A stretch of 64,000 nucleotides of DNA, taken from positions 1-64,000 of the forward strand of contig JAJDWA010000001.1 in NCBI GenBank assembly GCA_022825825.1, written 5' to 3'. The notes beneath the pieces were generated by a model. It had not been told where the DNA came from. It searched no databases and saw only the letters and a program-made list of their open reading frames with translations. This stretch comes from Candidatus Poribacteria bacterium. Its GTDB lineage: Bacteria; Poribacteria; WGA-4E; WGA-3G. Positions 1-64,000 of this stretch are shown one piece after another (the first letter of the stretch is position 1; every line of letters starts with the position of its first letter). A program made the translations under genes and the position numbers.

Positions 1-873
1 CAGATCATACCGATAGATATTCCGGGCACCCCCCGCTCCTTTATATGAAAGCAGCACTGTGTTATCATCACCCATCCACGCTAAACCGCCCACTTGACCA
101 TATTTTCCCTCCGGTACGCGTAAATTGTGGACATCGCGCGCGCCCGTGGACACCTTATGAACAATAAGGCGGCTCGCTAAGGGCTCTAAATTTACCTCAT
201 AATACATAATGTATCTACCGGAGGGGGACCAACACTGATAACCACGGGGAGTAAAGACAGCAGGGGCAGGGACGATCTGTTCTTTTCTGCCACCATCGGC
301 ATTCATGACCCAGATAGCCTCTCCATTGTGATAAACAATCTGGCTACCGTCAGGAGACCAACTCGGAGCTTGGGTATACCCGCCTTCTACTTTGTTATTT
401 GTCAGCGCGGTGAGTTTGTCGCGTGCTAAGTCGTAGACGTAGATATCTAACTCGCCCGTCCGGAGACTGTCAAATGCGATGTACCTACCATCTGGAGAGG
501 GGGCGGGGCTTGTGCCTGTTCGATGGGGGTCCACCATAAAGCTGCGTTCATTGCGGCCTGTTTCATCTATGATGAAGAACTCGCGACGCATTGTGGGCCC
601 TGTGTTCCATCTGCCTTCCCCCCAGTCTCTTTCGAACACGATCCGTTTCCCATCAGGAAACCATCGCGGATCCTGATCATAACGATGGGGGGGCGTAATT
701 CTGCGTAAATTGCTGCCATCATCATCCATCGCATAAATATGATAGAGCGTCCCTCCGGCGTGTTTCATTTTCGCAGTGAACACTATTTTGGCATCGCTAT
801 TCAACGGACAAAGCAAGAAAATAGCAAGACAGCCGAACAGATGCAAAAGTGTTGGGCAACGTTTCATTTTCAT
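1..873 (-). CDS. Secreted TolB/PD40-type beta-propeller protein, 3' end outside the window
   Basis: An open frame of 291 codons runs from an ATG at 873 to the window edge without a stop. An AAGGAGG-like ribosome site lies just upstream. The first ~25 residues are a signal peptide (KRCPTLLHLFGCLAIFLLCP). The mature part carries PD40/TolB-like blades: YAMDDDGSNLRRIT, RWFPDGKRIVFE, SPAPSPDGRYIAFDS, APSWSPDGSQIVYH and CWSPSGRYIMYY. This family forms periplasmic propellers resembling TolB or the N-terminal part of DPP-IV. The C-terminus is unseen, so a peptidase or other catalytic domain cannot be excluded. A second in-frame ATG six bases downstream is an alternative start. Confidence 0.85.
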   Translation of the reverse strand, partial: MKMKRCPTLLHLFGCLAIFLLCPLNSDAKIVFTAKMKHAGGTLYHIYAMDDDGSNLRRITPPHRYDQDPRWFPDGKRIVFERDWGEGRWNTGPTMRREFFIIDETGRNERSFMVDPHRTGTSPAPSPDGRYIAFDSLRTGELDIYVYDLARDKLTALTNNKVEGGYTQAPSWSPDGSQIVYHNGEAIWVMNADGGRKEQIVPAPAVFTPRGYQCWSPSGRYIMYYEVNLEPLASRLIVHKVSTGARDVHNLRVPEGKYGQVGGLAWMGDDNTVLLSYKGAGGARNIYRYDL

Positions 874-942
874 GGCATGCCTCCTTTCGTGTAGAGTCTG
901 CGGGCTCTCATAAGAGCTCGCAGACAATAGAATCGCAAAAAG

Positions 943-1770
943 TTATTCCTTAGAAATAGAGATATCCTCGGAGTCAGGAACAGTGAGTTCATCTATATTC
1001 ACATCATCATCTGGGCCTTGTGCGGTGACCGTGATCCACCCTTGAACTTTATAATTACCTACTGCCAGCCATCTCCCATCATAGGAGTCGGAGTCAGGCG
1101 TGTAAGTCCCACTATCAGGCGATCCTTTTTTTGCCTGAAGTATTCCACCGTCGAAAAGTCCCGGCGGCTGGTTCCATAGTAAAGCTGCCCAGTTGCCGTT
1201 GGGGCTTAAGCGGACAACATTATAAAATAGATTAAACCCATATACGATTTGCTTATCATCGTGGCTTGTAATGCTTGCTGATCCGGTGACTTCTGCGGTG
1301 GTGCCGTTCCAGCCGACATCTATTGATGCGGACATTTGCGCCATGGTCCAGCTTCCCGTCTTTGTTTTCGTAACGGGATTGCTATAGACGGTCAGATCGT
1401 AGGTATCACTCACAGAGATTTCGACAGGCACTTTCGACAGCGGATTGAATACCCTACGCATAGCTATGGCCATTATCGTATAGCTCTTCCCGAACGGACT
1501 GCCGAAGAGATAACCAATGTTTTCATAAACACTTCTTGTCCCAGGACCATGTGTACTGGTGTGGACCTTTTCATAATCATTCTCTTGTTTGAGATACCAG
1601 TAAATGAAATCGATATCTTCATCTGCTGTCAAAGATACGTAGCAGCCAGAGGCTCCGTTCTGAGCAGACATCGACGTGATTTCAAAGCCCTGACTACTCT
1701 TGACCATTCCGAACAAAGACAAGGAAAGTAACATCGCCACGGCGATGCCGATCGATTTTAAACTTTTCAT
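943..1770 (-). CDS. Secreted protein of unknown function
   Basis: 275 aa with a clear N-terminal signal peptide (residues 1 to ~28, hydrophobic core VAMLLSLSLFGMV). The mature protein is rich in beta-prone, Ser/Thr/Gly stretches and looks like one or two extracellular beta-sandwich domains, but I do not recognise a family. It ends in an acidic tail (PDSEDISISKE). Its promoter candidate lies almost 200 bp upstream, leaving a long structured leader. It probably forms a single-gene unit upstream of the PD40 protein, which has its own ribosome site. Confidence 0.7.
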   Translation of the reverse strand: MKSLKSIGIAVAMLLSLSLFGMVKSSQGFEITSMSAQNGASGCYVSLTADEDIDFIYWYLKQENDYEKVHTSTHGPGTRSVYENIGYLFGSPFGKSYTIMAIAMRRVFNPLSKVPVEISVSDTYDLTVYSNPVTKTKTGSWTMAQMSASIDVGWNGTTAEVTGSASITSHDDKQIVYGFNLFYNVVRLSPNGNWAALLWNQPPGLFDGGILQAKKGSPDSGTYTPDSDSYDGRWLAVGNYKVQGWITVTAQGPDDDVNIDELTVPDSEDISISKE

Positions 1771-1956
1771 TTCATTCTCCTATTTAGTTGATATGTTTTT
1801 GATAACATATCGTAGAGTTGATCGGGTTCCCTAATCTTGTTCGGTAGACCTTCCACCGGTTTAATAATAAAATAGGGCACCCTGGCTACTACACCATAAA
1901 CTCTCTAAATAACATTGAGAAGGGGCCCCTTCGTGAAAGTTCATGTTGTAGTAGTT
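1771..1956 (-). promoter_or_regulatory. Long structured 5' leader of unknown type
   Basis: The leader holds a perfect 14-nt palindrome GAAGGGGCCCCTTC (1919-1932), a GGG..CCC pair near 1880, a CGGT..ACCG pair near 1855 and a hairpin with an 8-bp stem (GATATGTT/AACATATC) close to the ribosome site. I compared it by eye with common riboswitch consensus sequences and could not match one. Its role is unknown. Confidence 0.3.
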
Positions 1957-1962
1957 ATTAGC

Positions 1963-1991
1963 ATTATACACCAAATTCTAAAGAAAGTCAA
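1963..1991 (-). promoter_or_regulatory. Sigma70-like promoter for the secreted protein gene
   Basis: On the minus strand TTGACT (1991-1986) is separated by exactly 17 nt from TATAAT (1968-1963). Transcription would start near 1956, leaving a leader of about 185 nt before the ATG at 1770. Confidence 0.55.
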
Positions 1992-2032
1992 ATATAAATT
2001 TGAAAAAAAGAAATTAGGGTAAAATATAGTGT

Positions 2033-2160
2033 AATTAACGTGAGTTTGATAATTAGATTGAGTACAGTCTGTTGGGTAGAGCGCATTGAAATCTTTATGC
2101 GTCAACTTAGCGGTTCACACCCCTGGTAGGGACAAGCGCGTTTAGATGAAGATTATAGTA
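2033..2160. repeat. Family A intergenic repeat, partial copy (A1)
   Basis: Begins with the family A end AACGTGAGTTTGAT and continues with the shared body (tagattgagta, ttatgcgtcaacttagcgg, ggtaggg..gcgcgttt). The distal terminal repeat is missing. Other copies lie at 21061, 28625 and 39908. The 1771-2717 gap contains no convincing gene. Confidence 0.7.
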
Positions 2161-2191
2161 GAGATTAGAATTAACGCTACATTCCTAAATT

Positions 2192-2300
2192 GTAGGAGGG
2201 AACTCCGATTCCCGACTGCTCCTAAGTTTAGTCGCGATTCGGAGATCGCTCCTACTGAAATGTATCTTCTTGTAGGAGGGAACTCCGATTCCCGACTACT
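2192..2300. repeat. Family E inverted-repeat element (one full, one half copy)
   Basis: GTAGGAGGGAACTCCGATTC at 2192 is matched by its imperfect reverse complement ending in GCTCCTAC at 2255, so 2192-2255 can fold as one hairpin. A second left half starts at 2272. The same unit, inverted, is at 49767-49864. Confidence 0.65.
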
Positions 2301-2336
2301 TTCAAGACCCATCAATTAGCACTTGACTAAACATTA

Positions 2337-2476
2337 GTGCGGTTTGGAAACCGCACCCGCTGAATACCACACGCGTATTCAGCGTTGATTTGGACAAATG
2401 CCAAAAAGCGCATTTGGCGTTGATTCACCAGGATTAGGAAAATAAATATTACCGAATTAATAACTTAATCTTCATA
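2337..2476. repeat. Family C intergenic repeat (C1)
   Basis: Contains GTGCGGTTTGGAAACCGCAC, a perfect short inverted repeat, then 'gcattcagcgttgattt' type sequence and the AT-rich end 'attaccgaattaat' / 'cttaatcttcat'. The same ends recur near 17466, 62913 and 63021. Confidence 0.55.
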
Positions 2477-2600
2477 TAAGGGGGTTAGGGGGTTAAATGG
2501 TGCTATTTCAGCGATTTATCTCCTCGGATGCTATCGCTATGGGGAGCCGCCCCCTAAATCCCCCTTATCAAGAGGACTTCAAGAGAAAATGCGTAAGTCC

Positions 2601-2702
2601 AAAATAAAAGACATTTCGCCGGTAACTGCGAAAAAACTCCCACCTTCGGTAGGTATTTCCTGACTGTACCGGGCGAAATGTCTAAATAATTGTAAAATCT
2701 AC
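2601..2702. repeat. Family B short element (B1) with internal hairpin
   Basis: AGACATTTCGCCGGTA at 2610 pairs with its near-complement ending in GGCGAAATGTCT at 2683. The right end 'aattgtaaaatctactat' is the family B terminus seen at 17770 and 38386. It lies directly 3' of the TPR gene and contains that operon's likely terminator. Confidence 0.5.
2631..2653 (-). terminator. Intrinsic terminator of the LolA-like/yidD/TPR operon
   Basis: Read on the minus strand: CCTACC-GAA-GGTGGG (6-bp stem with one G:T pair), then AG and a run of six T. It lies 65 bp beyond the stop of the TPR gene and inside repeat B1. Confidence 0.5.
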
Positions 2703-2717
2703 TATCTGATATCTGGG

Positions 2718-3590
2718 TCAAAACGGTAATTCAATGGATAAAGTCGCCAAAAATTCATCTGCCACATGCCGATTGAAGACGCGGGCTGAAATCACGGAAC
2801 CGTAGATATTACCGACATAAAAAATGCTGCTGAGTGTGCCGAGCGTCCACCCTTTGACCGATGAAAACCCATCTCTACGGAAGCCATCATAAGCCTGCCA
2901 TCCTGTTAAACCTACGGTGAGAAGAGAATTCAACGCATCACCAAAACGGCCGGTATAGGCCCGCCCTGCCCCCGGCACAATTGTAGAGAGAAATCCAGCC
3001 AATAAGGGACTACGGGTAGGTAGTTTTGCGCCTTGTGCAGCATATTTGCTATGTATTACTGCTTTTTCCCGTACCTCCAATACGTCTGATCCCTGTAGTG
3101 CATTGAATATCCTTTCTGCCTCAAACCACCGTTTTTGTTTCAGATAGGAAAGTCCAATCAGTTGTTGCGATTCAGCGCGGTATCGAACATCTGTAATTTG
3201 TGGTAAGAATTTGTCAAGGTAATTTACCGATTTCCCATATTTCTCCATTAGAAAGTAGGAAACACCAATTTGATAATATGTGCTGCTCGCCAATTCGCTA
3301 TTTGGAGATTCCTGTAGAAATGTCTCAAATATCTGGATAGCCTGTTCAGTTTTACCACCTAAACGGTAGCAAAGGGCAATCCGATAACGAATTACTTCAC
3401 TGTCCTGCGGTTTATAAAACAGATAGCGTTGATATTCACCCACAGCGCGAAGGTAATCCCCTTGTTGATATAGGTAATCGGCAAATTTGAGCGTGTTTTC
3501 AGCACTGTAATAGTCGATATCTGCAATGGACAATAACGTAATATTAAAGAGGGCTATAAGCAGGAATCCCAATATCCGTTTAGTGGTCAT
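2718..3590 (-). CDS. TPR protein with C-terminal hydrophobic domain
   Basis: 290 aa. The N-terminus is a signal peptide or anchor (LGFLLIALFNITLLSI). Residues ~30-185 hold about four tetratricopeptide repeats (FADYLYQQGDYLRAVGEYQRYL, QIFETFLQESPNSELASSTYY and following). The C-terminal ~90 residues (LLAGFLSTIVPGAGRAYTGR onward) resemble the short hydrophobic 'PGAGQ.Y.G' segments found after TPRs in envelope proteins. It overlaps the 3' end of yidD by 11 bp and is last in the LolA-like/YidD/TPR operon. An envelope-assembly scaffold is a reasonable guess from context only. Confidence 0.75.
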   Translation of the reverse strand: MTTKRILGFLLIALFNITLLSIADIDYYSAENTLKFADYLYQQGDYLRAVGEYQRYLFYKPQDSEVIRYRIALCYRLGGKTEQAIQIFETFLQESPNSELASSTYYQIGVSYFLMEKYGKSVNYLDKFLPQITDVRYRAESQQLIGLSYLKQKRWFEAERIFNALQGSDVLEVREKAVIHSKYAAQGAKLPTRSPLLAGFLSTIVPGAGRAYTGRFGDALNSLLTVGLTGWQAYDGFRRDGFSSVKGWTLGTLSSIFYVGNIYGSVISARVFNRHVADEFLATLSIELPF

Positions 3591-4017
3591 AATCTGAAAT
3601 TGGATCTATATTTTTCCCAGTTTTTAGGTCTTTATGGTAGTGCGTTGATTGCAAACCGTTGCATCGGATTAGTCTGTCAGCAGTGAGGAGGATACCACGC
3701 AACACACCGTATTCCTGGATGCATGCCATGCCGAAATGGGAACAGGTCGGGGTGAAGTTACACGAGGGGCCGTCTTGACTTGAAATGAATTTTTGATACA
3801 ACCGAATTAGCCCTGTCGCAGCGAGTTTTAACTCCGAGGTTTCCTGAAACTTAAAGTGACTAACTTTTTGCGGGATCTCTTTTGTAATGGGATTGACTTT
3901 TAGGATAAAGGAAAGGTCGGTTGCTTCTCCTGCGTAGGAAGATGCAGTGAACATTATCATAAATAGATAGACAGCACATAAAGGCACAAACGAGCGACAA
4001 ATAAAACTATTTACCAT
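3580..4017 (-). CDS. yidD: YidD-family membrane protein insertion efficiency factor
   Basis: 145 aa. The C-terminal ~75 residues carry the family signature: LIRLYQKFISSQDGPSCNFT, then PTCSHFGMACIQEYGVLRG and ending RLIRCNG. The conserved cysteines are present. YidD assists YidC/Sec-dependent insertion into the inner membrane. Unusually, ~65 residues precede the domain and begin with a hydrophobic segment (FVPLCAVYLFMIMFTASSYA) that reads as a signal peptide; classical YidD is ~85 aa and sits between rnpA and yidC. The start ATG at 4017 has GGAG five bases upstream and overlaps the LolA-like stop by 7 bp. Confidence 0.88.
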   Translation of the reverse strand: MVNSFICRSFVPLCAVYLFMIMFTASSYAGEATDLSFILKVNPITKEIPQKVSHFKFQETSELKLAATGLIRLYQKFISSQDGPSCNFTPTCSHFGMACIQEYGVLRGILLTADRLIRCNGLQSTHYHKDLKTGKNIDPISDYDH

Positions 4018-4724
4018 TTGATCTCCTTAATCTTTACGGATTCAGGTATAGTGAAATTGAGTATCGGGTTTTGCGGTTCCGTATTCACTTGTGGATTGTT
4101 GTAGACAATTTTTTCACGTTGCAACACTTCAGATTTGGGACCGTAGGTGCTGGATGTAACAGTCATTGGAATAGAGTGAATTCCGATTTTGCTATGTTTC
4201 TGATATAGCGATCTTGCGATAATGTGTCCTTTAGGGTCCTTAACTTCGGCAGAGATGAGTTTGTCATCGCGCATCCCCAAGATGACAGTACCGAGCTGCT
4301 CTTTAGATTTTTCAGGTGGTTTCCAGTAGGTATAAAGCACTTTGTCTATAATATCATGTTTATCTAAGGTATACCCGATTGCGGTTAATCCATATTCTGC
4401 TTGTGTGGATTGGATTATAGATTCAATGAAGGGAAGCGGAATGCGTCCTTCAGCAATAAAACGAAATGCTTGTTTTTCTATAGGATAGTAAACCTCTAAC
4501 GTATTCTCCTTTACGACCATTATTTGCTGAATAGGTTTTGTAACTTCAACGACAACTCGCGCAGTGTTTACATCATAGTGGAGTGTCCCCGCGATGTGTT
4601 CTGTCTTGTTGTTCTCGGTAAGTTCACGCGTGAAATCTAAAGAAAGCGTTTTTAACGGTGCTGCATGAAGCGAGAATGCTAAAAAAAATAGAAACGGTGT
4701 TATGAGTCCAATGTTTTTTGACAT
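4011..4724 (-). CDS. LolA-like periplasmic lipoprotein carrier
   Basis: 237 aa from the ATG at 4724. I chose this start because it gives a textbook signal peptide (GLITPFLFFLAFSLHA, cleavage before APLK) and clears the upstream gene; an open frame extends to 4811. The mature part has the LolA/LolB-fold pattern of antiparallel strands: LSLDFTRE, GTLHYDV, LEVYYPIEKQAFRF and later LISAEVKDPKG. LolA ferries lipoproteins from LolCDE to the outer membrane. Sequence similarity is in the fold pattern rather than in strict motifs, so a related carrier is possible. Confidence 0.7.
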   Translation of the reverse strand: MSKNIGLITPFLFFLAFSLHAAPLKTLSLDFTRELTENNKTEHIAGTLHYDVNTARVVVEVTKPIQQIMVVKENTLEVYYPIEKQAFRFIAEGRIPLPFIESIIQSTQAEYGLTAIGYTLDKHDIIDKVLYTYWKPPEKSKEQLGTVILGMRDDKLISAEVKDPKGHIIARSLYQKHSKIGIHSIPMTVTSSTYGPKSEVLQREKIVYNNPQVNTEPQNPILNFTIPESVKIKEIKW

Positions 4725-4758
4725 CAGTTTTTTTACAAACAGCAAACATCTGAAATTA

Positions 4759-5226
4759 CTACTCTGCTGATTGTAGTGCTTCCTCCAACCCGAGTCCAAC
4801 TCCGACTCCAAAAGCTATTAACCCAACTGTGGCCCCACCACTGAGACATCCTGCAGATGCCCAATTGGCTTGAATACTGCCTCTCTTTGATTTGTAGGTT
4901 GATGTGTAAACGTCTACATATTCTGGCGTTCTTCCAATGAGACGCATAGCTGGCGGAGCCGGTCGATAGAAATAGGTTCCCGTTAGACCTGCTGGCGGTA
5001 AAAGACAGCTTGACCATCCGGGCAAAGGCAAAAATATAAGCCCCGAAAGCAGGCAACCCGTACCAAACCATAGCGGTTTGTTAACATCTTTATTTGCATC
5101 GGCTGCTGCATCGGCTTCAGCTTGTGTCACCACTGAACTTTGCTGGGCAAAAGCGGTAAAAGGCATACTAAAAGTTAGCAATACCATCCAAAAAACTGAG
5201 ACTCGAAATATTGAATTTGTTTTCAT
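4759..5226 (-). CDS. Small membrane protein of a local paralogous family (copy 1)
   Basis: 155 aa. Has a signal peptide (MVLLTFSMPFTAFA, then QQSS). The mature part has two hydrophobic segments flanking a conserved core: ADANKDVNKPLWFGTGCL, PAPPAMRL, YVDVYTSTYKSKRGSIQ. The same core occurs in the 118-aa protein at 8040-8396 and in a decayed copy at 8432. I do not recognise the family. It sits between the MNT-HEPN genes and the LolA-like gene on the same strand, 34 bp ahead of the LolA-like start. Confidence 0.65.
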   Translation of the reverse strand: MKTNSIFRVSVFWMVLLTFSMPFTAFAQQSSVVTQAEADAAADANKDVNKPLWFGTGCLLSGLIFLPLPGWSSCLLPPAGLTGTYFYRPAPPAMRLIGRTPEYVDVYTSTYKSKRGSIQANWASAGCLSGGATVGLIAFGVGVGLGLEEALQSAE

Positions 5227-5236
5227 TTAATACTCC

Positions 5237-6007
5237 TTAATCGTCCTGCTTCGGCAGGTTAAGATGTGTTCGAACGGCTTGACGCACTTCATCACAGATA
5301 CCCATTGCATGTTGCGTATTTTCAGCTGTCGCTGTATCACCAGGATAACGCGAATCTACTGCATACTCAGTTATTATTTTAAAGTCAGGTTGCCACAAGT
5401 TCCAAGCAGGCAGAGTAGGTACAATCAACGCCAGCAATTCTTCAAGGTTGTGTGTCCTCGGCACAGGAATATTTGCCTCTTGCAGCCACGCCTTTAGATG
5501 CTTCTCTATACATTGCTGGGCATGGAAACAGATAGAGTTATGAACAGGGTTCGGAGATTGCTGGAGCCATTTTGCCGCGTTATAATCTTCTTCGGCTTTT
5601 TCTATCCATTCCAGCGTCAAAGGGTTCATACATTCCTTTTTCTCTTTGACAAGGTTCGACGTGCTTTTAGAGTTTTCTATATTGTAGTTTGCATTGGAAC
5701 CGTGAAGCAGCTCGCCTTTTTCAGTGATCTCGCGAAGAAACCAATCGTTATACGACACACGATAAGCGATCTCTTCCGGTGACCGCACCAAAAGATCCAT
5801 GCTAAAACGATATGGAATTCGCTGCCGTATTTCCACAGCTTTGTTGCGAAACTCCGATTTCGGAATAGGCATTACAACAAGCAGGTCTACATCTGAATCC
5901 TCCGTAGGTGTGCCGTAAGCATAAGAACCAAAGAGGTAAACTTGGAGCGGTGCGAATTCGCGCACGATGTCATCACACGTCGCTTGAATCTCTTGTCGAC
6001 TAACCAT
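5237..6007 (-). CDS. MNT nucleotidyltransferase-HEPN fusion (copy 1)
   Basis: 256 aa from the ATG at 6007, which has GAGGGG eight bases upstream; the frame opens earlier at a GTG but that overlaps the ribosome site. Residues ~1-100 are a minimal nucleotidyltransferase: GS27-28, ten residues, D39-x-D41 (LFGSYAYGTPTEDSDVDLLV), the GSx10DxD signature of MntA antitoxins. Residues ~127-256 are a HEPN domain (CFHAQQCIEKHLKAWL, then THNLEELL and DSRYPGDTA). The two are normally separate toxin and antitoxin genes; here one reading frame joins them. I see no canonical RX4-6H motif in the HEPN half, so RNase activity is uncertain. An internal ATG at 5629 with AAGGA before it could also yield HEPN alone. 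Confidence 0.85.
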   Translation of the reverse strand: MVSRQEIQATCDDIVREFAPLQVYLFGSYAYGTPTEDSDVDLLVVMPIPKSEFRNKAVEIRQRIPYRFSMDLLVRSPEEIAYRVSYNDWFLREITEKGELLHGSNANYNIENSKSTSNLVKEKKECMNPLTLEWIEKAEEDYNAAKWLQQSPNPVHNSICFHAQQCIEKHLKAWLQEANIPVPRTHNLEELLALIVPTLPAWNLWQPDFKIITEYAVDSRYPGDTATAENTQHAMGICDEVRQAVRTHLNLPKQDD

Positions 6008-6057
6008 GTAATCACCCCTCAACTACCGTGTTAAAAACAGGGTAAACCGCGACGGTT

Positions 6058-6816
6058 TTATTTTAGTTCCAATTGTGTGCGGATGGCTTGACGCACTTCA
6101 TCACAGATGCCCATTGCATGTTGCGTATTTTCAGCTGTCGCAGTATCACCAGGATAACGCGAATCTACTGCATAAGTGGATATTATTTTAAAGTCCGGTT
6201 CCCAAGTTTGCCAAATAGATACAGTCGGCACAATCAGCTCCAGTAATTCTGGCAGGTCATGCGTTTTTGAAAAAGGGATGTTTGCCTCTTGCAGCCACGC
6301 TTTTAGATACTTTTCAATACACTGTTGAACATGGAAACAGATAATATCATGCAGCGGATTTGATGCAAGTAAGAGTTGTTGGACAGCGGCATAATCGTTT
6401 TCTGCTTTCTGTATCCATTCCAACGTTAACGGATTCATATATCTCTTCTCTTCTTTGACAAGGTTCGACGTGTTTTTAGGGTTTTCTATATTGTAGTTTG
6501 CATTGGAACCGTGAAGCAGCTCGCCTTTTTCAGTGATCTCGCGAAGAAACCAATCGTTATACGACACACGATAAGCGATCTCTTCCGGTGATCGCACCAA
6601 AAGATCCATGCTAAAACGATATGGAATTCGCTGCCGTATCTCCACAGCTTTGTTGCGAAACTCCGATTTCGGAATAGGCATTACAACAAGCAGATCGACA
6701 TCAGAGTCTTCCGTAGGTGTGCCGTAAGCATAGGAACCAAAGAGGAAAACTTGGAGCGGTGCGAATTCGCGCACGATGTCATCACACGTCGCTTGAATCT
6801 CTTGTCGACTAACCAT
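6058..6816 (-). CDS. MNT nucleotidyltransferase-HEPN fusion (copy 2)
   Basis: 252 aa from the ATG at 6816 with GAGGAG upstream. It is a tandem duplicate of the gene 50 bp downstream. The nucleotidyltransferase half is nearly identical, with the same GSx10DxD residues, while the HEPN half (from MNPLTLEW, residue 127) has diverged at many positions, although CFHVQQCIEKYLKAWLQEAN and VDSRYPGDTATAENTQHA remain. The contrast suggests gene conversion or different selection on the two halves. It is followed by copy 1 and probably co-transcribed with it. Confidence 0.85.
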   Translation of the reverse strand: MVSRQEIQATCDDIVREFAPLQVFLFGSYAYGTPTEDSDVDLLVVMPIPKSEFRNKAVEIRQRIPYRFSMDLLVRSPEEIAYRVSYNDWFLREITEKGELLHGSNANYNIENPKNTSNLVKEEKRYMNPLTLEWIQKAENDYAAVQQLLLASNPLHDIICFHVQQCIEKYLKAWLQEANIPFSKTHDLPELLELIVPTVSIWQTWEPDFKIISTYAVDSRYPGDTATAENTQHAMGICDEVRQAIRTQLELK

Positions 6817-6883
6817 GTGATCACTCCTCACTACCGTGTTAGAAACGGGGTAAATTACAAACGCTGTTCAAATAGTTTCTAAA

Positions 6884-7894
6884 TCAAAACAGCCAACATC
6901 CTGATCTTCCTGGAACATAATGCTGAGAGAAAAAGATTCCGATTGTAATAGGCATTATATCCTGATCTGGTAATGAAAAGAAAGGTCTATCCACTCGCAA
7001 TTCAAGTTTCAGACGGCTCTTCGTGAGACGGAGCATTGAGATTCCACCGACAACATAAGCACCTAAGCCACTATCACCTTCGGTATTATGCTCATCATAG
7101 TAATAGTATTCTTCATCAGGCCAAATCTTTTCTCTTCTTTCGGTTATAGTTGTATAACTACCTCCGAATATGGAAAACCCTCCGCCTACATAGGGTGAAA
7201 TGTTCTTATTATTAAAAAAGTAACGTCCACCAATAGACCAAGAGACAAACATAAAATCGTCATTTCCACTACCGCGAAACTCTGTGCCTACTGCATACTT
7301 CGGTGTCTCATAGGACCACCCAAATTCCCAACCGGGTTCAGCAACCACATCTGCTCCAGGTATGGCAGCGCCAAATATTCCGATGTTCCAAAGGGATTCA
7401 CCCGTCATTTTTTTGAGTTCAGATGCTTCTTGTCCTGTAACAGTCTCCATATCAACAGTAGAAGCGATTGGTTTGTTGTTGACCAGCGCATCTACTAATC
7501 TGGGAGCTGCCTGAATCATCTCTTCAATGTTGTCAATCCAAAGTTGCTTTTCAACTATAACTGTCCCGAGTGGGTTCTCCTGACTCAGATGAACTAAAAT
7601 TTTTCCACCTAAACGCCGAAAGTTAATGCGATACACGTTTCCCTGTTTAGGTGCTTCAAAAACAGGATGGTTAATTAAAAAACCGAGTTTTCGGAATTCT
7701 GCAGCGATCAACATCGCTGCACTCTGTGCATCAACATCATCAATGCCTAAATTTTCTTCAATCCATAAGTCAGCAGCCCCAGCCCGTGTTGATGCGGATG
7801 CTGAGCTTTGTTGGGCATAGGTAGCAAAGGGTAAGACACATATTAATATTAGTATGAAAAAGGTTAAGATATGAAACATTGGGTTGATTCTCAT
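6884..7894 (-). CDS. Secreted beta-barrel-like outer membrane protein
   Basis: 336 aa. Signal peptide (FFILILICVLPFATYA, then QQSSAS, similar to that of the small membrane protein at 5226). Residues ~45-155 form a soluble alpha/beta region (AAMLIAAEFRKLGF, KILVHLSQ). From ~165 on, alternating Gly/aromatic strands resemble an 8-strand outer membrane barrel: WEFGWSYETPKYAVGTEF, FVSWSIGGRYFF, ISPYVGGGFSIF, GAYVVGGISML, LKLELRVDRPF. It ends in W-L-F, a terminal Phe as in many barrel substrates of BamA. The specific family is unknown. Confidence 0.65.
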   Translation of the reverse strand: MRINPMFHILTFFILILICVLPFATYAQQSSASASTRAGAADLWIEENLGIDDVDAQSAAMLIAAEFRKLGFLINHPVFEAPKQGNVYRINFRRLGGKILVHLSQENPLGTVIVEKQLWIDNIEEMIQAAPRLVDALVNNKPIASTVDMETVTGQEASELKKMTGESLWNIGIFGAAIPGADVVAEPGWEFGWSYETPKYAVGTEFRGSGNDDFMFVSWSIGGRYFFNNKNISPYVGGGFSIFGGSYTTITERREKIWPDEEYYYYDEHNTEGDSGLGAYVVGGISMLRLTKSRLKLELRVDRPFFSLPDQDIMPITIGIFFSQHYVPGRSGCWLF

Positions 7895-8039
7895 TTTTTT
7901 CTCCTTGTTAGATATTTAGCATTGATGATTGCAAATTTGTTTGGTTTTAAGATAGGTATACATTTTTTATTCAAACTATGGTGATTTCGTTATGTTAGTA
8001 GTGATTCGGTTATGTTTCTTTAAAAAATCAACTTGTGGG

Positions 8040-8396
8040 CTACCATTGCATGCTCCGTTGGACCCCTCTCATTAACTCTTGTTGTGTGGAAAAGAAAAAA
8101 CTGAAAAGGGTGACGACGAAAATAATAATTAAAAGGGCACTTATAATAAAACCGATAAGAGCGCAACTAACCTGAACCTGACGAGTTTTGGATTTATAAG
8201 CCTCTGTGTAAAGCAGTAACTCTTCTTCCGATTTTTCAAGTAACCGGATAGCAGGTGGAGAAGCTTCATAAACGTACGCGATAAGAAGTCCTATTACGGT
8301 TAATGCTAAACCTGCAACGAACCAGAGTAATTTGTTGGCATCGTTTTGTGCATCTTGTTCAGCAGTAATTCGTATCTGATGTCGGTCAACATTCAT
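8040..8396 (-). CDS. Small membrane protein of a local paralogous family (copy 2)
   Basis: 118 aa, no signal peptide. Two membrane segments (FVAGLALTVIGLLIAYVYEA and ALIGFIISALLIIIFVVTLF) flank a loop with the family core: DAQNDANKLLWF, ASPPAIRLL, LYTEAYKSKTRQVQ. It lines up with the protein at 4759-5226 but lacks its signal peptide. Function is unknown. Confidence 0.6.
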   Translation of the reverse strand: MNVDRHQIRITAEQDAQNDANKLLWFVAGLALTVIGLLIAYVYEASPPAIRLLEKSEEELLLYTEAYKSKTRQVQVSCALIGFIISALLIIIFVVTLFSFFFSTQQELMRGVQRSMQW

Positions 8397-8431
8397 TTTC
8401 TCGTTCTCTTTTCAAGGACTCTTTACGCATC

Positions 8432-8551
8432 TTAGATGATTATTCCTACTATGTTTCCAACAAAACCAGCAAGAATCCATAGAAATTTGCTGACATCAGT
8501 TTTGGCATCCTGGTCAGCTGCAATCACTGCTCGGTGTTGATCATTACTCAG
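8432..8551 (-). pseudogene. Truncated third copy of the small membrane protein family
   Basis: The frame reads LSNDQHRAVIAADQDAKTD then VSKFLWILAGF and stops after the first membrane segment (GIII, stop at 8432). It aligns without gaps to the first 40 residues of the 118-aa protein immediately downstream, with CTG at the position of that protein's ATG. AAGGA remains upstream. Either the copy starts at CTG or, more likely, it is decayed. The frame stays open upstream into the 3' end of the oxidoreductase, which I take as chance. Confidence 0.45.
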
Positions 8552-8630
8552 TTTCCTTACAGAAAATTCTGTGTAAAACTTCAGATTAAATTTTACCTGT
8601 ACCTTGGTTAGAATTTCAACACTATTTAGG

Positions 8631-9686
8631 TCAAGGAATCTCAATTGCGCGCCGTTCTGTTGTTGCCCTCCGTGCAGCATCAATTATCGCAAGATTGTGG
8701 TATGCTTTCTCAGCACTGATAGGTAATGCTTTTCCCTCAGCAAGCGCATTAAAGGTAGCCGCGAAATAACCAGCGTGTCCACTGGCATCTTTAAGACCTT
8801 CGTCATCAAGGTCGGGAAGTTCTAATTGTTTCCAACCTTCTGCTCTGGTAAAACGGTGAAGTGCCTCGCGAACATTATAGCGATGCTTAACACGCAGCGA
8901 ACCGTTTTCAGCATGCACTTCACACCAACCGAAATCATTTGCAGGAACACTCCATGCACCTGAAACCGTTGTGACAGCACCGTTTTCATGTTCACAGAGT
9001 AGCATGGCAAAATCATCAACATCAATATCCAAAACCATCGTCCGCACACGTGCCTCAACATAACGGACAGGGGATTGCACTAAGGTACAGACAGAATAAA
9101 TTTCATGATAACTCGTATCACTTATACATCCACCCCCTGTTGCCTTACTTGCGCGCCATGCAAACGCTGGGTTCGGATGGTTAGCTGTAAAATCGGTGGA
9201 TCTTAATCCCATCCCAGTACTCCGCCCATAATAGGTTTTACCGATTTCGGGCAGTAGTGCAATTGCCGATTGCATTCCAGCAGTCCAAAGGTAGTTATGC
9301 ACTACCGTGTAAGGCACATCGTTGTGTTTAACTGCCTCCATAATTTTATCTGCTTCTTCAAGGCTTGTCGCCATAGGTTTTTCGGAAATAATCGCCACGC
9401 CTGCACTTGCGGCTTCTATTACCTGTTCCGCGTGAAGTGAATGCGGTGTAGCGATAATTACTGCATCAATGCCGCCTTGTGCCAACATCTCACGGTAATC
9501 GGCGTATCGGTTCTGTTCTGTGACATCAAATTGATCGCCAACATTCTGCAGGTTTTCTGGGACAACATCCGCAAGTGCAGTAATCTTGACGGTTTCTGTT
9601 TCTGAAAGAGCAAGGTAAGCACGCGCATGTGTTTTTTGGACGATGCCCCCACAGCCAATAAGTCCTAAACGAATCGGTTTTTTCAT
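8631..9686 (-). CDS. Gfo/Idh/MocA family oxidoreductase (1)
   Basis: 351 aa. Residues 1-~125 are a Rossmann NAD(P) domain: LGLIGCGGIVQKTHARAY, VIIATPHSLHAEQ and the catalytic-lysine motif SEKPMATSLEEA. The C-terminal alpha/beta domain follows (GMGLRSTDFT, GGGCISDTSYHEIY). Members oxidise or reduce sugars and cyclitols; the substrate cannot be told from sequence. Start ATG at 9686 is preceded by AAGGAG. It is divergent from the peptidase gene at 9804. Confidence 0.9.
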   Translation of the reverse strand: MKKPIRLGLIGCGGIVQKTHARAYLALSETETVKITALADVVPENLQNVGDQFDVTEQNRYADYREMLAQGGIDAVIIATPHSLHAEQVIEAASAGVAIISEKPMATSLEEADKIMEAVKHNDVPYTVVHNYLWTAGMQSAIALLPEIGKTYYGRSTGMGLRSTDFTANHPNPAFAWRASKATGGGCISDTSYHEIYSVCTLVQSPVRYVEARVRTMVLDIDVDDFAMLLCEHENGAVTTVSGAWSVPANDFGWCEVHAENGSLRVKHRYNVREALHRFTRAEGWKQLELPDLDDEGLKDASGHAGYFAATFNALAEGKALPISAEKAYHNLAIIDAARRATTERRAIEIP

Positions 9687-9739
9687 AGCATTTCTCCTTT
9701 TTTAGAGTTTATCACATTTCACTTTTATGTCAAACATTT

Positions 9740-9770
9740 TTGTCACACCTATTTGAAAATATGCTATAAT
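9740..9770 (+). promoter_or_regulatory. Candidate promoter for the S10 peptidase gene
   Basis: TTGTCA at 9740 and TATAAT at 9765 with a 19-nt spacer, slightly long, 34 bp before the chosen start codon. Confidence 0.4.
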
Positions 9771-9803
9771 GGTCGCATATATCTAATAGCAAAGGAATTG
9801 CAC

Positions 9804-11300
9804 ATGAGTCAAGAAGAAAAAAAGGATTCTGAAGAGAGTACGTCTGAGGAAAAAGATAAGGCTGTCCCTGAAGATAAACTCTCTGTTACACACCATAGTG
9901 TTACGATCAATGGCAAAGAACTTAAGTATACTGCCACGACAGGAACACTTGTTTTGAAAGCGGAAGACGAAAAAGAGGGTGAAAAACCGAAAGCCTCTAT
10001 TTTCTTCATAGCGTATACATTAGACGATGTAGAGGACGCATCTAAACGTCCAATTACGTTTTCCTTCAACGGTGGTCCGGGTTCGTCATCGGTTTGGTTG
10101 CATTTAGGTGTTTTGGGGCCGCGCCGTGTCAAACCGGATGAAGATGGCAATCCGCCACAACCCCCGTATGAATTGACAAATAACGAGTTTTCCATTTTGG
10201 ATAAGACCGATTTGGTATTCATAGACCCAGTGAGTACCGGTTTCAGTAGAGCTGTGCCAGGAGAAGAAGCGAAGCAGTTCCACGGTTTCCAGCGGGATAT
10301 TGAATCGGTCGGAGATTTTATCCTGCTTTATTTAGGGCGTTACAAGCGGTGGCGTTCACCTAAATTCCTGATCGGTGAAAGTTATGGGACAACGCGCGCA
10401 TGTGGCTTGTCAGGTTATTTACAAGATCGGCATGGGACGTACCTCAACGGTATCATGCTTGTGTCTGTCGTACTAAACTTCCAGACAATTCGGTTTGCGG
10501 CGGGGAACGATTTACCTTATATTCTCTTTCTGCCGACTTATACTGCCACAGCTTTTTGGCACGATAAACTTAGCGATCTGGAAACTTCAAAAGAGGGTAG
10601 TCTTGAAAAGGTTTTAGATGAGGTCAGAGAATTCGCAATAGGCGATTACACTGTTGCTTTGATGCAAGGTTCAGCCTTATCGGATCGGAGAAGGCAAGCA
10701 ATTGTTAAGAAATTGGCAACGTATACCGGATTGACACCCGAATACATTGAAAAGACCGATTTACGCATAAAAATTAACCGGTTTTGTAAAGAGTTGCTCC
10801 GAGAGGAAGGACAAACGGTTGGGCGTTTTGATAGCCGTTTTAAAGGCATTGACCGCGATTCAGCTGGCGAAAACTATGAATATGACCCAAGTTCGGCAGT
10901 TATCCAAGGTGCTTATACTGCAACGTTAAACGATTATGTGCGGAGTGACCTTGAGTTTGAGAGCGATCTGCCTTATGAAATTCTAAGCAGGCGCGTACAT
11001 CCCTGGGACTACGGCGGCCATCAGAACGAGTACGTCAACGTAGCAGATACACTTCGCAAGGCGATGACGACTAATCCCGCTTTGAAGGTTTATGTCGCGA
11101 GTGGTTATTATGATTTGGCAACACCGTTTTTGGCTACAGAATACACGTTTACCCATCTTGGCCTGGACAAATCATTACAAGATAACATCACGATGGCTTA
11201 CTACGGCGCGGGACACATGATGTATATTGATATGGATGAATTGGAAAAGATGAAAGCGGATATGGATGCGTACCTTGATGACACACTTTCCGATTTATAA
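9804..11300 (+). CDS. Serine carboxypeptidase-like protein (peptidase family S10)
   Basis: 498 aa from the ATG at 9804 (AAAGGA upstream; the frame opens at 9753 but those codons overlap the promoter). S10 landmarks are all present in order: the oxyanion loop FNGGPGSSSVWLHLG, IDPVSTGFS, the nucleophile GESYGTTRA, the Asp loop ASGYYDLATPF, and the His loop YYGAGHMMYI. There is no signal peptide; the N-terminus is a charged, Glu/Lys-rich stretch, so the enzyme is probably cytoplasmic. Secreted S10 enzymes are more usual, so the location is a point of interest. It would cleave C-terminal residues from peptides at acidic pH if typical. Confidence 0.85.
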   Translation: MSQEEKKDSEESTSEEKDKAVPEDKLSVTHHSVTINGKELKYTATTGTLVLKAEDEKEGEKPKASIFFIAYTLDDVEDASKRPITFSFNGGPGSSSVWLHLGVLGPRRVKPDEDGNPPQPPYELTNNEFSILDKTDLVFIDPVSTGFSRAVPGEEAKQFHGFQRDIESVGDFILLYLGRYKRWRSPKFLIGESYGTTRACGLSGYLQDRHGTYLNGIMLVSVVLNFQTIRFAAGNDLPYILFLPTYTATAFWHDKLSDLETSKEGSLEKVLDEVREFAIGDYTVALMQGSALSDRRRQAIVKKLATYTGLTPEYIEKTDLRIKINRFCKELLREEGQTVGRFDSRFKGIDRDSAGENYEYDPSSAVIQGAYTATLNDYVRSDLEFESDLPYEILSRRVHPWDYGGHQNEYVNVADTLRKAMTTNPALKVYVASGYYDLATPFLATEYTFTHLGLDKSLQDNITMAYYGAGHMMYIDMDELEKMKADMDAYLDDTLSDL

Positions 11301-11329
11301 ATGGTATTGCTCGCTGAGGAATTTCTAGG

Positions 11330-12382
11330 GTGGGTATGAGTTACCAAAGAGACTTTGAAGAAAGATTGAACGTAGCAGTCGTTGGCGTTGGGTCGCACGG
11401 TTATCGGAATGTTTTGCCAACAATGACATTTCTCCCGGTTCGGTTGAAAGCATTTTGTGATGTGAACATTGAACGAGCCAAACGGACTGCTGAACAATAC
11501 GGTGTTAAGGCGTGTTATGAGAACATGGCAGAAATGTTTCGGAACGAGGAATTAGATGCAGTATTTCTGTGTGTTCCACCACGTCTCCATCCAGAATTGA
11601 CCTGTGAGGCGTTAGATGCAGGTGTCCATGTCTGGTTAGAAAAACCGCCGGGTATGTTCGCCAGTGAAGTTGAGGAGATGATTCGCCACCGTAAAAACCG
11701 CGTTGTGGTTGTCGGGTTTAAAAAGGCGTTCATGCCTGCCACACAGAAAATCATTGAAATCTTTGGGACAGAAGAATATGGTCCTTTGCGGACACTATTA
11801 GGTATTTACCCAATGACAATTCCGAGTGATGGAAAACGTGTTCTTCGTGAGGGCGAGCATACCAATTGGCTGCAAAATGGGGTTCATCCGCTATCGTTGC
11901 TGTTGGCAGTTGGTGGGAAGGTTTCTGCTGTCACCGTCCACCGAGGCAAACGCGGTGGTGGGGTGTGTGTATTAGAATTTGCCAGTGGGGTACTTGGTAA
12001 TTTCCATTTGGCAGATGGTGCGAGGCACGGTCAACCCTCCGAGTTTTACCAGTTCTTCGGTGACGGTTGCCACGCTGAAATTCGGAACGGTACGAGCGTT
12101 CTGTTACAACGAGGGATGCGTTTCGATTATACTGGCAGCACAAGTTTTGTGCCTGAAGGGTTTGACAGCGGTGCCATCGTTTGGGAACCACAAAATAGTC
12201 TCGGCACGCTTGAAAACAAGGGGCTTTTCGTACAAGGTTTCTATCAAGAAATGCGGTCCTTCTGTGATTGTATTTTGGAGGGGAAACCTGCTGAGCAAGG
12301 TTCGCTTGAGTTTGCTTTAGAGGTAATGAAAGTGTATGAGGCGGGGCTTCGTTCCGATGGTGAAACTGTCAATGTTTTGTAA
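11330..12382 (+). CDS. Gfo/Idh/MocA family oxidoreductase (2)
   Basis: 350 aa. Rossmann start [29 protein letters not shown] and the lysine motif [14 protein letters not shown] are clear; the C-terminal domain follows ([16 protein letters not shown]). Two starts are possible: GTG at 11330 with GAGGA nine bases upstream, or ATG two codons later with AGGG close by. The gene follows the S10 peptidase by 29 bp on the same strand and may be co-transcribed. Substrate unknown. Confidence 0.88.
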
Positions 12383-12421
12383 GAGATCAAGTTGTTAACT
12401 TCCATCTATAAGAGGAGGCTA

Positions 12422-12901
12422 ATGGTAACAGTATCGCTCAGACCAATCACGCAAACGAATTTTAAAGAGTGTATTTCTCTAAAGGTTGCTGATAATCAAA
12501 AGAAATTTGTGGCCAGCAATGTGCTTTCTCTTGCCGAAGCGTATGTTAATCCAACATATCATCCTTTCGGTATCTATGACTCAGCAGCCCATTACCAAGC
12601 GAATCCATCTATGGTAGGATTCACAATGTATGAACTTATTGACGCAGTAGGTTTCATCTTACGGTTGATGATAGATGAAAAGTTTCAAAGAAAGGGTTAT
12701 GGTGGGGCAGCTATGCTTGAAGTGATACGAAGATTGAAATTATATCCGGAAGTTGAACGGATTGCGACAAGTCATGTCCGGGAAAATGAAGCTGCCGCGC
12801 GACTCTATGAAGGTTTGGGATTCGTTGATTGGGAACATGAATTAAGAGGTGAGGCATATTCAGGTGAAAGGTATTTGATTCTTCAAGAAGATAGCATCTA
12901 A
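12422..12901 (+). CDS. GNAT N-acetyltransferase, polyamine acetyltransferase-like
   Basis: 159 aa from the ATG at 12422, chosen because AAGAGGAGG lies directly upstream (an open frame starts with TTG at 12392). Residues show the GNAT fold: SLRPITQTNFKECISL, VGFTMYELID, then the acetyl-CoA loop RLMIDEKFQRKGYGGAAML (Q/RxxGxG/A) and NEAAARLYEGLGF. The pattern N-x-x-S-L-A-E-A followed by YDSAAHY resembles BltD/SpeG-type spermidine acetyltransferases. The substrate is inferred. Confidence 0.8.
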   Translation: MVTVSLRPITQTNFKECISLKVADNQKKFVASNVLSLAEAYVNPTYHPFGIYDSAAHYQANPSMVGFTMYELIDAVGFILRLMIDEKFQRKGYGGAAMLEVIRRLKLYPEVERIATSHVRENEAAARLYEGLGFVDWEHELRGEAYSGERYLILQEDSI

Positions 12902-12904
12902 CCG

Positions 12905-13936
12905 ATGGAGGAGATTTTGGAATATAGAAGGTTAGGGAAAAGTGGTCTAAAGGTATCCGAAATTTGCTTAGGCACAATGACCTTTGGTCACGGTGCAGAT
13001 GGAGCAGAATCCGAACGCATGGTGCATCTGGCATGGGATGCAGGAGTCAACTTCTTTGATACAGCCAATTCGTACGGTGAAGGTGAATCGGAGGTACTAC
13101 TCGGCAAGGCACTCAAAGGCAGGCGCCGGGATGCGATTGTAGCAACAAAGTTTTTCAATCCGATGGGTAAAGGGCCCAATGATTCTGGGATGTCTCGCGT
13201 GCATATCATGCAGGCGATTGACGACAGCCTTAAACGACTGCAGATGGAGTATGTGGATATCTATTATATCCATCACGTTGATACGCAAACGCCTTTGGAA
13301 GAAATGCTACGCGCTTTAGATGACCTTGTCCATCAAGGCAAAGTCCGTTACACGGCATGCAGTAACTACCAAGCGTGGCGGTTATCCGAAGCATTATCGC
13401 TCAGTAATTCGCTTAATTTGGCGCAGTTTGTGTGTTATCAACCGCTATATAACCTTGTTGTACGAGACATAGAGCAGGAATTGGTGCCACTCTGTGAACA
13501 TAAGGGATTGGGTATTGTTGTGTGGAGTCCGTTAGCGGGTGGATTTCTCTCTGGCAAATACAAACCCGGAGAGCGCACACGATCAGAATCACGCTCAGCA
13601 GAAGGTTGGGCTTTTCCACAACGTTATTTTGCCGCAAACGCAGACGAGACGTTGCAAACCCTCTTTGAGGTTGCAGGGGACTTAGGGTATAGTCCTGCAC
13701 AGGTCGCACTCCGATGGGTGCTTGAGCAACGCGCAATGACCTCTGCGATTGTCGGCGCACGACACGCAGCACATTTGCAGGATAATCTTGGTGCCGCCGG
13801 ATGGGAATTGGAGGGAGAAGCACTTCAAAAACTAAACGAGGTCTCTCATCTACCTGACCGATATCCAGAAGCGATGGAGAAGAATATGCACGAACGCAGG
13901 GATAGTGCTGTTGATATGCCTCCTCTACTTTCTTAA
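12905..13936 (+). CDS. Aldo/keto reductase
   Basis: 343 aa TIM-barrel NADPH reductase. Motifs: YRRLGKSGLKVSEICLGTM, FFDTANSYGEGESEVLLGKA (catalytic Asp and Tyr), ATKF (Lys) and DIYYIHHVD (His), with the NADP-binding end SAIVGARHAAHLQDNL. The ATG at 12905 itself lies in the sequence GATGGAGGAG; a TTG at 12917 placed five bases after GGAGG gives the more usual N-terminus (MEYRRLG), so translation may start there. It follows the acetyltransferase by 3 bp, implying coupling. Confidence 0.9.
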   Translation: MEEILEYRRLGKSGLKVSEICLGTMTFGHGADGAESERMVHLAWDAGVNFFDTANSYGEGESEVLLGKALKGRRRDAIVATKFFNPMGKGPNDSGMSRVHIMQAIDDSLKRLQMEYVDIYYIHHVDTQTPLEEMLRALDDLVHQGKVRYTACSNYQAWRLSEALSLSNSLNLAQFVCYQPLYNLVVRDIEQELVPLCEHKGLGIVVWSPLAGGFLSGKYKPGERTRSESRSAEGWAFPQRYFAANADETLQTLFEVAGDLGYSPAQVALRWVLEQRAMTSAIVGARHAAHLQDNLGAAGWELEGEALQKLNEVSHLPDRYPEAMEKNMHERRDSAVDMPPLLS

Positions 13937-14132
13937 TACACGTTGAAGGTGTCCAAATTACTTGGTCTTAAACACTTCTCAATTTGTAGTGAAATGCGAA
14001 CTTTTCTCTATCTAATTTGACTAACACATAAAGTGAGAGTGTAAAATGCAAAAGGGTTTACATAGTTGACAGTAATTCTCTTTGTCTTACTTCTTGGCTA
14101 TACAAACTCAATAGAATTATAGGAGGATTCCG

Positions 14133-16175
14133 ATGAACAAGTGGAAAATTATCACAATTGTTGGTGCAGTTGTGCTTGTTGTAGGTGCCGCAGTCGTCAT
14201 CGGACGCATGGTATTTGCTACTAAGGGAGACATTGGTAATTCAGACACACCTGCAGTACAAACAGCAACAGTACAACGTGGCGACATTGCTGTGACAATT
14301 GATGCGACAGGTACTATCAAACCGTTGAATATTGTTGAAATCAGCTCAAAAGCGAGTGGAAAGATATTGAAGCTTAATGTTGACGCTGGCGATTATGTTG
14401 AAATGGACGATGTCATCGCGATAATTGAAGACACCTATGTGCAGATTAGTTTAGAACAAGCAGAAGCAGATTTGAAAGCGGCAGAAGCACGTCTTCAACA
14501 GTCTGAGATTGACATTCAACTCCAGACGGAACAGTCGGAAATCCAGATTCGGCAATCCGAAGAATCACTGGCAGAAGCAAAGAAACGTTTAGAACAGATT
14601 AAGGAGCAGATTCGGCTTGAGAAGATAGCGAACAAACGCGGTGTAAAAGACGCAGAAAATAGTCTGAAGATTGCTAATCTCAGATATAAACTGTTAACTT
14701 CTGAAACAGTTCGCGAGGAAAATAAAAAGCGTGCCGAAGCCACCGTCACTCAGGAAAAGGTCAATCTCGATTTGATAGAAAAAGAGCATCAACGAAATGT
14801 CCAGTTATTTGAGGAGCAACTTATCTCAAAAGCATCGCTTGATTCTTCGCAGGCACAATATCATTCTGCAGAAGCGCGATACAAATCTGCTCAAGAGCAA
14901 CTTAAGTTAGTTGAAAAACCGGCGAGCGAAGTAGAACTTGAATTGGCACAAGCAGATATTAAAAAGGCTGAATTCGCCTTAGAAGTTGCGAATGAGCGAA
15001 TTGAAGCTGAGGTGTCGCGTGATATGGATATTGAATTACAACAGCAACGCATTTCACAGGCAAAAGACGCTTTGAAACTTGCACAAACTAATCAAAAACA
15101 GATTGATAGGAAAAAACGGGACCTTGAAAGTGCGAAGGCATCACTCAAACGAAGTCAAGGGCAACGTGATCTTCGGCAGATTGAGTTTGAAGATACCATC
15201 ATCAAGGCACCTATTTCTGGCACTATACTTGAAAAAAAGGTTGAAGAGGGACAAGTTATCACTTCACGGCTTTCATCTATCGCTTCTTCAGAAGGACAAA
15301 CATTGGTTACAATGGCAGACCTTAATACTGTATATGTTGTAACCGAAGTTGATGAAACTGACATCGGTAAAGTACAAATTGGGCAGCCTGTGACAATTAC
15401 GGTTGAAGCATACCCAGACATGCCTTTTGAGGGACAAGTTCTGAAGATTGCACCTCTGGGACAGGTGATTCAGAACATCACAACATTTGAAGTAACATCG
15501 GAATTGAAAAATGTGGGTGCTATAGGGGCTACAGGTTCGCGTCAAGGGATGCGCAGAAGCGCGGGTGGACCAATGGGAGATATGACTGAGGAACAACGTG
15601 AACGTTTCCGCGCGATGCGTCAACAACGCGAAGCACAAGGAGAAGGTGAAAACCAGAATCAGATGCGTAGACCAGACCGTCAAGAATCTGCCACGCAACA
15701 ACCCGCTATTGCTCAGACAGAGGGAGAAAGTGAAGATGATTGGGGTGACCTCTTTGGTGGTTTTCTTGAGGAAACGCCCCCGCCAGATGTTCCGAACATG
15801 ACACAACAGCCAGAACCTGAATCAGTAAAGATGCCTTTTCTCAAACCTGGCATGAACGCAAGCGTGCAAATTTCGGCTGTCAATAAGACAGGTATCCTAA
15901 CACTCCCAACCGAAGCTATCCTTGATATGCGCGGCAGGAAAATGGTCAGAATGATCGGTGAAGATGGGCAACCTGTCCGCCCGGAGCCTATTGTGGTTGG
16001 GGTGAGTAGTTTTGACAAAGTTGAAATCATATCCGGACTCGCTGAGGGGGATGTTGTTGCAATTGGTGGTTTCCAGAGGGGTAATAATAGCAGTGAAATG
16101 TTCAGGCGTATGATGCAGAATCCTGCCTCCACAATGCGACGTATGGGTGGCGGCGGTCCTCCGAGAGGAAGGTAG
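14133..16175 (+). CDS. Periplasmic adaptor (membrane fusion) protein, MacA/HlyD type
   Basis: 680 aa, larger than MacA (~370). One N-terminal membrane anchor (IITIVGAVVLVVGAAVVIG). A lipoyl-type half (GTIKPLNIVEISSKASGKIL) and its partner (APISGTILEKKVEEGQVI) flank a very long alpha-hairpin of heptads (residues ~115-340). The beta-barrel follows (VYVVTEVDETDIGKVQIGQP). An unusual ~100-residue insert rich in Arg, Met, Gln, Glu and Pro (about 460-565) interrupts the barrel before FLKPGMNASVQI. AGGAGG precedes the ATG. It pairs with the FtsX-type permease 19 bp downstream. Confidence 0.88.
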   Translation: MNKWKIITIVGAVVLVVGAAVVIGRMVFATKGDIGNSDTPAVQTATVQRGDIAVTIDATGTIKPLNIVEISSKASGKILKLNVDAGDYVEMDDVIAIIEDTYVQISLEQAEADLKAAEARLQQSEIDIQLQTEQSEIQIRQSEESLAEAKKRLEQIKEQIRLEKIANKRGVKDAENSLKIANLRYKLLTSETVREENKKRAEATVTQEKVNLDLIEKEHQRNVQLFEEQLISKASLDSSQAQYHSAEARYKSAQEQLKLVEKPASEVELELAQADIKKAEFALEVANERIEAEVSRDMDIELQQQRISQAKDALKLAQTNQKQIDRKKRDLESAKASLKRSQGQRDLRQIEFEDTIIKAPISGTILEKKVEEGQVITSRLSSIASSEGQTLVTMADLNTVYVVTEVDETDIGKVQIGQPVTITVEAYPDMPFEGQVLKIAPLGQVIQNITTFEVTSELKNVGAIGATGSRQGMRRSAGGPMGDMTEEQRERFRAMRQQREAQGEGENQNQMRRPDRQESATQQPAIAQTEGESEDDWGDLFGGFLEETPPPDVPNMTQQPEPESVKMPFLKPGMNASVQISAVNKTGILTLPTEAILDMRGRKMVRMIGEDGQPVRPEPIVVGVSSFDKVEIISGLAEGDVVAIGGFQRGNNSSEMFRRMMQNPASTMRRMGGGGPPRGR

Positions 16176-16194
16176 ATAACAGGGAGGATAAGCT

Positions 16195-17406
16195 GTGAGT
16201 ATATTAGAAAGTCTTGCGAACGCATTTCAGGGATTATTGGCAAACAAACTTCGGTCACTTTTGACAATGTTAGGCGTTATCATCGGTGTCGGTGCGATTA
16301 TTACGACAACTTCAATCGGGGAAGGTGCGAAAGCGGATATAACTGAACGGATTCAGACATTAGGGGCAAACATTCTCGCTGTCCGTCCGGGGCAAAGTAT
16401 GTTTCGCGGACGTGGTTCAGCAGATGCACGCAGAACCCTCACTGTTGAAGACGTTGTCGCATTACGGGAACGAGGACAGAGTTTTGGATATGTTACCCCT
16501 GAAATCGGTAGTCGAGCACAAATAAAATTTCTCAATAAAAATTCAAACACCACAATCATTGGGACTTCACCTGAATATCTCGTCACCGCAAATTTTACGG
16601 TTGAGAATGGAAAGTTCTTTACCGAAAGCGATATCCGATACCGGAAAAAAGTTTGTATTCTTGGTAAAACCGTTGTGGACAATCTTTTTGATAAGAAAGA
16701 TCCAGTAGGTAAGACGGTCAAGATTCGTAATATTAGTTTCCACGTCTTAGGTGTTATGAAAGAAAAAGGGGCAACTGGATTCCGAAATCCAGATGATCAG
16801 GTTTTCATCCCGTATTCCACGGCAATGAAACGCGTTTTTGGCACAGAATTTCTATCAAGTATCAGCTTACAAGCAAATTCCGATAAACTCATTCAGGAAG
16901 CAGAAGCAGAGGTGACAGAGATACTACGCAAACAACACAAAATTCCTATAAATAAAGAGCTTGACTTTCACGTTCGCAATCAAGCAGAATTCATGGAAAC
17001 TTTGGAAGAATCAAGCCAAACGTTTACCAATATGATTTTAGGAATCGCCGTAGTATCATTACTTGTCGGTGGCATCGGAATTATGAACATTATGCTGGTC
17101 TCTGTTACAGAACGAACAAAAGAGATCGGTCTTCGTAAAGCGGTTGGCGCACAACGATTAGATGTCCTTATCCAATTTCTTGTGGAATCTACGACGTTAG
17201 CCTTAATCGGTGGTCTTGTTGGTGTTGGTGTTGGGATAGTCGGTGCAAAGATGGTGCCGTCTCTTTGGGAATGGCGAACTGTTATCTCACCTGTTTATGG
17301 TTTTCTTTCATTCGTTGTAAGTGCGTTAGTAGGTGTATTCTTTGGCGCATATCCCGCTTGGAAAGCAGCTAAACTCCATCCAATTGATGCGCTTAGACAC
17401 GAATAA
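16195..17406 (+). CDS. MacB/FtsX-type ABC transporter permease without ATPase domain
   Basis: 403 aa. N-terminal membrane helix LLTMLGVIIGVGAIITTTSI, a ~230-residue periplasmic MacB_PCD domain (LGANILAVRPGQ, GTSPEYL, VGKTVKIRNISFHVLGVMKE), then three helices of the FtsX domain (MILGIAVVSLLVGGIGIMNI, ERTKEIGLRKAVGA). GTG start at 16195 with GGGAGG upstream. Such permeases work with an ATPase usually encoded next door or fused; none is found on either side here. Together with the adaptor it should form a tripartite efflux or lipoprotein-related machine. Confidence 0.9.
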   Translation: MSILESLANAFQGLLANKLRSLLTMLGVIIGVGAIITTTSIGEGAKADITERIQTLGANILAVRPGQSMFRGRGSADARRTLTVEDVVALRERGQSFGYVTPEIGSRAQIKFLNKNSNTTIIGTSPEYLVTANFTVENGKFFTESDIRYRKKVCILGKTVVDNLFDKKDPVGKTVKIRNISFHVLGVMKEKGATGFRNPDDQVFIPYSTAMKRVFGTEFLSSISLQANSDKLIQEAEAEVTEILRKQHKIPINKELDFHVRNQAEFMETLEESSQTFTNMILGIAVVSLLVGGIGIMNIMLVSVTERTKEIGLRKAVGAQRLDVLIQFLVESTTLALIGGLVGVGVGIVGAKMVPSLWEWRTVISPVYGFLSFVVSALVGVFFGAYPAWKAAKLHPIDALRHE

Positions 17407-17465
17407 ATTTTAGAGCTAATGGTAGCCTGTTGCTCCGTGTGCTTACATAAAGAAAAAAAATGATG

Positions 17466-17535
17466 TTAGTACGGTTAGGAAATCGCACCTACCGTGTAGA
17501 AATAAGAATAGTCTTAAATACTTAATCTTCATCCA
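17466..17535. repeat. Family C intergenic repeat fragment (C2)
   Basis: 'tacggttaggaaatcgcacc' and 'ttaatcttcat' match the C1 and C4 copies. The 17407-17807 gap contains only this, the adjacent family B element and the leader of the next gene. Confidence 0.45.
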
Positions 17536-17556
17536 AACGCGTCTACGAATATCGTG

Positions 17557-17770
17557 AATTTTAAAAATAAATAGACACTTTCGTCCTCGGTAGGCGGGGA
17601 ATGCCTAAAGAAGCATGCGCGTGGTAGAATACGCGTATGGTATTCTACATGATACTCCATGATTCATACCCGGGGAACGCCTAAATGGCGTTCATACCGT
17701 TGATTTCTTGATTTGGAGGTTTCCTAACCTCGCTGGTGCAGAGTGTCCAAATAATTCTAAAATCTACTAT
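17557..17770. repeat. Family B inverted-repeat element, full length (B2)
   Basis: About 214 bp. The left end (aattttaaaaataaatagac) is an imperfect inverted copy of the right end (tccaaataattctaaaatct; about 19 of 25 positions match). The body contains 'ggggaatgcctaaa', 'ggcgttcataccgttgattt' and 'aggtttcctaacctcgc'. The element at 38386-38601 is the same sequence in the opposite orientation. It has no coding capacity; it looks like a MITE-type non-autonomous element. Confidence 0.7.
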
Positions 17771-17807
17771 AAGATGATTATATCTTCACTATTAGGAGAG
17801 TATCAAC

Positions 17808-18524
17808 ATGTCAAAAATTGCAGTAATTGCAGGTGTAGGTCCGGGTTTAGGTGCGGCAATTGCCCGTAAATTCGCAAGCGAAGGATGCAACCTTGCATTG
17901 CTTTCGCGTTCATCTGCATACATTATCAATTTATCAAATAGATTGGAAGCAACAGGCGTATCAGTTATCCCCATCCCAACTGATATAACGGATGCTAAGC
18001 AAGTTGCTGCAAGTTTTAGCAAGATTCGTAAGGAATTAGGGGAACCAGATATTTTAGTAAACCACGCAGGAAATGCGGCCTGGGGGAACCTTGCAGAACT
18101 AACACCTGAAGCATTTGAAAACGCATGGCGCGTTTGCACACTTGGTGCTTTTCATTGTGTTAAGCAGGTAGTACCGGGAATGCTTGAAAAGGGGAACGGT
18201 ACAATTCTCTTTTCTGGGGCAACATCCGCGGTGCGTGGCAGAGCAGGTGCTATTGCTTTTAGCAGTGCCAAATTCGCAATGCGCGGCTTGGCATCTTCGC
18301 TTGCCCGTGAAATTGGCCCGCAAGGTATCCATGTCGCACATATCATTATTGACGGGATAATTGATACACCCGGTATTAGAGATCGGTATCAGTTGGAAGA
18401 AGATGAACCTTTGCTTGCACCAGATTCTATTGCTGATACTTATTGGGCACTTGTGCAACAAGAACGTAGTGCATGGAGTTTTGAAGTGGATGTTAGACCG
18501 CATAATGAGGAATTTTTCACATAG
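17808..18524 (+). CDS. Short-chain dehydrogenase/reductase with Phe at the catalytic Tyr position
   Basis: 238 aa, classical SDR length. The nucleotide loop (AVIAGVGPGLGAAIARKFA) and N-A-G-type motif (LVNHAGNAAWG) are present, as is the catalytic Ser region (ILFSGATSAVRGR). In the YxxxK box the sequence is FSSAK (AIAFSSAKFAMRGLASSLA), so the tyrosine is Phe while the lysine remains. Some SDR subgroups are known with this substitution, so it is probably a family trait rather than damage. AGGAG sits upstream of the ATG. Monocistronic by spacing. Confidence 0.88.
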   Translation: MSKIAVIAGVGPGLGAAIARKFASEGCNLALLSRSSAYIINLSNRLEATGVSVIPIPTDITDAKQVAASFSKIRKELGEPDILVNHAGNAAWGNLAELTPEAFENAWRVCTLGAFHCVKQVVPGMLEKGNGTILFSGATSAVRGRAGAIAFSSAKFAMRGLASSLAREIGPQGIHVAHIIIDGIIDTPGIRDRYQLEEDEPLLAPDSIADTYWALVQQERSAWSFEVDVRPHNEEFFT

Positions 18525-18579
18525 ACAGGCTATACAAATGCGGAATGTGTATAATTGTTAATAAAAAAAGGAGATTACC

Positions 18580-19671
18580 ATGGTTAGAAAGGTTATTATT
18601 TTTTTCATTTTGCTTATCGGTATCATGCTATCTTTTTCGGATACGATAGCTGAAACGAAGTGGACTGTCCTACGAGATGACGACATTATCCGAGGTGATG
18701 GCATTCAAGGGATGTTACATGATGTGCATTTTTGGGATAATCAAAACGGTTTAGTGGTTGGTGATAGTGGTTTAGTGCTTGTAACCGCAGATGGCGGGAA
18801 AACTTGGGCAAAAAAAGAGATTAATATGCGTCCACCCGGTGCAGCTGCAAGGCAGAGGTCTGGTGCTGGAGGTGGCCCTCCAGCAGGCTTCGGTGGCGGC
18901 GGTTCTCCTACGTTCTATAATATCTATTTTGTCAATGAAAAGATAGGCTATATTACAGGAGCAAGAGGAGCTATTCTAAAAACTGAAGATGGAGGGAAAA
19001 CATGGAACCGAAAAATAGCAAGAAGTGAAGCTGCGAGACAAAATAATAATCCGCGCAGAGGGGGCATACGTGCTCACTTAATGGGAATTCAAATGATCAG
19101 TGAGACGGTCGGTTTCATCGTGGGCTCAGAGAACACTATTCTCAAGACAACCGATGGTGGTGAAACATGGGTTGGCAGTTCAGAACGCGCACGGGTAGGG
19201 GAAACACGAAACAACCTGGAAAACATCTGGTTTGTTTCACCTACAACAGGTTGGATCATTGGGTCTTATGGAACACTTCTGCATACCACAGATGGTGGTG
19301 AAACATGGGAAAAACAGAAGGCAGGTTTCGATAATAACTTGTTCGGTATCCATTTTTTCGATGAAAAAACTGGATGGATTTGTGGGCAGGAGGGATTAAT
19401 TCTTCACACAAGCGATGGTGGCAAAACTTGGAAACAGCAAAAAGCTGAATCCTATGACGATCTCCACGATATTATCTTCGTTGATGCCAGGGTCGGGTGG
19501 GCAGTCGGCGGTTACAATTCAGTTTTGCATACCACAGATGGTGGGAAAACATGGACAGTGTCAAATATACCCGGAAGCGCGAATCTCAAGGGTGTTCATG
19601 CCACAGATCAGAACCACTGCTGGACAGTTAACGATTGGGGTGTAATCGCAGGATACAAATCAGACCAATAA
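18580..19671 (+). CDS. Secreted Ycf48-like beta-propeller (BNR/GGKTW repeats)
   Basis: 363 aa. Signal peptide (IIFFILLIGIMLSFSDTIA). About seven blades end in the motif DGG(K/E)TW: TADGGKTW, TEDGGKTW, TTDGGETW (twice), TSDGGKTW, TTDGGKTW. Alternating segments such as GWIIGSYGTLLHTTDGG are typical of Ycf48/HCF136-type propellers, which outside phototrophs are extracytoplasmic proteins of mostly unknown role. A Gly/Pro/Arg-rich insertion (residues ~85-110) lies between blades 1 and 2. GGAG precedes the ATG. Confidence 0.85.
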   Translation: MVRKVIIFFILLIGIMLSFSDTIAETKWTVLRDDDIIRGDGIQGMLHDVHFWDNQNGLVVGDSGLVLVTADGGKTWAKKEINMRPPGAAARQRSGAGGGPPAGFGGGGSPTFYNIYFVNEKIGYITGARGAILKTEDGGKTWNRKIARSEAARQNNNPRRGGIRAHLMGIQMISETVGFIVGSENTILKTTDGGETWVGSSERARVGETRNNLENIWFVSPTTGWIIGSYGTLLHTTDGGETWEKQKAGFDNNLFGIHFFDEKTGWICGQEGLILHTSDGGKTWKQQKAESYDDLHDIIFVDARVGWAVGGYNSVLHTTDGGKTWTVSNIPGSANLKGVHATDQNHCWTVNDWGVIAGYKSDQ

Positions 19672-19734
19672 ATCGGATGTCAGTAGGCACGCTTGGCAGG
19701 CCACTGACTCTCTAATAGCAAAGAAAGGAAAATA

Positions 19735-20958
19735 ATGTCAGAACAGAAAAGCCACAAAGTTACGATGCTCGGCACAGGACTCATCGGCATGTTTTACACG
19801 ATGACGCTCCACAACCAGCGCGGCGCGGACCGTGTTCACGTCGCCTATTCTCGGCGCGAGGAACGCGCAACCGAATTTGCCAAAGAGTGGGATATCCCTA
19901 ACGCAACAACTGATTTAGCAGAAGCCATCAACCATCCTGAAACGGATACTGTTGTCATTGGATTGCCAAACAACTTACATCTGAAGGCAGTTGAACTTGC
20001 AGCGGAAGCGGGTAAGGCAATCCTCTGCACGAAACCGCTCGGGCGCACCGCTGAAGAGGCGAAAGCGATGTTAGACATTGTTGAAAATGCTAATGTATTT
20101 GGTGGTTATCTTGAGGACTTGGTATATCCTCCAAAGACTCTGAAAGCGTTAGAATCTGTCCAAAACGGTGCGCTTGGTAAGATTTTATGGGTGCGTTCCA
20201 GAGAGACACATCCCGGGCCACATAGTGACTGGTTTTGGGATTTAGAACAGGCTGGCGGTGGTGCTATCGTTGATATGGGATGCCACTGTATTGAGATTAT
20301 CCGAAATTTCGTTGGAAAGAACAACAAACCGCTTGAGGTTATGTGTTGGGCAGACACACTTGTGCATCCAATTGATGCTGAGGACCACGGCATCGCGCTC
20401 ATACGATTTGAAAGCGGCGCGATGGGACAGTTTGAAGTCGGTTGGGCGTTCCGTGGCGGTATGGATTTGCGTGATGAAGTTTCTGGTAGCGAAGGAACGA
20501 TCTGGCTTAATCATTGGCTCCGCACAGGTTTTGAGATGTTTACGGCTGTCGGACAGGGGGGTTATGTCGCTGAAAAAGCGGAAAGTGATACGGGCTGGCT
20601 CTTCCCTGTCGGCGATGAGGTTGCTGAACTCGGTTATCGGGATATGTTCCTCGATATGTTCAATGCAATGGACGAAGGAAGGGAACCGCTGGAAACCTTT
20701 TATGATGGATACGTCGTGAACGCTATCATTGACGCCTGCTATAAATCTGCGAAAACAAAGCAGTGGGAAGCAGTTGAGCTTGCAGACTGGCGTGGTGAAG
20801 CGGAAACTGATGACGCACAAGCAGAAAAGTCAGATGCTGATGAACGGTATGCTCATCTCAAAGATGAACGAATGCCGGATGGCAGAATGAAACGCATTTT
20901 CAGAGACCGCGAGACAGGCGAAATTATTGAGCGGGTTGAGGATAATAACCCTTCATAG
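19735..20958 (+). CDS. Gfo/Idh/MocA family oxidoreductase (3)
   Basis: 407 aa. Rossmann domain ([33 protein letters not shown]; lysine motif [13 protein letters not shown]) and C-terminal domain with [20 protein letters not shown] charged C-terminal extension of ~45 residues follows the domain ([20 protein letters not shown]...). AAGGAAA precedes the ATG. It is only distantly similar to the two other members in the window, so it probably acts on another substrate. Confidence 0.9.
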
Positions 20959-21014
20959 TGCTGTGCTTATTTCTGAAAACGCTCATTTTGCAACAAACTA
21001 ATAAAAACGTGAGC

Positions 21015-21043
21015 TTGATAAAAGAATTTTATTTTGATAGGAT
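21015..21043 (+). promoter_or_regulatory. Candidate promoter upstream of the Uma2 gene
   Basis: TTGATA at 21015, 17 nt, TAGGAT at 21038. A family A element lies between it and the gene, so a transcript from here would read through the repeat. Confidence 0.35.
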
Positions 21044-21060
21044 GGACGCATCTTTAGTAT

Positions 21061-21281
21061 AATAACGTGAGTTTAGTAATTAGATTGAGTATAGTCCGTT
21101 GGGTAAAGTGCAGCGAAACCCTTATGCGTCAATTTAGCGGCCACACCTCTTGGTAGGCGCGTTTTCTAAACGCGCCGTTAGCTAATCTTCAGATAGGGAC
21201 AGGCGCGTTTCCAAAACGTGCCTACCCAGAGGTCCTAAATCGGGCTTAGATGCCTACGGGATTTATCAAACTCACGTTAAT
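21061..21281. repeat. Family A inverted-repeat element, full length (A2)
   Basis: About 221 bp bounded by AATAACGTGAGTTT and AAACTCACGTTAAT, which are inverted copies of each other. It contains two internal palindromes built on GCGCGTTT..AAACGCGC. There is no coding capacity. The right end is 17 bp from the Uma2 start codon. The rest of the 20959-21297 gap shows only a promoter candidate. Confidence 0.7.
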
Positions 21282-21297
21282 AAAAAGAAGGATTTCG

Positions 21298-22050
21298 ATG
21301 GCATCTTCAAAGCAATATCAAATTCCTTATGCTCAGACAGATGAGTCGGATATATATCTTGAATTGGATGGAGAACCTCTCGCTGAGACAGAACGGCATC
21401 TCCGCGAAATTTTTCGGATGCTGGATATTCTTGGGACCCATTTTGCGGAAACTCCAGATGTTTATGTCTGGAGTAATATGATGATGTATTACGAAAAGGG
21501 TAATCCTCGCGCATTCGTCAAACCGGATATTTTCGTATCCTTTGGTATTGGCAAACAGGAGCGCCGCATCTATAAAGTGTGGGAAGAAGGTAAACCTCCT
21601 GATTTTATCATGGAGTTTGCAAGTAGAAGTACTTACGATAACGACTTAGGGGACAAGAAAGAAATTTATGCTGCTATGGGGGTTACGGAATATTTTCTTT
21701 ACGATCCATTTCGGTGTTGTTTACCCTCTCCGTTGATGGGATTTCGGCTTTTTGATGGTGATTATGTTGAAATACTACCGCTTGCTAATAGAGGTGTACT
21801 ATCAGAAACCTTGAATCTTGAATTTCTTTTGCAGGACGATGGTATCGATGTTTATACAACAATGGCGGGAAGGCAGTTAAAAACGCGTGCTGAGCGAGAA
21901 GCAGATGCACGACATCAAGAAGTTATCGCACGGCAAAATGCTGAGACACACGCACAACGGGAAGCAGATGCACGCCGTGATGCTGAAGCTGAATTGGCAG
22001 AACTCCGAGAAAAACTCAAACGCTTGGAAGCAAAATCCACCGATTCGTAG
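21298..22050 (+). CDS. Uma2-family putative endonuclease (DUF820) with coiled-coil tail
   Basis: 250 aa from the ATG at 21298, which has AGAAGG upstream; the frame opens at 21250 inside repeat A2. Residues ~60-160 hold the PD-(D/E)XK-like Uma2 pattern: KPDIFVSFG, PDFIMEFASRST, DLGDKKEIYAAMGVTEYFLYDP. The last ~60 residues are a charged coiled coil (READARHQEVIARQN..., ending ELREKLKRLEAK), as in many Uma2 proteins. The family is widespread in cyanobacteria and PVC bacteria; its biological role is not established. Confidence 0.88.
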   Translation: MASSKQYQIPYAQTDESDIYLELDGEPLAETERHLREIFRMLDILGTHFAETPDVYVWSNMMMYYEKGNPRAFVKPDIFVSFGIGKQERRIYKVWEEGKPPDFIMEFASRSTYDNDLGDKKEIYAAMGVTEYFLYDPFRCCLPSPLMGFRLFDGDYVEILPLANRGVLSETLNLEFLLQDDGIDVYTTMAGRQLKTRAEREADARHQEVIARQNAETHAQREADARRDAEAELAELREKLKRLEAKSTDS

Positions 22051-22078
22051 ATCAACAACTATTCCAACGGAATTACAA

Positions 22079-22924
22079 ATGGATACTACTTGGCTTGAAT
22101 ATTGTGCTACTGATGAACAACTCAAAACCTTCAATGATACCGGTTACCTTGTTGTTCAAGATGCTATAAACCCTAAGATGGTAGATGCGTTAGAGGTAGT
22201 CGCAGACCGAATTGATGCCGAAGAGCGTGCCAAAACGGGATTGGCACCGCATAAATTGTTGTCAAAATTCCGCACGGTTATTGAGGATGACATACTACTG
22301 GAACTGCTTGACAACAAGAAGGTTTTCCCATTGCTTTGGGACATCTTAGGCTGGAACATTCAACTTTACATCTCACACCTCATCATATATCCACCAGAGC
22401 CTCCCGGGACACAACGGACCAATAAAGGTGCAGGTTGGCATCAGGACGGTGGCAGACCTATTCCAGAGATGGAACGCCCGCATCCCCGACTTTCACTCAA
22501 AGTGAGCTATTGGCTCAGCGATGTTACACATCGGGATAACGGCGCAATGCGTCTTATACCGGGAAGCCACAAACTTGACACCTTACCATCTCGTAGTAAT
22601 CCTGATGATGACCCTGAAGGTGCAATAGACTTGCTTGTTAAGCGAGGAACAGCAGTACTTTTCGATCGGCGAATGTGGCATTCACGCGGCTGGAATTTCT
22701 CCGATGTTACACGGAAAGTCCTGTTTATGGGCTATAGTTATCGGTGGTTGCGCGGTTTAGATTATAACCTGATGCCGCCTGATATTCTCAAAAAATGTGA
22801 TCCGATTCGGCGGCAGCTGTTAGGGGATGGTGTAAATATTAAAGGGTGGTGGCAACCTACAGATGCTGATGTGCCATTGAAAACATGGATTGCGGAGCAC
22901 CGTGGGAAGGAATTTGTGCGGTAG
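22079..22924 (+). CDS. Phytanoyl-CoA dioxygenase (PhyH) family protein
   Basis: 281 aa from the ATG at 22079 (GGAA upstream; an open frame overlapping the previous gene begins at 21887). It is an Fe(II)/2-oxoglutarate dioxygenase: N-terminal FNDTGYLVVQDAINPK, iron ligands H-x-D in GAGWHQDGGRP and the distal His in RRMWHSRGWN, and a 2-oxoglutarate-binding Arg region (RKVLFMGYSYRW). The substrate is unknown. It starts 28 bp after the Uma2 stop. Confidence 0.9.
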   Translation: MDTTWLEYCATDEQLKTFNDTGYLVVQDAINPKMVDALEVVADRIDAEERAKTGLAPHKLLSKFRTVIEDDILLELLDNKKVFPLLWDILGWNIQLYISHLIIYPPEPPGTQRTNKGAGWHQDGGRPIPEMERPHPRLSLKVSYWLSDVTHRDNGAMRLIPGSHKLDTLPSRSNPDDDPEGAIDLLVKRGTAVLFDRRMWHSRGWNFSDVTRKVLFMGYSYRWLRGLDYNLMPPDILKKCDPIRRQLLGDGVNIKGWWQPTDADVPLKTWIAEHRGKEFVR

Positions 22925-23024
22925 GATTCTCGTCAAAATTTTTCGATTATCAGACACAATTATAAAAATTCACGGAACTTATTTCCCGCTAATGTTTAGA
23001 CACCATTTTCAGGTATAAGACATA

Positions 23025-24239
23025 CTATCTACTTGTCTTTGTAAATTGTTTTCCTGGCAATTGGTGAATTGCACCTTTAAGTTCCAGCATCAAGAGAAGG
23101 CTCGAAACTTGGCTAATCGGCAGCTGCGTTGTCCGAACAATAGTATCAATATGCGATGAAGGCATTTCAATCGCATTGAAGACTGTTTTTTCATCAGTTG
23201 TTAAATTAGGGGGTGGAACTACGGGAACAGTATCTTTGTCTGTTGTAGAGGTGGTACCACTTGTTTGTTCAAGTTCACCTTTCTTAACAGATGTTGTTTG
23301 AGGACGTTCTGTTTCTCTATCTGGTACTGGAGTTGATGTGGCAGCAGAAATTTGACTTAAGACGTGCTGCGGCAATGCCTCTAACAAATCGTCCACAGTG
23401 CTGATAAGTTTTGCACCGTTATCAATCAACTTATGGGTGCCGGTTGATAACTCGGAGAAGATTTCCCCAGGTACAGCGAACACCTCTCTACCTTGTTCAC
23501 TTGCAAGCCGTGCTGTAATAAGGGCCCCACTACGATTTGATGCTTCTACCACAACGGTTCCAAGTGTCAATCCGCTAATGATGCGGTTGCGTCTTGGAAA
23601 GTTTTCTGATCTTGGCTTCATACCCATCGGGAATTCAGAGATCAACGCGCCAGACTCAACGATTTTTTCAACCAAATCACTATTCCCGGCAGGGTAGATT
23701 AGACTCAGCCCGTTCCCCATAACTGCGATTGTTCTTCCGTCTGCCTCAAGTGCTCCGCGATGGGCACAAGTATCTATTCCCAGTGCAAATCCACTTATCA
23801 CTGTCAAACCGCGTTTGGCAAGTTGGTAGCTCAGTTGATAGCTGACGCGACGCCCGTAGTCTTTTGCTTGTCGAGAACCTACGATCGCAACACTAAGTGC
23901 ATCTTCTATCTTCAGTTTTCCTCTAACGTAGAGTAGAAGCGGCGGTGTGTCAATTTCTTTCAACAGAGACGGATATGCCTCATCATATAGCGTTACAATC
24001 TGGCATCCAAATTCGTGTATTAATTCCAGTTCGCGCTCTAATGAACATCCGAGCTGTTTTTGGATCAAACATTCGCGTGCTTTTGGGGAAAGTCCTTCAA
24101 TTTTCTGCAATTCTTGCGAAGAAGCGTTCAATACTTTTTCTGCACTGCCCAAAATTTTGATCAAGAATTGAACCGTTTTCGGTCCTATACCCTGAATCAA
24201 ATTGAGATGAAGAAGATTCGAGGTTTCCTGAGATAACAT
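23025..24239 (-). CDS. dprA: DNA-processing protein DprA (Smf)
   Basis: 404 aa. N-terminal helix-hairpin-helix region (IQGIGPKTVQFLIKILGS). The Rossmann-like DprA core runs from ~105 to 300: SVAIVGSRQAKDYGRRV, VISGFALGIDTCAHRGAL, AVMGNGLSLIYPAGN, SEFPMGMKPRSENFPRRNRI, VVEASNRSGALITARLA. A Ser/Thr/Pro linker follows, then a C-terminal winged helix (LTTDEKTVFNAIEMPS, VSSLLLMLELKGAIHQLPG). DprA loads RecA onto incoming single-stranded DNA in natural transformation. No other competence gene is visible here. Confidence 0.95.
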   Translation of the reverse strand: MLSQETSNLLHLNLIQGIGPKTVQFLIKILGSAEKVLNASSQELQKIEGLSPKARECLIQKQLGCSLERELELIHEFGCQIVTLYDEAYPSLLKEIDTPPLLLYVRGKLKIEDALSVAIVGSRQAKDYGRRVSYQLSYQLAKRGLTVISGFALGIDTCAHRGALEADGRTIAVMGNGLSLIYPAGNSDLVEKIVESGALISEFPMGMKPRSENFPRRNRIISGLTLGTVVVEASNRSGALITARLASEQGREVFAVPGEIFSELSTGTHKLIDNGAKLISTVDDLLEALPQHVLSQISAATSTPVPDRETERPQTTSVKKGELEQTSGTTSTTDKDTVPVVPPPNLTTDEKTVFNAIEMPSSHIDTIVRTTQLPISQVSSLLLMLELKGAIHQLPGKQFTKTSR

Positions 24240-24321
24240 CGTCTAATTAAGACCCTGAAAACCGTGGCCATAGTATACACAATTCACGGTTGTTAGAAAA
24301 TGAACCGAATGCCAGTTCTGT

Positions 24322-24909
24322 TTACTGCATGGATGAGGCTTCGGTTGCAGGTGTTGGAAGAGCATAATAGAGTTCTATCTCCTGAATCTTCCTATATTCT
24401 GCGGCAGTAGGGGCACCAGTTTCAGATCGTTTTGAACGGCTTTGACCTCCGATACGTCGAGAGTCCCACCTTCGTGGCACTTTTAAACGGAACTTTTTGG
24501 TTACAATTGGCTCTCTGAGAGTGTGTTTATATTCAGTACGTAAATTATCACGTACCTCTTTAACTGTAACCCATTTTTCTTCGTCATTCATATATTGAAT
24601 CTCAAAGAATTCCAGCTGCCCCTCTTTTGCTTTAATAACAATGTGCTGGATAGTTTGTGGGATGTTCCAACTTAAGGCTGCCTCAGTGAAATTGTCTGAT
24701 TCTTGCTGTGAGGCGATATCCCTTGCATCTTCCCGTATAGAGGTGGTTGCTCCTTCGGTATAAACATTGTCATCGTGAAACTTTGGGTCGTCACTCATAG
24801 CGACAACAGCAACGTTTTTACTCCAGTTGAGCGATGGGGTTGATGAAAGGATACATCCTGACAACCCAAGTACTCCACAGAGTACTATAACGAATAACCC
24901 AATACGCAT
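24322..24909 (-). CDS. Lipoprotein with putative beta-sandwich (discoidin-like) domain
   Basis: 195 aa. Type II signal peptide with lipobox L-S-G-C (Cys19). The rest suggests a galactose-binding-like sandwich: ALSWNIPQTIQHIVIKAKEG, EFFEIQYMNDEEKWVTVKEV, and an end motif EYRKIQEIELYY. The closing 'IREIEIY' motif is shared with the next lipoprotein upstream (KIREIEIYGF), so the two are probably paralogues. No catalytic residues are recognisable. Confidence 0.7.
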   Translation of the reverse strand: MRIGLFVIVLCGVLGLSGCILSSTPSLNWSKNVAVVAMSDDPKFHDDNVYTEGATTSIREDARDIASQQESDNFTEAALSWNIPQTIQHIVIKAKEGQLEFFEIQYMNDEEKWVTVKEVRDNLRTEYKHTLREPIVTKKFRLKVPRRWDSRRIGGQSRSKRSETGAPTAAEYRKIQEIELYYALPTPATEASSMQ

Positions 24910-24962
24910 GTATGTCTCCTTGTGGCATGAAGCAGAACAGTGACTACTCCAGATAGTATGAA

Positions 24963-24997
24963 ATCAAGGCGGGTATTGTTGTAATACCCGCCTTGAT
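24963..24997 (-). terminator. Inverted repeat after the 211-aa lipoprotein gene
   Basis: A perfect 15-bp stem (ATCAAGGCGGGTATT and its complement) with a 5-nt loop starts 13 bp beyond the stop codon. It lacks a strong T tract in the minus-strand direction, so the termination strength is uncertain. Confidence 0.5.
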
Positions 24998-25009
24998 CCC
25001 TAATGAGTA

Positions 25010-25645
25010 TTACTCAAAATCAAGTAATTCATCAAGTTCTTTTTCACGTGTTTCAACGACTTCATCGGACTTCGCTTGGTCATCAGTTTTAAAACCGTAG
25101 ATCTCAATTTCTCGGATTTTACCAGGGGCACCTGTAGTGCCGACAAAGGTAATTCCACCCAGTCTTCGATTTCTTTCTCGTGCTAATTGAGCATCTTCTG
25201 TGGTCTTCAATACCCGTACCCTGATCCTATCGGTGGCATACGGAATCAAAACCTTAAGATCTACCGTTTTTGTTTTGACACTTTGCATCTCTTTAACAAA
25301 TTGCCAATCCGAACCGTCTATTATTCCGCCACCTCTATCCGCATAGATAATAATATGTTTTAAGTTATCGGCGTGAAGAACAATCCTATGGATTTTTTTC
25401 TTTTCAGGTAACGTAACAACGACTTCAGAGCCACCGCGAACGAGTCTTCTCGTGTCTTCCGAGGAGAAAATTGTTTCGCCTACGGTCTCAAGTTTCCCAT
25501 CAATCATTTGTGGGCTCGTTGCTCGTGCCCCGTCCATAAGTGCATAGTTTGGGCTCCATTCCTGCGCTGAAAAGAGCGCATTACACCCAATTAGAACAAT
25601 AGAACAACAAAATAGTGAAAAGTACGTTGCAATTCGATAGAACAT
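25010..25645 (-). CDS. Lipoprotein with putative discoidin-like domain
   Basis: 211 aa. Lipobox V-L-I-G-C (Cys21). The pattern WSPNYALMDGARATSPQMID followed by a 'VVVTLPEKKKIHRIVLHADN' strand and the terminal KIREIEIYGF matches the F5/8-type (discoidin) sandwich, in which a bound ligand lies on a loop face. A charged tail (KSDEVVETREKELDELLDF) follows. GGAG precedes the start. It is likely transcribed from the promoter at 25705-25733. Confidence 0.7.
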   Translation of the reverse strand: MFYRIATYFSLFCCSIVLIGCNALFSAQEWSPNYALMDGARATSPQMIDGKLETVGETIFSSEDTRRLVRGGSEVVVTLPEKKKIHRIVLHADNLKHIIIYADRGGGIIDGSDWQFVKEMQSVKTKTVDLKVLIPYATDRIRVRVLKTTEDAQLARERNRRLGGITFVGTTGAPGKIREIEIYGFKTDDQAKSDEVVETREKELDELLDFE

Positions 25646-25704
25646 TATTTACTCCTTTTTTGTAAAATGATGCTAATCTTCTCAAGAAGAATAGCGTATA
25701 GACT

Positions 25705-25733
25705 AATATACAGATAACCCTCACAAATTACAA
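25705..25733 (-). promoter_or_regulatory. Candidate promoter of the 211-aa lipoprotein gene
   Basis: Minus strand TTGTAA, 17 nt, TATATT; about 60 bp before the start codon at 25645. Confidence 0.4.
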
Positions 25734-25736
25734 AAC

Positions 25737-26780
25737 TTATCGGTTTGCCTGCCTGATGTTTTGAAGGATATCCTCTTTTGTCAATCTACGAACTTTAAAA
25801 TGAAGATTTTCGAAGAAAGGTATCAAGTCTGTTTCAGCAGCTTGGTTGAGGTAATAGATCAGAAAACTCGTTGACATCTTACTGGGTAATTTATTGTGCA
25901 ATTGATCAGCTTCCATCAATTGAAAAACTTTGATGTAGTAATCATGACCAAATCTCTTTCGGAGTTCTGAAACGATAGTATAAGCATAACTATATCGCCA
26001 TTGGAGGAGTTTTGAGGTTCCCCCGTGGAATTCCCAATCCTCAAGATCATTAACACCATCTAAATTTCGCTTCACATTTCCCTCAAGATTATTAAATTTT
26101 GGATGCGATCCACCCTTAGCCCATTCTGTTTGCATTAGAACAGCAATACCTTCGTTAAACCACGTTGGCAGGAAATAAATATTTGTGAAAGCGTGCGTTA
26201 ATTCATGGACACGTACATCAGGCTTTTCGTACATCGCCAATGGAAAATCCATCTTGATACCGGTAACATATTTCAGCGAGGTGTTTCCTTTACTCTCATA
26301 ACGATATTGGGTAGTTGTAGTTGCAAGGTGTCTTGTTTCCCGATAGACATCATGCAGCGTTACATGAATTTTATGCTCAGGTTGAAATCCGAAAATTACA
26401 TTCATCTCATTGTAAAGACTTTCCATATAGCCGAGAGCACTTTTCATGAATGAATCCCGCTCCGAATCTTCGTCAAAATCCTTGTGTCCTTCCAAATCCG
26501 GACCGAAAGTAATTGTATAATGAGCGCTTTCCGCTGTTTGTGCATCCTCAGCAATTTTGATCTCGCCTTTAGATGGCGCCAGCATTAAATACTCTTTATT
26601 CCTTTCTTCCGCCAGGCGCTTTTCTCTTATTTCTTGTGCTTCCTGCAGAGCCTGCAGAGAGACGCAACCACTAACGAATAGGCAGCACGCGATGAAAATC
26701 AAAAACGGGTTTGTTATATAGCGTAAAAGTCGGATTATTTTCACCCCATTGAAATTTAAAATATGTTTGCTGGTCTTCAC
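25737..26780 (-). CDS. Lipoprotein metallopeptidase of the peptidase MA-like superfamily
   Basis: 347 aa from a GTG at 26780, preferred because GGAGGG lies five bases before it; an ATG four codons upstream overlaps that site. A hydrophobic segment ends in lipobox V-S-G-C. The catalytic zinc motif is VRVHELTHAFTN (HExxH), and a downstream Glu occurs in LPTWFNEGIAVLMQTEW, the gluzincin arrangement of the Peptidase_MA family. The C-terminal part has SYAYTIVSELRKRFG, again typical. It would be a periplasmic or outer membrane-bound peptidase; the substrate is unknown. Confidence 0.82.
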   Translation of the reverse strand: MKTSKHILNFNGVKIIRLLRYITNPFLIFIACCLFVSGCVSLQALQEAQEIREKRLAEERNKEYLMLAPSKGEIKIAEDAQTAESAHYTITFGPDLEGHKDFDEDSERDSFMKSALGYMESLYNEMNVIFGFQPEHKIHVTLHDVYRETRHLATTTTQYRYESKGNTSLKYVTGIKMDFPLAMYEKPDVRVHELTHAFTNIYFLPTWFNEGIAVLMQTEWAKGGSHPKFNNLEGNVKRNLDGVNDLEDWEFHGGTSKLLQWRYSYAYTIVSELRKRFGHDYYIKVFQLMEADQLHNKLPSKMSTSFLIYYLNQAAETDLIPFFENLHFKVRRLTKEDILQNIRQANR

Positions 26781-26833
26781 GGTTCCCTCCATAATTTTGA
26801 GTGTTAACGTATCATTTTCTTACACAACATGGG

Positions 26834-26951
26834 TTTATAGTAAAATCTAAAGATATGTTGACATTTGATAAACAATCTATCTCCAAGCACCACTGTTGGC
26901 GACGTTTCCTAACCTCGCCAATGCCCAGGCCCTTGTCGACTTTACTATATT
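26834..26951. repeat. Family B-like intergenic element (B4)
   Basis: Bounded by TATAGTAAAATC and its near-complement GACTTTACTATA. The body has 'gtttcctaacctcgcc', also in B2. The rest of the 26793-27165 gap (26952-27165) shows no gene, hairpin or promoter I can support. Confidence 0.4.
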
Positions 26952-27165
26952 ATACTACTTTTCTGTAATATTGACGATCTTTTTTTCAACATGACAGTCA
27001 AATATTGTACATCTACGGATAACTACAAACTTTCTGTCTGTAGCAATCGTGATGGTATTTCCTAAGCTGATTGGCAAAAGAATGTTCATAATTGTTTGTT
27101 GTAGCAACAGCATTCGTGAATAGCCAAATTTGGATTGTCACGGACAGTTGCAAAATGTACTGTTA

Positions 27166-28605
27166 TTACGACCGAAACTTCCACGTAGACCCCTCATGGG
27201 TGTCTTGGATTTCAATGTTGAGTTGTTTTAGTTGGTCACGAATTTTATCGGATGTATCCCAATCCTTCTGATTCCGAGCGTTTTGCCTTATTTCTAACAG
27301 AAGTTCAAGCAATGGATTGAGAATTTCAGCGGTGCCTGCAACATCTTGTTCGTTCATTGTATAAATACCGAGTACTTGGCAAGTTTCGCTTAAAACTTTA
27401 TAAGCTCGTGAATAGGTTTGATGGGATATCCCACTCGATGTTCCGAAAGACTTATTCACTTGACCGACAAGTGAAAAAATTCCTCCTATTGCTTGTGCGG
27501 TATTGAAGTCGGTATCCATGGCATCAGTAAATTGCGACTGCATGGTTTCTATCGCTGAAAGCAGCGCTGTGTCTGCTTGAGAAATATCTTGTGATGCTGA
27601 GTTGTATTCCTCTATGTCATATTTTTTCAGTGTTTCTAAACAGTTATTCAACCGCCTGAGGGCAGATTCGGATGTCTGCAGGCTTTCTGGATTGTAATCA
27701 AGCGGATGTCGATAGTGGGCAGAAATGAGAAAATGTCTAATGACTTCCGAGGGATATTTATCAAGTGCATCGCGTAAAAAAATAAAGTTTTTTTCAGATT
27801 TGCCCATACGGGTACCATTTATTTTTAGAAAAGCAACATGAACCCAGTAACGGGCAAAAGGTTTACCTGTTGCTAATTCGCTCTGTGCAATTTCATTTTC
27901 ATGGTGCGGAAATAATAGGTCTTCACCACCTGCATGAATATCAATGGTTTCACCGAGATGTTTCATCGCCATACATGAACATTCAATATGCCAACCGGGT
28001 CTTCCGCATCCCCACGGGCTATCCCAGTAAGGTTCACCGGGTTTCGCTGCCTTCCACATGTCAAAATCACGAGGGTCTTCTTTCCGTTCATCAACTTCAA
28101 CGCGCGCGCCTGCCAATAGGTCTTCGGGTTTTCGGCGCGACAGTTTGCCGTATTCGCTGAAGGAATTGACACGATAGTAGACACTTCCATCAACCACGTA
28201 AGCTGCATCTTTGTCAATGAGTGTTTGAATCAGTTTAATCATTTCCGGAATATGTTCCGTTGCTTTAGGATGCACATCTGCCAGCTGGATGCCGAGTCGT
28301 TGTGTGTCCTCAAAGTATGCCTCACCGTTTGTCCGTGCCAGCTGGCTTGGACTCGTTCCAAGTGTTTGTGCACGATCGATAATTTTGTCATCAATATCAG
28401 TTAGATTTTGAACTAACTTGACAACATATCCTTTGTAGGTGAGATACCGACGTATAATATCAGTGACGAGTGCCGTTCGGGCATTGCCAATGTGGATATA
28501 GTCGTAAACGGTGGGACCACAACTGTACATTGAGACATGTCCTTCCGTCAGTGGTGAAAAATCTTCAAGTTGCCGGCTAAGGGAATTATATATCTTTAAC
28601 CCCAT
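27166..28605 (-). CDS. cysS: Cysteinyl-tRNA synthetase
   Basis: 479 aa, usual length. Class I features: [20 protein letters not shown] (HIGN as the HIGH motif), the zinc-site segment [16 protein letters not shown] and [10 protein letters not shown], and RMGKSEKNF as the KMSKS motif (here MGKS). The anticodon-binding C-terminus is [20 protein letters not shown] followed by [14 protein letters not shown]. It attaches Cys to tRNA-Cys. It is the most distal gene of the rpsF-to-cysS run; a family A repeat lies between it and ispF. Confidence 0.97.
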
Positions 28606-28624
28606 TCACTATTCCTTCGTTTTT

Positions 28625-28789
28625 CTTTATGTTTACGACACTAAGCGCCTATCCCTATGCTGAAGAGCACCTAACGGCGCGTTTAGAAAACGCGCCTACC
28701 AGAGGCGTGGACCGCTAAGTTGACGCATAAGGGTTTCGTTGAGCTCTACCTAACCACTATACTCAATCTAATTATCAAACTCACGTTTT
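28625..28789. repeat. Family A element between ispF and cysS (A3)
   Basis: Same body as A1 and A2 in inverse orientation, ending in ATTATCAAACTCACG. Flanked on both sides by a ~23-bp imperfect direct repeat (ttttctttatgtttacgaca at 28621 and ttttctttccgtttacaaca at 28786). Confidence 0.65.
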
Positions 28790-28813
28790 CTTTCCGTTTA
28801 CAACACTACAGAA

Positions 28814-29287
28814 TTAGGCTTTAGCAAGGCACGCAATTGCTTGGGCAACGATTGCCTTTTCTTTTCCAATAATACCTAAACCTTCTGCGGTTGTGGCTTT
28901 GACGCTTACTTGTGTTTTTGAGATACCCAATGTTTTTGCGATCACGCTACGCATTTGTCCGATATAGGGTGCTAATTTCGGTTGTTGTGCAATCACTGTG
29001 CTGTCAACATTTTCAATTGTGTAACCTTGCTCCTTAACCTTCATTGCGATAGTGCGGAGGAAAACTTGACTGTCCATCCCAGCATAACTTGGGTCGGTAT
29101 CTGGAAAGTGTGTTCCAATATCGCCCAGTGCTGCTGCACCTAAAATTGCATCACAGATAGCATGTGTCAACACATCTGCGTCTGAATGTCCTAATAATCC
29201 CAAGTGATAAGGGATTTCTACGCCGCCCAAAATTAATTTTCTATTTTCGATAAGCCGATGAACGTCGTAACCGATCCCTACTCTCAT
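28814..29287 (-). CDS. ispF: 2-C-methyl-D-erythritol 2,4-cyclodiphosphate synthase
   Basis: 157 aa. IspF hallmarks: [11 protein letters not shown] (zinc ligands Asp and His), [37 protein letters not shown] and the C-terminal [19 protein letters not shown]. It converts CDP-ME 2-phosphate to MEcPP in the non-mevalonate isoprenoid pathway. It follows ispD by 42 bp. Confidence 0.97.
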
Positions 29288-29329
29288 TTTGCAAGGTTCT
29301 TTCAGGAAATCCCTATGAGATATTATACC

Positions 29330-30040
29330 TTATATTTCATCATTAAGTAAAGTTTCAGCAATTCGCAAATCTTCTGGGGTTGTTAACTTAACATTTTTGT
29401 AACTACCCATGACTAATTTAACAGGGAAACCGAGTTTTTCTACCAATACAGCATCATCCGGTGCATCAATTCCGTCTTGGACTGCCTTTTTGTGTGCTTC
29501 TACCAGCAGCGATCTCCGAAAAACTTGTGGTGTCTGGACTCGCCACAACCGATCTCGTTTAGGTGTATCCACGATGAAGCATTCTTCGTTTGCTATTTTA
29601 ATAGTTTCTTTCACGGGTACAGCGGAGACAGCAGCACCCCATTCTGCTGTTGCCTCAAGACATTCGAAAATTATTTTATCATTTATAAACGGACGCACGC
29701 CATCATGGATTATGACAAAATCAACATCATCTGATAGTTTCCCAAGCCCGTTGAACACAGAAACTTGTCGCGTTTCACCGCCAGGGACCAATTCTTGCAC
29801 CTTTCTATAGCCAAAAGGTTTAAGGATATTTTTATGGCATGTTATAAAATCAGCTTCGTCTACAATCACATAAATTTCGTCAATGACAGTGTTTTGTTCA
29901 AAACGGTCTATCGTGTGCGATAAAATTGGTTTTTCCGCTAACATTAAATAAGGTTTTTTAACCGACGATTCCATTCTTTTGCCTTGTCCAGCAGCGGGAA
30001 TCAGAACTGATATTTTGCTGTTCATCTGCAACCATTTCAT
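29330..30040 (-). CDS. ispD: 2-C-methyl-D-erythritol 4-phosphate cytidylyltransferase
   Basis: 236 aa from the ATG at 30040 with AGGAAAGG upstream. Motifs: VLIPAAGQGKRMESSVKKPY (CTP-binding), FVIIHDGVRPFI, VSAVPVKETIK and VQTPQVFRRSLL. It makes CDP-methylerythritol for the MEP pathway. An alternative start at 30025 would give the more compact N-terminus MNSKISVLIPAAG. Confidence 0.96.
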   Translation of the reverse strand: MKWLQMNSKISVLIPAAGQGKRMESSVKKPYLMLAEKPILSHTIDRFEQNTVIDEIYVIVDEADFITCHKNILKPFGYRKVQELVPGGETRQVSVFNGLGKLSDDVDFVIIHDGVRPFINDKIIFECLEATAEWGAAVSAVPVKETIKIANEECFIVDTPKRDRLWRVQTPQVFRRSLLVEAHKKAVQDGIDAPDDAVLVEKLGFPVKLVMGSYKNVKLTTPEDLRIAETLLNDEI

Positions 30041-30073
30041 CAAAAACCTTTCCTAAGGGCAGATATTTTGCTG

Positions 30074-30158
30074 TTCATCTTGCAACCCGCTGAATGCCAC
30101 ACGGGGAATGCCAACAGGCATTCATACCGTTGATTTGGCGCATTCAGCGTTGATTCGC
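30074..30158. repeat. Short repeat fragment between ispD and the PIN/TRAM gene
   Basis: Contains 'acggggaatgcc', 'aggcattcataccgttgatt' and 'tggcgcattcagcgttgatt', the core of family B elements at 17557 and 38386, without their termini. Confidence 0.45.
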
Positions 30159-31175
30159 TCATCGCAACCCTTTTTCTGATGGAGATTCATCCACATTTCG
30201 TGCGAAAATCATCTGACCGGTGCTGGTTCGCAGCATCTGTGTAACGACAACATCGAGTGTCTGTCCTATGTAAGATTTACCATCTTCAACGATAACCATT
30301 GTGCCATCATCAAGATAACCTACGCCTTGATTCGGTTCTTTACCGATTTTCTGCAAGTGGACATGGATAATTTCTCCAGCGACGACAATTGGTCGGATAG
30401 CATTTGCTAATTCGTTGATATTTAGGACTGTGACACCTTGTAATTCTGCTACTTTGTTAAGGTTTAAATCATTGGTAATTATTTTGGCAAAATATTTTCG
30501 TGCAAGGTGGACAAGTTTGGCATCTACCTCAGTCAGGTGCGTCACATCTTCTTCTATAATTTCAACAGCGATAGACGGACTGTTCTGTAGTGAACGTAAA
30601 ATATCAAAACCGCGCCGCCCCTTATTTCTACGGAGCACCTCGGTTGAATCCGCGATATGTTGTAATTCATTTAAAACAAACCGTGGGATTAACAACGTTC
30701 CATCAATAAATTGTGTCTCACAAATTTCCAGGATACGTCCATCAATAATAACACTCGTATCTAAAATTTTAAATCCGTTAGAATCGCTTGTGTTAAACGG
30801 TGTTCCTGTTTGGATATAGCGCTGCGAATTCAGCAATTTCACAACGGGTAAACTTTCAGATATGTAATAACCACATACCATCCCAACATAACCGCATCCG
30901 AGAATAACGACAGTCTTCAAAGTGGAATTTTGAAAGATAGAGTCGGATTGGTCGAGGAGTTGGAGCAACCCTTGAGAAATTAACAAACCGAACGCGAGAC
31001 CTACAACACTTGAAACAATCCTCCGTGTGTGCGGTAAATGAAGAGATATTTCTCCTGCAACGAGGATACATGCAATGGCGAAGCCAATAAGTGCGTCAGT
31101 AAGGTTAGTATCTGGAAAATAGAAGGCAATAGCACTTGCAAAAATAAAAAAGAGACGAATTCCCCAAATCTGCAT
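30159..31175 (-). CDS. Membrane PIN/TRAM-domain protein (YacL type)
   Basis: 338 aa from the ATG at 31175 (GGAGAAAG upstream; the frame opens at 31256). Residues ~1-110 are four hydrophobic helices; then a PIN domain (KILDTSVIIDGRILEICE, acidic residues in DAKLVHLARKY and TNDLNLNKVAELQG) and a C-terminal TRAM domain (VAGEIIHVHLQKIGKEPNQG, YLDDGTMVIVEDG). The same architecture occurs in Bacillus YacL, found beside radA and ispDF in Firmicutes, as here. The role is thought to be RNA-related but is not settled. Confidence 0.93.
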   Translation of the reverse strand: MQIWGIRLFFIFASAIAFYFPDTNLTDALIGFAIACILVAGEISLHLPHTRRIVSSVVGLAFGLLISQGLLQLLDQSDSIFQNSTLKTVVILGCGYVGMVCGYYISESLPVVKLLNSQRYIQTGTPFNTSDSNGFKILDTSVIIDGRILEICETQFIDGTLLIPRFVLNELQHIADSTEVLRRNKGRRGFDILRSLQNSPSIAVEIIEEDVTHLTEVDAKLVHLARKYFAKIITNDLNLNKVAELQGVTVLNINELANAIRPIVVAGEIIHVHLQKIGKEPNQGVGYLDDGTMVIVEDGKSYIGQTLDVVVTQMLRTSTGQMIFARNVDESPSEKGLR

Positions 31176-31459
31176 AGTTCTTTCTCCGCGCCAAGTGGAA
31201 GTAATGTAATATGTTTGATTATAGTTTGAGCCATGGTGCCGCAGATTAATGGTCATTAAATATTGTCTTGTAAAGACATGTATAAATGACGAAATGTTTG
31301 TTAATCAACAGGAATTTTCGTTTTTAGTTGTTGGGTTTCGCCATATCTACCTATATGAATTTCTTCCTGAAAAACACCGTTTTCGTAGAACTTGATAGTA
31401 TTTTACTATTAACCCAACTATGGATGCACTTAAATTTCTATGCTAAACTTACGTCCCGG

Positions 31460-32821
31460 TTACAGTAATGCATTTAGACTTTCATAGATATTTTTTACGC
31501 CGATGAGTTCAATTGTATCATTAATTTCTAAACCTTTCTGATGGTAAGCTGGGAAAACAGCTCGTGTGAATCCAAGTTTTGCGGCTTCTCGAATTCGTTT
31601 TTCAACATGAGGTACTGGTCGAATTTCGCCGCCTAATCCGACTTCACCAATTACAACTGTGCGTGGATCAATTGAGATATTCCGATGATTAGAAATAATT
31701 GCCATCAACACGCCAAGGTCAATCCCAGGTTCATCAACCCGCAACCCACCTGTGATGTTCACAAAGATGTCTGAGTCACCTATATCCATCCCGATGCGTT
31801 TATTCAAAACTGCAGTGAGTAGTGCGACACGGTTTCGGTCAATTCCTGTTGCAGTGTTGCGCGGTGTTCCGTAGTGAGTTGAAACAACTAACGCTTGTAC
31901 CTCTAATAGTAAGGGACGTGTACCTTCCATACTTGGCACGATAACGGAACCCGAAATTTCCTTCTCTCTGTCGCTCAAAAAGAGTTGGGATGGATTTTTG
32001 ACATCTAAAAGTCCCTTGTTCTGCATCTCAAAGATACCGAGTTCATTTGTTGAGCCGAACCTATTCTTAACTGCCCGCAGGACGCGGTATATATGGTGTC
32101 GTTCTCCTTCAAAATAGAGCACCGTGTCTACTATGTGCTCTAAAACTCGGGGACCTGCTAATGTCCCTTCTTTTGTCACATGTCCGACGAGAAACATCGG
32201 TATGTTCTGATTTTTAGCACAAATTAAAAGATGTGCAGCGCATTCCCGTATCTGTGTAATACTGCCTGGGGCAGATTGAAAATCGGATAGATAGACTGCT
32301 TGAATAGAGTCAATAACAACCGCTTGTGGTTGCAGTTTTTCAATATGTCTTTCAATTTCCCTTAAGTTATTTTCGCACAGGACATAGAGGGTTTCGGAAT
32401 TCAGTCCGAGTCGGTTTGAACGAATTTTTGTTTGACTCACCGATTCTTCACCGGTGACATAGAGCACGCTGCCGTATTTGCGGCTTAATGCATCGCTTGC
32501 TTGTAGTAGAAGCGTGGATTTTCCAATCCCTGGGTCGCCCCCAATTAAAATTACAGATCCTGGGACAATTCCGCCACCGAGTACTCTGTCAAATTCTGGC
32601 ATACCTGTGAGTTGCCGTTCTACATCCTCCACTGTAACGTCAGAAATGAGCTCTGGTCGGTTAGCATTTTGGTTGATACTCCGATGTAATGGAGATGTGG
32701 TCACAAGTTCGGTCTCTTCAGCGAAACTGTCCCACGTTTCACATCCAGGACATTTCCCAAGTGCTTTTGGCGTTATGTATCCGCATTCTTGACAAACAAA
32801 TTTGCGTTTTGTTCGTGCCAT
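31460..32821 (-). CDS. radA: DNA repair protein RadA (Sms)
   Basis: 453 aa. N-terminal C4 zinc finger (FVCQECGYITPKALGKCPGC), RecA-like ATPase with Walker A GGDPGIGKSTLLLQ, Walker B AVVIDSIQ, the RadA-specific KNRFGST motif, and a C-terminal Lon-like domain (IFVNITGGLRVDEPGIDLGV, VVIGEVGLGGEIRPV). RadA promotes branch migration in recombination. Confidence 0.97.
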   Translation of the reverse strand: MARTKRKFVCQECGYITPKALGKCPGCETWDSFAEETELVTTSPLHRSINQNANRPELISDVTVEDVERQLTGMPEFDRVLGGGIVPGSVILIGGDPGIGKSTLLLQASDALSRKYGSVLYVTGEESVSQTKIRSNRLGLNSETLYVLCENNLREIERHIEKLQPQAVVIDSIQAVYLSDFQSAPGSITQIRECAAHLLICAKNQNIPMFLVGHVTKEGTLAGPRVLEHIVDTVLYFEGERHHIYRVLRAVKNRFGSTNELGIFEMQNKGLLDVKNPSQLFLSDREKEISGSVIVPSMEGTRPLLLEVQALVVSTHYGTPRNTATGIDRNRVALLTAVLNKRIGMDIGDSDIFVNITGGLRVDEPGIDLGVLMAIISNHRNISIDPRTVVIGEVGLGGEIRPVPHVEKRIREAAKLGFTRAVFPAYHQKGLEINDTIELIGVKNIYESLNALL

Positions 32822-32924
32822 AACAATCCGCTCTCTGATATTGTTTTGACTATTGACTTTTCCGATCCCCGATACGTCTGCCTTTAAACTTCTTGAAAGC
32901 TAATAGCTGATAGTCACAAGCCAT

Positions 32925-34496
32925 TTACCAATCGCTTGTGTTCCACTTAAGTCCAGTTGTCCAACGTCTATCAGGGCTCCACCAATTTTCGACACCGAAG
33001 AGTACATGTCCTCCGCGGAAGAAACGGAAACTCATTTCCGCGTTCAGTTCAGGTCTGTCTTGTGTTAGACCGATACTTTCAACTCCGATACCTAACCGCC
33101 GTGATAAAAACCGCAAGTCAAACCCGGCACCAATCTTGGAACGCATGAAGCCGAATCTACCTCGGAGATAGTCTGTGAAATTATACGCATATTGAAAATC
33201 AACGCCAATATTCTCTTCCCGTATACTTAGTCCGAAATGGTAGATATTTTTTGAAGGTGGCGACGGTATAAGCGAAAAACCGAATTCGGTATGTAGATTT
33301 TCCTCAAGGCTTAGATATTGGAGCTCAGTATCCCATGAATAGTTAGGAAGTTTAAAACCTTTTAATTGTCTGTCTATCTGTTTATAAAAATCCTTCAATC
33401 CAGTGAACATTTCATTCATACTATTTAGGGTTTGTTTTGCTTCTGCAAAGGGTTCTGGATTATTCAGAAGTTGGGCGACGGTTCCTTCACCATGTTTTAT
33501 TGTGTTTAAGAGTTCACTGATATTTTTCTCTAAAGTAGTAATTGAGGCAGTCGCTGTCTGAAGATTTTCTATAATCGGTGTAATATTTGTGCTTCCTTTT
33601 TCAATAAAGCCACTCCCTTGAGCAATAAGCCCTGATATTTCGGTTTTCAAAGAACTTGAATCTTGACGGAATTGGGTTGCTAACCGTCTAAAATCAGATG
33701 TGCTTCGCTGCAAATCCGTTAGCATAGAATTGACTTTCGGCGAGTTTTGATCGATCGCTTTCAATACTGAACGGCTTATATCGTTAATTTGGCTGCTGAG
33801 TATTATGGATTCAGTGCTGAGCTGGTCCAACAAACGGTTCGTTTTCAATAGGGTGTCTTTGAACCGTGTATCGAAACCTTTTGCGAGATCCATCAAAGTA
33901 TTTACGGTTTTGTCCATGTTTTCATTGAATTTTGCAAGCGTCTTTTCCGTTGAAGCCACCAATGCTCGTGTTTCTTTAATCCCTTGCTGAATTTCTTCTT
34001 GATTTGCTTGAAGGAGTTCGTTTGCTGCGGAGGTCAAATCGATAGCTTTACTCAATCCGGAACTGGTTTGTTCAAGTAATTCCAAAGGATTTACAGGGTC
34101 AATTCCGATAATTGGAAGGTCAGATGGTTGAAGCGGTGCCTCCCCGATCTCTCCATTGTTTAGCGCGATGTACGTTTCACCAACAAAACCACTCATGGAG
34201 ATGCGCGCATCACAACCTTTTCTTAACAATTGAAATGCGTTTTTGACACGGGCTTGGATTTTGACAGTATTTGTCTCAGGCTTGAGTTCAATATTTGTCA
34301 CCTTCCCGATAGAAACACCCGATAGATAGACACCAGAACCTACATACAGCCCGTTAACAGCACGGAATTGGAAATGGACATCATCTCCGCGTGTTCCCCA
34401 GGGCAAGTTCGCTGCATTGGTAAGGAGGATAGCGAGCAGGACAATGGCTATTACAACCATCAATCCGACTTTCACAGACGGGGTCCAAAATTTCAT
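32925..34496 (-). CDS. mlaD: MlaD/MCE-family lipid transport protein
   Basis: 523 aa, longer than E. coli MlaD (183). One N-terminal membrane helix (VGLMVVIAIVLLAILLTNA), then the MCE domain (FQFRAVNGLYVGSGVYLSGV, IGKVTNIEL, ISMSGFVGETYIALNNGE). Residues ~135-355 are long helices resembling a needle, and the last ~130 residues are strand-rich (IYHFGLSIREENIGVDFQYA, GAGFDLRFLSRRLGIGVESI), reminiscent of a beta-barrel or outer membrane contact. It overlaps mlaF by 4 bp. Confidence 0.93.
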   Translation of the reverse strand: MKFWTPSVKVGLMVVIAIVLLAILLTNAANLPWGTRGDDVHFQFRAVNGLYVGSGVYLSGVSIGKVTNIELKPETNTVKIQARVKNAFQLLRKGCDARISMSGFVGETYIALNNGEIGEAPLQPSDLPIIGIDPVNPLELLEQTSSGLSKAIDLTSAANELLQANQEEIQQGIKETRALVASTEKTLAKFNENMDKTVNTLMDLAKGFDTRFKDTLLKTNRLLDQLSTESIILSSQINDISRSVLKAIDQNSPKVNSMLTDLQRSTSDFRRLATQFRQDSSSLKTEISGLIAQGSGFIEKGSTNITPIIENLQTATASITTLEKNISELLNTIKHGEGTVAQLLNNPEPFAEAKQTLNSMNEMFTGLKDFYKQIDRQLKGFKLPNYSWDTELQYLSLEENLHTEFGFSLIPSPPSKNIYHFGLSIREENIGVDFQYAYNFTDYLRGRFGFMRSKIGAGFDLRFLSRRLGIGVESIGLTQDRPELNAEMSFRFFRGGHVLFGVENWWSPDRRWTTGLKWNTSDW

Positions 34497-35299
34497 TCAG
34501 TGTTCCTTCCAGTAAATTGTTTCAAAGTTGGATTGTCAATGTTAAGAATCTGGTCTGGTGCGCCAAAAAGAATAAATTGTTGTAAAACAGGATTATCTTC
34601 ATTTATCAGGTCATCTGGCGTTCCATAAGCGATCTGCTTTCCTTCGTAGAGCATCACCATAAGTGTTCCTACACTGAATGCACTATGCATATCATGTGTA
34701 ACAACAACAGAAGTAACTTCCAGTTTTTGATTTAGGTCGCGCATCAGTTCGTTAATTTCTGTACATGTAACCGGGTCAAGACCAGTTGTAGGTTCATCGT
34801 ATAAAATGATTTCAGGGTTAAAAGCAAGCGCGCGTGCGAGTCCTACTCGTTTTCGCATGCCGCCGCTAAGTTGTGCTGGGCGTAGTTCCTGAACACCTTG
34901 CAAATCAACTAATTTAAGTTTTTCATCTACTATCTTACGCACCTCTTGCTGGCTTAAATCGGTATGTTGGTCAAGCATAAAAGCGATGTTTTCCGCTACT
35001 GTCATTGAATCGAATAGTGCTGCAGATTGAAAGAGCATCCCGATTTTTCGGCGAATCTCGTTCAACGGTTTCCTTTTCAGTTTGGTGATTTCTGTTCCGT
35101 CAACCCAAACCTGTCCTGTATCCACAGGGAGAAGCCCTGCAATAATTTTGAGTAGGACGCTCTTGCCACAACCACTTCGTCCCATAATTACAAGGGTTTC
35201 CCCGCGTGGAATTTCAAGGTCTAATCCGTTTAAAACTTTTTTCTCACCGAATGCTTTTCTGACGTTCTTGATTGAAATCATAAAAATAGTTTTTGGCAT
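34493..35299 (-). CDS. mlaF: Mla-type ABC transporter ATP-binding protein
   Basis: 268 aa. Walker A GRSGCGKSVLLK, Q-loop GMLFQSAALFD, signature LSGGMRKRVGLARAL, Walker B EIILYDEPTTGLDP, and switch His in VVTHDMH. This is the energy source of the MCE lipid transporter at the inner membrane. It lies between mlaE (36 bp) and mlaD (4-bp overlap). An ATG six codons downstream (MISIKNVRKAF) is an alternative start; neither has a strong ribosome site. Confidence 0.95.
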   Translation of the reverse strand: MPKTIFMISIKNVRKAFGEKKVLNGLDLEIPRGETLVIMGRSGCGKSVLLKIIAGLLPVDTGQVWVDGTEITKLKRKPLNEIRRKIGMLFQSAALFDSMTVAENIAFMLDQHTDLSQQEVRKIVDEKLKLVDLQGVQELRPAQLSGGMRKRVGLARALAFNPEIILYDEPTTGLDPVTCTEINELMRDLNQKLEVTSVVVTHDMHSAFSVGTLMVMLYEGKQIAYGTPDDLINEDNPVLQQFILFGAPDQILNIDNPTLKQFTGRNTE

Positions 35300-35335
35300 T
35301 TACCGCTGTTTATCCGCAAGCAGAAAATATTTGCG

Positions 35336-36160
35336 TTATTTCAGTCCCAAAATATTAAACAGTATATGGTTTAGCACAAAGTCTAAGACAAGGATAGTTA
35401 CCAGAGAAATAACAGCGGAGCCAGTTGTTGCTGTTCCAACACCTTCTGCGCCGCCAGCAGTTGAAATGCTAAACCCTTTGTAACATCCAACCGCGGCTAT
35501 AGCCATTCCAAAAGAAGTTGCTTTGATTAAACTAATTAATACACTCCCAACATACAAATGTTTTTGGACCTGCAAGATGTAAAAGTCACCATTGAAACTG
35601 AATAGGGAAACCACTGCAACATAGCCGCCGAAGATACCAGCAAACGTTGAAAAAATTGTAAGGATTGGGAGCATAATTGAGCAGGCGAGAAAACGGGGGA
35701 CAACCAGATATTTAACAGGGTTTGTTCCCATTACCTCCAACGCGTCAATTTGCTCGGTAACTTTCATTGTTGAAAGTTCAGCTGTAATAGACGCACCTAT
35801 GCGGCCAGAAAGCACAAAAGCTGTTATCATGGGACCCAGTTCTTTCACAACAGAGATACTAACAAATTGAGCAACCGAACCTTCTACGGCATAAGGTTTT
35901 AACTGAACATACCCCTGAATACCTAACACCATTCCGGTAAAAAATCCAGATACCAAAACAACTGACAAAGAGTTAAAACCGATAAATAACAGTTGCTTCA
36001 TTAACAGGTCAAATTGCAACGGAGGCCTGAAAATTTGGAAAATGGTTTCGGCAAGTAGACGGAAGGCATCCCCTATTTCTGAAAGCGCATGGTAAACCCG
36101 ATTTTTCATTAAGAATGCCAACCCATTCGAAGGTGCTGACTCAGGAGAAGGATTGTGCAT
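35336..36160 (-). CDS. mlaE: Mla-type ABC transporter permease
   Basis: 274 aa from the ATG at 36160. The open frame starts with TTG at 36205, overlapping dnaB by 17 bp, and a third start at 36109 would give the usual ~257-aa length; none has a clear ribosome site. MlaE signatures: GFFTGMVLGIQGYVQLKPY, VVKELGPMITAFVLSGRIG, ITAELSTMKVTEQIDALEVM, PRFLACSIMLPIL. It moves phospholipid together with MlaF and MlaD. Confidence 0.93.
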   Translation of the reverse strand: MHNPSPESAPSNGLAFLMKNRVYHALSEIGDAFRLLAETIFQIFRPPLQFDLLMKQLLFIGFNSLSVVLVSGFFTGMVLGIQGYVQLKPYAVEGSVAQFVSISVVKELGPMITAFVLSGRIGASITAELSTMKVTEQIDALEVMGTNPVKYLVVPRFLACSIMLPILTIFSTFAGIFGGYVAVVSLFSFNGDFYILQVQKHLYVGSVLISLIKATSFGMAIAAVGCYKGFSISTAGGAEGVGTATTGSAVISLVTILVLDFVLNHILFNILGLK

Positions 36161-36188
36161 GGAAAATGTACCAAACAGAGAATTCCTA

Positions 36189-37541
36189 TTAACTTGGATT
36201 TTCAAAACGCATCTGTGTCTTGCAAAAATGCAGAATAGGTGTTCCAGTGGGACCGTTTCGGTGCTTCTTAATTAATAGATGCGCTTCGACTCTATCGTCA
36301 GTGTATTCATCTGGATTGTCGTAATAATCCTCTCGATATAGAAATGCGACTAAGTCTGCATCTTGCTCAATTGCACCAGATTCTCTCAAATCGGAAAGCT
36401 GCGGCTCCTTATTAGGACGCCGTTCAACTTCCCTACTTAGCTGCGCGCAAGCAATGACAGGAATGTTCAATTCCCATGCAAGGATTTTCAAAGCACGTGA
36501 AACCTCAGAGATTTCTTGTTCACGAGCATTATAGCGTCCAGAGCCTCGCAGAAGTTGGAGGTAATCGACAATGATTAAGGCAAGATCTTCGTGTTCACCT
36601 TTCAGACGTCTCGCCTCTGCCCGAAGCCCTTGCACAGTCATCCCTCGGTTATCGTTAATCAAGATAGGTGCTTGGCTGAGACGACCAACGATTTGGCACA
36701 AATGCCCCCAATATTCATCGCTAAATTTGCCAGTACGCAAACGTTGGAAATCAATTTGTGATTCAGCAGAGAGCATCCGTAAGGCGATATCTTGTGCTGG
36801 CTGCTCAAAATTAAATATTGCGACAGGGCGTTTTTGCTCAATTGCAATGTTTTGAGCCATATTCAGCACTAAGGTGGTTTTTCCCATACCTGGACGTGCT
36901 GCGATGACAATGAAATTTCCAGGTTGCAAGCCGGAGGTTAGATTGTCAAAATCTATGAATCCTGTAGGAATACCTAAAAATTGATCTTTTTTCTTCAGGA
37001 GTTTTTCTATCGCATTAATGCTCAGTTTAAGCAATGAACGAATATGTTCAAACCCGCGCTTGCTATCGGTTTGCCCAATTTCAAAGACTGTCTCCTGCGA
37101 TTGATCAAGTACCTCGCTAATTTCTATGGTTTCATCCTGAGCAAGCTCCCGAATTTGGTTAGCTGCCTTAATTAACCTGCGCCGCGCAGCCTTTTCTCGT
37201 AGAATTTCTGCATAAAATTCAGTGCTTTCAGTTTCAACAATCGGTGCTTGCAGTTCATAAAGATAATCTGACCCGCCAACCCTATTCAACTGTTCTGCCC
37301 GATTCAATTCATTCGCGACGAGAATCGGGTCTGCATTGTTATCACGATTATAAACTGAAAGAATCGCTGTATAGATGAGTTGATGGTCAGTCGTAAAGAA
37401 CGCATCGGAGGAAGACCCGAGTAATGCTTCTACTTGTGAAATAACCGATTTTTCGGTCATCATTGCCCCAAGTACTGCTCGTTCAGCTTCTTTATCCATG
37501 AGGGAGTCAACTGCTTGCGTTTGCATTGCTATGTCTCGCAT
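36189..37541 (-). CDS. dnaB: Replicative DNA helicase
   Basis: 450 aa. N-terminal domain (ERAVLGAMMTEKSVISQV), linker, then the RecA-type motor: Walker A ARPGMGKTTLVLN, Walker B LALIIVDYLQLL, and the terminal motifs SDLRESGAIEQDADLVAFLY and LLIKKHRNGPTGTP. It unwinds DNA at the fork. It follows rplI by 46 bp, the common rpsF-rpsR-rplI-dnaB order. Confidence 0.97.
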   Translation of the reverse strand: MRDIAMQTQAVDSLMDKEAERAVLGAMMTEKSVISQVEALLGSSSDAFFTTDHQLIYTAILSVYNRDNNADPILVANELNRAEQLNRVGGSDYLYELQAPIVETESTEFYAEILREKAARRRLIKAANQIRELAQDETIEISEVLDQSQETVFEIGQTDSKRGFEHIRSLLKLSINAIEKLLKKKDQFLGIPTGFIDFDNLTSGLQPGNFIVIAARPGMGKTTLVLNMAQNIAIEQKRPVAIFNFEQPAQDIALRMLSAESQIDFQRLRTGKFSDEYWGHLCQIVGRLSQAPILINDNRGMTVQGLRAEARRLKGEHEDLALIIVDYLQLLRGSGRYNAREQEISEVSRALKILAWELNIPVIACAQLSREVERRPNKEPQLSDLRESGAIEQDADLVAFLYREDYYDNPDEYTDDRVEAHLLIKKHRNGPTGTPILHFCKTQMRFENPS

Positions 37542-37587
37542 GGGGAAACAACTTATACATTGTTTCTAAGCCTATAGGGAAGTCGTC

Positions 37588-38037
37588 TTATTCTTCCCTC
37601 TCAACAACGACGCGTAGTTCTGCTGTCACATCTGCGTGTAATTTCAGAGAGACAGTAAACGCACCGAGCTCACGTATCGGTTCTGATAGTTCTATGACGC
37701 GCCGGTCTAATTCGACGTTAGCGGTTGTTCGCACCGAGTCTGCTATATCTGCGGTGGTTACAGAACCGAAAAGGCGGTCATTTTCACCTGCACGCCTGGT
37801 AAGGTGGCATGTGACATCAACAAGTTGCGCTGCAATTTCCTGCGCGTGTTCCCTATCCTTTGATTCTTGCTTTTCAATGACGCGTATCTGATGTTCAAGA
37901 TGTCGTCTATTGCGCTCTGTTGCATGTACTGCTAACTGCTTCGGGAGCAGATAGTTTCGGGCATAACCATCCGCAACTTTCAGGACATCCCCTGGTGCGC
38001 CGAGTCCATCAATTCTTTTTTTAAGTATGACTTCCAT
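37588..38037 (-). CDS. rplI: 50S ribosomal protein L9 (bL9)
   Basis: 149 aa. The N-terminal rRNA-binding domain reads MEVILKKRIDGLGAPGDVLK, VADGYARNYLLPKQLA; a long helix joins the C-terminal domain (LFGSVTTADIADSVRTTANV). The ATG at 38037 is chosen since AAGGA stands eight bases before it; an ATG three codons upstream lies inside that site. Confidence 0.97.
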   Translation of the reverse strand: MEVILKKRIDGLGAPGDVLKVADGYARNYLLPKQLAVHATERNRRHLEHQIRVIEKQESKDREHAQEIAAQLVDVTCHLTRRAGENDRLFGSVTTADIADSVRTTANVELDRRVIELSEPIRELGAFTVSLKLHADVTAELRVVVEREE

Positions 38038-38133
38038 ATTTTTCATCCTTGCAGCACTGGAATCATTAAAACAACTTTAAGGTTGTCTTAAAGTTACAGA
38101 AAACGTGCTACGGGTAAATTATTTCCTCAAAGT

Positions 38134-38334
38134 TTACCGCGTAAAAGGCAGTAAAGCCATATTTCGCGCCCGTTTAACCGCACGGGTTATCATTCGCTGT
38201 TGTTTTGCCGAAAGCCCAGAGGCTCGTCGACTTACTATCTTCCCACGTTCATTCACAAACTTCCTTAACGTATCTACATCTTTATAATCCACGGTTTCCA
38301 GTTTACTAAAACGGGATCTCCTACGATATGCCAT
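38134..38334 (-). CDS. rpsR: 30S ribosomal protein S18 (bS18)
   Basis: 66 aa. Contains [40 protein letters not shown] and [11 protein letters not shown], the full S18 core. It binds S6 on the 30S platform. AAGGAG precedes the start. A repeat element of ~216 bp separates it from ssb. Confidence 0.97.
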
Positions 38335-38385
38335 ATTAATTTACTCCTTTTAACCTAAACATCGCCGTGCCAGCACTTATTTATG

Positions 38386-38601
38386 GTAGATTTTAGAATT
38401 AATTGAACACTCTGCACCAGCGAGGTTAGGAAACCTCAAAATCAAGAAATCAACGCTACAAATCATGGCGAATGCCATACGGGGAATGCCTAAATGGCAT
38501 TCATACCGTTGATTTGGCGCATTCGTCTTTAGGCATTCCCCGTATGGCATTCAGCATGATTCACCGCCTACAGCGGGATGAAAGTGCCTAATTATTTTTA
38601 T
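38386..38601. repeat. Family B inverted-repeat element inside the rpsF operon (B3)
   Basis: Inverse orientation of B2 (17557-17770): left end GTAGATTTTAGAATTAATTG, right end 'gaaagtgcctaattattttt', shared core 'ggggaatgcctaaatggcat' and 'tcataccgttgatttggcgc'. It fills most of the 38335-38742 gap between ssb and rpsR. The remaining ~140 bp show nothing distinct. Confidence 0.7.
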
Positions 38602-38742
38602 GGTTCACCATATATTACTGGTACTGACAGATGTCAAAAGGTAATGATACCGTATCACGCCATAACCTATAATAAAATTTTGTCGTGTGGTATAAAAAGT
38701 GAAATTTAGCGTGTATAGCCTAAATTGGTCTGTTAACTAACT

Positions 38743-39213
38743 TTAGAACGGGATATCATCCTCAGTAGATGATGTTTCACTTTCACCTGCTGATGGTGCG
38801 GGCACTTGATCAGCCGGTCCTTGCGTTGAGGGATCTGCGGGTGTAGCATCCGCGTAACTACCACCGCCATCCTCGTCTCGCCTGCCACCGACAAATTGAA
38901 ACCTTAGGAGTCGGACTTTAAGTCTATTGCGTTTTGTGCCATCTTCGGTTTCCCAAGATTCAAATTTGAGAGCACCATCAATGAAAACAGGACTGCCTTT
39001 ACTCAAATATTCATTTACGATTTCGGCTTGTCTATCCCATGCCTCTATATCAACAAAGCAAACATTTTCCTTCTGTTCGCCAGTTTGTCGGTCTGTGTAA
39101 CGTTCACTCACGGCGATTCCGAAATTCGCGACAGCGGTTCCGCTCGGCAGGTACTTCATTTCAGGATCACGGGTGAGGTTGCCCATCAGAATAACTTTGT
39201 TATAACTTGCCAT
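38743..39213 (-). CDS. ssb: Single-stranded DNA-binding protein
   Basis: 156 aa. OB fold with YNKVILMGNLTRDPEMKYLP, SGTAVANFGIAVSERY, VCFVDIEAWDRQAEIVNEYL, and FIDGALKFESWE. A Gly/Pro/Asp-rich tail ends in DDIPF, the conserved acidic tip that recruits partner proteins. AAGGAG precedes the ATG. It lies between rpsF and rpsR as in many bacteria. Confidence 0.97.
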   Translation of the reverse strand: MASYNKVILMGNLTRDPEMKYLPSGTAVANFGIAVSERYTDRQTGEQKENVCFVDIEAWDRQAEIVNEYLSKGSPVFIDGALKFESWETEDGTKRNRLKVRLLRFQFVGGRRDEDGGGSYADATPADPSTQGPADQVPAPSAGESETSSTEDDIPF

Positions 39214-39283
39214 GATTTGCTCCTTTCTCTGTTGAATGTCCCAAAATAATACATATTAGGGCGCAGGTTTGGAATGATATTAT

Positions 39284-39742
39284 CTAAACAGATTCTTCAC
39301 TATCTTCTGCTGGTTCTTCAGTATCTGTGTGTGATTCTGCAGTGTCTGCATGTGATTCTGCAGAATCTTCTACAGATTCAACGGTGTCTTCAGCCGTATC
39401 AGCATCCGATACTTCGGGTGCTGCCGCTTCTGCTTGTGCTGCTTTCAACTTTTCAACGTCGTCTTCATAGAGCACAATCATGTGCCGTAAAATTGGTTCA
39501 ATAACACGGAGTGATTGGTTCAACTGCGCAACAAAACTGGGGTCACTTTCAAAAACATAAACTACATAATAACCTTCGCTGCGCTTCCGTATCGGATAGG
39601 CGAGTCGTCTCTTTCCCCAAACATCTGTATGGATGATATTTCCACCATTTGCTATAATACCCTTGACGTTTTCGGTGAGTGCTTCCGCTTCATTCTCCTC
39701 ATGGTCAGGGGTGATGATAATCATGAGTTCGTACGTTTTCAA
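39284..39742 (-). CDS. rpsF: 30S ribosomal protein S6 (bS6) with acidic repeat tail
   Basis: 152 aa. Residues 1-~95 are S6: TYELMIIITPDHEENEAEAL, WGKRRLAYPIRKRSEGYYVV, LNQSLRVIEPILRHMIVLYE. The last ~50 residues are an acidic, Ala/Glu/Asp/Ser-rich tail with small repeats (DSAESHADTAESHTDTEEPA). First gene of the rpsF-to-cysS run. Translation likely responds to S6:S18 through the leader at 39762-39795. Confidence 0.96.
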   Translation of the reverse strand: MKTYELMIIITPDHEENEAEALTENVKGIIANGGNIIHTDVWGKRRLAYPIRKRSEGYYVVYVFESDPSFVAQLNQSLRVIEPILRHMIVLYEDDVEKLKAAQAEAAAPEVSDADTAEDTVESVEDSAESHADTAESHTDTEEPAEDSEESV

Positions 39743-39761
39743 TGTATATCCTCTCTATGGA

Positions 39762-39795
39762 CTCACGGCTCCACTGCGTAAATCATGGAGCAGAG
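39762..39795 (-). promoter_or_regulatory. Candidate S6:S18 ribosomal protein leader motif
   Basis: On the minus strand: CTC-T-GCTCCA, a 12-nt loop, TGGAGC, a CGT bulge that continues the stem's final C, and GAG closing the outer stem. A hairpin with a CCG-containing 3' bulge a short distance before rpsF is the known bacterial S6:S18 binding motif. The match is by structure seen by eye, not by covariance search. Confidence 0.4.
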
Positions 39796-39807
39796 ATTAA
39801 GTATATC

Positions 39808-39828
39808 ATTCTATCTGTCGGATAGAAT
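39808..39828 (-). promoter_or_regulatory. Small hairpin in the rpsF leader
   Basis: ATTCTATC-TGTCG-GATAGAAT: 8-bp perfect stem, 5-nt loop, between the promoter and the S6:S18 motif. No T run follows, so it is not an intrinsic terminator. Confidence 0.4.
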
Positions 39829-39854
39829 CTTGCTAAATTATTTCAAGTGACATA

Positions 39855-39883
39855 ATTATAACACATTCCAATCGGTATATCAA
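39855..39883 (-). promoter_or_regulatory. rpsF: Strong sigma70-like promoter of the rpsF operon
   Basis: Minus strand TTGATA (39883-39878), 17 nt, TATAAT (39860-39855). It precedes rpsF by ~110 bp, leaving room for the leader structures. Confidence 0.7.
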
Positions 39884-39907
39884 CTTTAAATCAAGTTTTC
39901 GCTTAAT

Positions 39908-40112
39908 TATTCACGTGAGTTTGATAAATCCCGTCCGCTTTCTAATCCCGATTTAGTACCCCAAGGTAGGCGCGTTTTGGAAACGCGCCTGTCCCTGTGC
40001 CGAGAATGACCTAACGGCGTGTTTAGAAAACGCGCCTACCAGAGGTGTGGACCGCTAAGTTAACACATAAGGATAAAGCAAAGCGAAACCTAACGGACGA
40101 ACTCACAATTAA
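39908..40112. repeat. Family A inverted-repeat element (A4)
   Basis: Left end CACGTGAGTTTGATAAATCC equals the inverted right end of A2; right end is 'gacgaactcacaattaa'. Two GCGCGTTT/AAACGCGC palindromes lie within. It sits just upstream of the rpsF promoter. From 40113 to the patatin start I see nothing beyond an AT-rich leader. Confidence 0.65.
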
Positions 40113-40273
40113 AACGTTATAATGTCCATTGTAAATTTACAGGTATTGATGAGGCGTTGTGCCAAAGTATCAGATCGTAAAGAAGTTGTTGAAAAAACAT
40201 AGCGGATTTGGTAAGCTGATGTTACATGCGCTATCCTCCTAATTCTCATTTAAAATGAGTCTATGTCTAATCA

Positions 40274-41194
40274 ATGAATAACACGGACACCTTTCACATC
40301 CTCGCCTTAGATGGCGGCGGCACACGCGGCATCTACTCCGCCCAATTTCTAACCAAAGTAGAGCAGTTTCTTGATATGCGTATCAAAGACTGTTTTGATC
40401 TCATCGTTGGGACAAGCACGGGTGCTATCATCGCTGGTGCTATTGCCTCCGATATTCCGATGGATGAGATCGTGGAACTCTTTGAGATTGAAGCACCCGA
40501 TATATTCCAAAAAAAGTGGTATCGGAATCCGCTGTTTGCCAGCAAGTATTCAAACGAAAAACTCGCACAGATAATCGCTAAACATATACCTGCCACACCT
40601 TTATCTGAAATATCAACACCCTTGATGATAACAACTTCGGAGATTACAAAAAGTGATTTGCATATTTTTAGGTCAAATTATGTTGAAAAGCTGGGGAAAT
40701 CCGACTATTCAGACGGGGACGTTTGTTTGCGAGATGCAATCGTTGCCTCATGTGCTGCGCCTACATTTTTCGCACCAAAATATCTAAAAAAATATCTGTT
40801 AGCAGATGGCGGTTTATGGGCAAATAATCCTTCAATTGCTGCCTATACAGAAGCACTAACAAATTTTGGCAAACAGGTACCTCAAATTAAAATAATGTCT
40901 ATCGGCACTGGACATTCAACTGCTATGTATCGTAAAAGACGCGGTTGGGGGTTCCTTTTGGGATGGGGCGGTATAAAGTTGATTTCTTATGTAATGACGT
41001 TGCAATCTCACACATCTGCAAAGATGATGAAACTTCTACTAAAAGATAATTACTTACGGATTGACCCTGAAATAGATTTTTGGGATATAGATACTGTGGT
41101 GCAGTCAGAAAATCTTAAGTCAATGGCAGCGCGCGATTTCACCGAACATACTTCAAAAATCGAAGCGTTTATTCGTCTGCCAAAAATTTTCTAA
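40274..41194 (+). CDS. Patatin-like phospholipase
   Basis: 306 aa. Oxyanion loop LDGGGTRGIYSAQFL (residues 12-26), nucleophile elbow VGTSTGAII (Ser48), and catalytic Asp in LLADGGLWANNP (Asp178). It is a cytoplasmic lipid acyl hydrolase, with no signal peptide. Short patatins of this type include effectors in anti-phage systems, but no cyclase gene accompanies this one, so housekeeping lipid turnover is as likely. Its 3' end overlaps the convergent hydrolase gene by 26 bp. Confidence 0.9.
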   Translation: MNNTDTFHILALDGGGTRGIYSAQFLTKVEQFLDMRIKDCFDLIVGTSTGAIIAGAIASDIPMDEIVELFEIEAPDIFQKKWYRNPLFASKYSNEKLAQIIAKHIPATPLSEISTPLMITTSEITKSDLHIFRSNYVEKLGKSDYSDGDVCLRDAIVASCAAPTFFAPKYLKKYLLADGGLWANNPSIAAYTEALTNFGKQVPQIKIMSIGTGHSTAMYRKRRGWGFLLGWGGIKLISYVMTLQSHTSAKMMKLLLKDNYLRIDPEIDFWDIDTVVQSENLKSMAARDFTEHTSKIEAFIRLPKIF

Positions 41195-42257
41195 CGGCTG
41201 CAGCGAACTGATCTGGACAATCGTGAAAAATAAAGTGCCCCGAAAAGGTTGTTGCATCTGAACAACTGATAGAGATAAACTTCGCATCTGGGACAAATTC
41301 TTCGTATTGTTGACTGCCATTCAGTGAAATATCGTCATCATCCCCATGTAAAATTAACGTAGGTGCCGTGATGTTTGCAACAGCATCTCGAAAATCTGGT
41401 GATTTACCAATACTAAAATAAACAGCAAATGAACTCCATCCGCCTGGTGTAGGTGATGCATCCATAAGAGATGCATCGTAACCCATTCCCTTCAAAAGAT
41501 AATGCCCTATTTGCGTATGTAAATCCACAAGATCGGAATCCGATTTTGAGAAAATATCCCCGAAATTGAAATATTCCTTTACAAGCGAATCATATTTAGG
41601 TTGTTCTTGTACAGGGATTCTGGTTCGGACAGCATCAAAGATATTATTCTCTTTTCGCGGTGGTGTGAGCATACCCGCGGGAGCAACAAGGATTAACTTT
41701 TCAACCTGTTCAGGAAATTCTGCAGCGTAAAGTGCAGCAATAAAACCACCAAAGGAGTGCCCGATCAGCAGTAATTTCTCTTCTTTAAGGATGCGACGGA
41801 TACGTTCAATATCTGCAATTTGCGCACCTATGCCAAGCGTTTGTTCCAGTTGCGTCATATTTTTCGGATAGTTTTTGGATTCAAAACGGTCTATAGGTCT
41901 GGTTGAGCTGCCCGCACCGCGCTGGTGATAGTAGTAGAAGGCGTATTGCGCCTCCAACGATTTTAGCCCTTTCCAGGCGTTTGGATAAGGGACCCCTGGG
42001 CCGCCATGAACAATGACGACAGGCCTGCCTTCCCCGGACACATCAAAATGAAGGGATATATCAGATTCCACAAGCCACACAGATGGATCGGTTTGTTCTG
42101 GTGGTTCTAACGGGCCTCGTAAATTTTCACTGGTGCGAACAGAACCGAACTTATAGAGGGGTTGTCCCATCTGCCAAAACATATATACCGCAGCAATGGC
42201 TATAACTACGACGAGACCCCCTATCCCTATAAGCACAAATTTTAAAACTTTTTTCAT
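41169..42257 (-). CDS. Alpha/beta hydrolase, proline iminopeptidase-like, membrane-anchored
   Basis: 362 aa. N-terminal membrane helix (FVLIGIGGLVVVIAIAAVYMF), then the fold: VIVHGGPGVPYPNAWKGL (oxyanion), YYYHQRGAGSSTRP, nucleophile LIGHSFGGFIAALYA, the Asp loop LILHGDDDDIS and His in SGHFIFHD. HGGPG with DQRG-type loops is typical of the S33 family. It likely faces the periplasm. Convergent with the patatin gene and overlapping it. Confidence 0.85.
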   Translation of the reverse strand: MKKVLKFVLIGIGGLVVVIAIAAVYMFWQMGQPLYKFGSVRTSENLRGPLEPPEQTDPSVWLVESDISLHFDVSGEGRPVVIVHGGPGVPYPNAWKGLKSLEAQYAFYYYHQRGAGSSTRPIDRFESKNYPKNMTQLEQTLGIGAQIADIERIRRILKEEKLLLIGHSFGGFIAALYAAEFPEQVEKLILVAPAGMLTPPRKENNIFDAVRTRIPVQEQPKYDSLVKEYFNFGDIFSKSDSDLVDLHTQIGHYLLKGMGYDASLMDASPTPGGWSSFAVYFSIGKSPDFRDAVANITAPTLILHGDDDDISLNGSQQYEEFVPDAKFISISCSDATTFSGHFIFHDCPDQFAAAVRKFLADE

Positions 42258-42272
42258 ATTTACCTTTTATAG

Positions 42273-43169
42273 TTAGACTCCAATTGAATTCAGATATTGT
42301 AAATTGCGTTTGGCGCTCTGGTATGGACTGCCCATCTCCGGTAAGACATCTTGCTCAACTACAATCCATCCATCATAGTTGCGATTTCGCAACTCCGCGA
42401 TGAACGCTGGAAAATCAACATCGCCTTTACCCAATTCGCAAAAGACACCGTTGGTAACAGCCGTATGATAATTCCAATCTTCATTACAAGTCCGAGCAGC
42501 AATTTCAGGGTCGCAATCCTTGAAATGCACGTGCCATATCCGTTCAGCGTGCTTATCAAATATGTCAAGCGGATCGCCCCCACCGAATCGGTAATGCCCC
42601 GTATCAAAACACAACCCGACCAAATCTGGATCGGTTCGCTGCATCAATATGTCCACTTCCGCAGGTGTTTCTACATATCCTGCACAATGGTGATGAAAAA
42701 CGGTGCGGAGTCCCATCTCGTCTCGGACTGATTGCGCGACACGATGCACACCTGCTATAAAAGTATCCCACTGCTCCTGTGTTAAGCCGTGTTCTGGACG
42801 GATACGTCCCACATTTTCAGTGCGTTCTTCCACAGTAACGTTATCATCTGAAAGCACGATGAACGCTGTGTTAAAGCCAGCAGCTACTAACAGACGCGCA
42901 TGCTGTTCTGCTCGCGCCTCACCCAGTCGGTGTGCCCAAGGATCCGCGAACGGAATCGGCACAAAAGCACCTACCAACGTTAACTCGCGTGATACAAGCT
43001 CGGCCCGAAGTTTTTCGCAATCCGTTGGCAGAAAACCCCAATCTCCTAATTCGGTGCCGCGATACCCGAGCATTTGCATCTCGTTTAGGACTTCGGTATA
43101 GTCGGGGGATTTGCCTTGTGCTTCAAATTCAAGAACTCCCCAGGAACATGGGGCATTTGCGATTTTCAT
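42273..43169 (-). CDS. Sugar phosphate isomerase/epimerase family, IolE-like
   Basis: 298 aa TIM barrel of the xylose isomerase-like family. IANAPCSWGVLEFEAQG and MLGYRGTELGDWGFLPTD resemble inosose dehydratase IolE. Metal-ligand segments: VFHHHCAGYVETPAEVDILM, VGLCFDTGHYRFGGGDPL, RIWHVHFKDCDPE and GWIVVEQDVLPE. It fits inositol or sugar breakdown together with the Gfo/Idh/MocA enzymes, though it is unlinked to them. It lies 15 bp upstream of the hydrolase gene. Confidence 0.85.
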   Translation of the reverse strand: MKIANAPCSWGVLEFEAQGKSPDYTEVLNEMQMLGYRGTELGDWGFLPTDCEKLRAELVSRELTLVGAFVPIPFADPWAHRLGEARAEQHARLLVAAGFNTAFIVLSDDNVTVEERTENVGRIRPEHGLTQEQWDTFIAGVHRVAQSVRDEMGLRTVFHHHCAGYVETPAEVDILMQRTDPDLVGLCFDTGHYRFGGGDPLDIFDKHAERIWHVHFKDCDPEIAARTCNEDWNYHTAVTNGVFCELGKGDVDFPAFIAELRNRNYDGWIVVEQDVLPEMGSPYQSAKRNLQYLNSIGV

Positions 43170-43227
43170 GTGAATAATCTGTTACCCTTCTTTCATGTTA
43201 TGACCTGAACCTGCATAACTTGAATAA

Positions 43228-44265
43228 CTAATTTTCTTTCTTATCAAACTCAAAATCTCCGTTAATCACCTCTTGTATGATTTTTCCCCTTCTTATGCGG
43301 TTTGTTCTACTATTAGTTCCCTGAAGAGCAGCCTTATAATATTCCTGTAATCTGTCATTTTCTGTTCCAAAATCCTCATCTGTACGAGCTGACCTATCTA
43401 CTAAATCATAGAACCTTTGTAGTCGTTCTCCTACTTCTGCTGCTTTAATTCTCTTCTCTGTTTCAAACAAAGCATTATGAACTTCTACAAGCAGCGTGAA
43501 TAAGTCTGATTTTTTCCATGCGCGGCAATTTTCATGGATACCGCAATCATCTATAAACCGAAAAACTTCTTCAAATTCTGTTTCTAATTTACGTTTCTCT
43601 ATAAATTCATCGTTATATTTTCGAAGATAATCTTCAAATTTCTCATCTAAGGAAAAATAGTTTGACATTACAGTTATGATCACAGACAACATAAAGCGAA
43701 TATCACTCATACGTTGTATTTCCTTTGTGTTAAACACAAAGTGGTTTTCAAAAAAAGAATGGCTTGCAAGTTCTTCTGCGAATTGCTTGATTTCTCCATC
43801 AAATCTGGCATTGTGAATCTCCATTGTATTCAATGCATAATTCACTGAGTTTATTCGTTCAAAAATATCTACCATGTTGTCATGATCCATTTTACCTAAG
43901 TATCGGACAACAACTTCATACTCTAAAAAGGATAATTTTTGTTTATGGGTAAGGTCAGAGTAAGAAGGAATCTCTCCCGACAATTTTAAATCTGGTGATG
44001 CATAGAAATACTGTTGCAATGTAGTCAACCTCTGTTGACCGTCTACTAACATCTCCTTTGCCTCTGCGGTAACAGGATCTACTTCACCAGCCGCAACATA
44101 TATTTCTGGAAAGGGATATCCATCTAAAACAGTCCTAATAAATGCATTTTTATGTTTATTCGACCACACTAAATTTCTTTGAAATTCAGGTCTTGGATAC
44201 AAAGTCTCGTTTCGAATAGCTGTCAATAACTCTCGTATGGTTCTATTAGTCACTGTTGTTTTCAT
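43228..44265 (-). CDS. DUF262 (GmrS/ParB-like) protein
   Basis: 345 aa from the ATG at 44265, which overlaps the stop of the previous gene as ATGA and has GGAGGAAC upstream. N-terminal DUF262 domain: NRTIRELLTAIRNETLYPRP, EFQRNLVWSNKHKNAFIRTVL, then EMLVDGQQRLTTLQQYF (DGQQR motif, residues 75-79) and VDIFERINSVNYALNTMEI. This ParB/sulfiredoxin-like NTPase module occurs in GmrSD-type type IV restriction and in other phage-defence proteins. The C-terminal DUF1524 (HNH) nuclease of GmrSD is not seen; the last ~150 residues are helical without motif. Confidence 0.85.
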   Translation of the reverse strand: MKTTVTNRTIRELLTAIRNETLYPRPEFQRNLVWSNKHKNAFIRTVLDGYPFPEIYVAAGEVDPVTAEAKEMLVDGQQRLTTLQQYFYASPDLKLSGEIPSYSDLTHKQKLSFLEYEVVVRYLGKMDHDNMVDIFERINSVNYALNTMEIHNARFDGEIKQFAEELASHSFFENHFVFNTKEIQRMSDIRFMLSVIITVMSNYFSLDEKFEDYLRKYNDEFIEKRKLETEFEEVFRFIDDCGIHENCRAWKKSDLFTLLVEVHNALFETEKRIKAAEVGERLQRFYDLVDRSARTDEDFGTENDRLQEYYKAALQGTNSRTNRIRRGKIIQEVINGDFEFDKKEN

Positions 44266-44861
44266 TCTGTTCCTCCAAGTTTTTTCTTCCATTTCTCTAT
44301 ACTAATTTTTTGATAGTTCTCTAAAAAGAAATATGACTGATATAACCCTCCTCTAATATCATAATGACCATATCTCCCACTACTCGCAATATCCTCAAAA
44401 AAATCCCACCAATCTTTCCCTAATGGAAAATATTCTGAATTAGGAAATTTATCAGGTCTTATCCACCCATAAAATAGAGATGCAATAAATTCATCATATC
44501 CTTCCCAATAATCACGCCAATATGGAACACTATCCTTAAAGTCATAAGCTTGTCTCCAATACTTTTCAAAAAGTGTGGAAGACACTAAAGCAATATCAAT
44601 ATCAGATTCATCGTTAAATAGCTCGTACTCTTTCTTTGGAGCAATACTAAACCCTAATTTGGCTGAGCCAACAACTAATACTTCATTTGGATGTAATTCA
44701 AAGTTCTTAGCAACTTCAGACCGTAAATTAAAATAATCTTGCGGAGATAATTCACAACATTCTCCAAAAATAATGTGTTTTCTCACAATCTCAATTGGTG
44801 ATAGATCGTTTTCTAAGTCTTTCTTAATTTCATTAAGCCTTTTCTCAACTCCATTACTCAT
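44262..44861 (-). CDS. Nucleotidyltransferase-like partner of the DUF262 protein
   Basis: 199 aa. A nucleotidyltransferase active site is readable: VLVVGSAKLGFSIAPKK (GS at residues 65-66), then FNDESDIDIALVS (Asp87, Asp89). The GS-to-DxD spacing is 20 residues, longer than in MNT antitoxins. The remainder is rich in aromatic residues (YWRDYWEGYDEF, DWWDFFEDIASSGRYGHYDI). The 4-bp ATGA overlap with the DUF262 gene shows translational coupling. It may be a toxin-antitoxin or signal-synthesis subunit. I do not know a named family. Confidence 0.7.
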   Translation of the reverse strand: MSNGVEKRLNEIKKDLENDLSPIEIVRKHIIFGECCELSPQDYFNLRSEVAKNFELHPNEVLVVGSAKLGFSIAPKKEYELFNDESDIDIALVSSTLFEKYWRQAYDFKDSVPYWRDYWEGYDEFIASLFYGWIRPDKFPNSEYFPLGKDWWDFFEDIASSGRYGHYDIRGGLYQSYFFLENYQKISIEKWKKKLGGTE

Positions 44862-44918
44862 TAGATTTATTCCTTAGCAAAAAATTTAACTGTAAAATAG
44901 TGTCTCAAACATAAAAAT

Positions 44919-46001
44919 TTAGGTAGAATCCTGTTTTAACTCTGAAATCTTATCAAAATCTTGCATTGCGGACTCCAATTTGTCCAATCGGAAGTAAGCC
45001 ATAGCGCGTTCAAAGTAAGCATCTTTGAAGGTTGGAATTAGTTTTATTGCCTCAGTAAAGTCCGCGATAGCTTTATAATACTCGCTTTTTTTGACGAAAA
45101 TTTCTCCGCGTTCAAAATAGGTTTCAGCATCATAAGGTCGGAGTTCTATCTCCCTGCTAAATCCTTCAATTGCTTTGTCATACTCACCCCGTTCACTGTA
45201 AAGAGTTGCGCGATAACCATGTGCATCAGCATGCTCAGATTCAAGTTTTGTTGCCATACTAAAGTCAATGATTGCCTTATCATACTCACCTTCCTCAACG
45301 TAAAGTTTTCCACGCGTATAATATGCCTCCGCATCTTGAATATTAAGTTCTATTGCTTTCGTAAAGTCTGCAAAGGCTTTGTCAAAATCATTGTTTCTGA
45401 AGTGAGTTTTTGCACGGTTGTTGTATACCTCGGCATAATTGGGTTTAAGTTTTATCGCTTCACTATAATCTGCAATAGCTTTATCATATTCTTTGATGTA
45501 ACTATAGGCGTTGCCACGCTTGATATAATTCTCAACCATTTTCGGATTAAGTGTTAAACCTGCCGTGTAAAGCGCAATTTCTTTTTCGGCATCTTCTTTA
45601 TTCTGAATGAGCTCAATAGGATAGCCTCTGTTAATCTCTTGACACTGTTGTAAAAACCGCCAGTACCCAGCGATTCCAAGTTTATCAATAAGAACTTTAA
45701 TTCCGATTTCAAAAATTTCAATATCCGTCATTTTTCGGATTTCGCTTTGAGGTGCAGCGAATCTTTCAGCACGTTCCCTTTCTTCTACTTTTCTCGCTTC
45801 TTGTCTCTCTTGAATCCGCTTGACGATGGTATCTATATCAGGCTCATTTTCCAACAACTTATGCCTGTCAACAGAATAATCCCCCTCACCCGGTTTGCAT
45901 TGCCGAATAAACCGATCAACCTGATCAGTGCCAAGTTTATCCGCAAGTGTCTTTTGACCGAGTTCATAAAGTTCTTTATCTGTCATCTCAAGTATGTTCA
46001 T
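44919..46001 (-). CDS. TPR protein with two N-terminal TDxEIYELG domains (module 2)
   Basis: 360 aa. Two copies of an unnamed ~35-residue motif come first: MTDKELYELGQKTLADKLG and MTDIEIFEIGIKVLIDKLG, each followed by a hydrophobic/aromatic helix with RFIRQC or RFLQQC. The first copy continues with GEGDYSVDRHKLL. About six canonical TPRs fill residues ~130-350 (AEVYNNRAKTHFRNNDFDKA and similar). It starts 14 bp before the end of the PIN gene, so the pair is coupled. Homologous to the protein at 46658-47119, which lacks TPRs. Confidence 0.75.
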   Translation of the reverse strand: MNILEMTDKELYELGQKTLADKLGTDQVDRFIRQCKPGEGDYSVDRHKLLENEPDIDTIVKRIQERQEARKVEERERAERFAAPQSEIRKMTDIEIFEIGIKVLIDKLGIAGYWRFLQQCQEINRGYPIELIQNKEDAEKEIALYTAGLTLNPKMVENYIKRGNAYSYIKEYDKAIADYSEAIKLKPNYAEVYNNRAKTHFRNNDFDKAFADFTKAIELNIQDAEAYYTRGKLYVEEGEYDKAIIDFSMATKLESEHADAHGYRATLYSERGEYDKAIEGFSREIELRPYDAETYFERGEIFVKKSEYYKAIADFTEAIKLIPTFKDAYFERAMAYFRLDKLESAMQDFDKISELKQDST

Positions 46002-46443
46002 TTTTTGTCACCTTCCGTAACCATTCCAGAGGATTATCAACTTCAATGTTAAGTTGAGTTTGCACGCTTCTCGCCTTATTGAGTAACCTGTCGTCTGTTG
46101 TTAACAAAACATCTGCTGCTCCGCTCTCAGCACACGCAAGATGTAAAGCATCCATTGCTTGAAACGTCAATGTTTCTATCTGTCTGCCTCTTGACATTTC
46201 ACTCGTTTCAACAGAAACATCTTGGTCAACATGAATTAGCCACCTTTTGATTTGAATCCGTTTTGTTTCATTAGGATTGTTTTCAATTTCATCAACTAAA
46301 ACATCACTGGATATCCAAAGCCAATGTCCATCTTGAAAATAATTAAGTATCTGGCTGATTGCTTCAGTTTCTTCGTGAATCCGAATTTGCGTTTGATCGT
46401 CAAAACGCCTACTCAAACAACAAGTATCAAGATAAATTTTCAT
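45988..46443 (-). CDS. PIN-domain putative toxin nuclease (module 2)
   Basis: 151 aa. PIN active-site acids: IYLDTCCLSRRFDD (Asp5 or nearby), SDVLVDEIENNP, AMDALHLACAESGA, LLTTDDRLLNKA. VapC-like RNases use these residues to bind Mg and cleave RNA. The gene precedes its overlapping partner, the reverse of the vapB-vapC order. Its ATG overlaps the stop of the methyltransferase remnant (CTATGA). A VapB-like antitoxin is absent. Confidence 0.82.
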   Translation of the reverse strand: MKIYLDTCCLSRRFDDQTQIRIHEETEAISQILNYFQDGHWLWISSDVLVDEIENNPNETKRIQIKRWLIHVDQDVSVETSEMSRGRQIETLTFQAMDALHLACAESGAADVLLTTDDRLLNKARSVQTQLNIEVDNPLEWLRKVTKNEHT

Positions 46444-46616
46444 AGATTCGAAATAAGATAGTCCGTATAAGAGCGCGCACCGTCATTTGAGTTATATTTT
46501 ATATCAACGTTGTATGGCGGTGATGTGACAATAAGATCAATACTATCTTTTTCAATAGCGCGGGTTGTCAACACATCTTCGTTAATTATTGTGGATTGTT
46601 CGTTGCTAAAGGACAC
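46440..46616 (-). pseudogene. N-terminal remnant of a DNA methyltransferase
   Basis: 58 codons from GTG at 46616 (AGGAG five bases upstream). The frame reads TIINEDVLTTRAIEKDSIDL, then IVTSPPYNVDIKYNSNDGAR and SYTDYLISNL, and stops at 46440. SPPYN is catalytic motif IV of N4-cytosine/N6-adenine methyltransferases; 'IINEDVL....DLIVTSPPYN' is their usual N-terminus. The remaining ~200 residues, including the SAM-binding FxGxG, are missing. The frame also stays open upstream of the GTG. The stop overlaps the PIN start as ATGA. Confidence 0.7.
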
Positions 46617-46657
46617 ATTTTCTCCTATGTTGAAGTGTTCCGAACATTCGTATTCAT

Positions 46658-47119
46658 TTAGTCTTGCGGAAGTTTGTTCTCTTTCATCATCTGCATGATA
46701 CTATCCGACTGAAACTGCTGCGATTGGTCAATAGGCTGCTCAGCATTAAGGTTTTTGAAATGCTGCGTGATGAACCGCAATAACCCATAAGCACCAAGAC
46801 TATCTGCAAGGACTTTAAACCCGAGTTCATAGATCTCAATATCGGTGAGTTCTAATAAACCATTTCGCCACGCGGCAATTCTTTCAGCTTTAACGCTTTC
46901 TTCCTTTGCTTGCAACGCTTTTTCCTCTTGAATCTGCTTTGCCATCGTGAGGATATCCGGGTCGTTAGCTAACCATTTATGTCGATCAGCAGTGTAATCA
47001 TAGTCACGTGGTTTGCATTTCTGCAGAAACTGCGTGGCATACGTCGTACCCATTTGTTCTGTGAGTTTTTTAGTCCCAAGTTCATAAATCTCAAGATCTG
47101 TCATCTCTAAGATGTCCAT
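46658..47119 (-). CDS. Two-copy TDxEIYELG-domain protein (module 1)
   Basis: 153 aa from the ATG at 47119 (MDILEMTD, matching MNILEMTD of its paralogue); the frame opens at 47209. Copy 1: LEMTDLEIYELGTKKLTEQM followed by TQFLQKCKPRDYDYTADRHK; copy 2: LELTDIEIYELGFKVLADSL followed by LLRFITQH. A charged linker lies between them. It overlaps the 3' end of the PIN gene by 29 bp. By position it is a candidate antitoxin or partner of the PIN protein; family not recognised. Confidence 0.7.
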   Translation of the reverse strand: MDILEMTDLEIYELGTKKLTEQMGTTYATQFLQKCKPRDYDYTADRHKWLANDPDILTMAKQIQEEKALQAKEESVKAERIAAWRNGLLELTDIEIYELGFKVLADSLGAYGLLRFITQHFKNLNAEQPIDQSQQFQSDSIMQMMKENKLPQD

Positions 47120-47591
47120 TCTCTGTCTCCCGTAACCAGGTATAAGGATTCTCAACATGAATGTGAAGCTGATTCGGATAACGTTTTGCTCTTCTGAGCA
47201 GCCGATCATCGGTTGTAAGAAAGGAATTCACTTCGCCACTTTCAGCACAGGCAAGATGTAAAGCATCTCGCTCCTTAAATCCCAACGCTTCAAGCTGGAT
47301 CCCCCTTGATATTTCGCCCGCTCCAATATGGACAGTCTGGTGTGCAAAAGTTAGCCAAGTTTTAATTTGCGCGCGTACTTCTAAATCCGGAGTCCGGTTG
47401 ACTTCATGAAATAAAACGTCACTTGCAGTCCAATACCAATGTCCACTGAAGCAATAGGTGAGGATACGATTGACAGCCTCGGCTTCTTGACGAACCCGCG
47501 CCTGGGTTAGTGGATCAAAAAGCTGACTCAAACAACACGTATCAAGATAAATTCTAAAAGGTTGCTGATAGGTTTGCAAGCGCGTATCCAA
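47091..47591 (-). CDS. PIN-domain putative toxin nuclease (module 1)
   Basis: 166 aa. Same family as the gene at 45988: RIYLDTCCLSQLFDPLTQ, ASDVLFHEVNRTPD, ERDALHLACAESGEVNSFL, TTDDRLLRRAKRY. All acidic positions are present. There is no ATG: the frame can only start at TTG 47591 or TTG 47579, neither with a ribosome site, and the residue aligned to the paralogue's Met is Arg (AGA). Translation may be weak or the start eroded. A promoter candidate lies at 47659-47687. Confidence 0.75.
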   Translation of the reverse strand: MDTRLQTYQQPFRIYLDTCCLSQLFDPLTQARVRQEAEAVNRILTYCFSGHWYWTASDVLFHEVNRTPDLEVRAQIKTWLTFAHQTVHIGAGEISRGIQLEALGFKERDALHLACAESGEVNSFLTTDDRLLRRAKRYPNQLHIHVENPYTWLRETENGHLRDDRS

Positions 47592-47658
47592 ACTTGGTCA
47601 AAATCGTATTTAGTAGGTGGTCTATAGTCCTCTATTTTCTATTCCTTCTTCATGCATA

Positions 47659-47687
47659 AGTATAGCACAACACACACCACATCGCAA
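47659..47687 (-). promoter_or_regulatory. Promoter of the PIN module
   Basis: Minus strand TTGCGA (47687-47682), 17 nt, TATACT (47664-47659), about 65 bp before the first PIN gene. Confidence 0.45.
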
Positions 47688-47789
47688 ATTGTTTCTGAAT
47701 GCAAAAACACACACGAATATATAAAAATGTGCTATACTGCAACAAACCGAAGTCTAAACATTCACCTTCTTTATCAGGGGGAATAAACT

Positions 47790-49682
47790 ATGTTTCCGAC
47801 AATTGCAGCGCAAACACAAGTCCAAACGCCGCCGACGTGGGCGGTGCTTGAACGTGAACTGATTGACAAAATCAATGATGCAGCACCGAAAGTTTTGAAA
47901 AAATACACGCGTCCAGATGGGACGTTGTTCTGGCCTAATCATCCAGAATTTCAGAGCTTTGATGGATTAGATGATGCTTATGAGAGTTTCCATAACTGGC
48001 CGCTATTCTACATGCTCGGTGGAGATGCACAGTTCTTGGTAGATGCGCAAAACGAATTTGAAGTTATTACGAAAGACATGACGCGCTACGGTTCAGGACA
48101 CGACTATCCGATGGTCTTTAAGGAGTATCAACCGGGATACGACTGGTTTCACCAAAGCGAAGGGAACTATCTGTTTTACATGCTGTGTATGGCGGATCCG
48201 TCACATACAGAGAATATTGAACGTGCCAAACGGTTCGCAGGATTCTTTATGAACGAAGACCCTGATGCACAGAATTATGATCCTGAACACAAAATCATCA
48301 AGTGTGTGATGAACGGCAGTAAAGGGCCGGCATTCTGGATCCTTGAAAGAGAATCCTTTTATCCCTCAATGGGTTACAATTTGCCGTTTATTGATGTTCC
48401 GGGCTGCACAAGTCGTGATGTGATGCTGGAAAGCGATGAATTGCGCGATCTGATGGGACGGGTCATCTATGAACGTCAAGGAAAAGGGGACGCAGTCGGT
48501 AATCTCGCTGCAACGACCCTTGCTACCAATGCTTATATGTTCACAGGTGATGAAAAATATCAAGCTTGGGTTCAGGAATATGTTGATGCATGGATTAGCC
48601 GCATAGAAGAAAATGACGGAATTGTGCCTGATAACGTTGGGCTTTCGGGCATAATCGGTGAACACATGGAAGGTAAGTGGTATGGTTCTCGCTACGGTTG
48701 GAGTTGGCCACATGGATGGCATAGCGTTGGGCAGGCGGTTAGTGTTGCAGGACAGAATGCTGCACTCCTTCACAGAGATTTATCCTATATGGACTTCCCG
48801 CGTTCCCAGATTGATGTTCTCATACAGCACGGTATAGAACACAACGACCAACTCTATGTGCCGCAGAAGTACGGTGATCCTGGAATTGCTAACTATACGC
48901 CTGGTCCGTGGATGCAATATCCAATAAAAAACGAGGATGATACCACGTTACAGATTGATGGTTGGTTTGAATTCGCGCCGATGCATCCGTCCGATGTGGC
49001 ACATCTTTGGGCAATGACAATGGATGATGCTGACCAAGACCGTGCAGTGCAGATTGCTAAAAAGACAGGCTCGAAATTTGACATCAACGCATGGCATCAC
49101 ACCAAAGATCAGGGTGGACGCGATGGTGGGTGGTTAGCATATATGCGAGGTGATTTTCCTGAATATCCTGAATCTATCCTCAATCATAACCTATCGCAAG
49201 TTGAACAACGTCTCAACTTCATGGAAAACGATGAGGAAGACCCAGCGGGATATGGAGATGCTTATTTTCAGAGACGCAACCCCGTTACGTGTGAAGGATT
49301 GGTTGAGCTCACATGTGGCGGCCCCTTGCCGCATTATAATGGTGGTTTGCTTGTGACGCGGGTGCGGCACTTTGATCCACAAGAGAAACGGCCCGGATTG
49401 CCAGCAGATGTTGCTGCACTGGTTTCTGAACTGACTGCCGACACGACTGAATTGGAATTGGTCAATCTAAATGCCACTGAAGCACGCGATGTGATTGTCC
49501 AAGCGGGATCGATGGGTGAACACAAGTTTACAAATGTACGCGCCAAAGATGGTAACGGTGACAACACCGTTGTGGTGGACAGTACATATCTTCAAGTGCA
49601 TCTGCCGCCTAACACGCATATTGCGTTAGCGGTGGGAATGGAACGTTTTGTGAATGCGCCATCGTATAGACAGCCGTGGTAG
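47790..49682 (+). CDS. Large conserved protein of unknown function, possibly a helical-barrel enzyme
   Basis: 630 aa, no signal peptide. Many aromatic, Asp- and His-containing loops (DGLDDAYESFHNWPLFYMLG, GYDWFHQSEGNYLFYMLC, YGSRYGWSWPHGWHSVGQAV) between helices in residues 1-450 suggest an (alpha/alpha)-barrel as in several glycoside hydrolase or lyase families. The last ~110 residues are strand-rich (TELELVNLNATEARDVIVQA, VVDSTYLQVHLPPNTHIALA). This is inferred from pattern only. GGGGG precedes the ATG loosely. It is divergent from the PIN module. Confidence 0.7.
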   Translation: MFPTIAAQTQVQTPPTWAVLERELIDKINDAAPKVLKKYTRPDGTLFWPNHPEFQSFDGLDDAYESFHNWPLFYMLGGDAQFLVDAQNEFEVITKDMTRYGSGHDYPMVFKEYQPGYDWFHQSEGNYLFYMLCMADPSHTENIERAKRFAGFFMNEDPDAQNYDPEHKIIKCVMNGSKGPAFWILERESFYPSMGYNLPFIDVPGCTSRDVMLESDELRDLMGRVIYERQGKGDAVGNLAATTLATNAYMFTGDEKYQAWVQEYVDAWISRIEENDGIVPDNVGLSGIIGEHMEGKWYGSRYGWSWPHGWHSVGQAVSVAGQNAALLHRDLSYMDFPRSQIDVLIQHGIEHNDQLYVPQKYGDPGIANYTPGPWMQYPIKNEDDTTLQIDGWFEFAPMHPSDVAHLWAMTMDDADQDRAVQIAKKTGSKFDINAWHHTKDQGGRDGGWLAYMRGDFPEYPESILNHNLSQVEQRLNFMENDEEDPAGYGDAYFQRRNPVTCEGLVELTCGGPLPHYNGGLLVTRVRHFDPQEKRPGLPADVAALVSELTADTTELELVNLNATEARDVIVQAGSMGEHKFTNVRAKDGNGDNTVVVDSTYLQVHLPPNTHIALAVGMERFVNAPSYRQPW

Positions 49683-49766
49683 GGAATTTTAATTGGACGC
49701 AGAGAAATTCGTCTTTTGTCCCATAATAGTCAATTTTGCGTTCAGGTTTGTTTTTATACATTCCTT

Positions 49767-49864
49767 GTAGGAACGATCTCCGAATCGCGACCCGTTAGCA
49801 AATGTAGTTGTGATCTTTTTGAAGCGCGGTACATTCTATGTCGGGAATCGGAGTTCCCTCCTAC
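49767..49864. repeat. Family E inverted-repeat element (E2)
   Basis: GTAGGAACGATCTCCGAATC at 49767 pairs with the end GAATCGGAGTTCCCTCCTAC at 49864, the inverse of the 2192-2255 copy with a larger loop. Confidence 0.65.
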
Positions 49865-49915
49865 AAAGATATGAGTTTTTTAAACTAACACCTTTGGAAA
49901 ATTCTTTTTGTGAAT

Positions 49916-50110
49916 CTAAAGGTCCTTAAGAGTTCCCCTTTCTTCAAGAGCTTCGGCGATTAAAAAATCCAATTTCCCCGCATCTGAATCCGTCTCAATC
50001 TCTCGGTCCCATTTTTCCCAATCCAATTCGCTGAACCACTGCCGCAGTTTTTTGTACTCGGTCTCAGGTAGCGCGAGAATCGCTTGCTGAATTTTCTCAA
50101 GGCGTGACAT
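49916..50110 (-). CDS. Small antitoxin-like protein without a visible toxin
   Basis: 64 aa from the ATG at 50110, preceded by GAGGAGAAAGC (the frame opens ten codons earlier). SRLEKIQQAILALPETEYKK, LRQWFSELDWEKWDREIETD and GKLDFLIAEALEERGTLKDL match a common antitoxin-like family that usually lies ahead of a RelE/ParE toxin gene. None follows here (49683-49915 contains a repeat), so it is orphaned or its toxin has been lost. Confidence 0.65.
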   Translation of the reverse strand: MSRLEKIQQAILALPETEYKKLRQWFSELDWEKWDREIETDSDAGKLDFLIAEALEERGTLKDL

Positions 50111-50262
50111 TTTGCTTTCTCCTCTGTCAGTTTGGGCCAATAGTCAATATCTTATCATAATTGATATGCGTTATTATAACATTAATTGCCTTTGCCATCA
50201 ATACCATTTCGTGCTAAAATACCCGCACGTTATGAAACGCAGCACAATAGGAGGCACAGATT

Positions 50263-51279
50263 ATGGCAACAGAGAGATTTTTAACAGCAGAACAGAGTGT
50301 CCAACACCTTCTGAAAACTACACCACCACTTTACTTTAATGGCACTACCAAAACAGAGTGGCAGGAGTGGCGGCGGAAATTCAGACGCAATATCGCTCGG
50401 CACTTAGGGCCAAAACCCGAACCAGTACCGTTGGAAGTCCAAACCTTAGAGCAGGTACAACAAGATGGATATACAAGAGAAAAGATTATTTTCAATCCCG
50501 ATGCTTTTTCGTCAATTCCAGCGTACGTTTTAATCCCAGATAGTGCAAACGCGGACAATCCTGCACCTGCGGTACTATGTGCACATGGGCATGGTGTCGG
50601 TAAAGATGGGGCAGTTGGCATCGTAGAGGACTATCAGAAACAGTACGCTGTTGAACTTGCACAAAGAGGATTTGTTACACTCGCACCAGATTGGCGATGC
50701 TTTGGTGAACGTAAAGACCGGGATGAGTGGGTGCGCCGCCCAGGTAGAGATGGATGTAACGCTGCGTATTTCGCGCTCGGATATTTCGGTTATCAACTGC
50801 TGCAACTCAACATTTCGGATGGACAAAGGTGCTTGGATTATCTTCAGTCGCGTCCTGAAGTAGATGGGGCTCGGTTAGGCTGCATGGGATGTTCATTTGG
50901 TGGGACAATGACGACCTATATTTCAGCATTTGATAGGCGGATTAAGGCGGCTGTCATTGTCTGCTATCTCAGCACCTTGATAGATGCGTTGGGCGACCGC
51001 GGACGTGGGAATACGTGTGGCTCGCAATTTATGTTTGGGTTACGCGCAGCGGGTGATATTGCAGACGTTGCTGGGCTTATCGCACCGCGGGCATGTATGG
51101 TGCAAATCGGCTCTGACGACCAATGTTTTATTGAGTCTGATGCTTTGGCGGCGTTTGAACACCTTGAAAAGACATACATCGCATGTGGAAAACGCGATCG
51201 GTTAGTGTTAGATCATTTTCAAGGTGAACACGAGATCAATTTAGAGCCTGGGATTGTGTTTTTGGAGGAGCGTCTATAA
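50263..51279 (+). CDS. Dienelactone hydrolase/acetyl-esterase-type alpha/beta hydrolase
   Basis: 338 aa. VLCAHGHGVGKDGAVGIVED (oxyanion), LGCMGCSFGGTMTTYISAFD (nucleophile Ser in G-C-S-F-G-G), QIGSDDQCFIESDALA (Asp) and LDHFQGEHEINLEPG (His). No signal peptide. Such large-cap esterases act on acetylated sugars or on lactones; the substrate is unclear. AGGAGG lies upstream of the ATG. Confidence 0.85.
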   Translation: MATERFLTAEQSVQHLLKTTPPLYFNGTTKTEWQEWRRKFRRNIARHLGPKPEPVPLEVQTLEQVQQDGYTREKIIFNPDAFSSIPAYVLIPDSANADNPAPAVLCAHGHGVGKDGAVGIVEDYQKQYAVELAQRGFVTLAPDWRCFGERKDRDEWVRRPGRDGCNAAYFALGYFGYQLLQLNISDGQRCLDYLQSRPEVDGARLGCMGCSFGGTMTTYISAFDRRIKAAVIVCYLSTLIDALGDRGRGNTCGSQFMFGLRAAGDIADVAGLIAPRACMVQIGSDDQCFIESDALAAFEHLEKTYIACGKRDRLVLDHFQGEHEINLEPGIVFLEERL

Positions 51280-51330
51280 ACACTTTGTGGGCAGCTCCGT
51301 TTAGTAGGAATTCCTACAGGCAGCATGACG

Positions 51331-51356
51331 CTTATAACCAAAATTTTACACACCCT
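51331..51356. repeat. Fragment of a repeat shared with 62579-62618
   Basis: 'ataaccaaaattttacacac' matches the reverse complement of the segment around 62600 and part of 63216-63235. Confidence 0.4.
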
Positions 51357-51469
51357 TCAAAGTAAACACATTTTCATGGTTTTAACCCCTCCTGCATTGA
51401 GATTTAGTAGGTTTTGAGCTATTTTTGATAAATATCAGCTTAAATTTGTTTCAATTGTGACAATTCTGC

Positions 51470-51494
51470 AACCTATCCACCCAAAAAACGCGTC
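51470..51494 (+). promoter_or_regulatory. ECF-type promoter upstream of the first sigma-WD40 gene
   Basis: GCAACC (AACC at 51470-51473), 17 nt, CGTC (51491-51494). AAC-type -35 and CGTC -10 elements at this distance are the hallmark of ECF sigma promoters. The whole 90-bp upstream block is repeated at 56485-56577 before the other sigma-WD40 gene. Confidence 0.6.
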
Positions 51495-51533
51495 ACCTAT
51501 TCTGTAAGCCAAAATTGACTATGGAGGTCTCAA

Positions 51534-54290
51534 ATGGAAAGAGACGATGTTGAACTAATCCACAGGACATTGTCAGGTGACGAAGCTGCATTCAGCGAGT
51601 TAGTCCAAAAATATCAAAAAAGTGTTCACGCGCTTGCCTGGCGGCAAATCGGTGATTTTCACATCGCTGAAGAAATTACCCAAGACACTTTTCTGCAGGC
51701 ACACAAAAAGCTTGGCTCACTGAAAAATCCGAACCAGTGTGCTGGGTGGCTGTATGTAATCGCAGACCGGCTTTGCAAAGCCTGGTTTCGAAAAAAGAAA
51801 CTACATACACAGTCGCTTGAAGCTACCAGTGTAGAAACACTTGAAAAAACCGCTTATGCAGATTATGTCTGTGAAGAACGTGAAGACGCAGCCGTTGAAC
51901 ACCGGCGTAAAATTGTGCAAAAGCTCATGGAAAAACTGCCGGAAAGTGAACGCACAGTGATGGTTCTTCACTATCTCGGAGAAATGAGTTGTGAAGCAAT
52001 TAGCAAGTTTTTAGGTGTGTCTCCGAACACGGTTAAAAGTAGACTTAAACGTGCACGAGAACGTTTACAGAACGAAGAACACATCATTCGGGAAACACTC
52101 GGCAGTGTCAGACTTCCTGCCAACCTAACTGAAAACATCATGCGGCGCATTGACACAATTAAACAAACATCTCCATCAGGAGGCAAACCGTTACTACCAT
52201 TTGCAGCTTTAGGTGCATCTGCTATTTTGGTTATTTTGTTGATGGGTGCAAGCAAGCAATTCACCACTAATTTTCAGCGACCTTATAGCGTTGACGCAAA
52301 ATCAGAACCCACTATTGAAATCGTTGACGTACCAGTCGTCCTTAATATTCAATCAAAACCAGAATTGCAAAACCGGGTTGGTGGCACGAATCAAAGCAAA
52401 AACAGTAACAACGGTCTAACAGAAGGAACAAAAAAAGTGAAAAACAACTTAGCACAAGACCCTATGCAATGGAACCTGCCTGAAGATGCTAAAGCACGTA
52501 TTGGTAAAGGTAAGATAAATGCGATACAGTATTCTCCCGATGGGACAATACTTGCAGTCGCAAGTAATATTGGTATTTGGTTCTACGATACAAAAACACA
52601 TCAAGAGATCGCACTACTTACAGATCATGAGGGTGAAGTTACCAACATCACCTTCAGTCCAGATGGACGCTATTTTGCAAGTAGGAGTAAACATAGTAGC
52701 GAAGAAGGGAACATTCTACTGTGGGATAGGAGTTCGGGGGCGCAAACAACACTTCCCGTGGATACAAGTTTGTTCCTAAACATCGGCTTGAGATTTAGTC
52801 CAGATGAAAAGACACTTGCCTGTGGAATCGGAGATACTATTACATTTTGGGATACCGTCACCGGAAAGCAGAAGTCTACATTCACTAACGAGACAATAGA
52901 GGATAACAACTATTTATCTTTTTCTCCAGATGGAGAAACAATCGTTTGTGTTAATTGGGACGGAATTGTTAGTTTGTGGGATCCGATCGCTGGTAAACAT
53001 AAGAAAACAATTTCAGCACAAAAAACGTTTACGTGGAGTGCAGCGTTGAGTCCGGATGGAAAAACAATCGCTACGGGTTGTGAGAATGGTGCTGTCTACC
53101 TGCGCGATTTAAATACAGGTGAACTTAAGTTTACACTCAGTGGACATACGTGGGATGTTGACAATTTAGTGTTCAGTCCGGATGGAAAAACCCTCGCAAG
53201 TGCTTCGTATGTTGATGAAACAATTTGCCTATGGGATGTTTATACCGGAGAGCACAAGCGAACACTCACTGGACACACTTGGGATATTCGCGGCATAGCG
53301 TTCAGTCCAGATGGAAAAACAATTGTTAGTGGTGGTGCTGATGATAGTATTCGTTTTTGGGATGTACATACAGGTAACCAAAAACATATCATCACTGGGC
53401 ATACGGAGTGGGTTGCGAGTGTGGCGTTCAGTCCAGATGGAAAATTAATTGCAACCGGCTATGAGGGAGGTAATCTTCGCTTCTCGGATGTAAACACAGG
53501 ACAACCAGTCAAAATATTTGATGGATTCAAGGATTGGATTCCAAGTATCGTCTTTACAAAAGATGGAAAAACACTTGTGTGTGGAAGCGGCGAAAACATC
53601 CACCTACTGGATTCACACACAGGCGAACACAAAATGCTACTCACTGGACATACGGGCGGTATTCAGAGTGTTGCCCTCAGTCCCGATGAAAAAATAATCG
53701 CCAGTGGAAGCGAAGACAAAACTATTTGTCTATGGGATATGCTTACTGGCAAACAGAAAGTAATACTCATAGGACATAATCATAGAGTCTATAGCGTCGC
53801 TTTTAGTCCGGATGGAAAAACCCTCGCAAGTGCAAGTGATGATGACACCATTCGAATATGGGATGTTATAACTGGTGAAGATAAGATGATACTCACCCAA
53901 CCTGGTGGACATGAAGAAAAGGTTGAAGGGATCACGAGCGTAGCGTTCAGTCCGGATGGAAAAACCCTCGCAAGTGGCAGTAGGGATCACATTATTATCC
54001 TATGGGATATAGATACAGGAAAAAGCAAGATGACACTTTTTGGACACAGATACCCGGTATTCAGTTTAGCCTTCAGTCCAGATGGAAAAACCCTTGTGAG
54101 TGGATGCACGGATGGTGACATCCGCATGTGGAATGCGCACACCGGTGAGCAGAAGAAAGCATTAACGGGTCATACAGGTTGGGTCAGAAGCATCGCTTTT
54201 AGCCCAGATGGAAAAAGCCTTGTAAGTGGAAGTGATGACGGCACTGTGCTATTATGGGATATGACGCAAATCCTACCTCAAAACGATTAG
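51534..54290 (+). CDS. ECF sigma factor fused to a membrane segment and WD40 propeller (copy 1)
   Basis: 918 aa. Sigma region 2 (residues ~20-90: YQKSVHALAWRQIGDFHIAE, then EITQDTFLQAHKKL) and region 4 (~130-182: LMEKLPESERTVMVLHYLGE, then SPNTVKSRLKRARERL) are complete. A single membrane helix follows at ~220-240 (LPFAALGASAILVILLMGAS), then a ~70-residue linker and about 13 WD40 blades to the end (pattern FSPDGKTLASGS...IRLWD). The topology places sigma inside and the propeller outside, so the propeller may sense a ligand and release the sigma part. No anti-sigma gene is adjacent. GGAGG precedes the ATG. Confidence 0.93.
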   Translation: MERDDVELIHRTLSGDEAAFSELVQKYQKSVHALAWRQIGDFHIAEEITQDTFLQAHKKLGSLKNPNQCAGWLYVIADRLCKAWFRKKKLHTQSLEATSVETLEKTAYADYVCEEREDAAVEHRRKIVQKLMEKLPESERTVMVLHYLGEMSCEAISKFLGVSPNTVKSRLKRARERLQNEEHIIRETLGSVRLPANLTENIMRRIDTIKQTSPSGGKPLLPFAALGASAILVILLMGASKQFTTNFQRPYSVDAKSEPTIEIVDVPVVLNIQSKPELQNRVGGTNQSKNSNNGLTEGTKKVKNNLAQDPMQWNLPEDAKARIGKGKINAIQYSPDGTILAVASNIGIWFYDTKTHQEIALLTDHEGEVTNITFSPDGRYFASRSKHSSEEGNILLWDRSSGAQTTLPVDTSLFLNIGLRFSPDEKTLACGIGDTITFWDTVTGKQKSTFTNETIEDNNYLSFSPDGETIVCVNWDGIVSLWDPIAGKHKKTISAQKTFTWSAALSPDGKTIATGCENGAVYLRDLNTGELKFTLSGHTWDVDNLVFSPDGKTLASASYVDETICLWDVYTGEHKRTLTGHTWDIRGIAFSPDGKTIVSGGADDSIRFWDVHTGNQKHIITGHTEWVASVAFSPDGKLIATGYEGGNLRFSDVNTGQPVKIFDGFKDWIPSIVFTKDGKTLVCGSGENIHLLDSHTGEHKMLLTGHTGGIQSVALSPDEKIIASGSEDKTICLWDMLTGKQKVILIGHNHRVYSVAFSPDGKTLASASDDDTIRIWDVITGEDKMILTQPGGHEEKVEGITSVAFSPDGKTLASGSRDHIIILWDIDTGKSKMTLFGHRYPVFSLAFSPDGKTLVSGCTDGDIRMWNAHTGEQKKALTGHTGWVRSIAFSPDGKSLVSGSDDGTVLLWDMTQILPQND

Positions 54291-54310
54291 TGCCTATCTT
54301 ATGCTAAACA

Positions 54311-54418
54311 GGACTTACGCATTTTTACGTGATAACGGATGTCCGACGAACTGCAGAGTTTTTTGCTTGGGTATTTCTTTAGGGTTTTAAACCCCACCAG
54401 CGAGGGACTGTGTAAGTC
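54311..54418. repeat. Inverted-repeat stretch between sigma-WD40 and WD40 genes
   Basis: GGACTTACGCA at 54311 and TGTGTAAGTC ending at 54418 are imperfect inverted copies. 'atgcgtaagtcc' also occurs near 2589. An internal GGGTTTTAAACCCC hairpin (54382-54395) is present. Confidence 0.4.
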
Positions 54419-54526
54419 GTACTAAATTTTGGACAATTTACGAGCAATTTTAGTAAACCTCATAAAAGAAAGAACATGCTAAAATGTTTGCAAGGATATG
54501 GCATTCACAGATATGGATGACTCAAA

Positions 54527-56413
54527 ATGAAAAAGACGCTGTTTTCCAATTTTTTGATACTGCTTGTTGCTTCAATGCTGTATCCACCTAACACCCTTGC
54601 CGAAGATCCAACGCAATGGAACCTGCCTGAAAATGCCAAAGCACGACTCGGCAAAGGTAAGATAAATGCGATACAGTATTCTCCCGATGGTAAAGTGCTC
54701 GCTGTTGCGAGTGGTATCGGTATTTGGCTGTACGACGTAACAACACATCAAGAGATCGCCTTACTTACAGAACATACGAGTGTAGCCTCCAATATTGCAT
54801 TCAGTCCTGATGGACGCCTTTTTGCAAGTGGAAGTAAGGATGGCACCATCATGTTATGGAATAGAAACACAGGGACACAAACAATACTTACAATACCTGT
54901 GGGTTTGTCCCCATACATGAACATGGCATTCAGTCCAGATGGAAAAACATTTGCGAATGGAAGTCGTGGAACCATCAACATTTGGGATGCTTTCACTGGA
55001 GAACAGAAGTCTTCAGTCACCAGTGATGTGATAGATTCAAATAACTTTATCTCATTTCTACCGGATGGAGAAACAATTGTTTGTGTTAATTGGGGCGGAC
55101 TAATTAGTTTATGGAACATGAGTACTGGTAAACTTAAGAAGACAATTGTAGATGTAGATCATACAGCTCCTATATGGGGAATAGCCCTTAGTCCTGACGG
55201 AAAGACAATCGTAGTGGGTAGTGGTGATATAGATGGTAATATTTACATCATCGACTTAAACGCGAGTGAACTCATGTTTAAACTCAGCGGACATTCGGGG
55301 GATGTGAACTGTTTAATTTTCAGTCCAGATGGAAAAACCCTCGCAAGTGCATCTTATGTAGATGAAACAATCCGACTATGGGATGCAAACACTGGTGAAC
55401 ACAAGCGAACACTCACTGGACATACAGGAGATATTCTGGGTTTAGCATTTAGTCCAGATGGACAGACAATCGCAAGTGGAAGTGGCGATGGTACCATCCG
55501 TTTATGGGATGCGTCCACAGGCAACCAACAAATTGAATTTATTGGACATACGGATTATGCTGAGAGTGTCGCATTTAGCCCCGATGGACAGACAATCGCA
55601 AGTGGATATAGTGATGGTTACATTCGGTTGTGGAATGTAGACACCAGAAAACACATAAAAACATTCAAAGAGTCAAAAGATTATGTACAGAGTTTGATGT
55701 TCACGACAGATGGAAATACACTTACTTCTGGAATTGGCGAAAACATTTATCTGTGGGATGTTCATACGGATAAATTTAAAAAAATAATCTCTGGACATCT
55801 AATGGCTATCAATAGTGTAGCACTCAATGCTGATGGAAATATACTTGCAAGTGGAAGTGCGGACAATACAATTCGTCTATGGAATATGATTACTGGAGAA
55901 CATACAAAAACACTCATAGGACATGAGCATAGCATCTATGGTGTAACATTTAGCCCAGATGGTAAAACGCTTGTAACGGGTAGTGACGACAATACGATAC
56001 GATTTTGGGATGTAAACACTGGCGAGACCAAGATGATATTGAATGCTCTTACTGTAGATGGAAAAGATAAAGGTGTCATGAGTGTTGCTTATAGTCCAGA
56101 CGGTAAAATCCTTGCCAGTGGAGGCATGGAAACTATTATTATATGGGATATAAATACTGGTAAAAGTAAGATGACACTCTCAGAGCATAGACATTATATA
56201 CTTTGTTTAAGTTTCAGCCCAGATGGTAAAACGCTTGCAAGTGGAAGTACGGATACAGATATCCACCTATGGGATCCACACACTGGTGAACTCAAGAATA
56301 CATTTATAGGACACACTGGTTCGGTTTCTGGGATTGCCTTTAGCCCAGACGGAAAAACCCTTGTAAGTAGTAGTAATGACGGCACTGTGTTTCTCTGGGA
56401 GATAAATCCTTAG
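54527..56413 (+). CDS. Secreted WD40-propeller protein, sigma-less paralogue
   Basis: 628 aa. Signal peptide (SNFLILLVASMLYPPNTLA, then EDPTQWNLP). From TQWNLPENAKARLGKGKINA onward it aligns with the extracytoplasmic part of the two sigma-WD40 proteins, and it carries about 13 WD40 blades (SPDGKTLASGSTDTDIHLWD and similar). The sigma, membrane and linker parts are replaced by the signal peptide. It is a soluble periplasmic version of the same sensor domain. The ribosome site is weak (GGATGACT). Confidence 0.9.
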   Translation: MKKTLFSNFLILLVASMLYPPNTLAEDPTQWNLPENAKARLGKGKINAIQYSPDGKVLAVASGIGIWLYDVTTHQEIALLTEHTSVASNIAFSPDGRLFASGSKDGTIMLWNRNTGTQTILTIPVGLSPYMNMAFSPDGKTFANGSRGTINIWDAFTGEQKSSVTSDVIDSNNFISFLPDGETIVCVNWGGLISLWNMSTGKLKKTIVDVDHTAPIWGIALSPDGKTIVVGSGDIDGNIYIIDLNASELMFKLSGHSGDVNCLIFSPDGKTLASASYVDETIRLWDANTGEHKRTLTGHTGDILGLAFSPDGQTIASGSGDGTIRLWDASTGNQQIEFIGHTDYAESVAFSPDGQTIASGYSDGYIRLWNVDTRKHIKTFKESKDYVQSLMFTTDGNTLTSGIGENIYLWDVHTDKFKKIISGHLMAINSVALNADGNILASGSADNTIRLWNMITGEHTKTLIGHEHSIYGVTFSPDGKTLVTGSDDNTIRFWDVNTGETKMILNALTVDGKDKGVMSVAYSPDGKILASGGMETIIIWDINTGKSKMTLSEHRHYILCLSFSPDGKTLASGSTDTDIHLWDPHTGELKNTFIGHTGSVSGIAFSPDGKTLVSSSNDGTVFLWEINP

Positions 56414-56512
56414 TGTCTCCAATTCATAATATCTGCGTTGGTAGTAGTCCAATTCATTGTACGTGTTTTGTCCACAAAAACCGAGTTTTGTTTCAAATTA
56501 TGACAATTCTGC

Positions 56513-56538
56513 AACCTATACCCGAAAAAAAACGCGTC
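56513..56538 (+). promoter_or_regulatory. ECF-type promoter upstream of the second sigma-WD40 gene
   Basis: AACC (56513-56516), 18 nt, CGTC (56535-56538), one base longer than copy 1 because of an extra A in the spacer A-tract. Flanking sequence (tgacaattctgcaaccta, cattctgtaagccaaaattg) is nearly identical to that of copy 1. Confidence 0.6.
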
Positions 56539-56577
56539 ACCCATTCTGTAAGCCAAAATTGACTATGGAGGTCTCAA

Positions 56578-59349
56578 ATGGAAAGAGACGATGTTGAACT
56601 AATCCACAGGACATTGTCAGGTGACGAAGCTGCATTCAGCGAGTTAGTCCAAAAATATCAAAAAAGTGTTCACGCGCTTGCATGGCGGCAAATCGGTGAT
56701 TTTCACATCGCTGAAGAGATCACCCAAGACACTTTTCTGCAGGCACACAAAAAGCTTAGCTCACTGAAAAATCCGAACCAGTTTGCTGGGTGGCTGTATG
56801 TGATCGCAGACCGGCGTTGCAAAGCCTGGTTTCGAAAAAAGAAATTACATACACAATCGCTTGAAGCTACCAGTGTAGAAACACTTGAAAAAGCCGCTTA
56901 TGCAGATTATGTCTGTGAAGAACGCGAAGACGCAGCCGTTGAACACCGACGTAAAATTGTGCAAAAACTCATGGAAAAGCTACCTGAGAGCGAACGCACG
57001 GTGATGGTCCTTCACTATCTCGGAGAAATGAGTTGTGAAGCAATTAGCAAGTTTTTAGGCGTCTCCCCGAACACGGTTAAAAGCCGACTACAACGCGCGC
57101 GAAAACGTTTACAGAACGAAGAACACATCATTCGAGAAACACTCGGCAGTGTCCCATTACGACCAGATTTAACTGAAAACATCATGCGGCGCATTGACAC
57201 AATCAAACAAACATCTCCATCAGGAGGTAAACCGTTACTACCTTTCGCAGCTTTAGGCGCATCTGCTATTTTAGTTATTTTGTTGATGGGTGCAAGCAAG
57301 CAATTCACCGCTAATTTTCAGCGACCGTATAGCGTCGACGCAAAATCAGAACCCACTATTGAAATCGTTGACGCGCCAATTGTTCTTGATATCCAATCAA
57401 AACCAGAATTGCAAAACCGGGTTGGTGGCACGAATCAAAGCGAAAACAGTAACAACGGTCTAACAGAAGGAACAAAAAAAGTGAAAAACAACTTAGCACA
57501 AGACACAACGCAATGGAACCTGCCAGAGGATGCCAAAGCACGTCTCGGTAAAGGTAGGATAAATCAGATACAGTATTCTCCAGATGGAACAATACTTGCA
57601 GTGGCGAGTGATATTGGTATTTGGTTCTACGATACAAGAACACATCAAGAGATCGCCTTACTTACAGAACACACGAGTGCAGTCTCCAGAATTGCATTCA
57701 GTCCAGATGGACGCTTTTTGGCCAGTGTAAGTAAAGATAATAGCACTATACTGTTATGGGATAGAAGCTTAGGGACGCAAACAACGCTTAACGCGCACAG
57801 AGATTTAACATCAGACTTGAACATTGCATTCAGTTCGGATGGAAAAACCCTGGCAAGTGGAAATAACGATACTATTCGATTATGGGATGCAACCACAGGA
57901 GAACTAATATCTACACTTACCAACCTTACGATTCAGTTCAATAACTTCTTATCTTTTACACCGGATGGTGAAACAATTGTCTCTGGGAATTGGAATGGAA
58001 ATATTAGTCTCTGGAATTCGGCCACCAATGAACATAAGATAACAATTCATAAACACACAGACACAGATTCCACATGGAGGTTTGCGCTCAGTCCAGATGG
58101 AAAAACATTCGCTATGGGTAGTTCGCATGAGGAGCATGATGGTGCCATCTATCTTTATGATTTAAATACAGGTGAACTCAAATCTACTCTTACTGGACAT
58201 TTTGAGGACGGACATTTTGAGGATGTGGAATATATGGTATTCAGTCCGGATGGAAAAACATTCGCAGGTGCATCATATTATGGGGTAATCGGGCTATGGG
58301 ATGTACACACTGGTGCACACAAGCTGATACCTACTGGACATACGTACAGCATTCGCGACATAGTCTTCAGTCCGGATGGAAAAACATTCGTGAGTGGAAG
58401 TGATGACAGTACCATTCGCTTTTGGGATGCGCGCACGGATAAACCCCAAAATATAATCACTGGACATATTGAAAATGTTGATAAGGTAGCGTTCTATCCT
58501 AATGGGCGTTTTTTCATAAGTGCAAATATGCTTGCTATTCGCGTGTGGGATGCAGACACAGGGGAACACATCAAAAAGTTAGAATTTTCGAGTGGGGGAG
58601 ATATTATAGGCATCACTTCAGCTGGAAAAATAGTCGCCAGACAAAGACAATACACAAGCGATGGTGAAGACACGACCATCCTCCTATGGGATGTCCACAC
58701 TAACGAACACAAAATGCTGTTCGCTGAGCATAGGTGGGGTCCTATCGGCATGGAGCTTAGCATGGGACTCAGCCCGGATGGTAAAACTCTCGCTACTGCA
58801 AATAAGGACAATACTATACGTCTATGGGATGTGAACACTGGCGAACAGAAAAAAACACTGACTGGGCATACCGATTGGGTTGAGGCCATAGCGTTCAGTC
58901 CTGATAATAAAACCCTCGCAAGTGGGAGCATGGAGAACAATGCGGTACGCCTCTGGGATGTTGATACTGGCAAGACCAAGATGATACTTATCGGACATAC
59001 ACATCCGGTTGAAGTCGTATCGTTCAACCCTGATGGAAAAATTCTCGCAAGTGGAGACGGCCACGGGATAATCCATCTATGGGATATAGACACAGGGAAA
59101 ACCAAACTTACACTTGTTGGGCATGCAGATCGGGTGTACGATTTAGCGTTCAGCCCTGATGGAAAGACCATTGCAAGTGGATGTTTTGATTCTACGATCA
59201 ATTTATGGGACGCACACACTGGCGAACATAAGAAAACGTTGAATGGTCATACAGCTTTAGTCAGCGGTTTAGCATTTAGTCCTGATGGCAGAACCCTCGT
59301 TAGCGGTAGTTATGATGGCACTGTGTTTCTCTGGGAGATAAATCCCTAA
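56578..59349 (+). CDS. ECF sigma factor fused to a membrane segment and WD40 propeller (copy 2)
   Basis: 923 aa, paralogue of the protein at 51534. The first ~310 residues (sigma region 2, region 4, membrane helix, linker) are almost identical to copy 1, differing at scattered positions (C69 of copy 1 is Phe here; SVRLPAN is SVPLRPD). The WD40 half is much more divergent, with insertions such as TGHFEDGHFEDVEYMVFSPD and IGITSAGKIVARQRQYTSDG. The pair therefore shares an output domain but has diverging sensors. It ends at a strong terminator (59396). Confidence 0.93.
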   Translation: MERDDVELIHRTLSGDEAAFSELVQKYQKSVHALAWRQIGDFHIAEEITQDTFLQAHKKLSSLKNPNQFAGWLYVIADRRCKAWFRKKKLHTQSLEATSVETLEKAAYADYVCEEREDAAVEHRRKIVQKLMEKLPESERTVMVLHYLGEMSCEAISKFLGVSPNTVKSRLQRARKRLQNEEHIIRETLGSVPLRPDLTENIMRRIDTIKQTSPSGGKPLLPFAALGASAILVILLMGASKQFTANFQRPYSVDAKSEPTIEIVDAPIVLDIQSKPELQNRVGGTNQSENSNNGLTEGTKKVKNNLAQDTTQWNLPEDAKARLGKGRINQIQYSPDGTILAVASDIGIWFYDTRTHQEIALLTEHTSAVSRIAFSPDGRFLASVSKDNSTILLWDRSLGTQTTLNAHRDLTSDLNIAFSSDGKTLASGNNDTIRLWDATTGELISTLTNLTIQFNNFLSFTPDGETIVSGNWNGNISLWNSATNEHKITIHKHTDTDSTWRFALSPDGKTFAMGSSHEEHDGAIYLYDLNTGELKSTLTGHFEDGHFEDVEYMVFSPDGKTFAGASYYGVIGLWDVHTGAHKLIPTGHTYSIRDIVFSPDGKTFVSGSDDSTIRFWDARTDKPQNIITGHIENVDKVAFYPNGRFFISANMLAIRVWDADTGEHIKKLEFSSGGDIIGITSAGKIVARQRQYTSDGEDTTILLWDVHTNEHKMLFAEHRWGPIGMELSMGLSPDGKTLATANKDNTIRLWDVNTGEQKKTLTGHTDWVEAIAFSPDNKTLASGSMENNAVRLWDVDTGKTKMILIGHTHPVEVVSFNPDGKILASGDGHGIIHLWDIDTGKTKLTLVGHADRVYDLAFSPDGKTIASGCFDSTINLWDAHTGEHKKTLNGHTALVSGLAFSPDGRTLVSGSYDGTVFLWEINP

Positions 59350-59395
59350 ATTTCAGCCACCTCACGGTGTTCATTCCTTATTTCTATGGCGATAC

Positions 59396-59439
59396 AACTT
59401 CTGTAGTAGCGTCCTTCATGCCGCTACTACAGAAGTTTT
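59396..59439 (+). terminator. Intrinsic terminator after the second sigma-WD40 gene
   Basis: 16-bp perfect stem (AACTTCTGTAGTAGCG and complement), 10-nt loop, followed by TTTT overlapping the stem end. Confidence 0.65.
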
Positions 59440-59461
59440 GTACATTAGAGAAAGAAAATAT

Positions 59462-59490
59462 TTGACATCCGATAAAAAATCTATTATAAT
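59462..59490 (+). promoter_or_regulatory. Consensus sigma70 promoter of the carbamoyltransferase gene
   Basis: TTGACA, exactly 17 nt, TATAAT: a full match to the vegetative consensus. 62 bp before the start codon. Confidence 0.75.
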
Positions 59491-59552
59491 TATCATTTCT
59501 TTTTCTAAAATTCTCAGATGAAATAGCGAATATGACCATTGTGGAGGCAATT

Positions 59553-60491
59553 ATGCACCTAATTACACTGAAAAACTGGTCAGAAACGAAAATTCTCAAA
59601 ACTGTAGAAGACTGCCTAAAGATCAAAAAATATCCTGAAAAATATAGACACGCTGCTGGCGGGTTGAGTCTTGCATTGCTTTTCCAAAAAACCTCTACTC
59701 GTACACGCTGCGCGGGAGAAGTTGGTATTGTGCAGCTTGGTGGACACGCGCATTATTTAGACTGGCGGACGACTAACTTTGGCTTGGCAGACCTCAGCGA
59801 TGAAATTCGCGTCCTCTCTGCGTATGTTGATATAATCTTAGCTCGCTTTTTAAAACATGGCGATATTTGCGAGGCAGGGACAGCGGCATCCGTTCCTATC
59901 ATCAACGGTTGTTGCGACAGATACCACCCAACACAAGCACTCGGTGACTTAATGACAATACAGGAACATCTCGGCAGGTTAGAAGGTGTAAAGGTTTGTT
60001 TTATCGGTGTCCATAACAATGTTTGCAATTCACTCATCGCCGCGGGAATGAAGGTAGGATTAGAAGTGACTGTCGTCGCACCAGAGATAAATCCTGCTGC
60101 AGTTGATAAGGAGCTATGGTCTGAAGCATCACAAAAAGGTTGCTATAAATCTGTTGAAACAGATTCTATTGATGGTGCCTTAGGACTACAGGAAATCATC
60201 GCGCAAAATGATGTTGTCTATACAGATACATGGATAGATATGGAATTTTTCACCGATCCAGATTTTGCAGAAGAGCGGGAACGCCGAATAAAAAAGATGA
60301 TGCCGTATCAGTTAAATCTCGCACTTCTTAAGGGACTTGATTGTAAAATAATGCACTGTCTGCCTGCACATCGCGGCTATGAAATTGCGGGCGAACTTCT
60401 TGATGATCCGCGTACAATCATTTTTGAACAATCCGAAAACCGTCTTCACAGTATGAAAGCTATTATTCTCGAACTACTTGGGCGTTTGTAA
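59553..60491 (+). CDS. argF: Ornithine carbamoyltransferase-like protein
   Basis: 312 aa from the ATG at 59553 (GTGGAGG upstream). Carbamoyl-phosphate site LLFQKTSTRTRCAGE (residues 42-56), HPTQALGDLMTIQEHL, and KIMHCLPAHRGYEI are all present. Where ornithine enzymes have D-x-W-x-S-M-G, this one reads TDTWIDMEFFTDPDF, so the amino-acid pocket differs; the exact substrate, ornithine or a derivative, needs testing. The gene likely forms an operon with thrC 38 bp downstream. Confidence 0.82.
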   Translation: MHLITLKNWSETKILKTVEDCLKIKKYPEKYRHAAGGLSLALLFQKTSTRTRCAGEVGIVQLGGHAHYLDWRTTNFGLADLSDEIRVLSAYVDIILARFLKHGDICEAGTAASVPIINGCCDRYHPTQALGDLMTIQEHLGRLEGVKVCFIGVHNNVCNSLIAAGMKVGLEVTVVAPEINPAAVDKELWSEASQKGCYKSVETDSIDGALGLQEIIAQNDVVYTDTWIDMEFFTDPDFAEERERRIKKMMPYQLNLALLKGLDCKIMHCLPAHRGYEIAGELLDDPRTIIFEQSENRLHSMKAIILELLGRL

Positions 60492-60529
60492 AGCGGTTGG
60501 TTCTTTTCGGCATTGTGTTGGGTTAAAGT

Positions 60530-61681
60530 ATGAAAAACTATCTACTACATCTTGAATGCAGCAGATGCGGTGAAATATACCCACATGAAATACCTCAGAA
60601 TGTATGTCATGCGTGTGGAAAACCGTTGTTTGCGCGTTACGCGCTTGAGCAATTAGTAGATAGATGGAAACCTGAGCACCTTCAGTCAAGACCTACTTCA
60701 CTATGGCGATATAGAGAGCTTTTACCCGTTTGCGACGAGGATAATATTGTTTCACTTGGAGAGACAATGACCCCGCTTATCCATGCGAAAAGGTTGGGTG
60801 AGCAACTCGGATTGCCAAAGCTATGGATAAAGGATGAATCCCGCTTACCGACTGGAAGCTTCAAGGCACGTGGCTTGGCGATGGCTGTTTCCAAGGCGAA
60901 GGAACTCGGTATTAGCAAATTGGCTATTCCATCTGCAGGAAATGCAGCAACAGCATTGTCGGTATATGCTGCGTGTGCTGGTATCCCTGCCTACATCTTT
61001 ATGCCGAAAGATACGCCTGCCTTTAATCGTGAAACATGCAGGCTTGCAAGCGCAAACGTCACATTGATTGACGGCTTAATTACAGATGCAGGCAAAATAG
61101 TTGCTGAACGCAAAACAGATGAAGGGTGGTTTGATGTTTCAACCCTCAAAGAGCCTTATCGCGTGGAAGGCAAAAAAACAATGGGATTTGAGCTTGCAGA
61201 ACAGTTCGGTTGGAAACTGCCAGATGTAATAATCTATCCTACTGGCGGTGGTACGGGTATTGTAGGCATGTGGAAAGGTTTTGCTGAACTGGAGGCACTC
61301 GGGTGGATTGGTCCGAAAAGACCACGGTTTATTTCAGTTCAGGCGACGGGTTGCGCCCCAATTGTGAAGGCGTGGGATGAAGGCAAGTCGGATGCTGAAC
61401 CGTGGCAAGATGCCCAAACTATAGCCAGTGGGTTACGGGTGCCGCAAGCTATCGGTGATTTTCTTATTTTAGACGCAATTCGTAAAAGTGGTGGTGCTGC
61501 AATTGCTATCACAGATAATGCTATCACTGAAGCAATGCATCTATTGCCAACGACTGAGGGGATTTTGACGTGTCCTGAAGGCGCGGCAACAGTTGCGGCA
61601 CTTAAGCCACTCATAGCGAACGGAATTATTAAGCCTTCTGATAGAGTTGTGTTATTTAACACTGGTGGGTATCAGGCATAG
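60530..61681 (+). CDS. thrC: Threonine synthase-type PLP enzyme
   Basis: 383 aa. N-terminal rubredoxin-like zinc knuckle (LECSRCGEIYPHEI, NVCHACGKPLF; four Cys). PLP lysine in DESRLPTGSFKARGLAMAVS, then IPSAGNAATALSVYAACAGI, VIIYPTGGGTGIVGMWKGF (phosphate loop) and CPEGAATVAAL. It converts O-phosphohomoserine to threonine, if true to family; the zinc-headed subgroup also includes cysteate or threonate-related enzymes. Confidence 0.87.
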   Translation: MKNYLLHLECSRCGEIYPHEIPQNVCHACGKPLFARYALEQLVDRWKPEHLQSRPTSLWRYRELLPVCDEDNIVSLGETMTPLIHAKRLGEQLGLPKLWIKDESRLPTGSFKARGLAMAVSKAKELGISKLAIPSAGNAATALSVYAACAGIPAYIFMPKDTPAFNRETCRLASANVTLIDGLITDAGKIVAERKTDEGWFDVSTLKEPYRVEGKKTMGFELAEQFGWKLPDVIIYPTGGGTGIVGMWKGFAELEALGWIGPKRPRFISVQATGCAPIVKAWDEGKSDAEPWQDAQTIASGLRVPQAIGDFLILDAIRKSGGAAIAITDNAITEAMHLLPTTEGILTCPEGAATVAALKPLIANGIIKPSDRVVLFNTGGYQA

Positions 61682-61689
61682 ATGTTGTC

Positions 61690-61722
61690 TCCGTGGGCAC
61701 GTCATCCAAACGCACCCACGGA
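61690..61722 (+). terminator. Hairpin after thrC, shared with the convergent gene
   Basis: TCCGTGGG pairs with CCCACGGA across a 17-nt loop; only weak T tracts follow in either direction. Confidence 0.4.
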
Positions 61723-61733
61723 AAATAGTTGTT

Positions 61734-62501
61734 TTATCGATCTCCTTCAATATAATCGTATCTTGGTTTCTGCCTCTCTTCAGGATTCTGTCCTTCCATG
61801 GGCTTTTGTTCACCAGGCACATCTCTCCGGTTGACGCGAGGCCCAAATTTGTAGCTGTGAACTTTTACAATCGGATATGGACCATCAAAACCGATGATCT
61901 GACCTTGTACTTCAACTTCATTATTGTTTCTTGCAGCATCATTTCGCAACTGGTCGAATTCTGGAGATGTCTTGAAAACAAACTTCTGATTACCGTTTCC
62001 GGCATTGAGTGCGTGGCGGATCTCAGAAGTATGAGGTCTCCAATGCGCCCATCTGGGAATATCACGGATACTGCTCCGTGTGAATCCAGGGTGTGCGAAC
62101 ATTCTACCTGTAATCGTGGCTTCAGTTTTAAGGATGCGTACCTGCCCAAGACCATGTCGTCCGCGATAGCGCGTATCTGTCAACTGCCGCATAATATCGT
62201 AGGCGTCAAAGGTATGCGTCCTACTGTATTTTGAAACGCCTTGCCTCGGTTTTATTTCCACAACAGTTGTGAAAAGTCTGTCTTTACCATTTTTGTCTAC
62301 GGGGGTATGGAAGGTTATATCTTTTGCGTCTGCCCACGGTGTCAATAATCTTCGGATTTGGATGGCATCCGCATGGCTAACAACATCTGTAATTTCTATC
62401 TTCAAGGTTTGTAATTCTGCTATACTCTGCGTGCTAATACCACTGAGCAGAAACAGAAACATTGTCACACAGATGATACTACTGAAATATGCGCGTTTCA
62501 T
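61734..62501 (-). CDS. Secreted protein of unknown function
   Basis: 255 aa. Signal peptide (SIICVTMFLFLLSGIST). Mature part contains LQTLKIEITDVVSHADAIQI and IRRLLTPWADAKDITFHTPV, reminiscent of a ferredoxin-like/HMA alpha-beta fold without metal cysteines, and VHSYKFGPRVNRRDVPGEQK near a Pro/Glu/Arg-rich tail. No family recognised. Promoter candidate at 62547-62575. Confidence 0.7.
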   Translation of the reverse strand: MKRAYFSSIICVTMFLFLLSGISTQSIAELQTLKIEITDVVSHADAIQIRRLLTPWADAKDITFHTPVDKNGKDRLFTTVVEIKPRQGVSKYSRTHTFDAYDIMRQLTDTRYRGRHGLGQVRILKTEATITGRMFAHPGFTRSSIRDIPRWAHWRPHTSEIRHALNAGNGNQKFVFKTSPEFDQLRNDAARNNNEVEVQGQIIGFDGPYPIVKVHSYKFGPRVNRRDVPGEQKPMEGQNPEERQKPRYDYIEGDR

Positions 62502-62546
62502 AATGTGTCTCTCCCATGAGTTTTAAATTTAACAACCGTTATTAAC

Positions 62547-62575
62547 ATTATACATTATTTAACGAAAAGTTGCAA
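62547..62575 (-). promoter_or_regulatory. Promoter of the 255-aa secreted protein gene
   Basis: Minus strand TTGCAA, 17 nt, TATAAT (62552-62547), about 45 bp before the start codon. Confidence 0.6.
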
Positions 62576-62715
62576 TAAATAATTTCTGTAAGGGGTGTGT
62601 AAAGTTTTGGTTATACCCCATAGACGTCAATTTAGTGTGTCCTTTAATAAGATTTGACCTGTTCTTGTGTAGCACAAACTTTATGAAAATTAAAAAATAG
62701 ATTCGGTAATTTCTT

Positions 62716-62888
62716 TAGTCCCGTAGGGACGATATGTTTATAGAAATGTGATAACCTACCTTTCTTTAGTTCCGTAGGAACGGCATATTTATTATCAATG
62801 TGCTTCAAAACATATCGTCCCTACGGGACTAAGAGGATGAGTCATCCGCTCTGCTATAAACATATCGTCCCTACGGAACTAAAGAGCA
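62716..62888. repeat. Family D repeat cluster (two direct, two inverted units)
   Basis: Units of TTAGTCCCGTAGGGACGATA + TGTTTATA at ~62717 and ~62766 (variant ttccgtaggaacgg), then in inverse orientation at ~62808 (acatatcgtccctacgggac) and ~62858 (acatatcgtccctacggaac). Confidence 0.7.
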
Positions 62889-62912
62889 CTTAAAATGTTC
62901 CGAACATGCATA

Positions 62913-63009
62913 ATGAAAATTACCGATTTAATTACTTAATCTTCATTTAGTTTGTGCATCAATGTTCGCAAACTAAATGAAGATTAAATAAATATTTCGG
63001 TAATTTCAT
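62913..63009. repeat. Large palindrome with family C ends (C3)
   Basis: Arms of ~41 nt (from 'atgaaaattaccgattta' to 'catttagtttg', and its imperfect complement) around a 14-nt loop. It could form a long cruciform or RNA hairpin. Confidence 0.65.
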
Positions 63010-63020
63010 AATTATATCCA

Positions 63021-63093
63021 GTGCGGTTAGGAAACCGCACCTACCGGGCCTGGGAAAAATAAATATTACCGAATTAATAAATTAATCCTCATA
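63021..63093. repeat. Family C repeat (C4)
   Basis: GTGCGGTTAGGAAACCGCAC, 'ctaccgggcctgg' and 'ttaccgaattaataaattaa', matching C1 and C2. Confidence 0.5.
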
Positions 63094-63252
63094 AAGTTTG
63101 CGGTACAAAGAGAGTTCCGTGTTCTTATAAATCCGACAATCCCGATTCAGACACGCTTGGTACGCAGCGAAAGCGCGCCTACCATGAAGCAAAATGTCTT
63201 AAATTGACACCTATGGTAAAGTTTTGGTTATACCCTCACCCTTACACAAGCC

Positions 63253-63281
63253 TTGATTTTCATGTGATGTTGTGGTAGGAT
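63253..63281 (+). promoter_or_regulatory. Candidate promoter of the 2-hydroxyacid dehydrogenase gene
   Basis: TTGATT, 17 nt, TAGGAT; 35 bp before the GTG start. Confidence 0.45.
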
Positions 63282-63316
63282 AGAGTATATCGTAGAAACT
63301 GAGAAAGGAAGAAGCC

Positions 63317-64000
63317 GTGCTAAAACTGATAATGATGCCACCACAAAACGCGGAAAGACAAGCGTGGGCAGAACAGATACGAAACGAAGTGCCCGAATAT
63401 ACCGTTATTTTACCAAAGACAGACGAAAAGGTGAATGCACATCTCCCCGATGCAGATGCGGTTTACGGTTGGGTGTCTCCCGAACAACTGCCGTTCGCAA
63501 AAAACCTACGATGGCTACAAAGTCCTGCTGCCGGTCCTTCCCCTGGTTTCTATTATCCAGCACTGATTGAGCATCCGGTTGTTGTTTGCAACCCACGTGG
63601 TATTTACAATGACCATATTGCTCAGCATATCATGATGTTCGTACTGGCACTTGCTCGTGGATTGCCCTATTACATGGACGCACAACGCGAAGGTATTTGG
63701 AACAACAACGCACGCAAGAAGGGATATGTTGACCTGGCACAGGCGACTGCACTGATTGTTGGGGTCGGTGGTATCGGACACGAAACGGCACGGCTCTGTG
63801 CCGAATTTGGTATGAAAGTGATCGGTGTTGATGCGAGATGGGAATATGCTGTGCCGTTTGTAGAAAAACATGAACCTGCAGAGTTAGATACGCTTCTGCC
63901 ACTGGCTGACTTTGTGATCGTCACGACACCGCATACGCCAGAAACAGAAGGCATGTGGCATAAAAATCGTTTCGCGCTGATGAAAAAGACTGCTTATTTC
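63317..64000 (+). CDS. D-isomer-specific 2-hydroxyacid dehydrogenase, 3' end outside the window
   Basis: 228 codons from GTG at 63317 (AAAGGAAG upstream) to the window edge without a stop. N-terminal substrate domain: DADAVYGWVSPEQLP, LRWLQSPAAGPSPGF, VVVCNPRGIYNDHIAQHIM. The NAD domain begins with ALIVGVGGIGHETARLCAEF (GxGxxG), and continues LLPLADFVIVTTPHTPETEG, the canonical family segment. The catalytic Arg/Glu/His region is partly beyond the edge. Family members include phosphoglycerate and glyoxylate reductases; the short N-terminus resembles the GhrA type. Confidence 0.88.
   Translation, partial: MLKLIMMPPQNAERQAWAEQIRNEVPEYTVILPKTDEKVNAHLPDADAVYGWVSPEQLPFAKNLRWLQSPAAGPSPGFYYPALIEHPVVVCNPRGIYNDHIAQHIMMFVLALARGLPYYMDAQREGIWNNNARKKGYVDLAQATALIVGVGGIGHETARLCAEFGMKVIGVDARWEYAVPFVEKHEPAELDTLLPLADFVIVTTPHTPETEGMWHKNRFALMKKTAYF

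Follow-up and report, generated by a model that had tools for sequence, protein, structure and literature searches.

The window, that is, the whole 64,000-nt stretch of Candidatus Poribacteria DNA analyzed here, belongs to contig C10 of a 5.1-Mb genome assembled in 75 contigs. It carries a pair of related genes (gene 1, positions 51534-54290; gene 2, positions 56578-59349), whose unbroken open reading frames encode proteins of 918 and 923 amino acids, and a further WD40 gene lies between them (Table 1). Both proteins have the layout of ECF (group 4) sigma factors, with sigma regions 2 and 4 and without region 3. They score far above the curated cut-off of the sigma model TIGR02937 (42.9 bits), and a profile built from 104 sigma-anchor modules of this family matched SigW (5wuq) over its full length, at profile positions 8-181 (E 6.8e-34). 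Each protein contains a single standout hydrophobic segment, with a mean Kyte-Doolittle hydropathy of 2.35 at residue 220 and next windows of at most 0.95, and each matches the WD40 model PF00400 (E 2.4e-115 for gene 1). The order of sigma factor, helix, and WD40 repeats within one frame of about 920 residues, reported twice in an earlier note made from the letters of this DNA, is thereby confirmed, and its estimate of about 13 blades was nearly right. The AlphaFold model of gene 1 (made with 22 relatives, mean pLDDT 75.6, pTM 0.63) has 56 strands by our count between residues 319 and 909, which form 14 four-stranded blades in two 7-bladed rings, as in WD40 propellers. The top Foldseek match of this model was the highly repetitive propeller 2ymu (37% identity over 592 columns, query TM-score 0.35), and the likeness is confined to the propeller structure. 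A chance open reading frame is ruled out by the PF00400 and TIGR02937 scores.

Table 1. Features of the two-gene locus, in positions of the window.
Feature	Positions	Strand	Basis
ECF-like element of gene 1: TGCAACC, 16-nt spacer, GCGTCA; ends 38 nt before ATG	51467..51495	+	Promoter model, E 1.1e-5 in own genome; site in training set
Gene 1, sigma regions 2 and 4, residues 1-180	51534..52073	+	TIGR02937, 94.3 bits; SigW 5wuq profile match
Gene 1, conserved tether from sigma part to helix, residues 181-219	52074..52190	+	Module alignment; no known fold
Gene 1, predicted transmembrane helix, residues 220-238	52191..52247	+	Mean hydropathy 2.35; helix in 109/109 modules
Gene 1, conserved outer stem, residues 239-290 (FQ-PYS-A-SE-TVE pattern)	52248..52403	+	Module alignment
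Gene 1, 14 WD40 blades, two 7-bladed propellers, residues 312-910	52467..54263	+	PF00400; AlphaFold; Foldseek
Stand-alone WD40 protein, 628 aa, signal-peptide-like start, between gene 1 and gene 2	54527..56413	+	ORF, PF00400, hydropathy
ECF-like element of gene 2: TGCAACC, 17-nt spacer, GCGTCA; ends 38 nt before ATG	56510..56539	+	Promoter model, E 0.011 in own genome
Gene 2, sigma regions 2 and 4, residues 1-180	56578..57117	+	TIGR02937, 98.5 bits
Gene 2, tether, residues 181-219	57118..57234	+	Module alignment
Gene 2, predicted transmembrane helix, residues 220-238	57235..57291	+	Hydropathy
Gene 2, conserved outer stem, residues 239-290	57292..57447	+	Module alignment
Gene 2, linker and WD40 repeats, residues 291-923	57448..59346	+	PF00400, E 9e-95 (sequence match)

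By eye, the genes at 59532-61681, after the pair, look like ornithine carbamoyltransferase and threonine synthase, and no anti-sigma gene was noticed beside the pair. The gap after gene 1 (54300-54440) holds GGACTTACGCA and, about 100 nt further on, a near inverse copy, TGTGTAAGTC, an arrangement like that at the termini of small mobile elements. One further GGACTTACGCA lies at position 2590 on the minus strand (2 matches against 0.64 expected). The 141-nt stretch within the 54291-54526 gap has no other copy in the window's own genome, so its reading as a repeat element was rejected.

A search of this genome with residues 1-252 hit 59 places at an E value of 1e-3 or lower, among them 38 genes clearly of the same sigma type (E of 6e-57 or lower, the next best being 3.5e-29). 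The helix is present at residue 220-224 in 31 of the 38, so that the two proteins first noticed are a real pair but understate the size of their family. Members form arrays on contigs C6, C47, C54, and C75, and their outer parts in this genome include WD40 repeats, BNR/sortilin-like repeats, CarboxypepD_reg domains with or without a C-type lectin domain, and short unnamed ones, with Kelch, LRR, Reg_prop, C-type lectin, Big_5, and Peptidase_M16_C domains in other members. The remaining 7 genes have no helix, and one of these (on C18) is cut by a contig end. In helix-less C65:126413, sigma region 4 is followed by a short remnant resembling the end of the stem (KPDILYQ) and then by the same kind of propeller, as though the segment with the helix had been lost by deletion. 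The C-terminal parts of two other helix-less members, C43:24772 and C61:55405, match Peptidase M61 and, weakly, TrmB/HTH models. Moreover, three genes of another ECF subgroup (C53:60835, C53:63911, and C65:120367) are fused straight to WD40 repeats without any hydrophobic helix. Together with the helix-less members, these fusions suggest that a propeller can also be cytoplasmic, and the 7 helix-less genes argue against a strict need for the tether.

In an alignment of 109 modules, 31 from this genome and 78 from foreign loci (L104 was left out), the helix is found at the same place in every one, with a hydropathy of at least 1.68. It is followed by a stem in which F247 (96%), Q248 (99%), P250 (98%), Y251 (99%), A255 (95%), E258 (92%), and E262 (93%) are conserved; since the stem is kept while the domain behind it varies, it belongs to the module, and our guess is that it serves as a cleavage or dimerization site. 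Lysine and arginine residues flanking the helix are more frequent on its N-terminal side in 59 modules, less frequent in 21, and equal in 29, a weak positive-inside bias. C-type lectin, LRR, Kelch, BNR/sortilin, Big_5, and Reg_prop domains are mostly exported. The membrane tether with an outside sensor that the earlier note had envisaged is therefore supported by the ubiquity of the helix, by the ectodomain-type partners, and by exported look-alikes of the outer domains (see below), less so by the charge bias, and an outward-facing propeller is supported by these sequence features but not proven. Its further suggestion that the helix region acts as an internal anti-sigma-like tether was not supported. 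A Pfam search with residues 191-279 matched no family, and neither window protein has a cysteine in residues 181-219, so that the zinc-finger anti-sigma motif of ECF52 and ECF53 was not found there. The AlphaFold model of the module has a pLDDT below 50 over residues 191-290 and a pTM of 0.35 and hence says nothing on an anti-sigma fold.

A scan of genome contigs with the 31-row module alignment confirmed at least 520 candidates, and the matches listed comprise 79 distinct foreign loci, all titled Candidatus or uncultured Poribacteria. The order of sigma part, helix, and outer domain recurs in 76 of these 79 listed loci; the exceptions are L104, with no readable open reading frame by our rule, L075, with 351 aa, and L063, a sigma-helix frame of 339 aa whose propeller follows as a separate match and which we read as a local break. 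At an E value of 1e-40 or lower, the module was found in 53 of 58 genomes of the phylum: in every one of the 42 genomes sampled from the window's family, at 1 to at least 41 copies, and in 11 of 16 others, at 0 to 8 copies. In six of these outer genomes, 33 matches yielded 30 loci. Of 30 distinct modules read there on both strands, 25 have a helix near residue 212-226 with a hydropathy of at least 1.7, one reaches 1.63, and 4 have none; the PYS stem pattern is present in 6 of the 30. By these counts, the order of sigma part, helix, and outer domain is phylum-wide, and the stem and the expansion are typical of one family. The homologues with this order that the earlier note had proposed to look for thus exist, and its concern that the fusion might stem from an assembly or frameshift join is excluded for the family by recurrence in the window's own genome, in foreign loci, and in G011 and G038, two genomes that each consist of one contig. 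The one stretch of G011 that was compared (L196) lacks the genes flanking the window's pair. A plasmid search for the module returned 602 records, all below 60% identity, and each of the best 30 of the 602 either was an ordinary sigma factor or carried no annotation.

Mapped onto a FastTree tree of 155 modules, the outer class has to switch 34 times, compared with a minimum of 2 and a shuffled mean of 66.4, so that the label is also clustered on the tree. Branches with good support already require 11 or more switches for WD40 and 15 or more for BNR; these counts are approximate, as the classes are motif based. For the window pair, dN/dS is 0.06 in the sigma part and 0.30 in the propeller, and this purifying selection argues against decay. 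Synonymous divergence amounts to 0.23-0.37 for codons 1-360 and to 1.08 for the propeller, so the two halves of these genes did not evolve together, owing to gene conversion or exchange.

Most family genes are preceded by an element of the form TGCAMCC-N16-GCGTCA, the halves of which we take to resemble the -35 and -10 elements of ECF promoters. A raw pattern count over the 31 helix-bearing genes of the window's genome found it with at most two mismatches (15-17 nt spacing) in 23, with three or four mismatches in 4, and not at all in 4. A sequence-only promoter model was built from 27 sites of this genome, 4 of them from helix-less members, and gave 52 matches there at an E value of 10 or lower, the training sites matching by construction. 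When it was applied to the 79 listed foreign loci, 98 of 99 matches at an E value of 1 or lower fell on the strand of the family gene, and 70 lay no more than 330 nt upstream of a module gene; among foreign module genes with at least 150 nt upstream, 68 of 96 have a match. In 37 stretches of G011 and G038, a few of which overlap, the 59 matches comprise 29 before module genes, 19 before other open reading frames, and 11 with none in range, and 27 of 49 full module genes have a match, the other 22 being without one in range. Provided that the sigma part reads this element, the sharing of it predicts autoregulation and possibly cross-activation.

The element also stands upstream of genes outside the family, and good matches at C38:82933, C43:4408, and C71:73205 precede genes that we read as a MoxR-type ATPase, an ABC transporter ATPase, and another ECF. 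A defined regulon was considered and rejected as too mixed, the nonfamily matches preceding exported proteins, parts of ABC transporters, a MoxR-type ATPase, and another ECF (names by our reading).

The gene at 54527-56413 encodes a protein that shares 60% identity with the outer part of gene 1 across 611 columns, and at the window a pairing of fusion and look-alike is suggested by this identity and by the sandwiched position of the gene. A first pairing test, covering loci of this genome together with the foreign ones, was positive in 34 of 127 cases, where 9.9 were expected. A second, in three genomes, compared the outer domain of each fusion with the nonsigma open reading frames of the same stretch; the surroundings of other family members in that genome served as the control. 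Among fusions without a WD40 or BNR pattern, 14 of 26 had a homologous neighbor, compared with 1.34 expected, where classes come from our motif counts and some of this group may be degenerate BNR proteins. All 14 lie on the same strand, and 10 have a strongly hydrophobic start (hydropathy of at least 2.2 over 12 residues). WD40 fusions showed no clear excess (8 of 18, where 5.05 were expected, and 4 of these 8 lie on the opposite strand), nor did BNR fusions (2 of 34 against 1.27), for which both matches are one open reading frame, L192:10699, apparently the outer half of a family member that has been broken. A general rule of pairing was accordingly rejected, an excess being visible only in the class without a WD40 or BNR pattern. 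Some exported neighbors follow a promoter-model match (at L133, L084, L141, L201, and L219); among 11 look-alikes checked in G011 and G038, a match lies within 100 nt in 2 and about 1 kb upstream in 2 more.

Sequence comparison establishes the architecture, its conservation, the swapping of outer domains, and the shared promoter element, and leads us to propose, with confidence only a little above even, that these proteins are one-piece transmembrane sigma receptors, with the sigma part inside, the sensor outside, release by proteolysis, and positive feedback. The sigma part would lie in the cytoplasm, anchored by the helix, and the stem and double WD40 propeller beyond the inner membrane, binding a partner. 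Tethering would stop the sigma part from transcribing; binding of the partner would lead to a cut in or near the stem and then, by a site-2 protease, in the membrane, setting about residues 1-220 free. The freed sigma factor would read TGCAMCC-N16-GCGTCA and raise expression of its own gene, perhaps of sister genes with the same element, and of some exported proteins. We infer sequestration at the membrane and release by intramembrane proteolysis by analogy with IutY, and from the precedents of IutY and ECF52, release either by proteolysis or by a conformational change is plausible, as had been suggested before. The window's genome has an intact site-2 protease gene (Peptidase_M50, E 5.1e-72), but such a gene is present in 14 of 14 control genomes too.

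A tethered receptor with its sensor outside might also act uncut, binding or clustering altering its shape or oligomeric state so that the sigma part works at the membrane. ToxR- and CadC-type regulators work at the membrane without cleavage. Neither a cleavage site nor a protease gene dedicated to the task was identified, and the conserved stem could serve dimerization; however, a sigma factor has to travel with RNA polymerase, and the one tested precedent, IutY, is cut (PMC8999054), so that we regard this reading as unlikely. We consider it a little less probable again that the helix does not span the membrane, or is a mere recruiter to it, and that the WD40 part is a cytoplasmic protein-interaction platform. 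That is how WD40-bearing ECF57 factors are proposed to act (PMC8999054), and the seven helix-less relatives and three direct sigma-WD40 fusions of the same genome fit it, but it would have to accommodate a hydrophobic segment that keeps its position throughout 109 modules, outer partners of the C-type lectin, LRR, and Big_5 kinds, and a propeller relative with a signal-peptide-like start in the same locus.

Least probable of all, in our judgment, is that we are dealing chiefly with a self-amplifying, autoregulated gene family that is kept by recombination and whose single copies sense little. Purifying selection on the propeller and the presence of the module in every sampled genome of the window's family count against it, even though the tandem arrays on four contigs, a promoter element directed at the family itself, the many outer-domain switches in excess of the minimum, and the differing histories of module and propeller are what it would lead one to expect.

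If the receptor model with proteolytic release holds, a single reporter in E. coli would make it possible to study signaling in a phylum represented here almost entirely by metagenome assemblies, and the outer domains would amount to a list of what Poribacteria sense. What began as a two-gene curiosity becomes a testable family with one sigma-anchor module, many swappable outer domains, and one promoter element. More tentatively, and as an idea that we would sooner doubt than adopt, Poribacteria may possess a phylum-specific repertoire of tens of one-piece sigma receptors per genome, all of one family, each of them derived from the duplicate of an exported protein by exchange of its signal peptide for the sigma-anchor module. 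All would feed one promoter class, and the adjacent exported look-alike would share the ligand as an effector, competitor, or feedback element. The hosts of Poribacteria are sponges, and such a many-sensors-to-one-regulon system, if real, would perhaps sense the animal host or neighboring bacteria.

No paper on WD40 domains and sigma factors in Poribacteria turned up in the literature collection searched. Fusions of ECF sigma factors to WD40 repeats have been reported from Planctomycetes (PMC8567305; PMC11032199; ECF57 in PMC8999054), and in T. immobilis such sigma factors were recovered in detergent-soluble fractions. With ECF57, the window proteins share an N-terminal ECF sigma factor, a WD40-like C-terminal extension, and many paralogues; as judged from the description of that group, the Poribacteria family differs in its helix and conserved stem after the sigma part and in an outer domain that is often not WD40, such repeats marking only part of the wider family. 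Two conserved cysteines possibly link sigma regions 2 and 4 in ECF57 (PMC8999054); if C81 and C153 are this pair, they occur here in 105 and 35 of 109 modules, respectively, and the second would not be conserved. IutY of Pseudomonas putida, described as a one-piece membrane sigma factor with a proposed proteolytic release, by Prc and RseP (PMC8999054), likewise has a transmembrane segment followed by an outer part, predicted here from hydropathy. In contrast, IutY carries a fused anti-sigma part and serves iron cell-surface signaling, whereas no anti-sigma part was found here by Pfam (residues 191-279) or in the low-confidence model (pLDDT below 50). ECF52, represented by SCO4117 of Streptomyces coelicolor, also joins a sigma factor, a membrane part, and an outer domain, the last being carbohydrate binding, and it is described with a zinc-finger anti-sigma part (PMC8999054) and comes from Actinobacteria, in contrast to the cysteine-free 181-219 region of these proteins from Poribacteria. 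The fusion of sigma factor and WD40 domain is known from Planctomycetes, and what is new is a modular, promoter-linked receptor family in Poribacteria.
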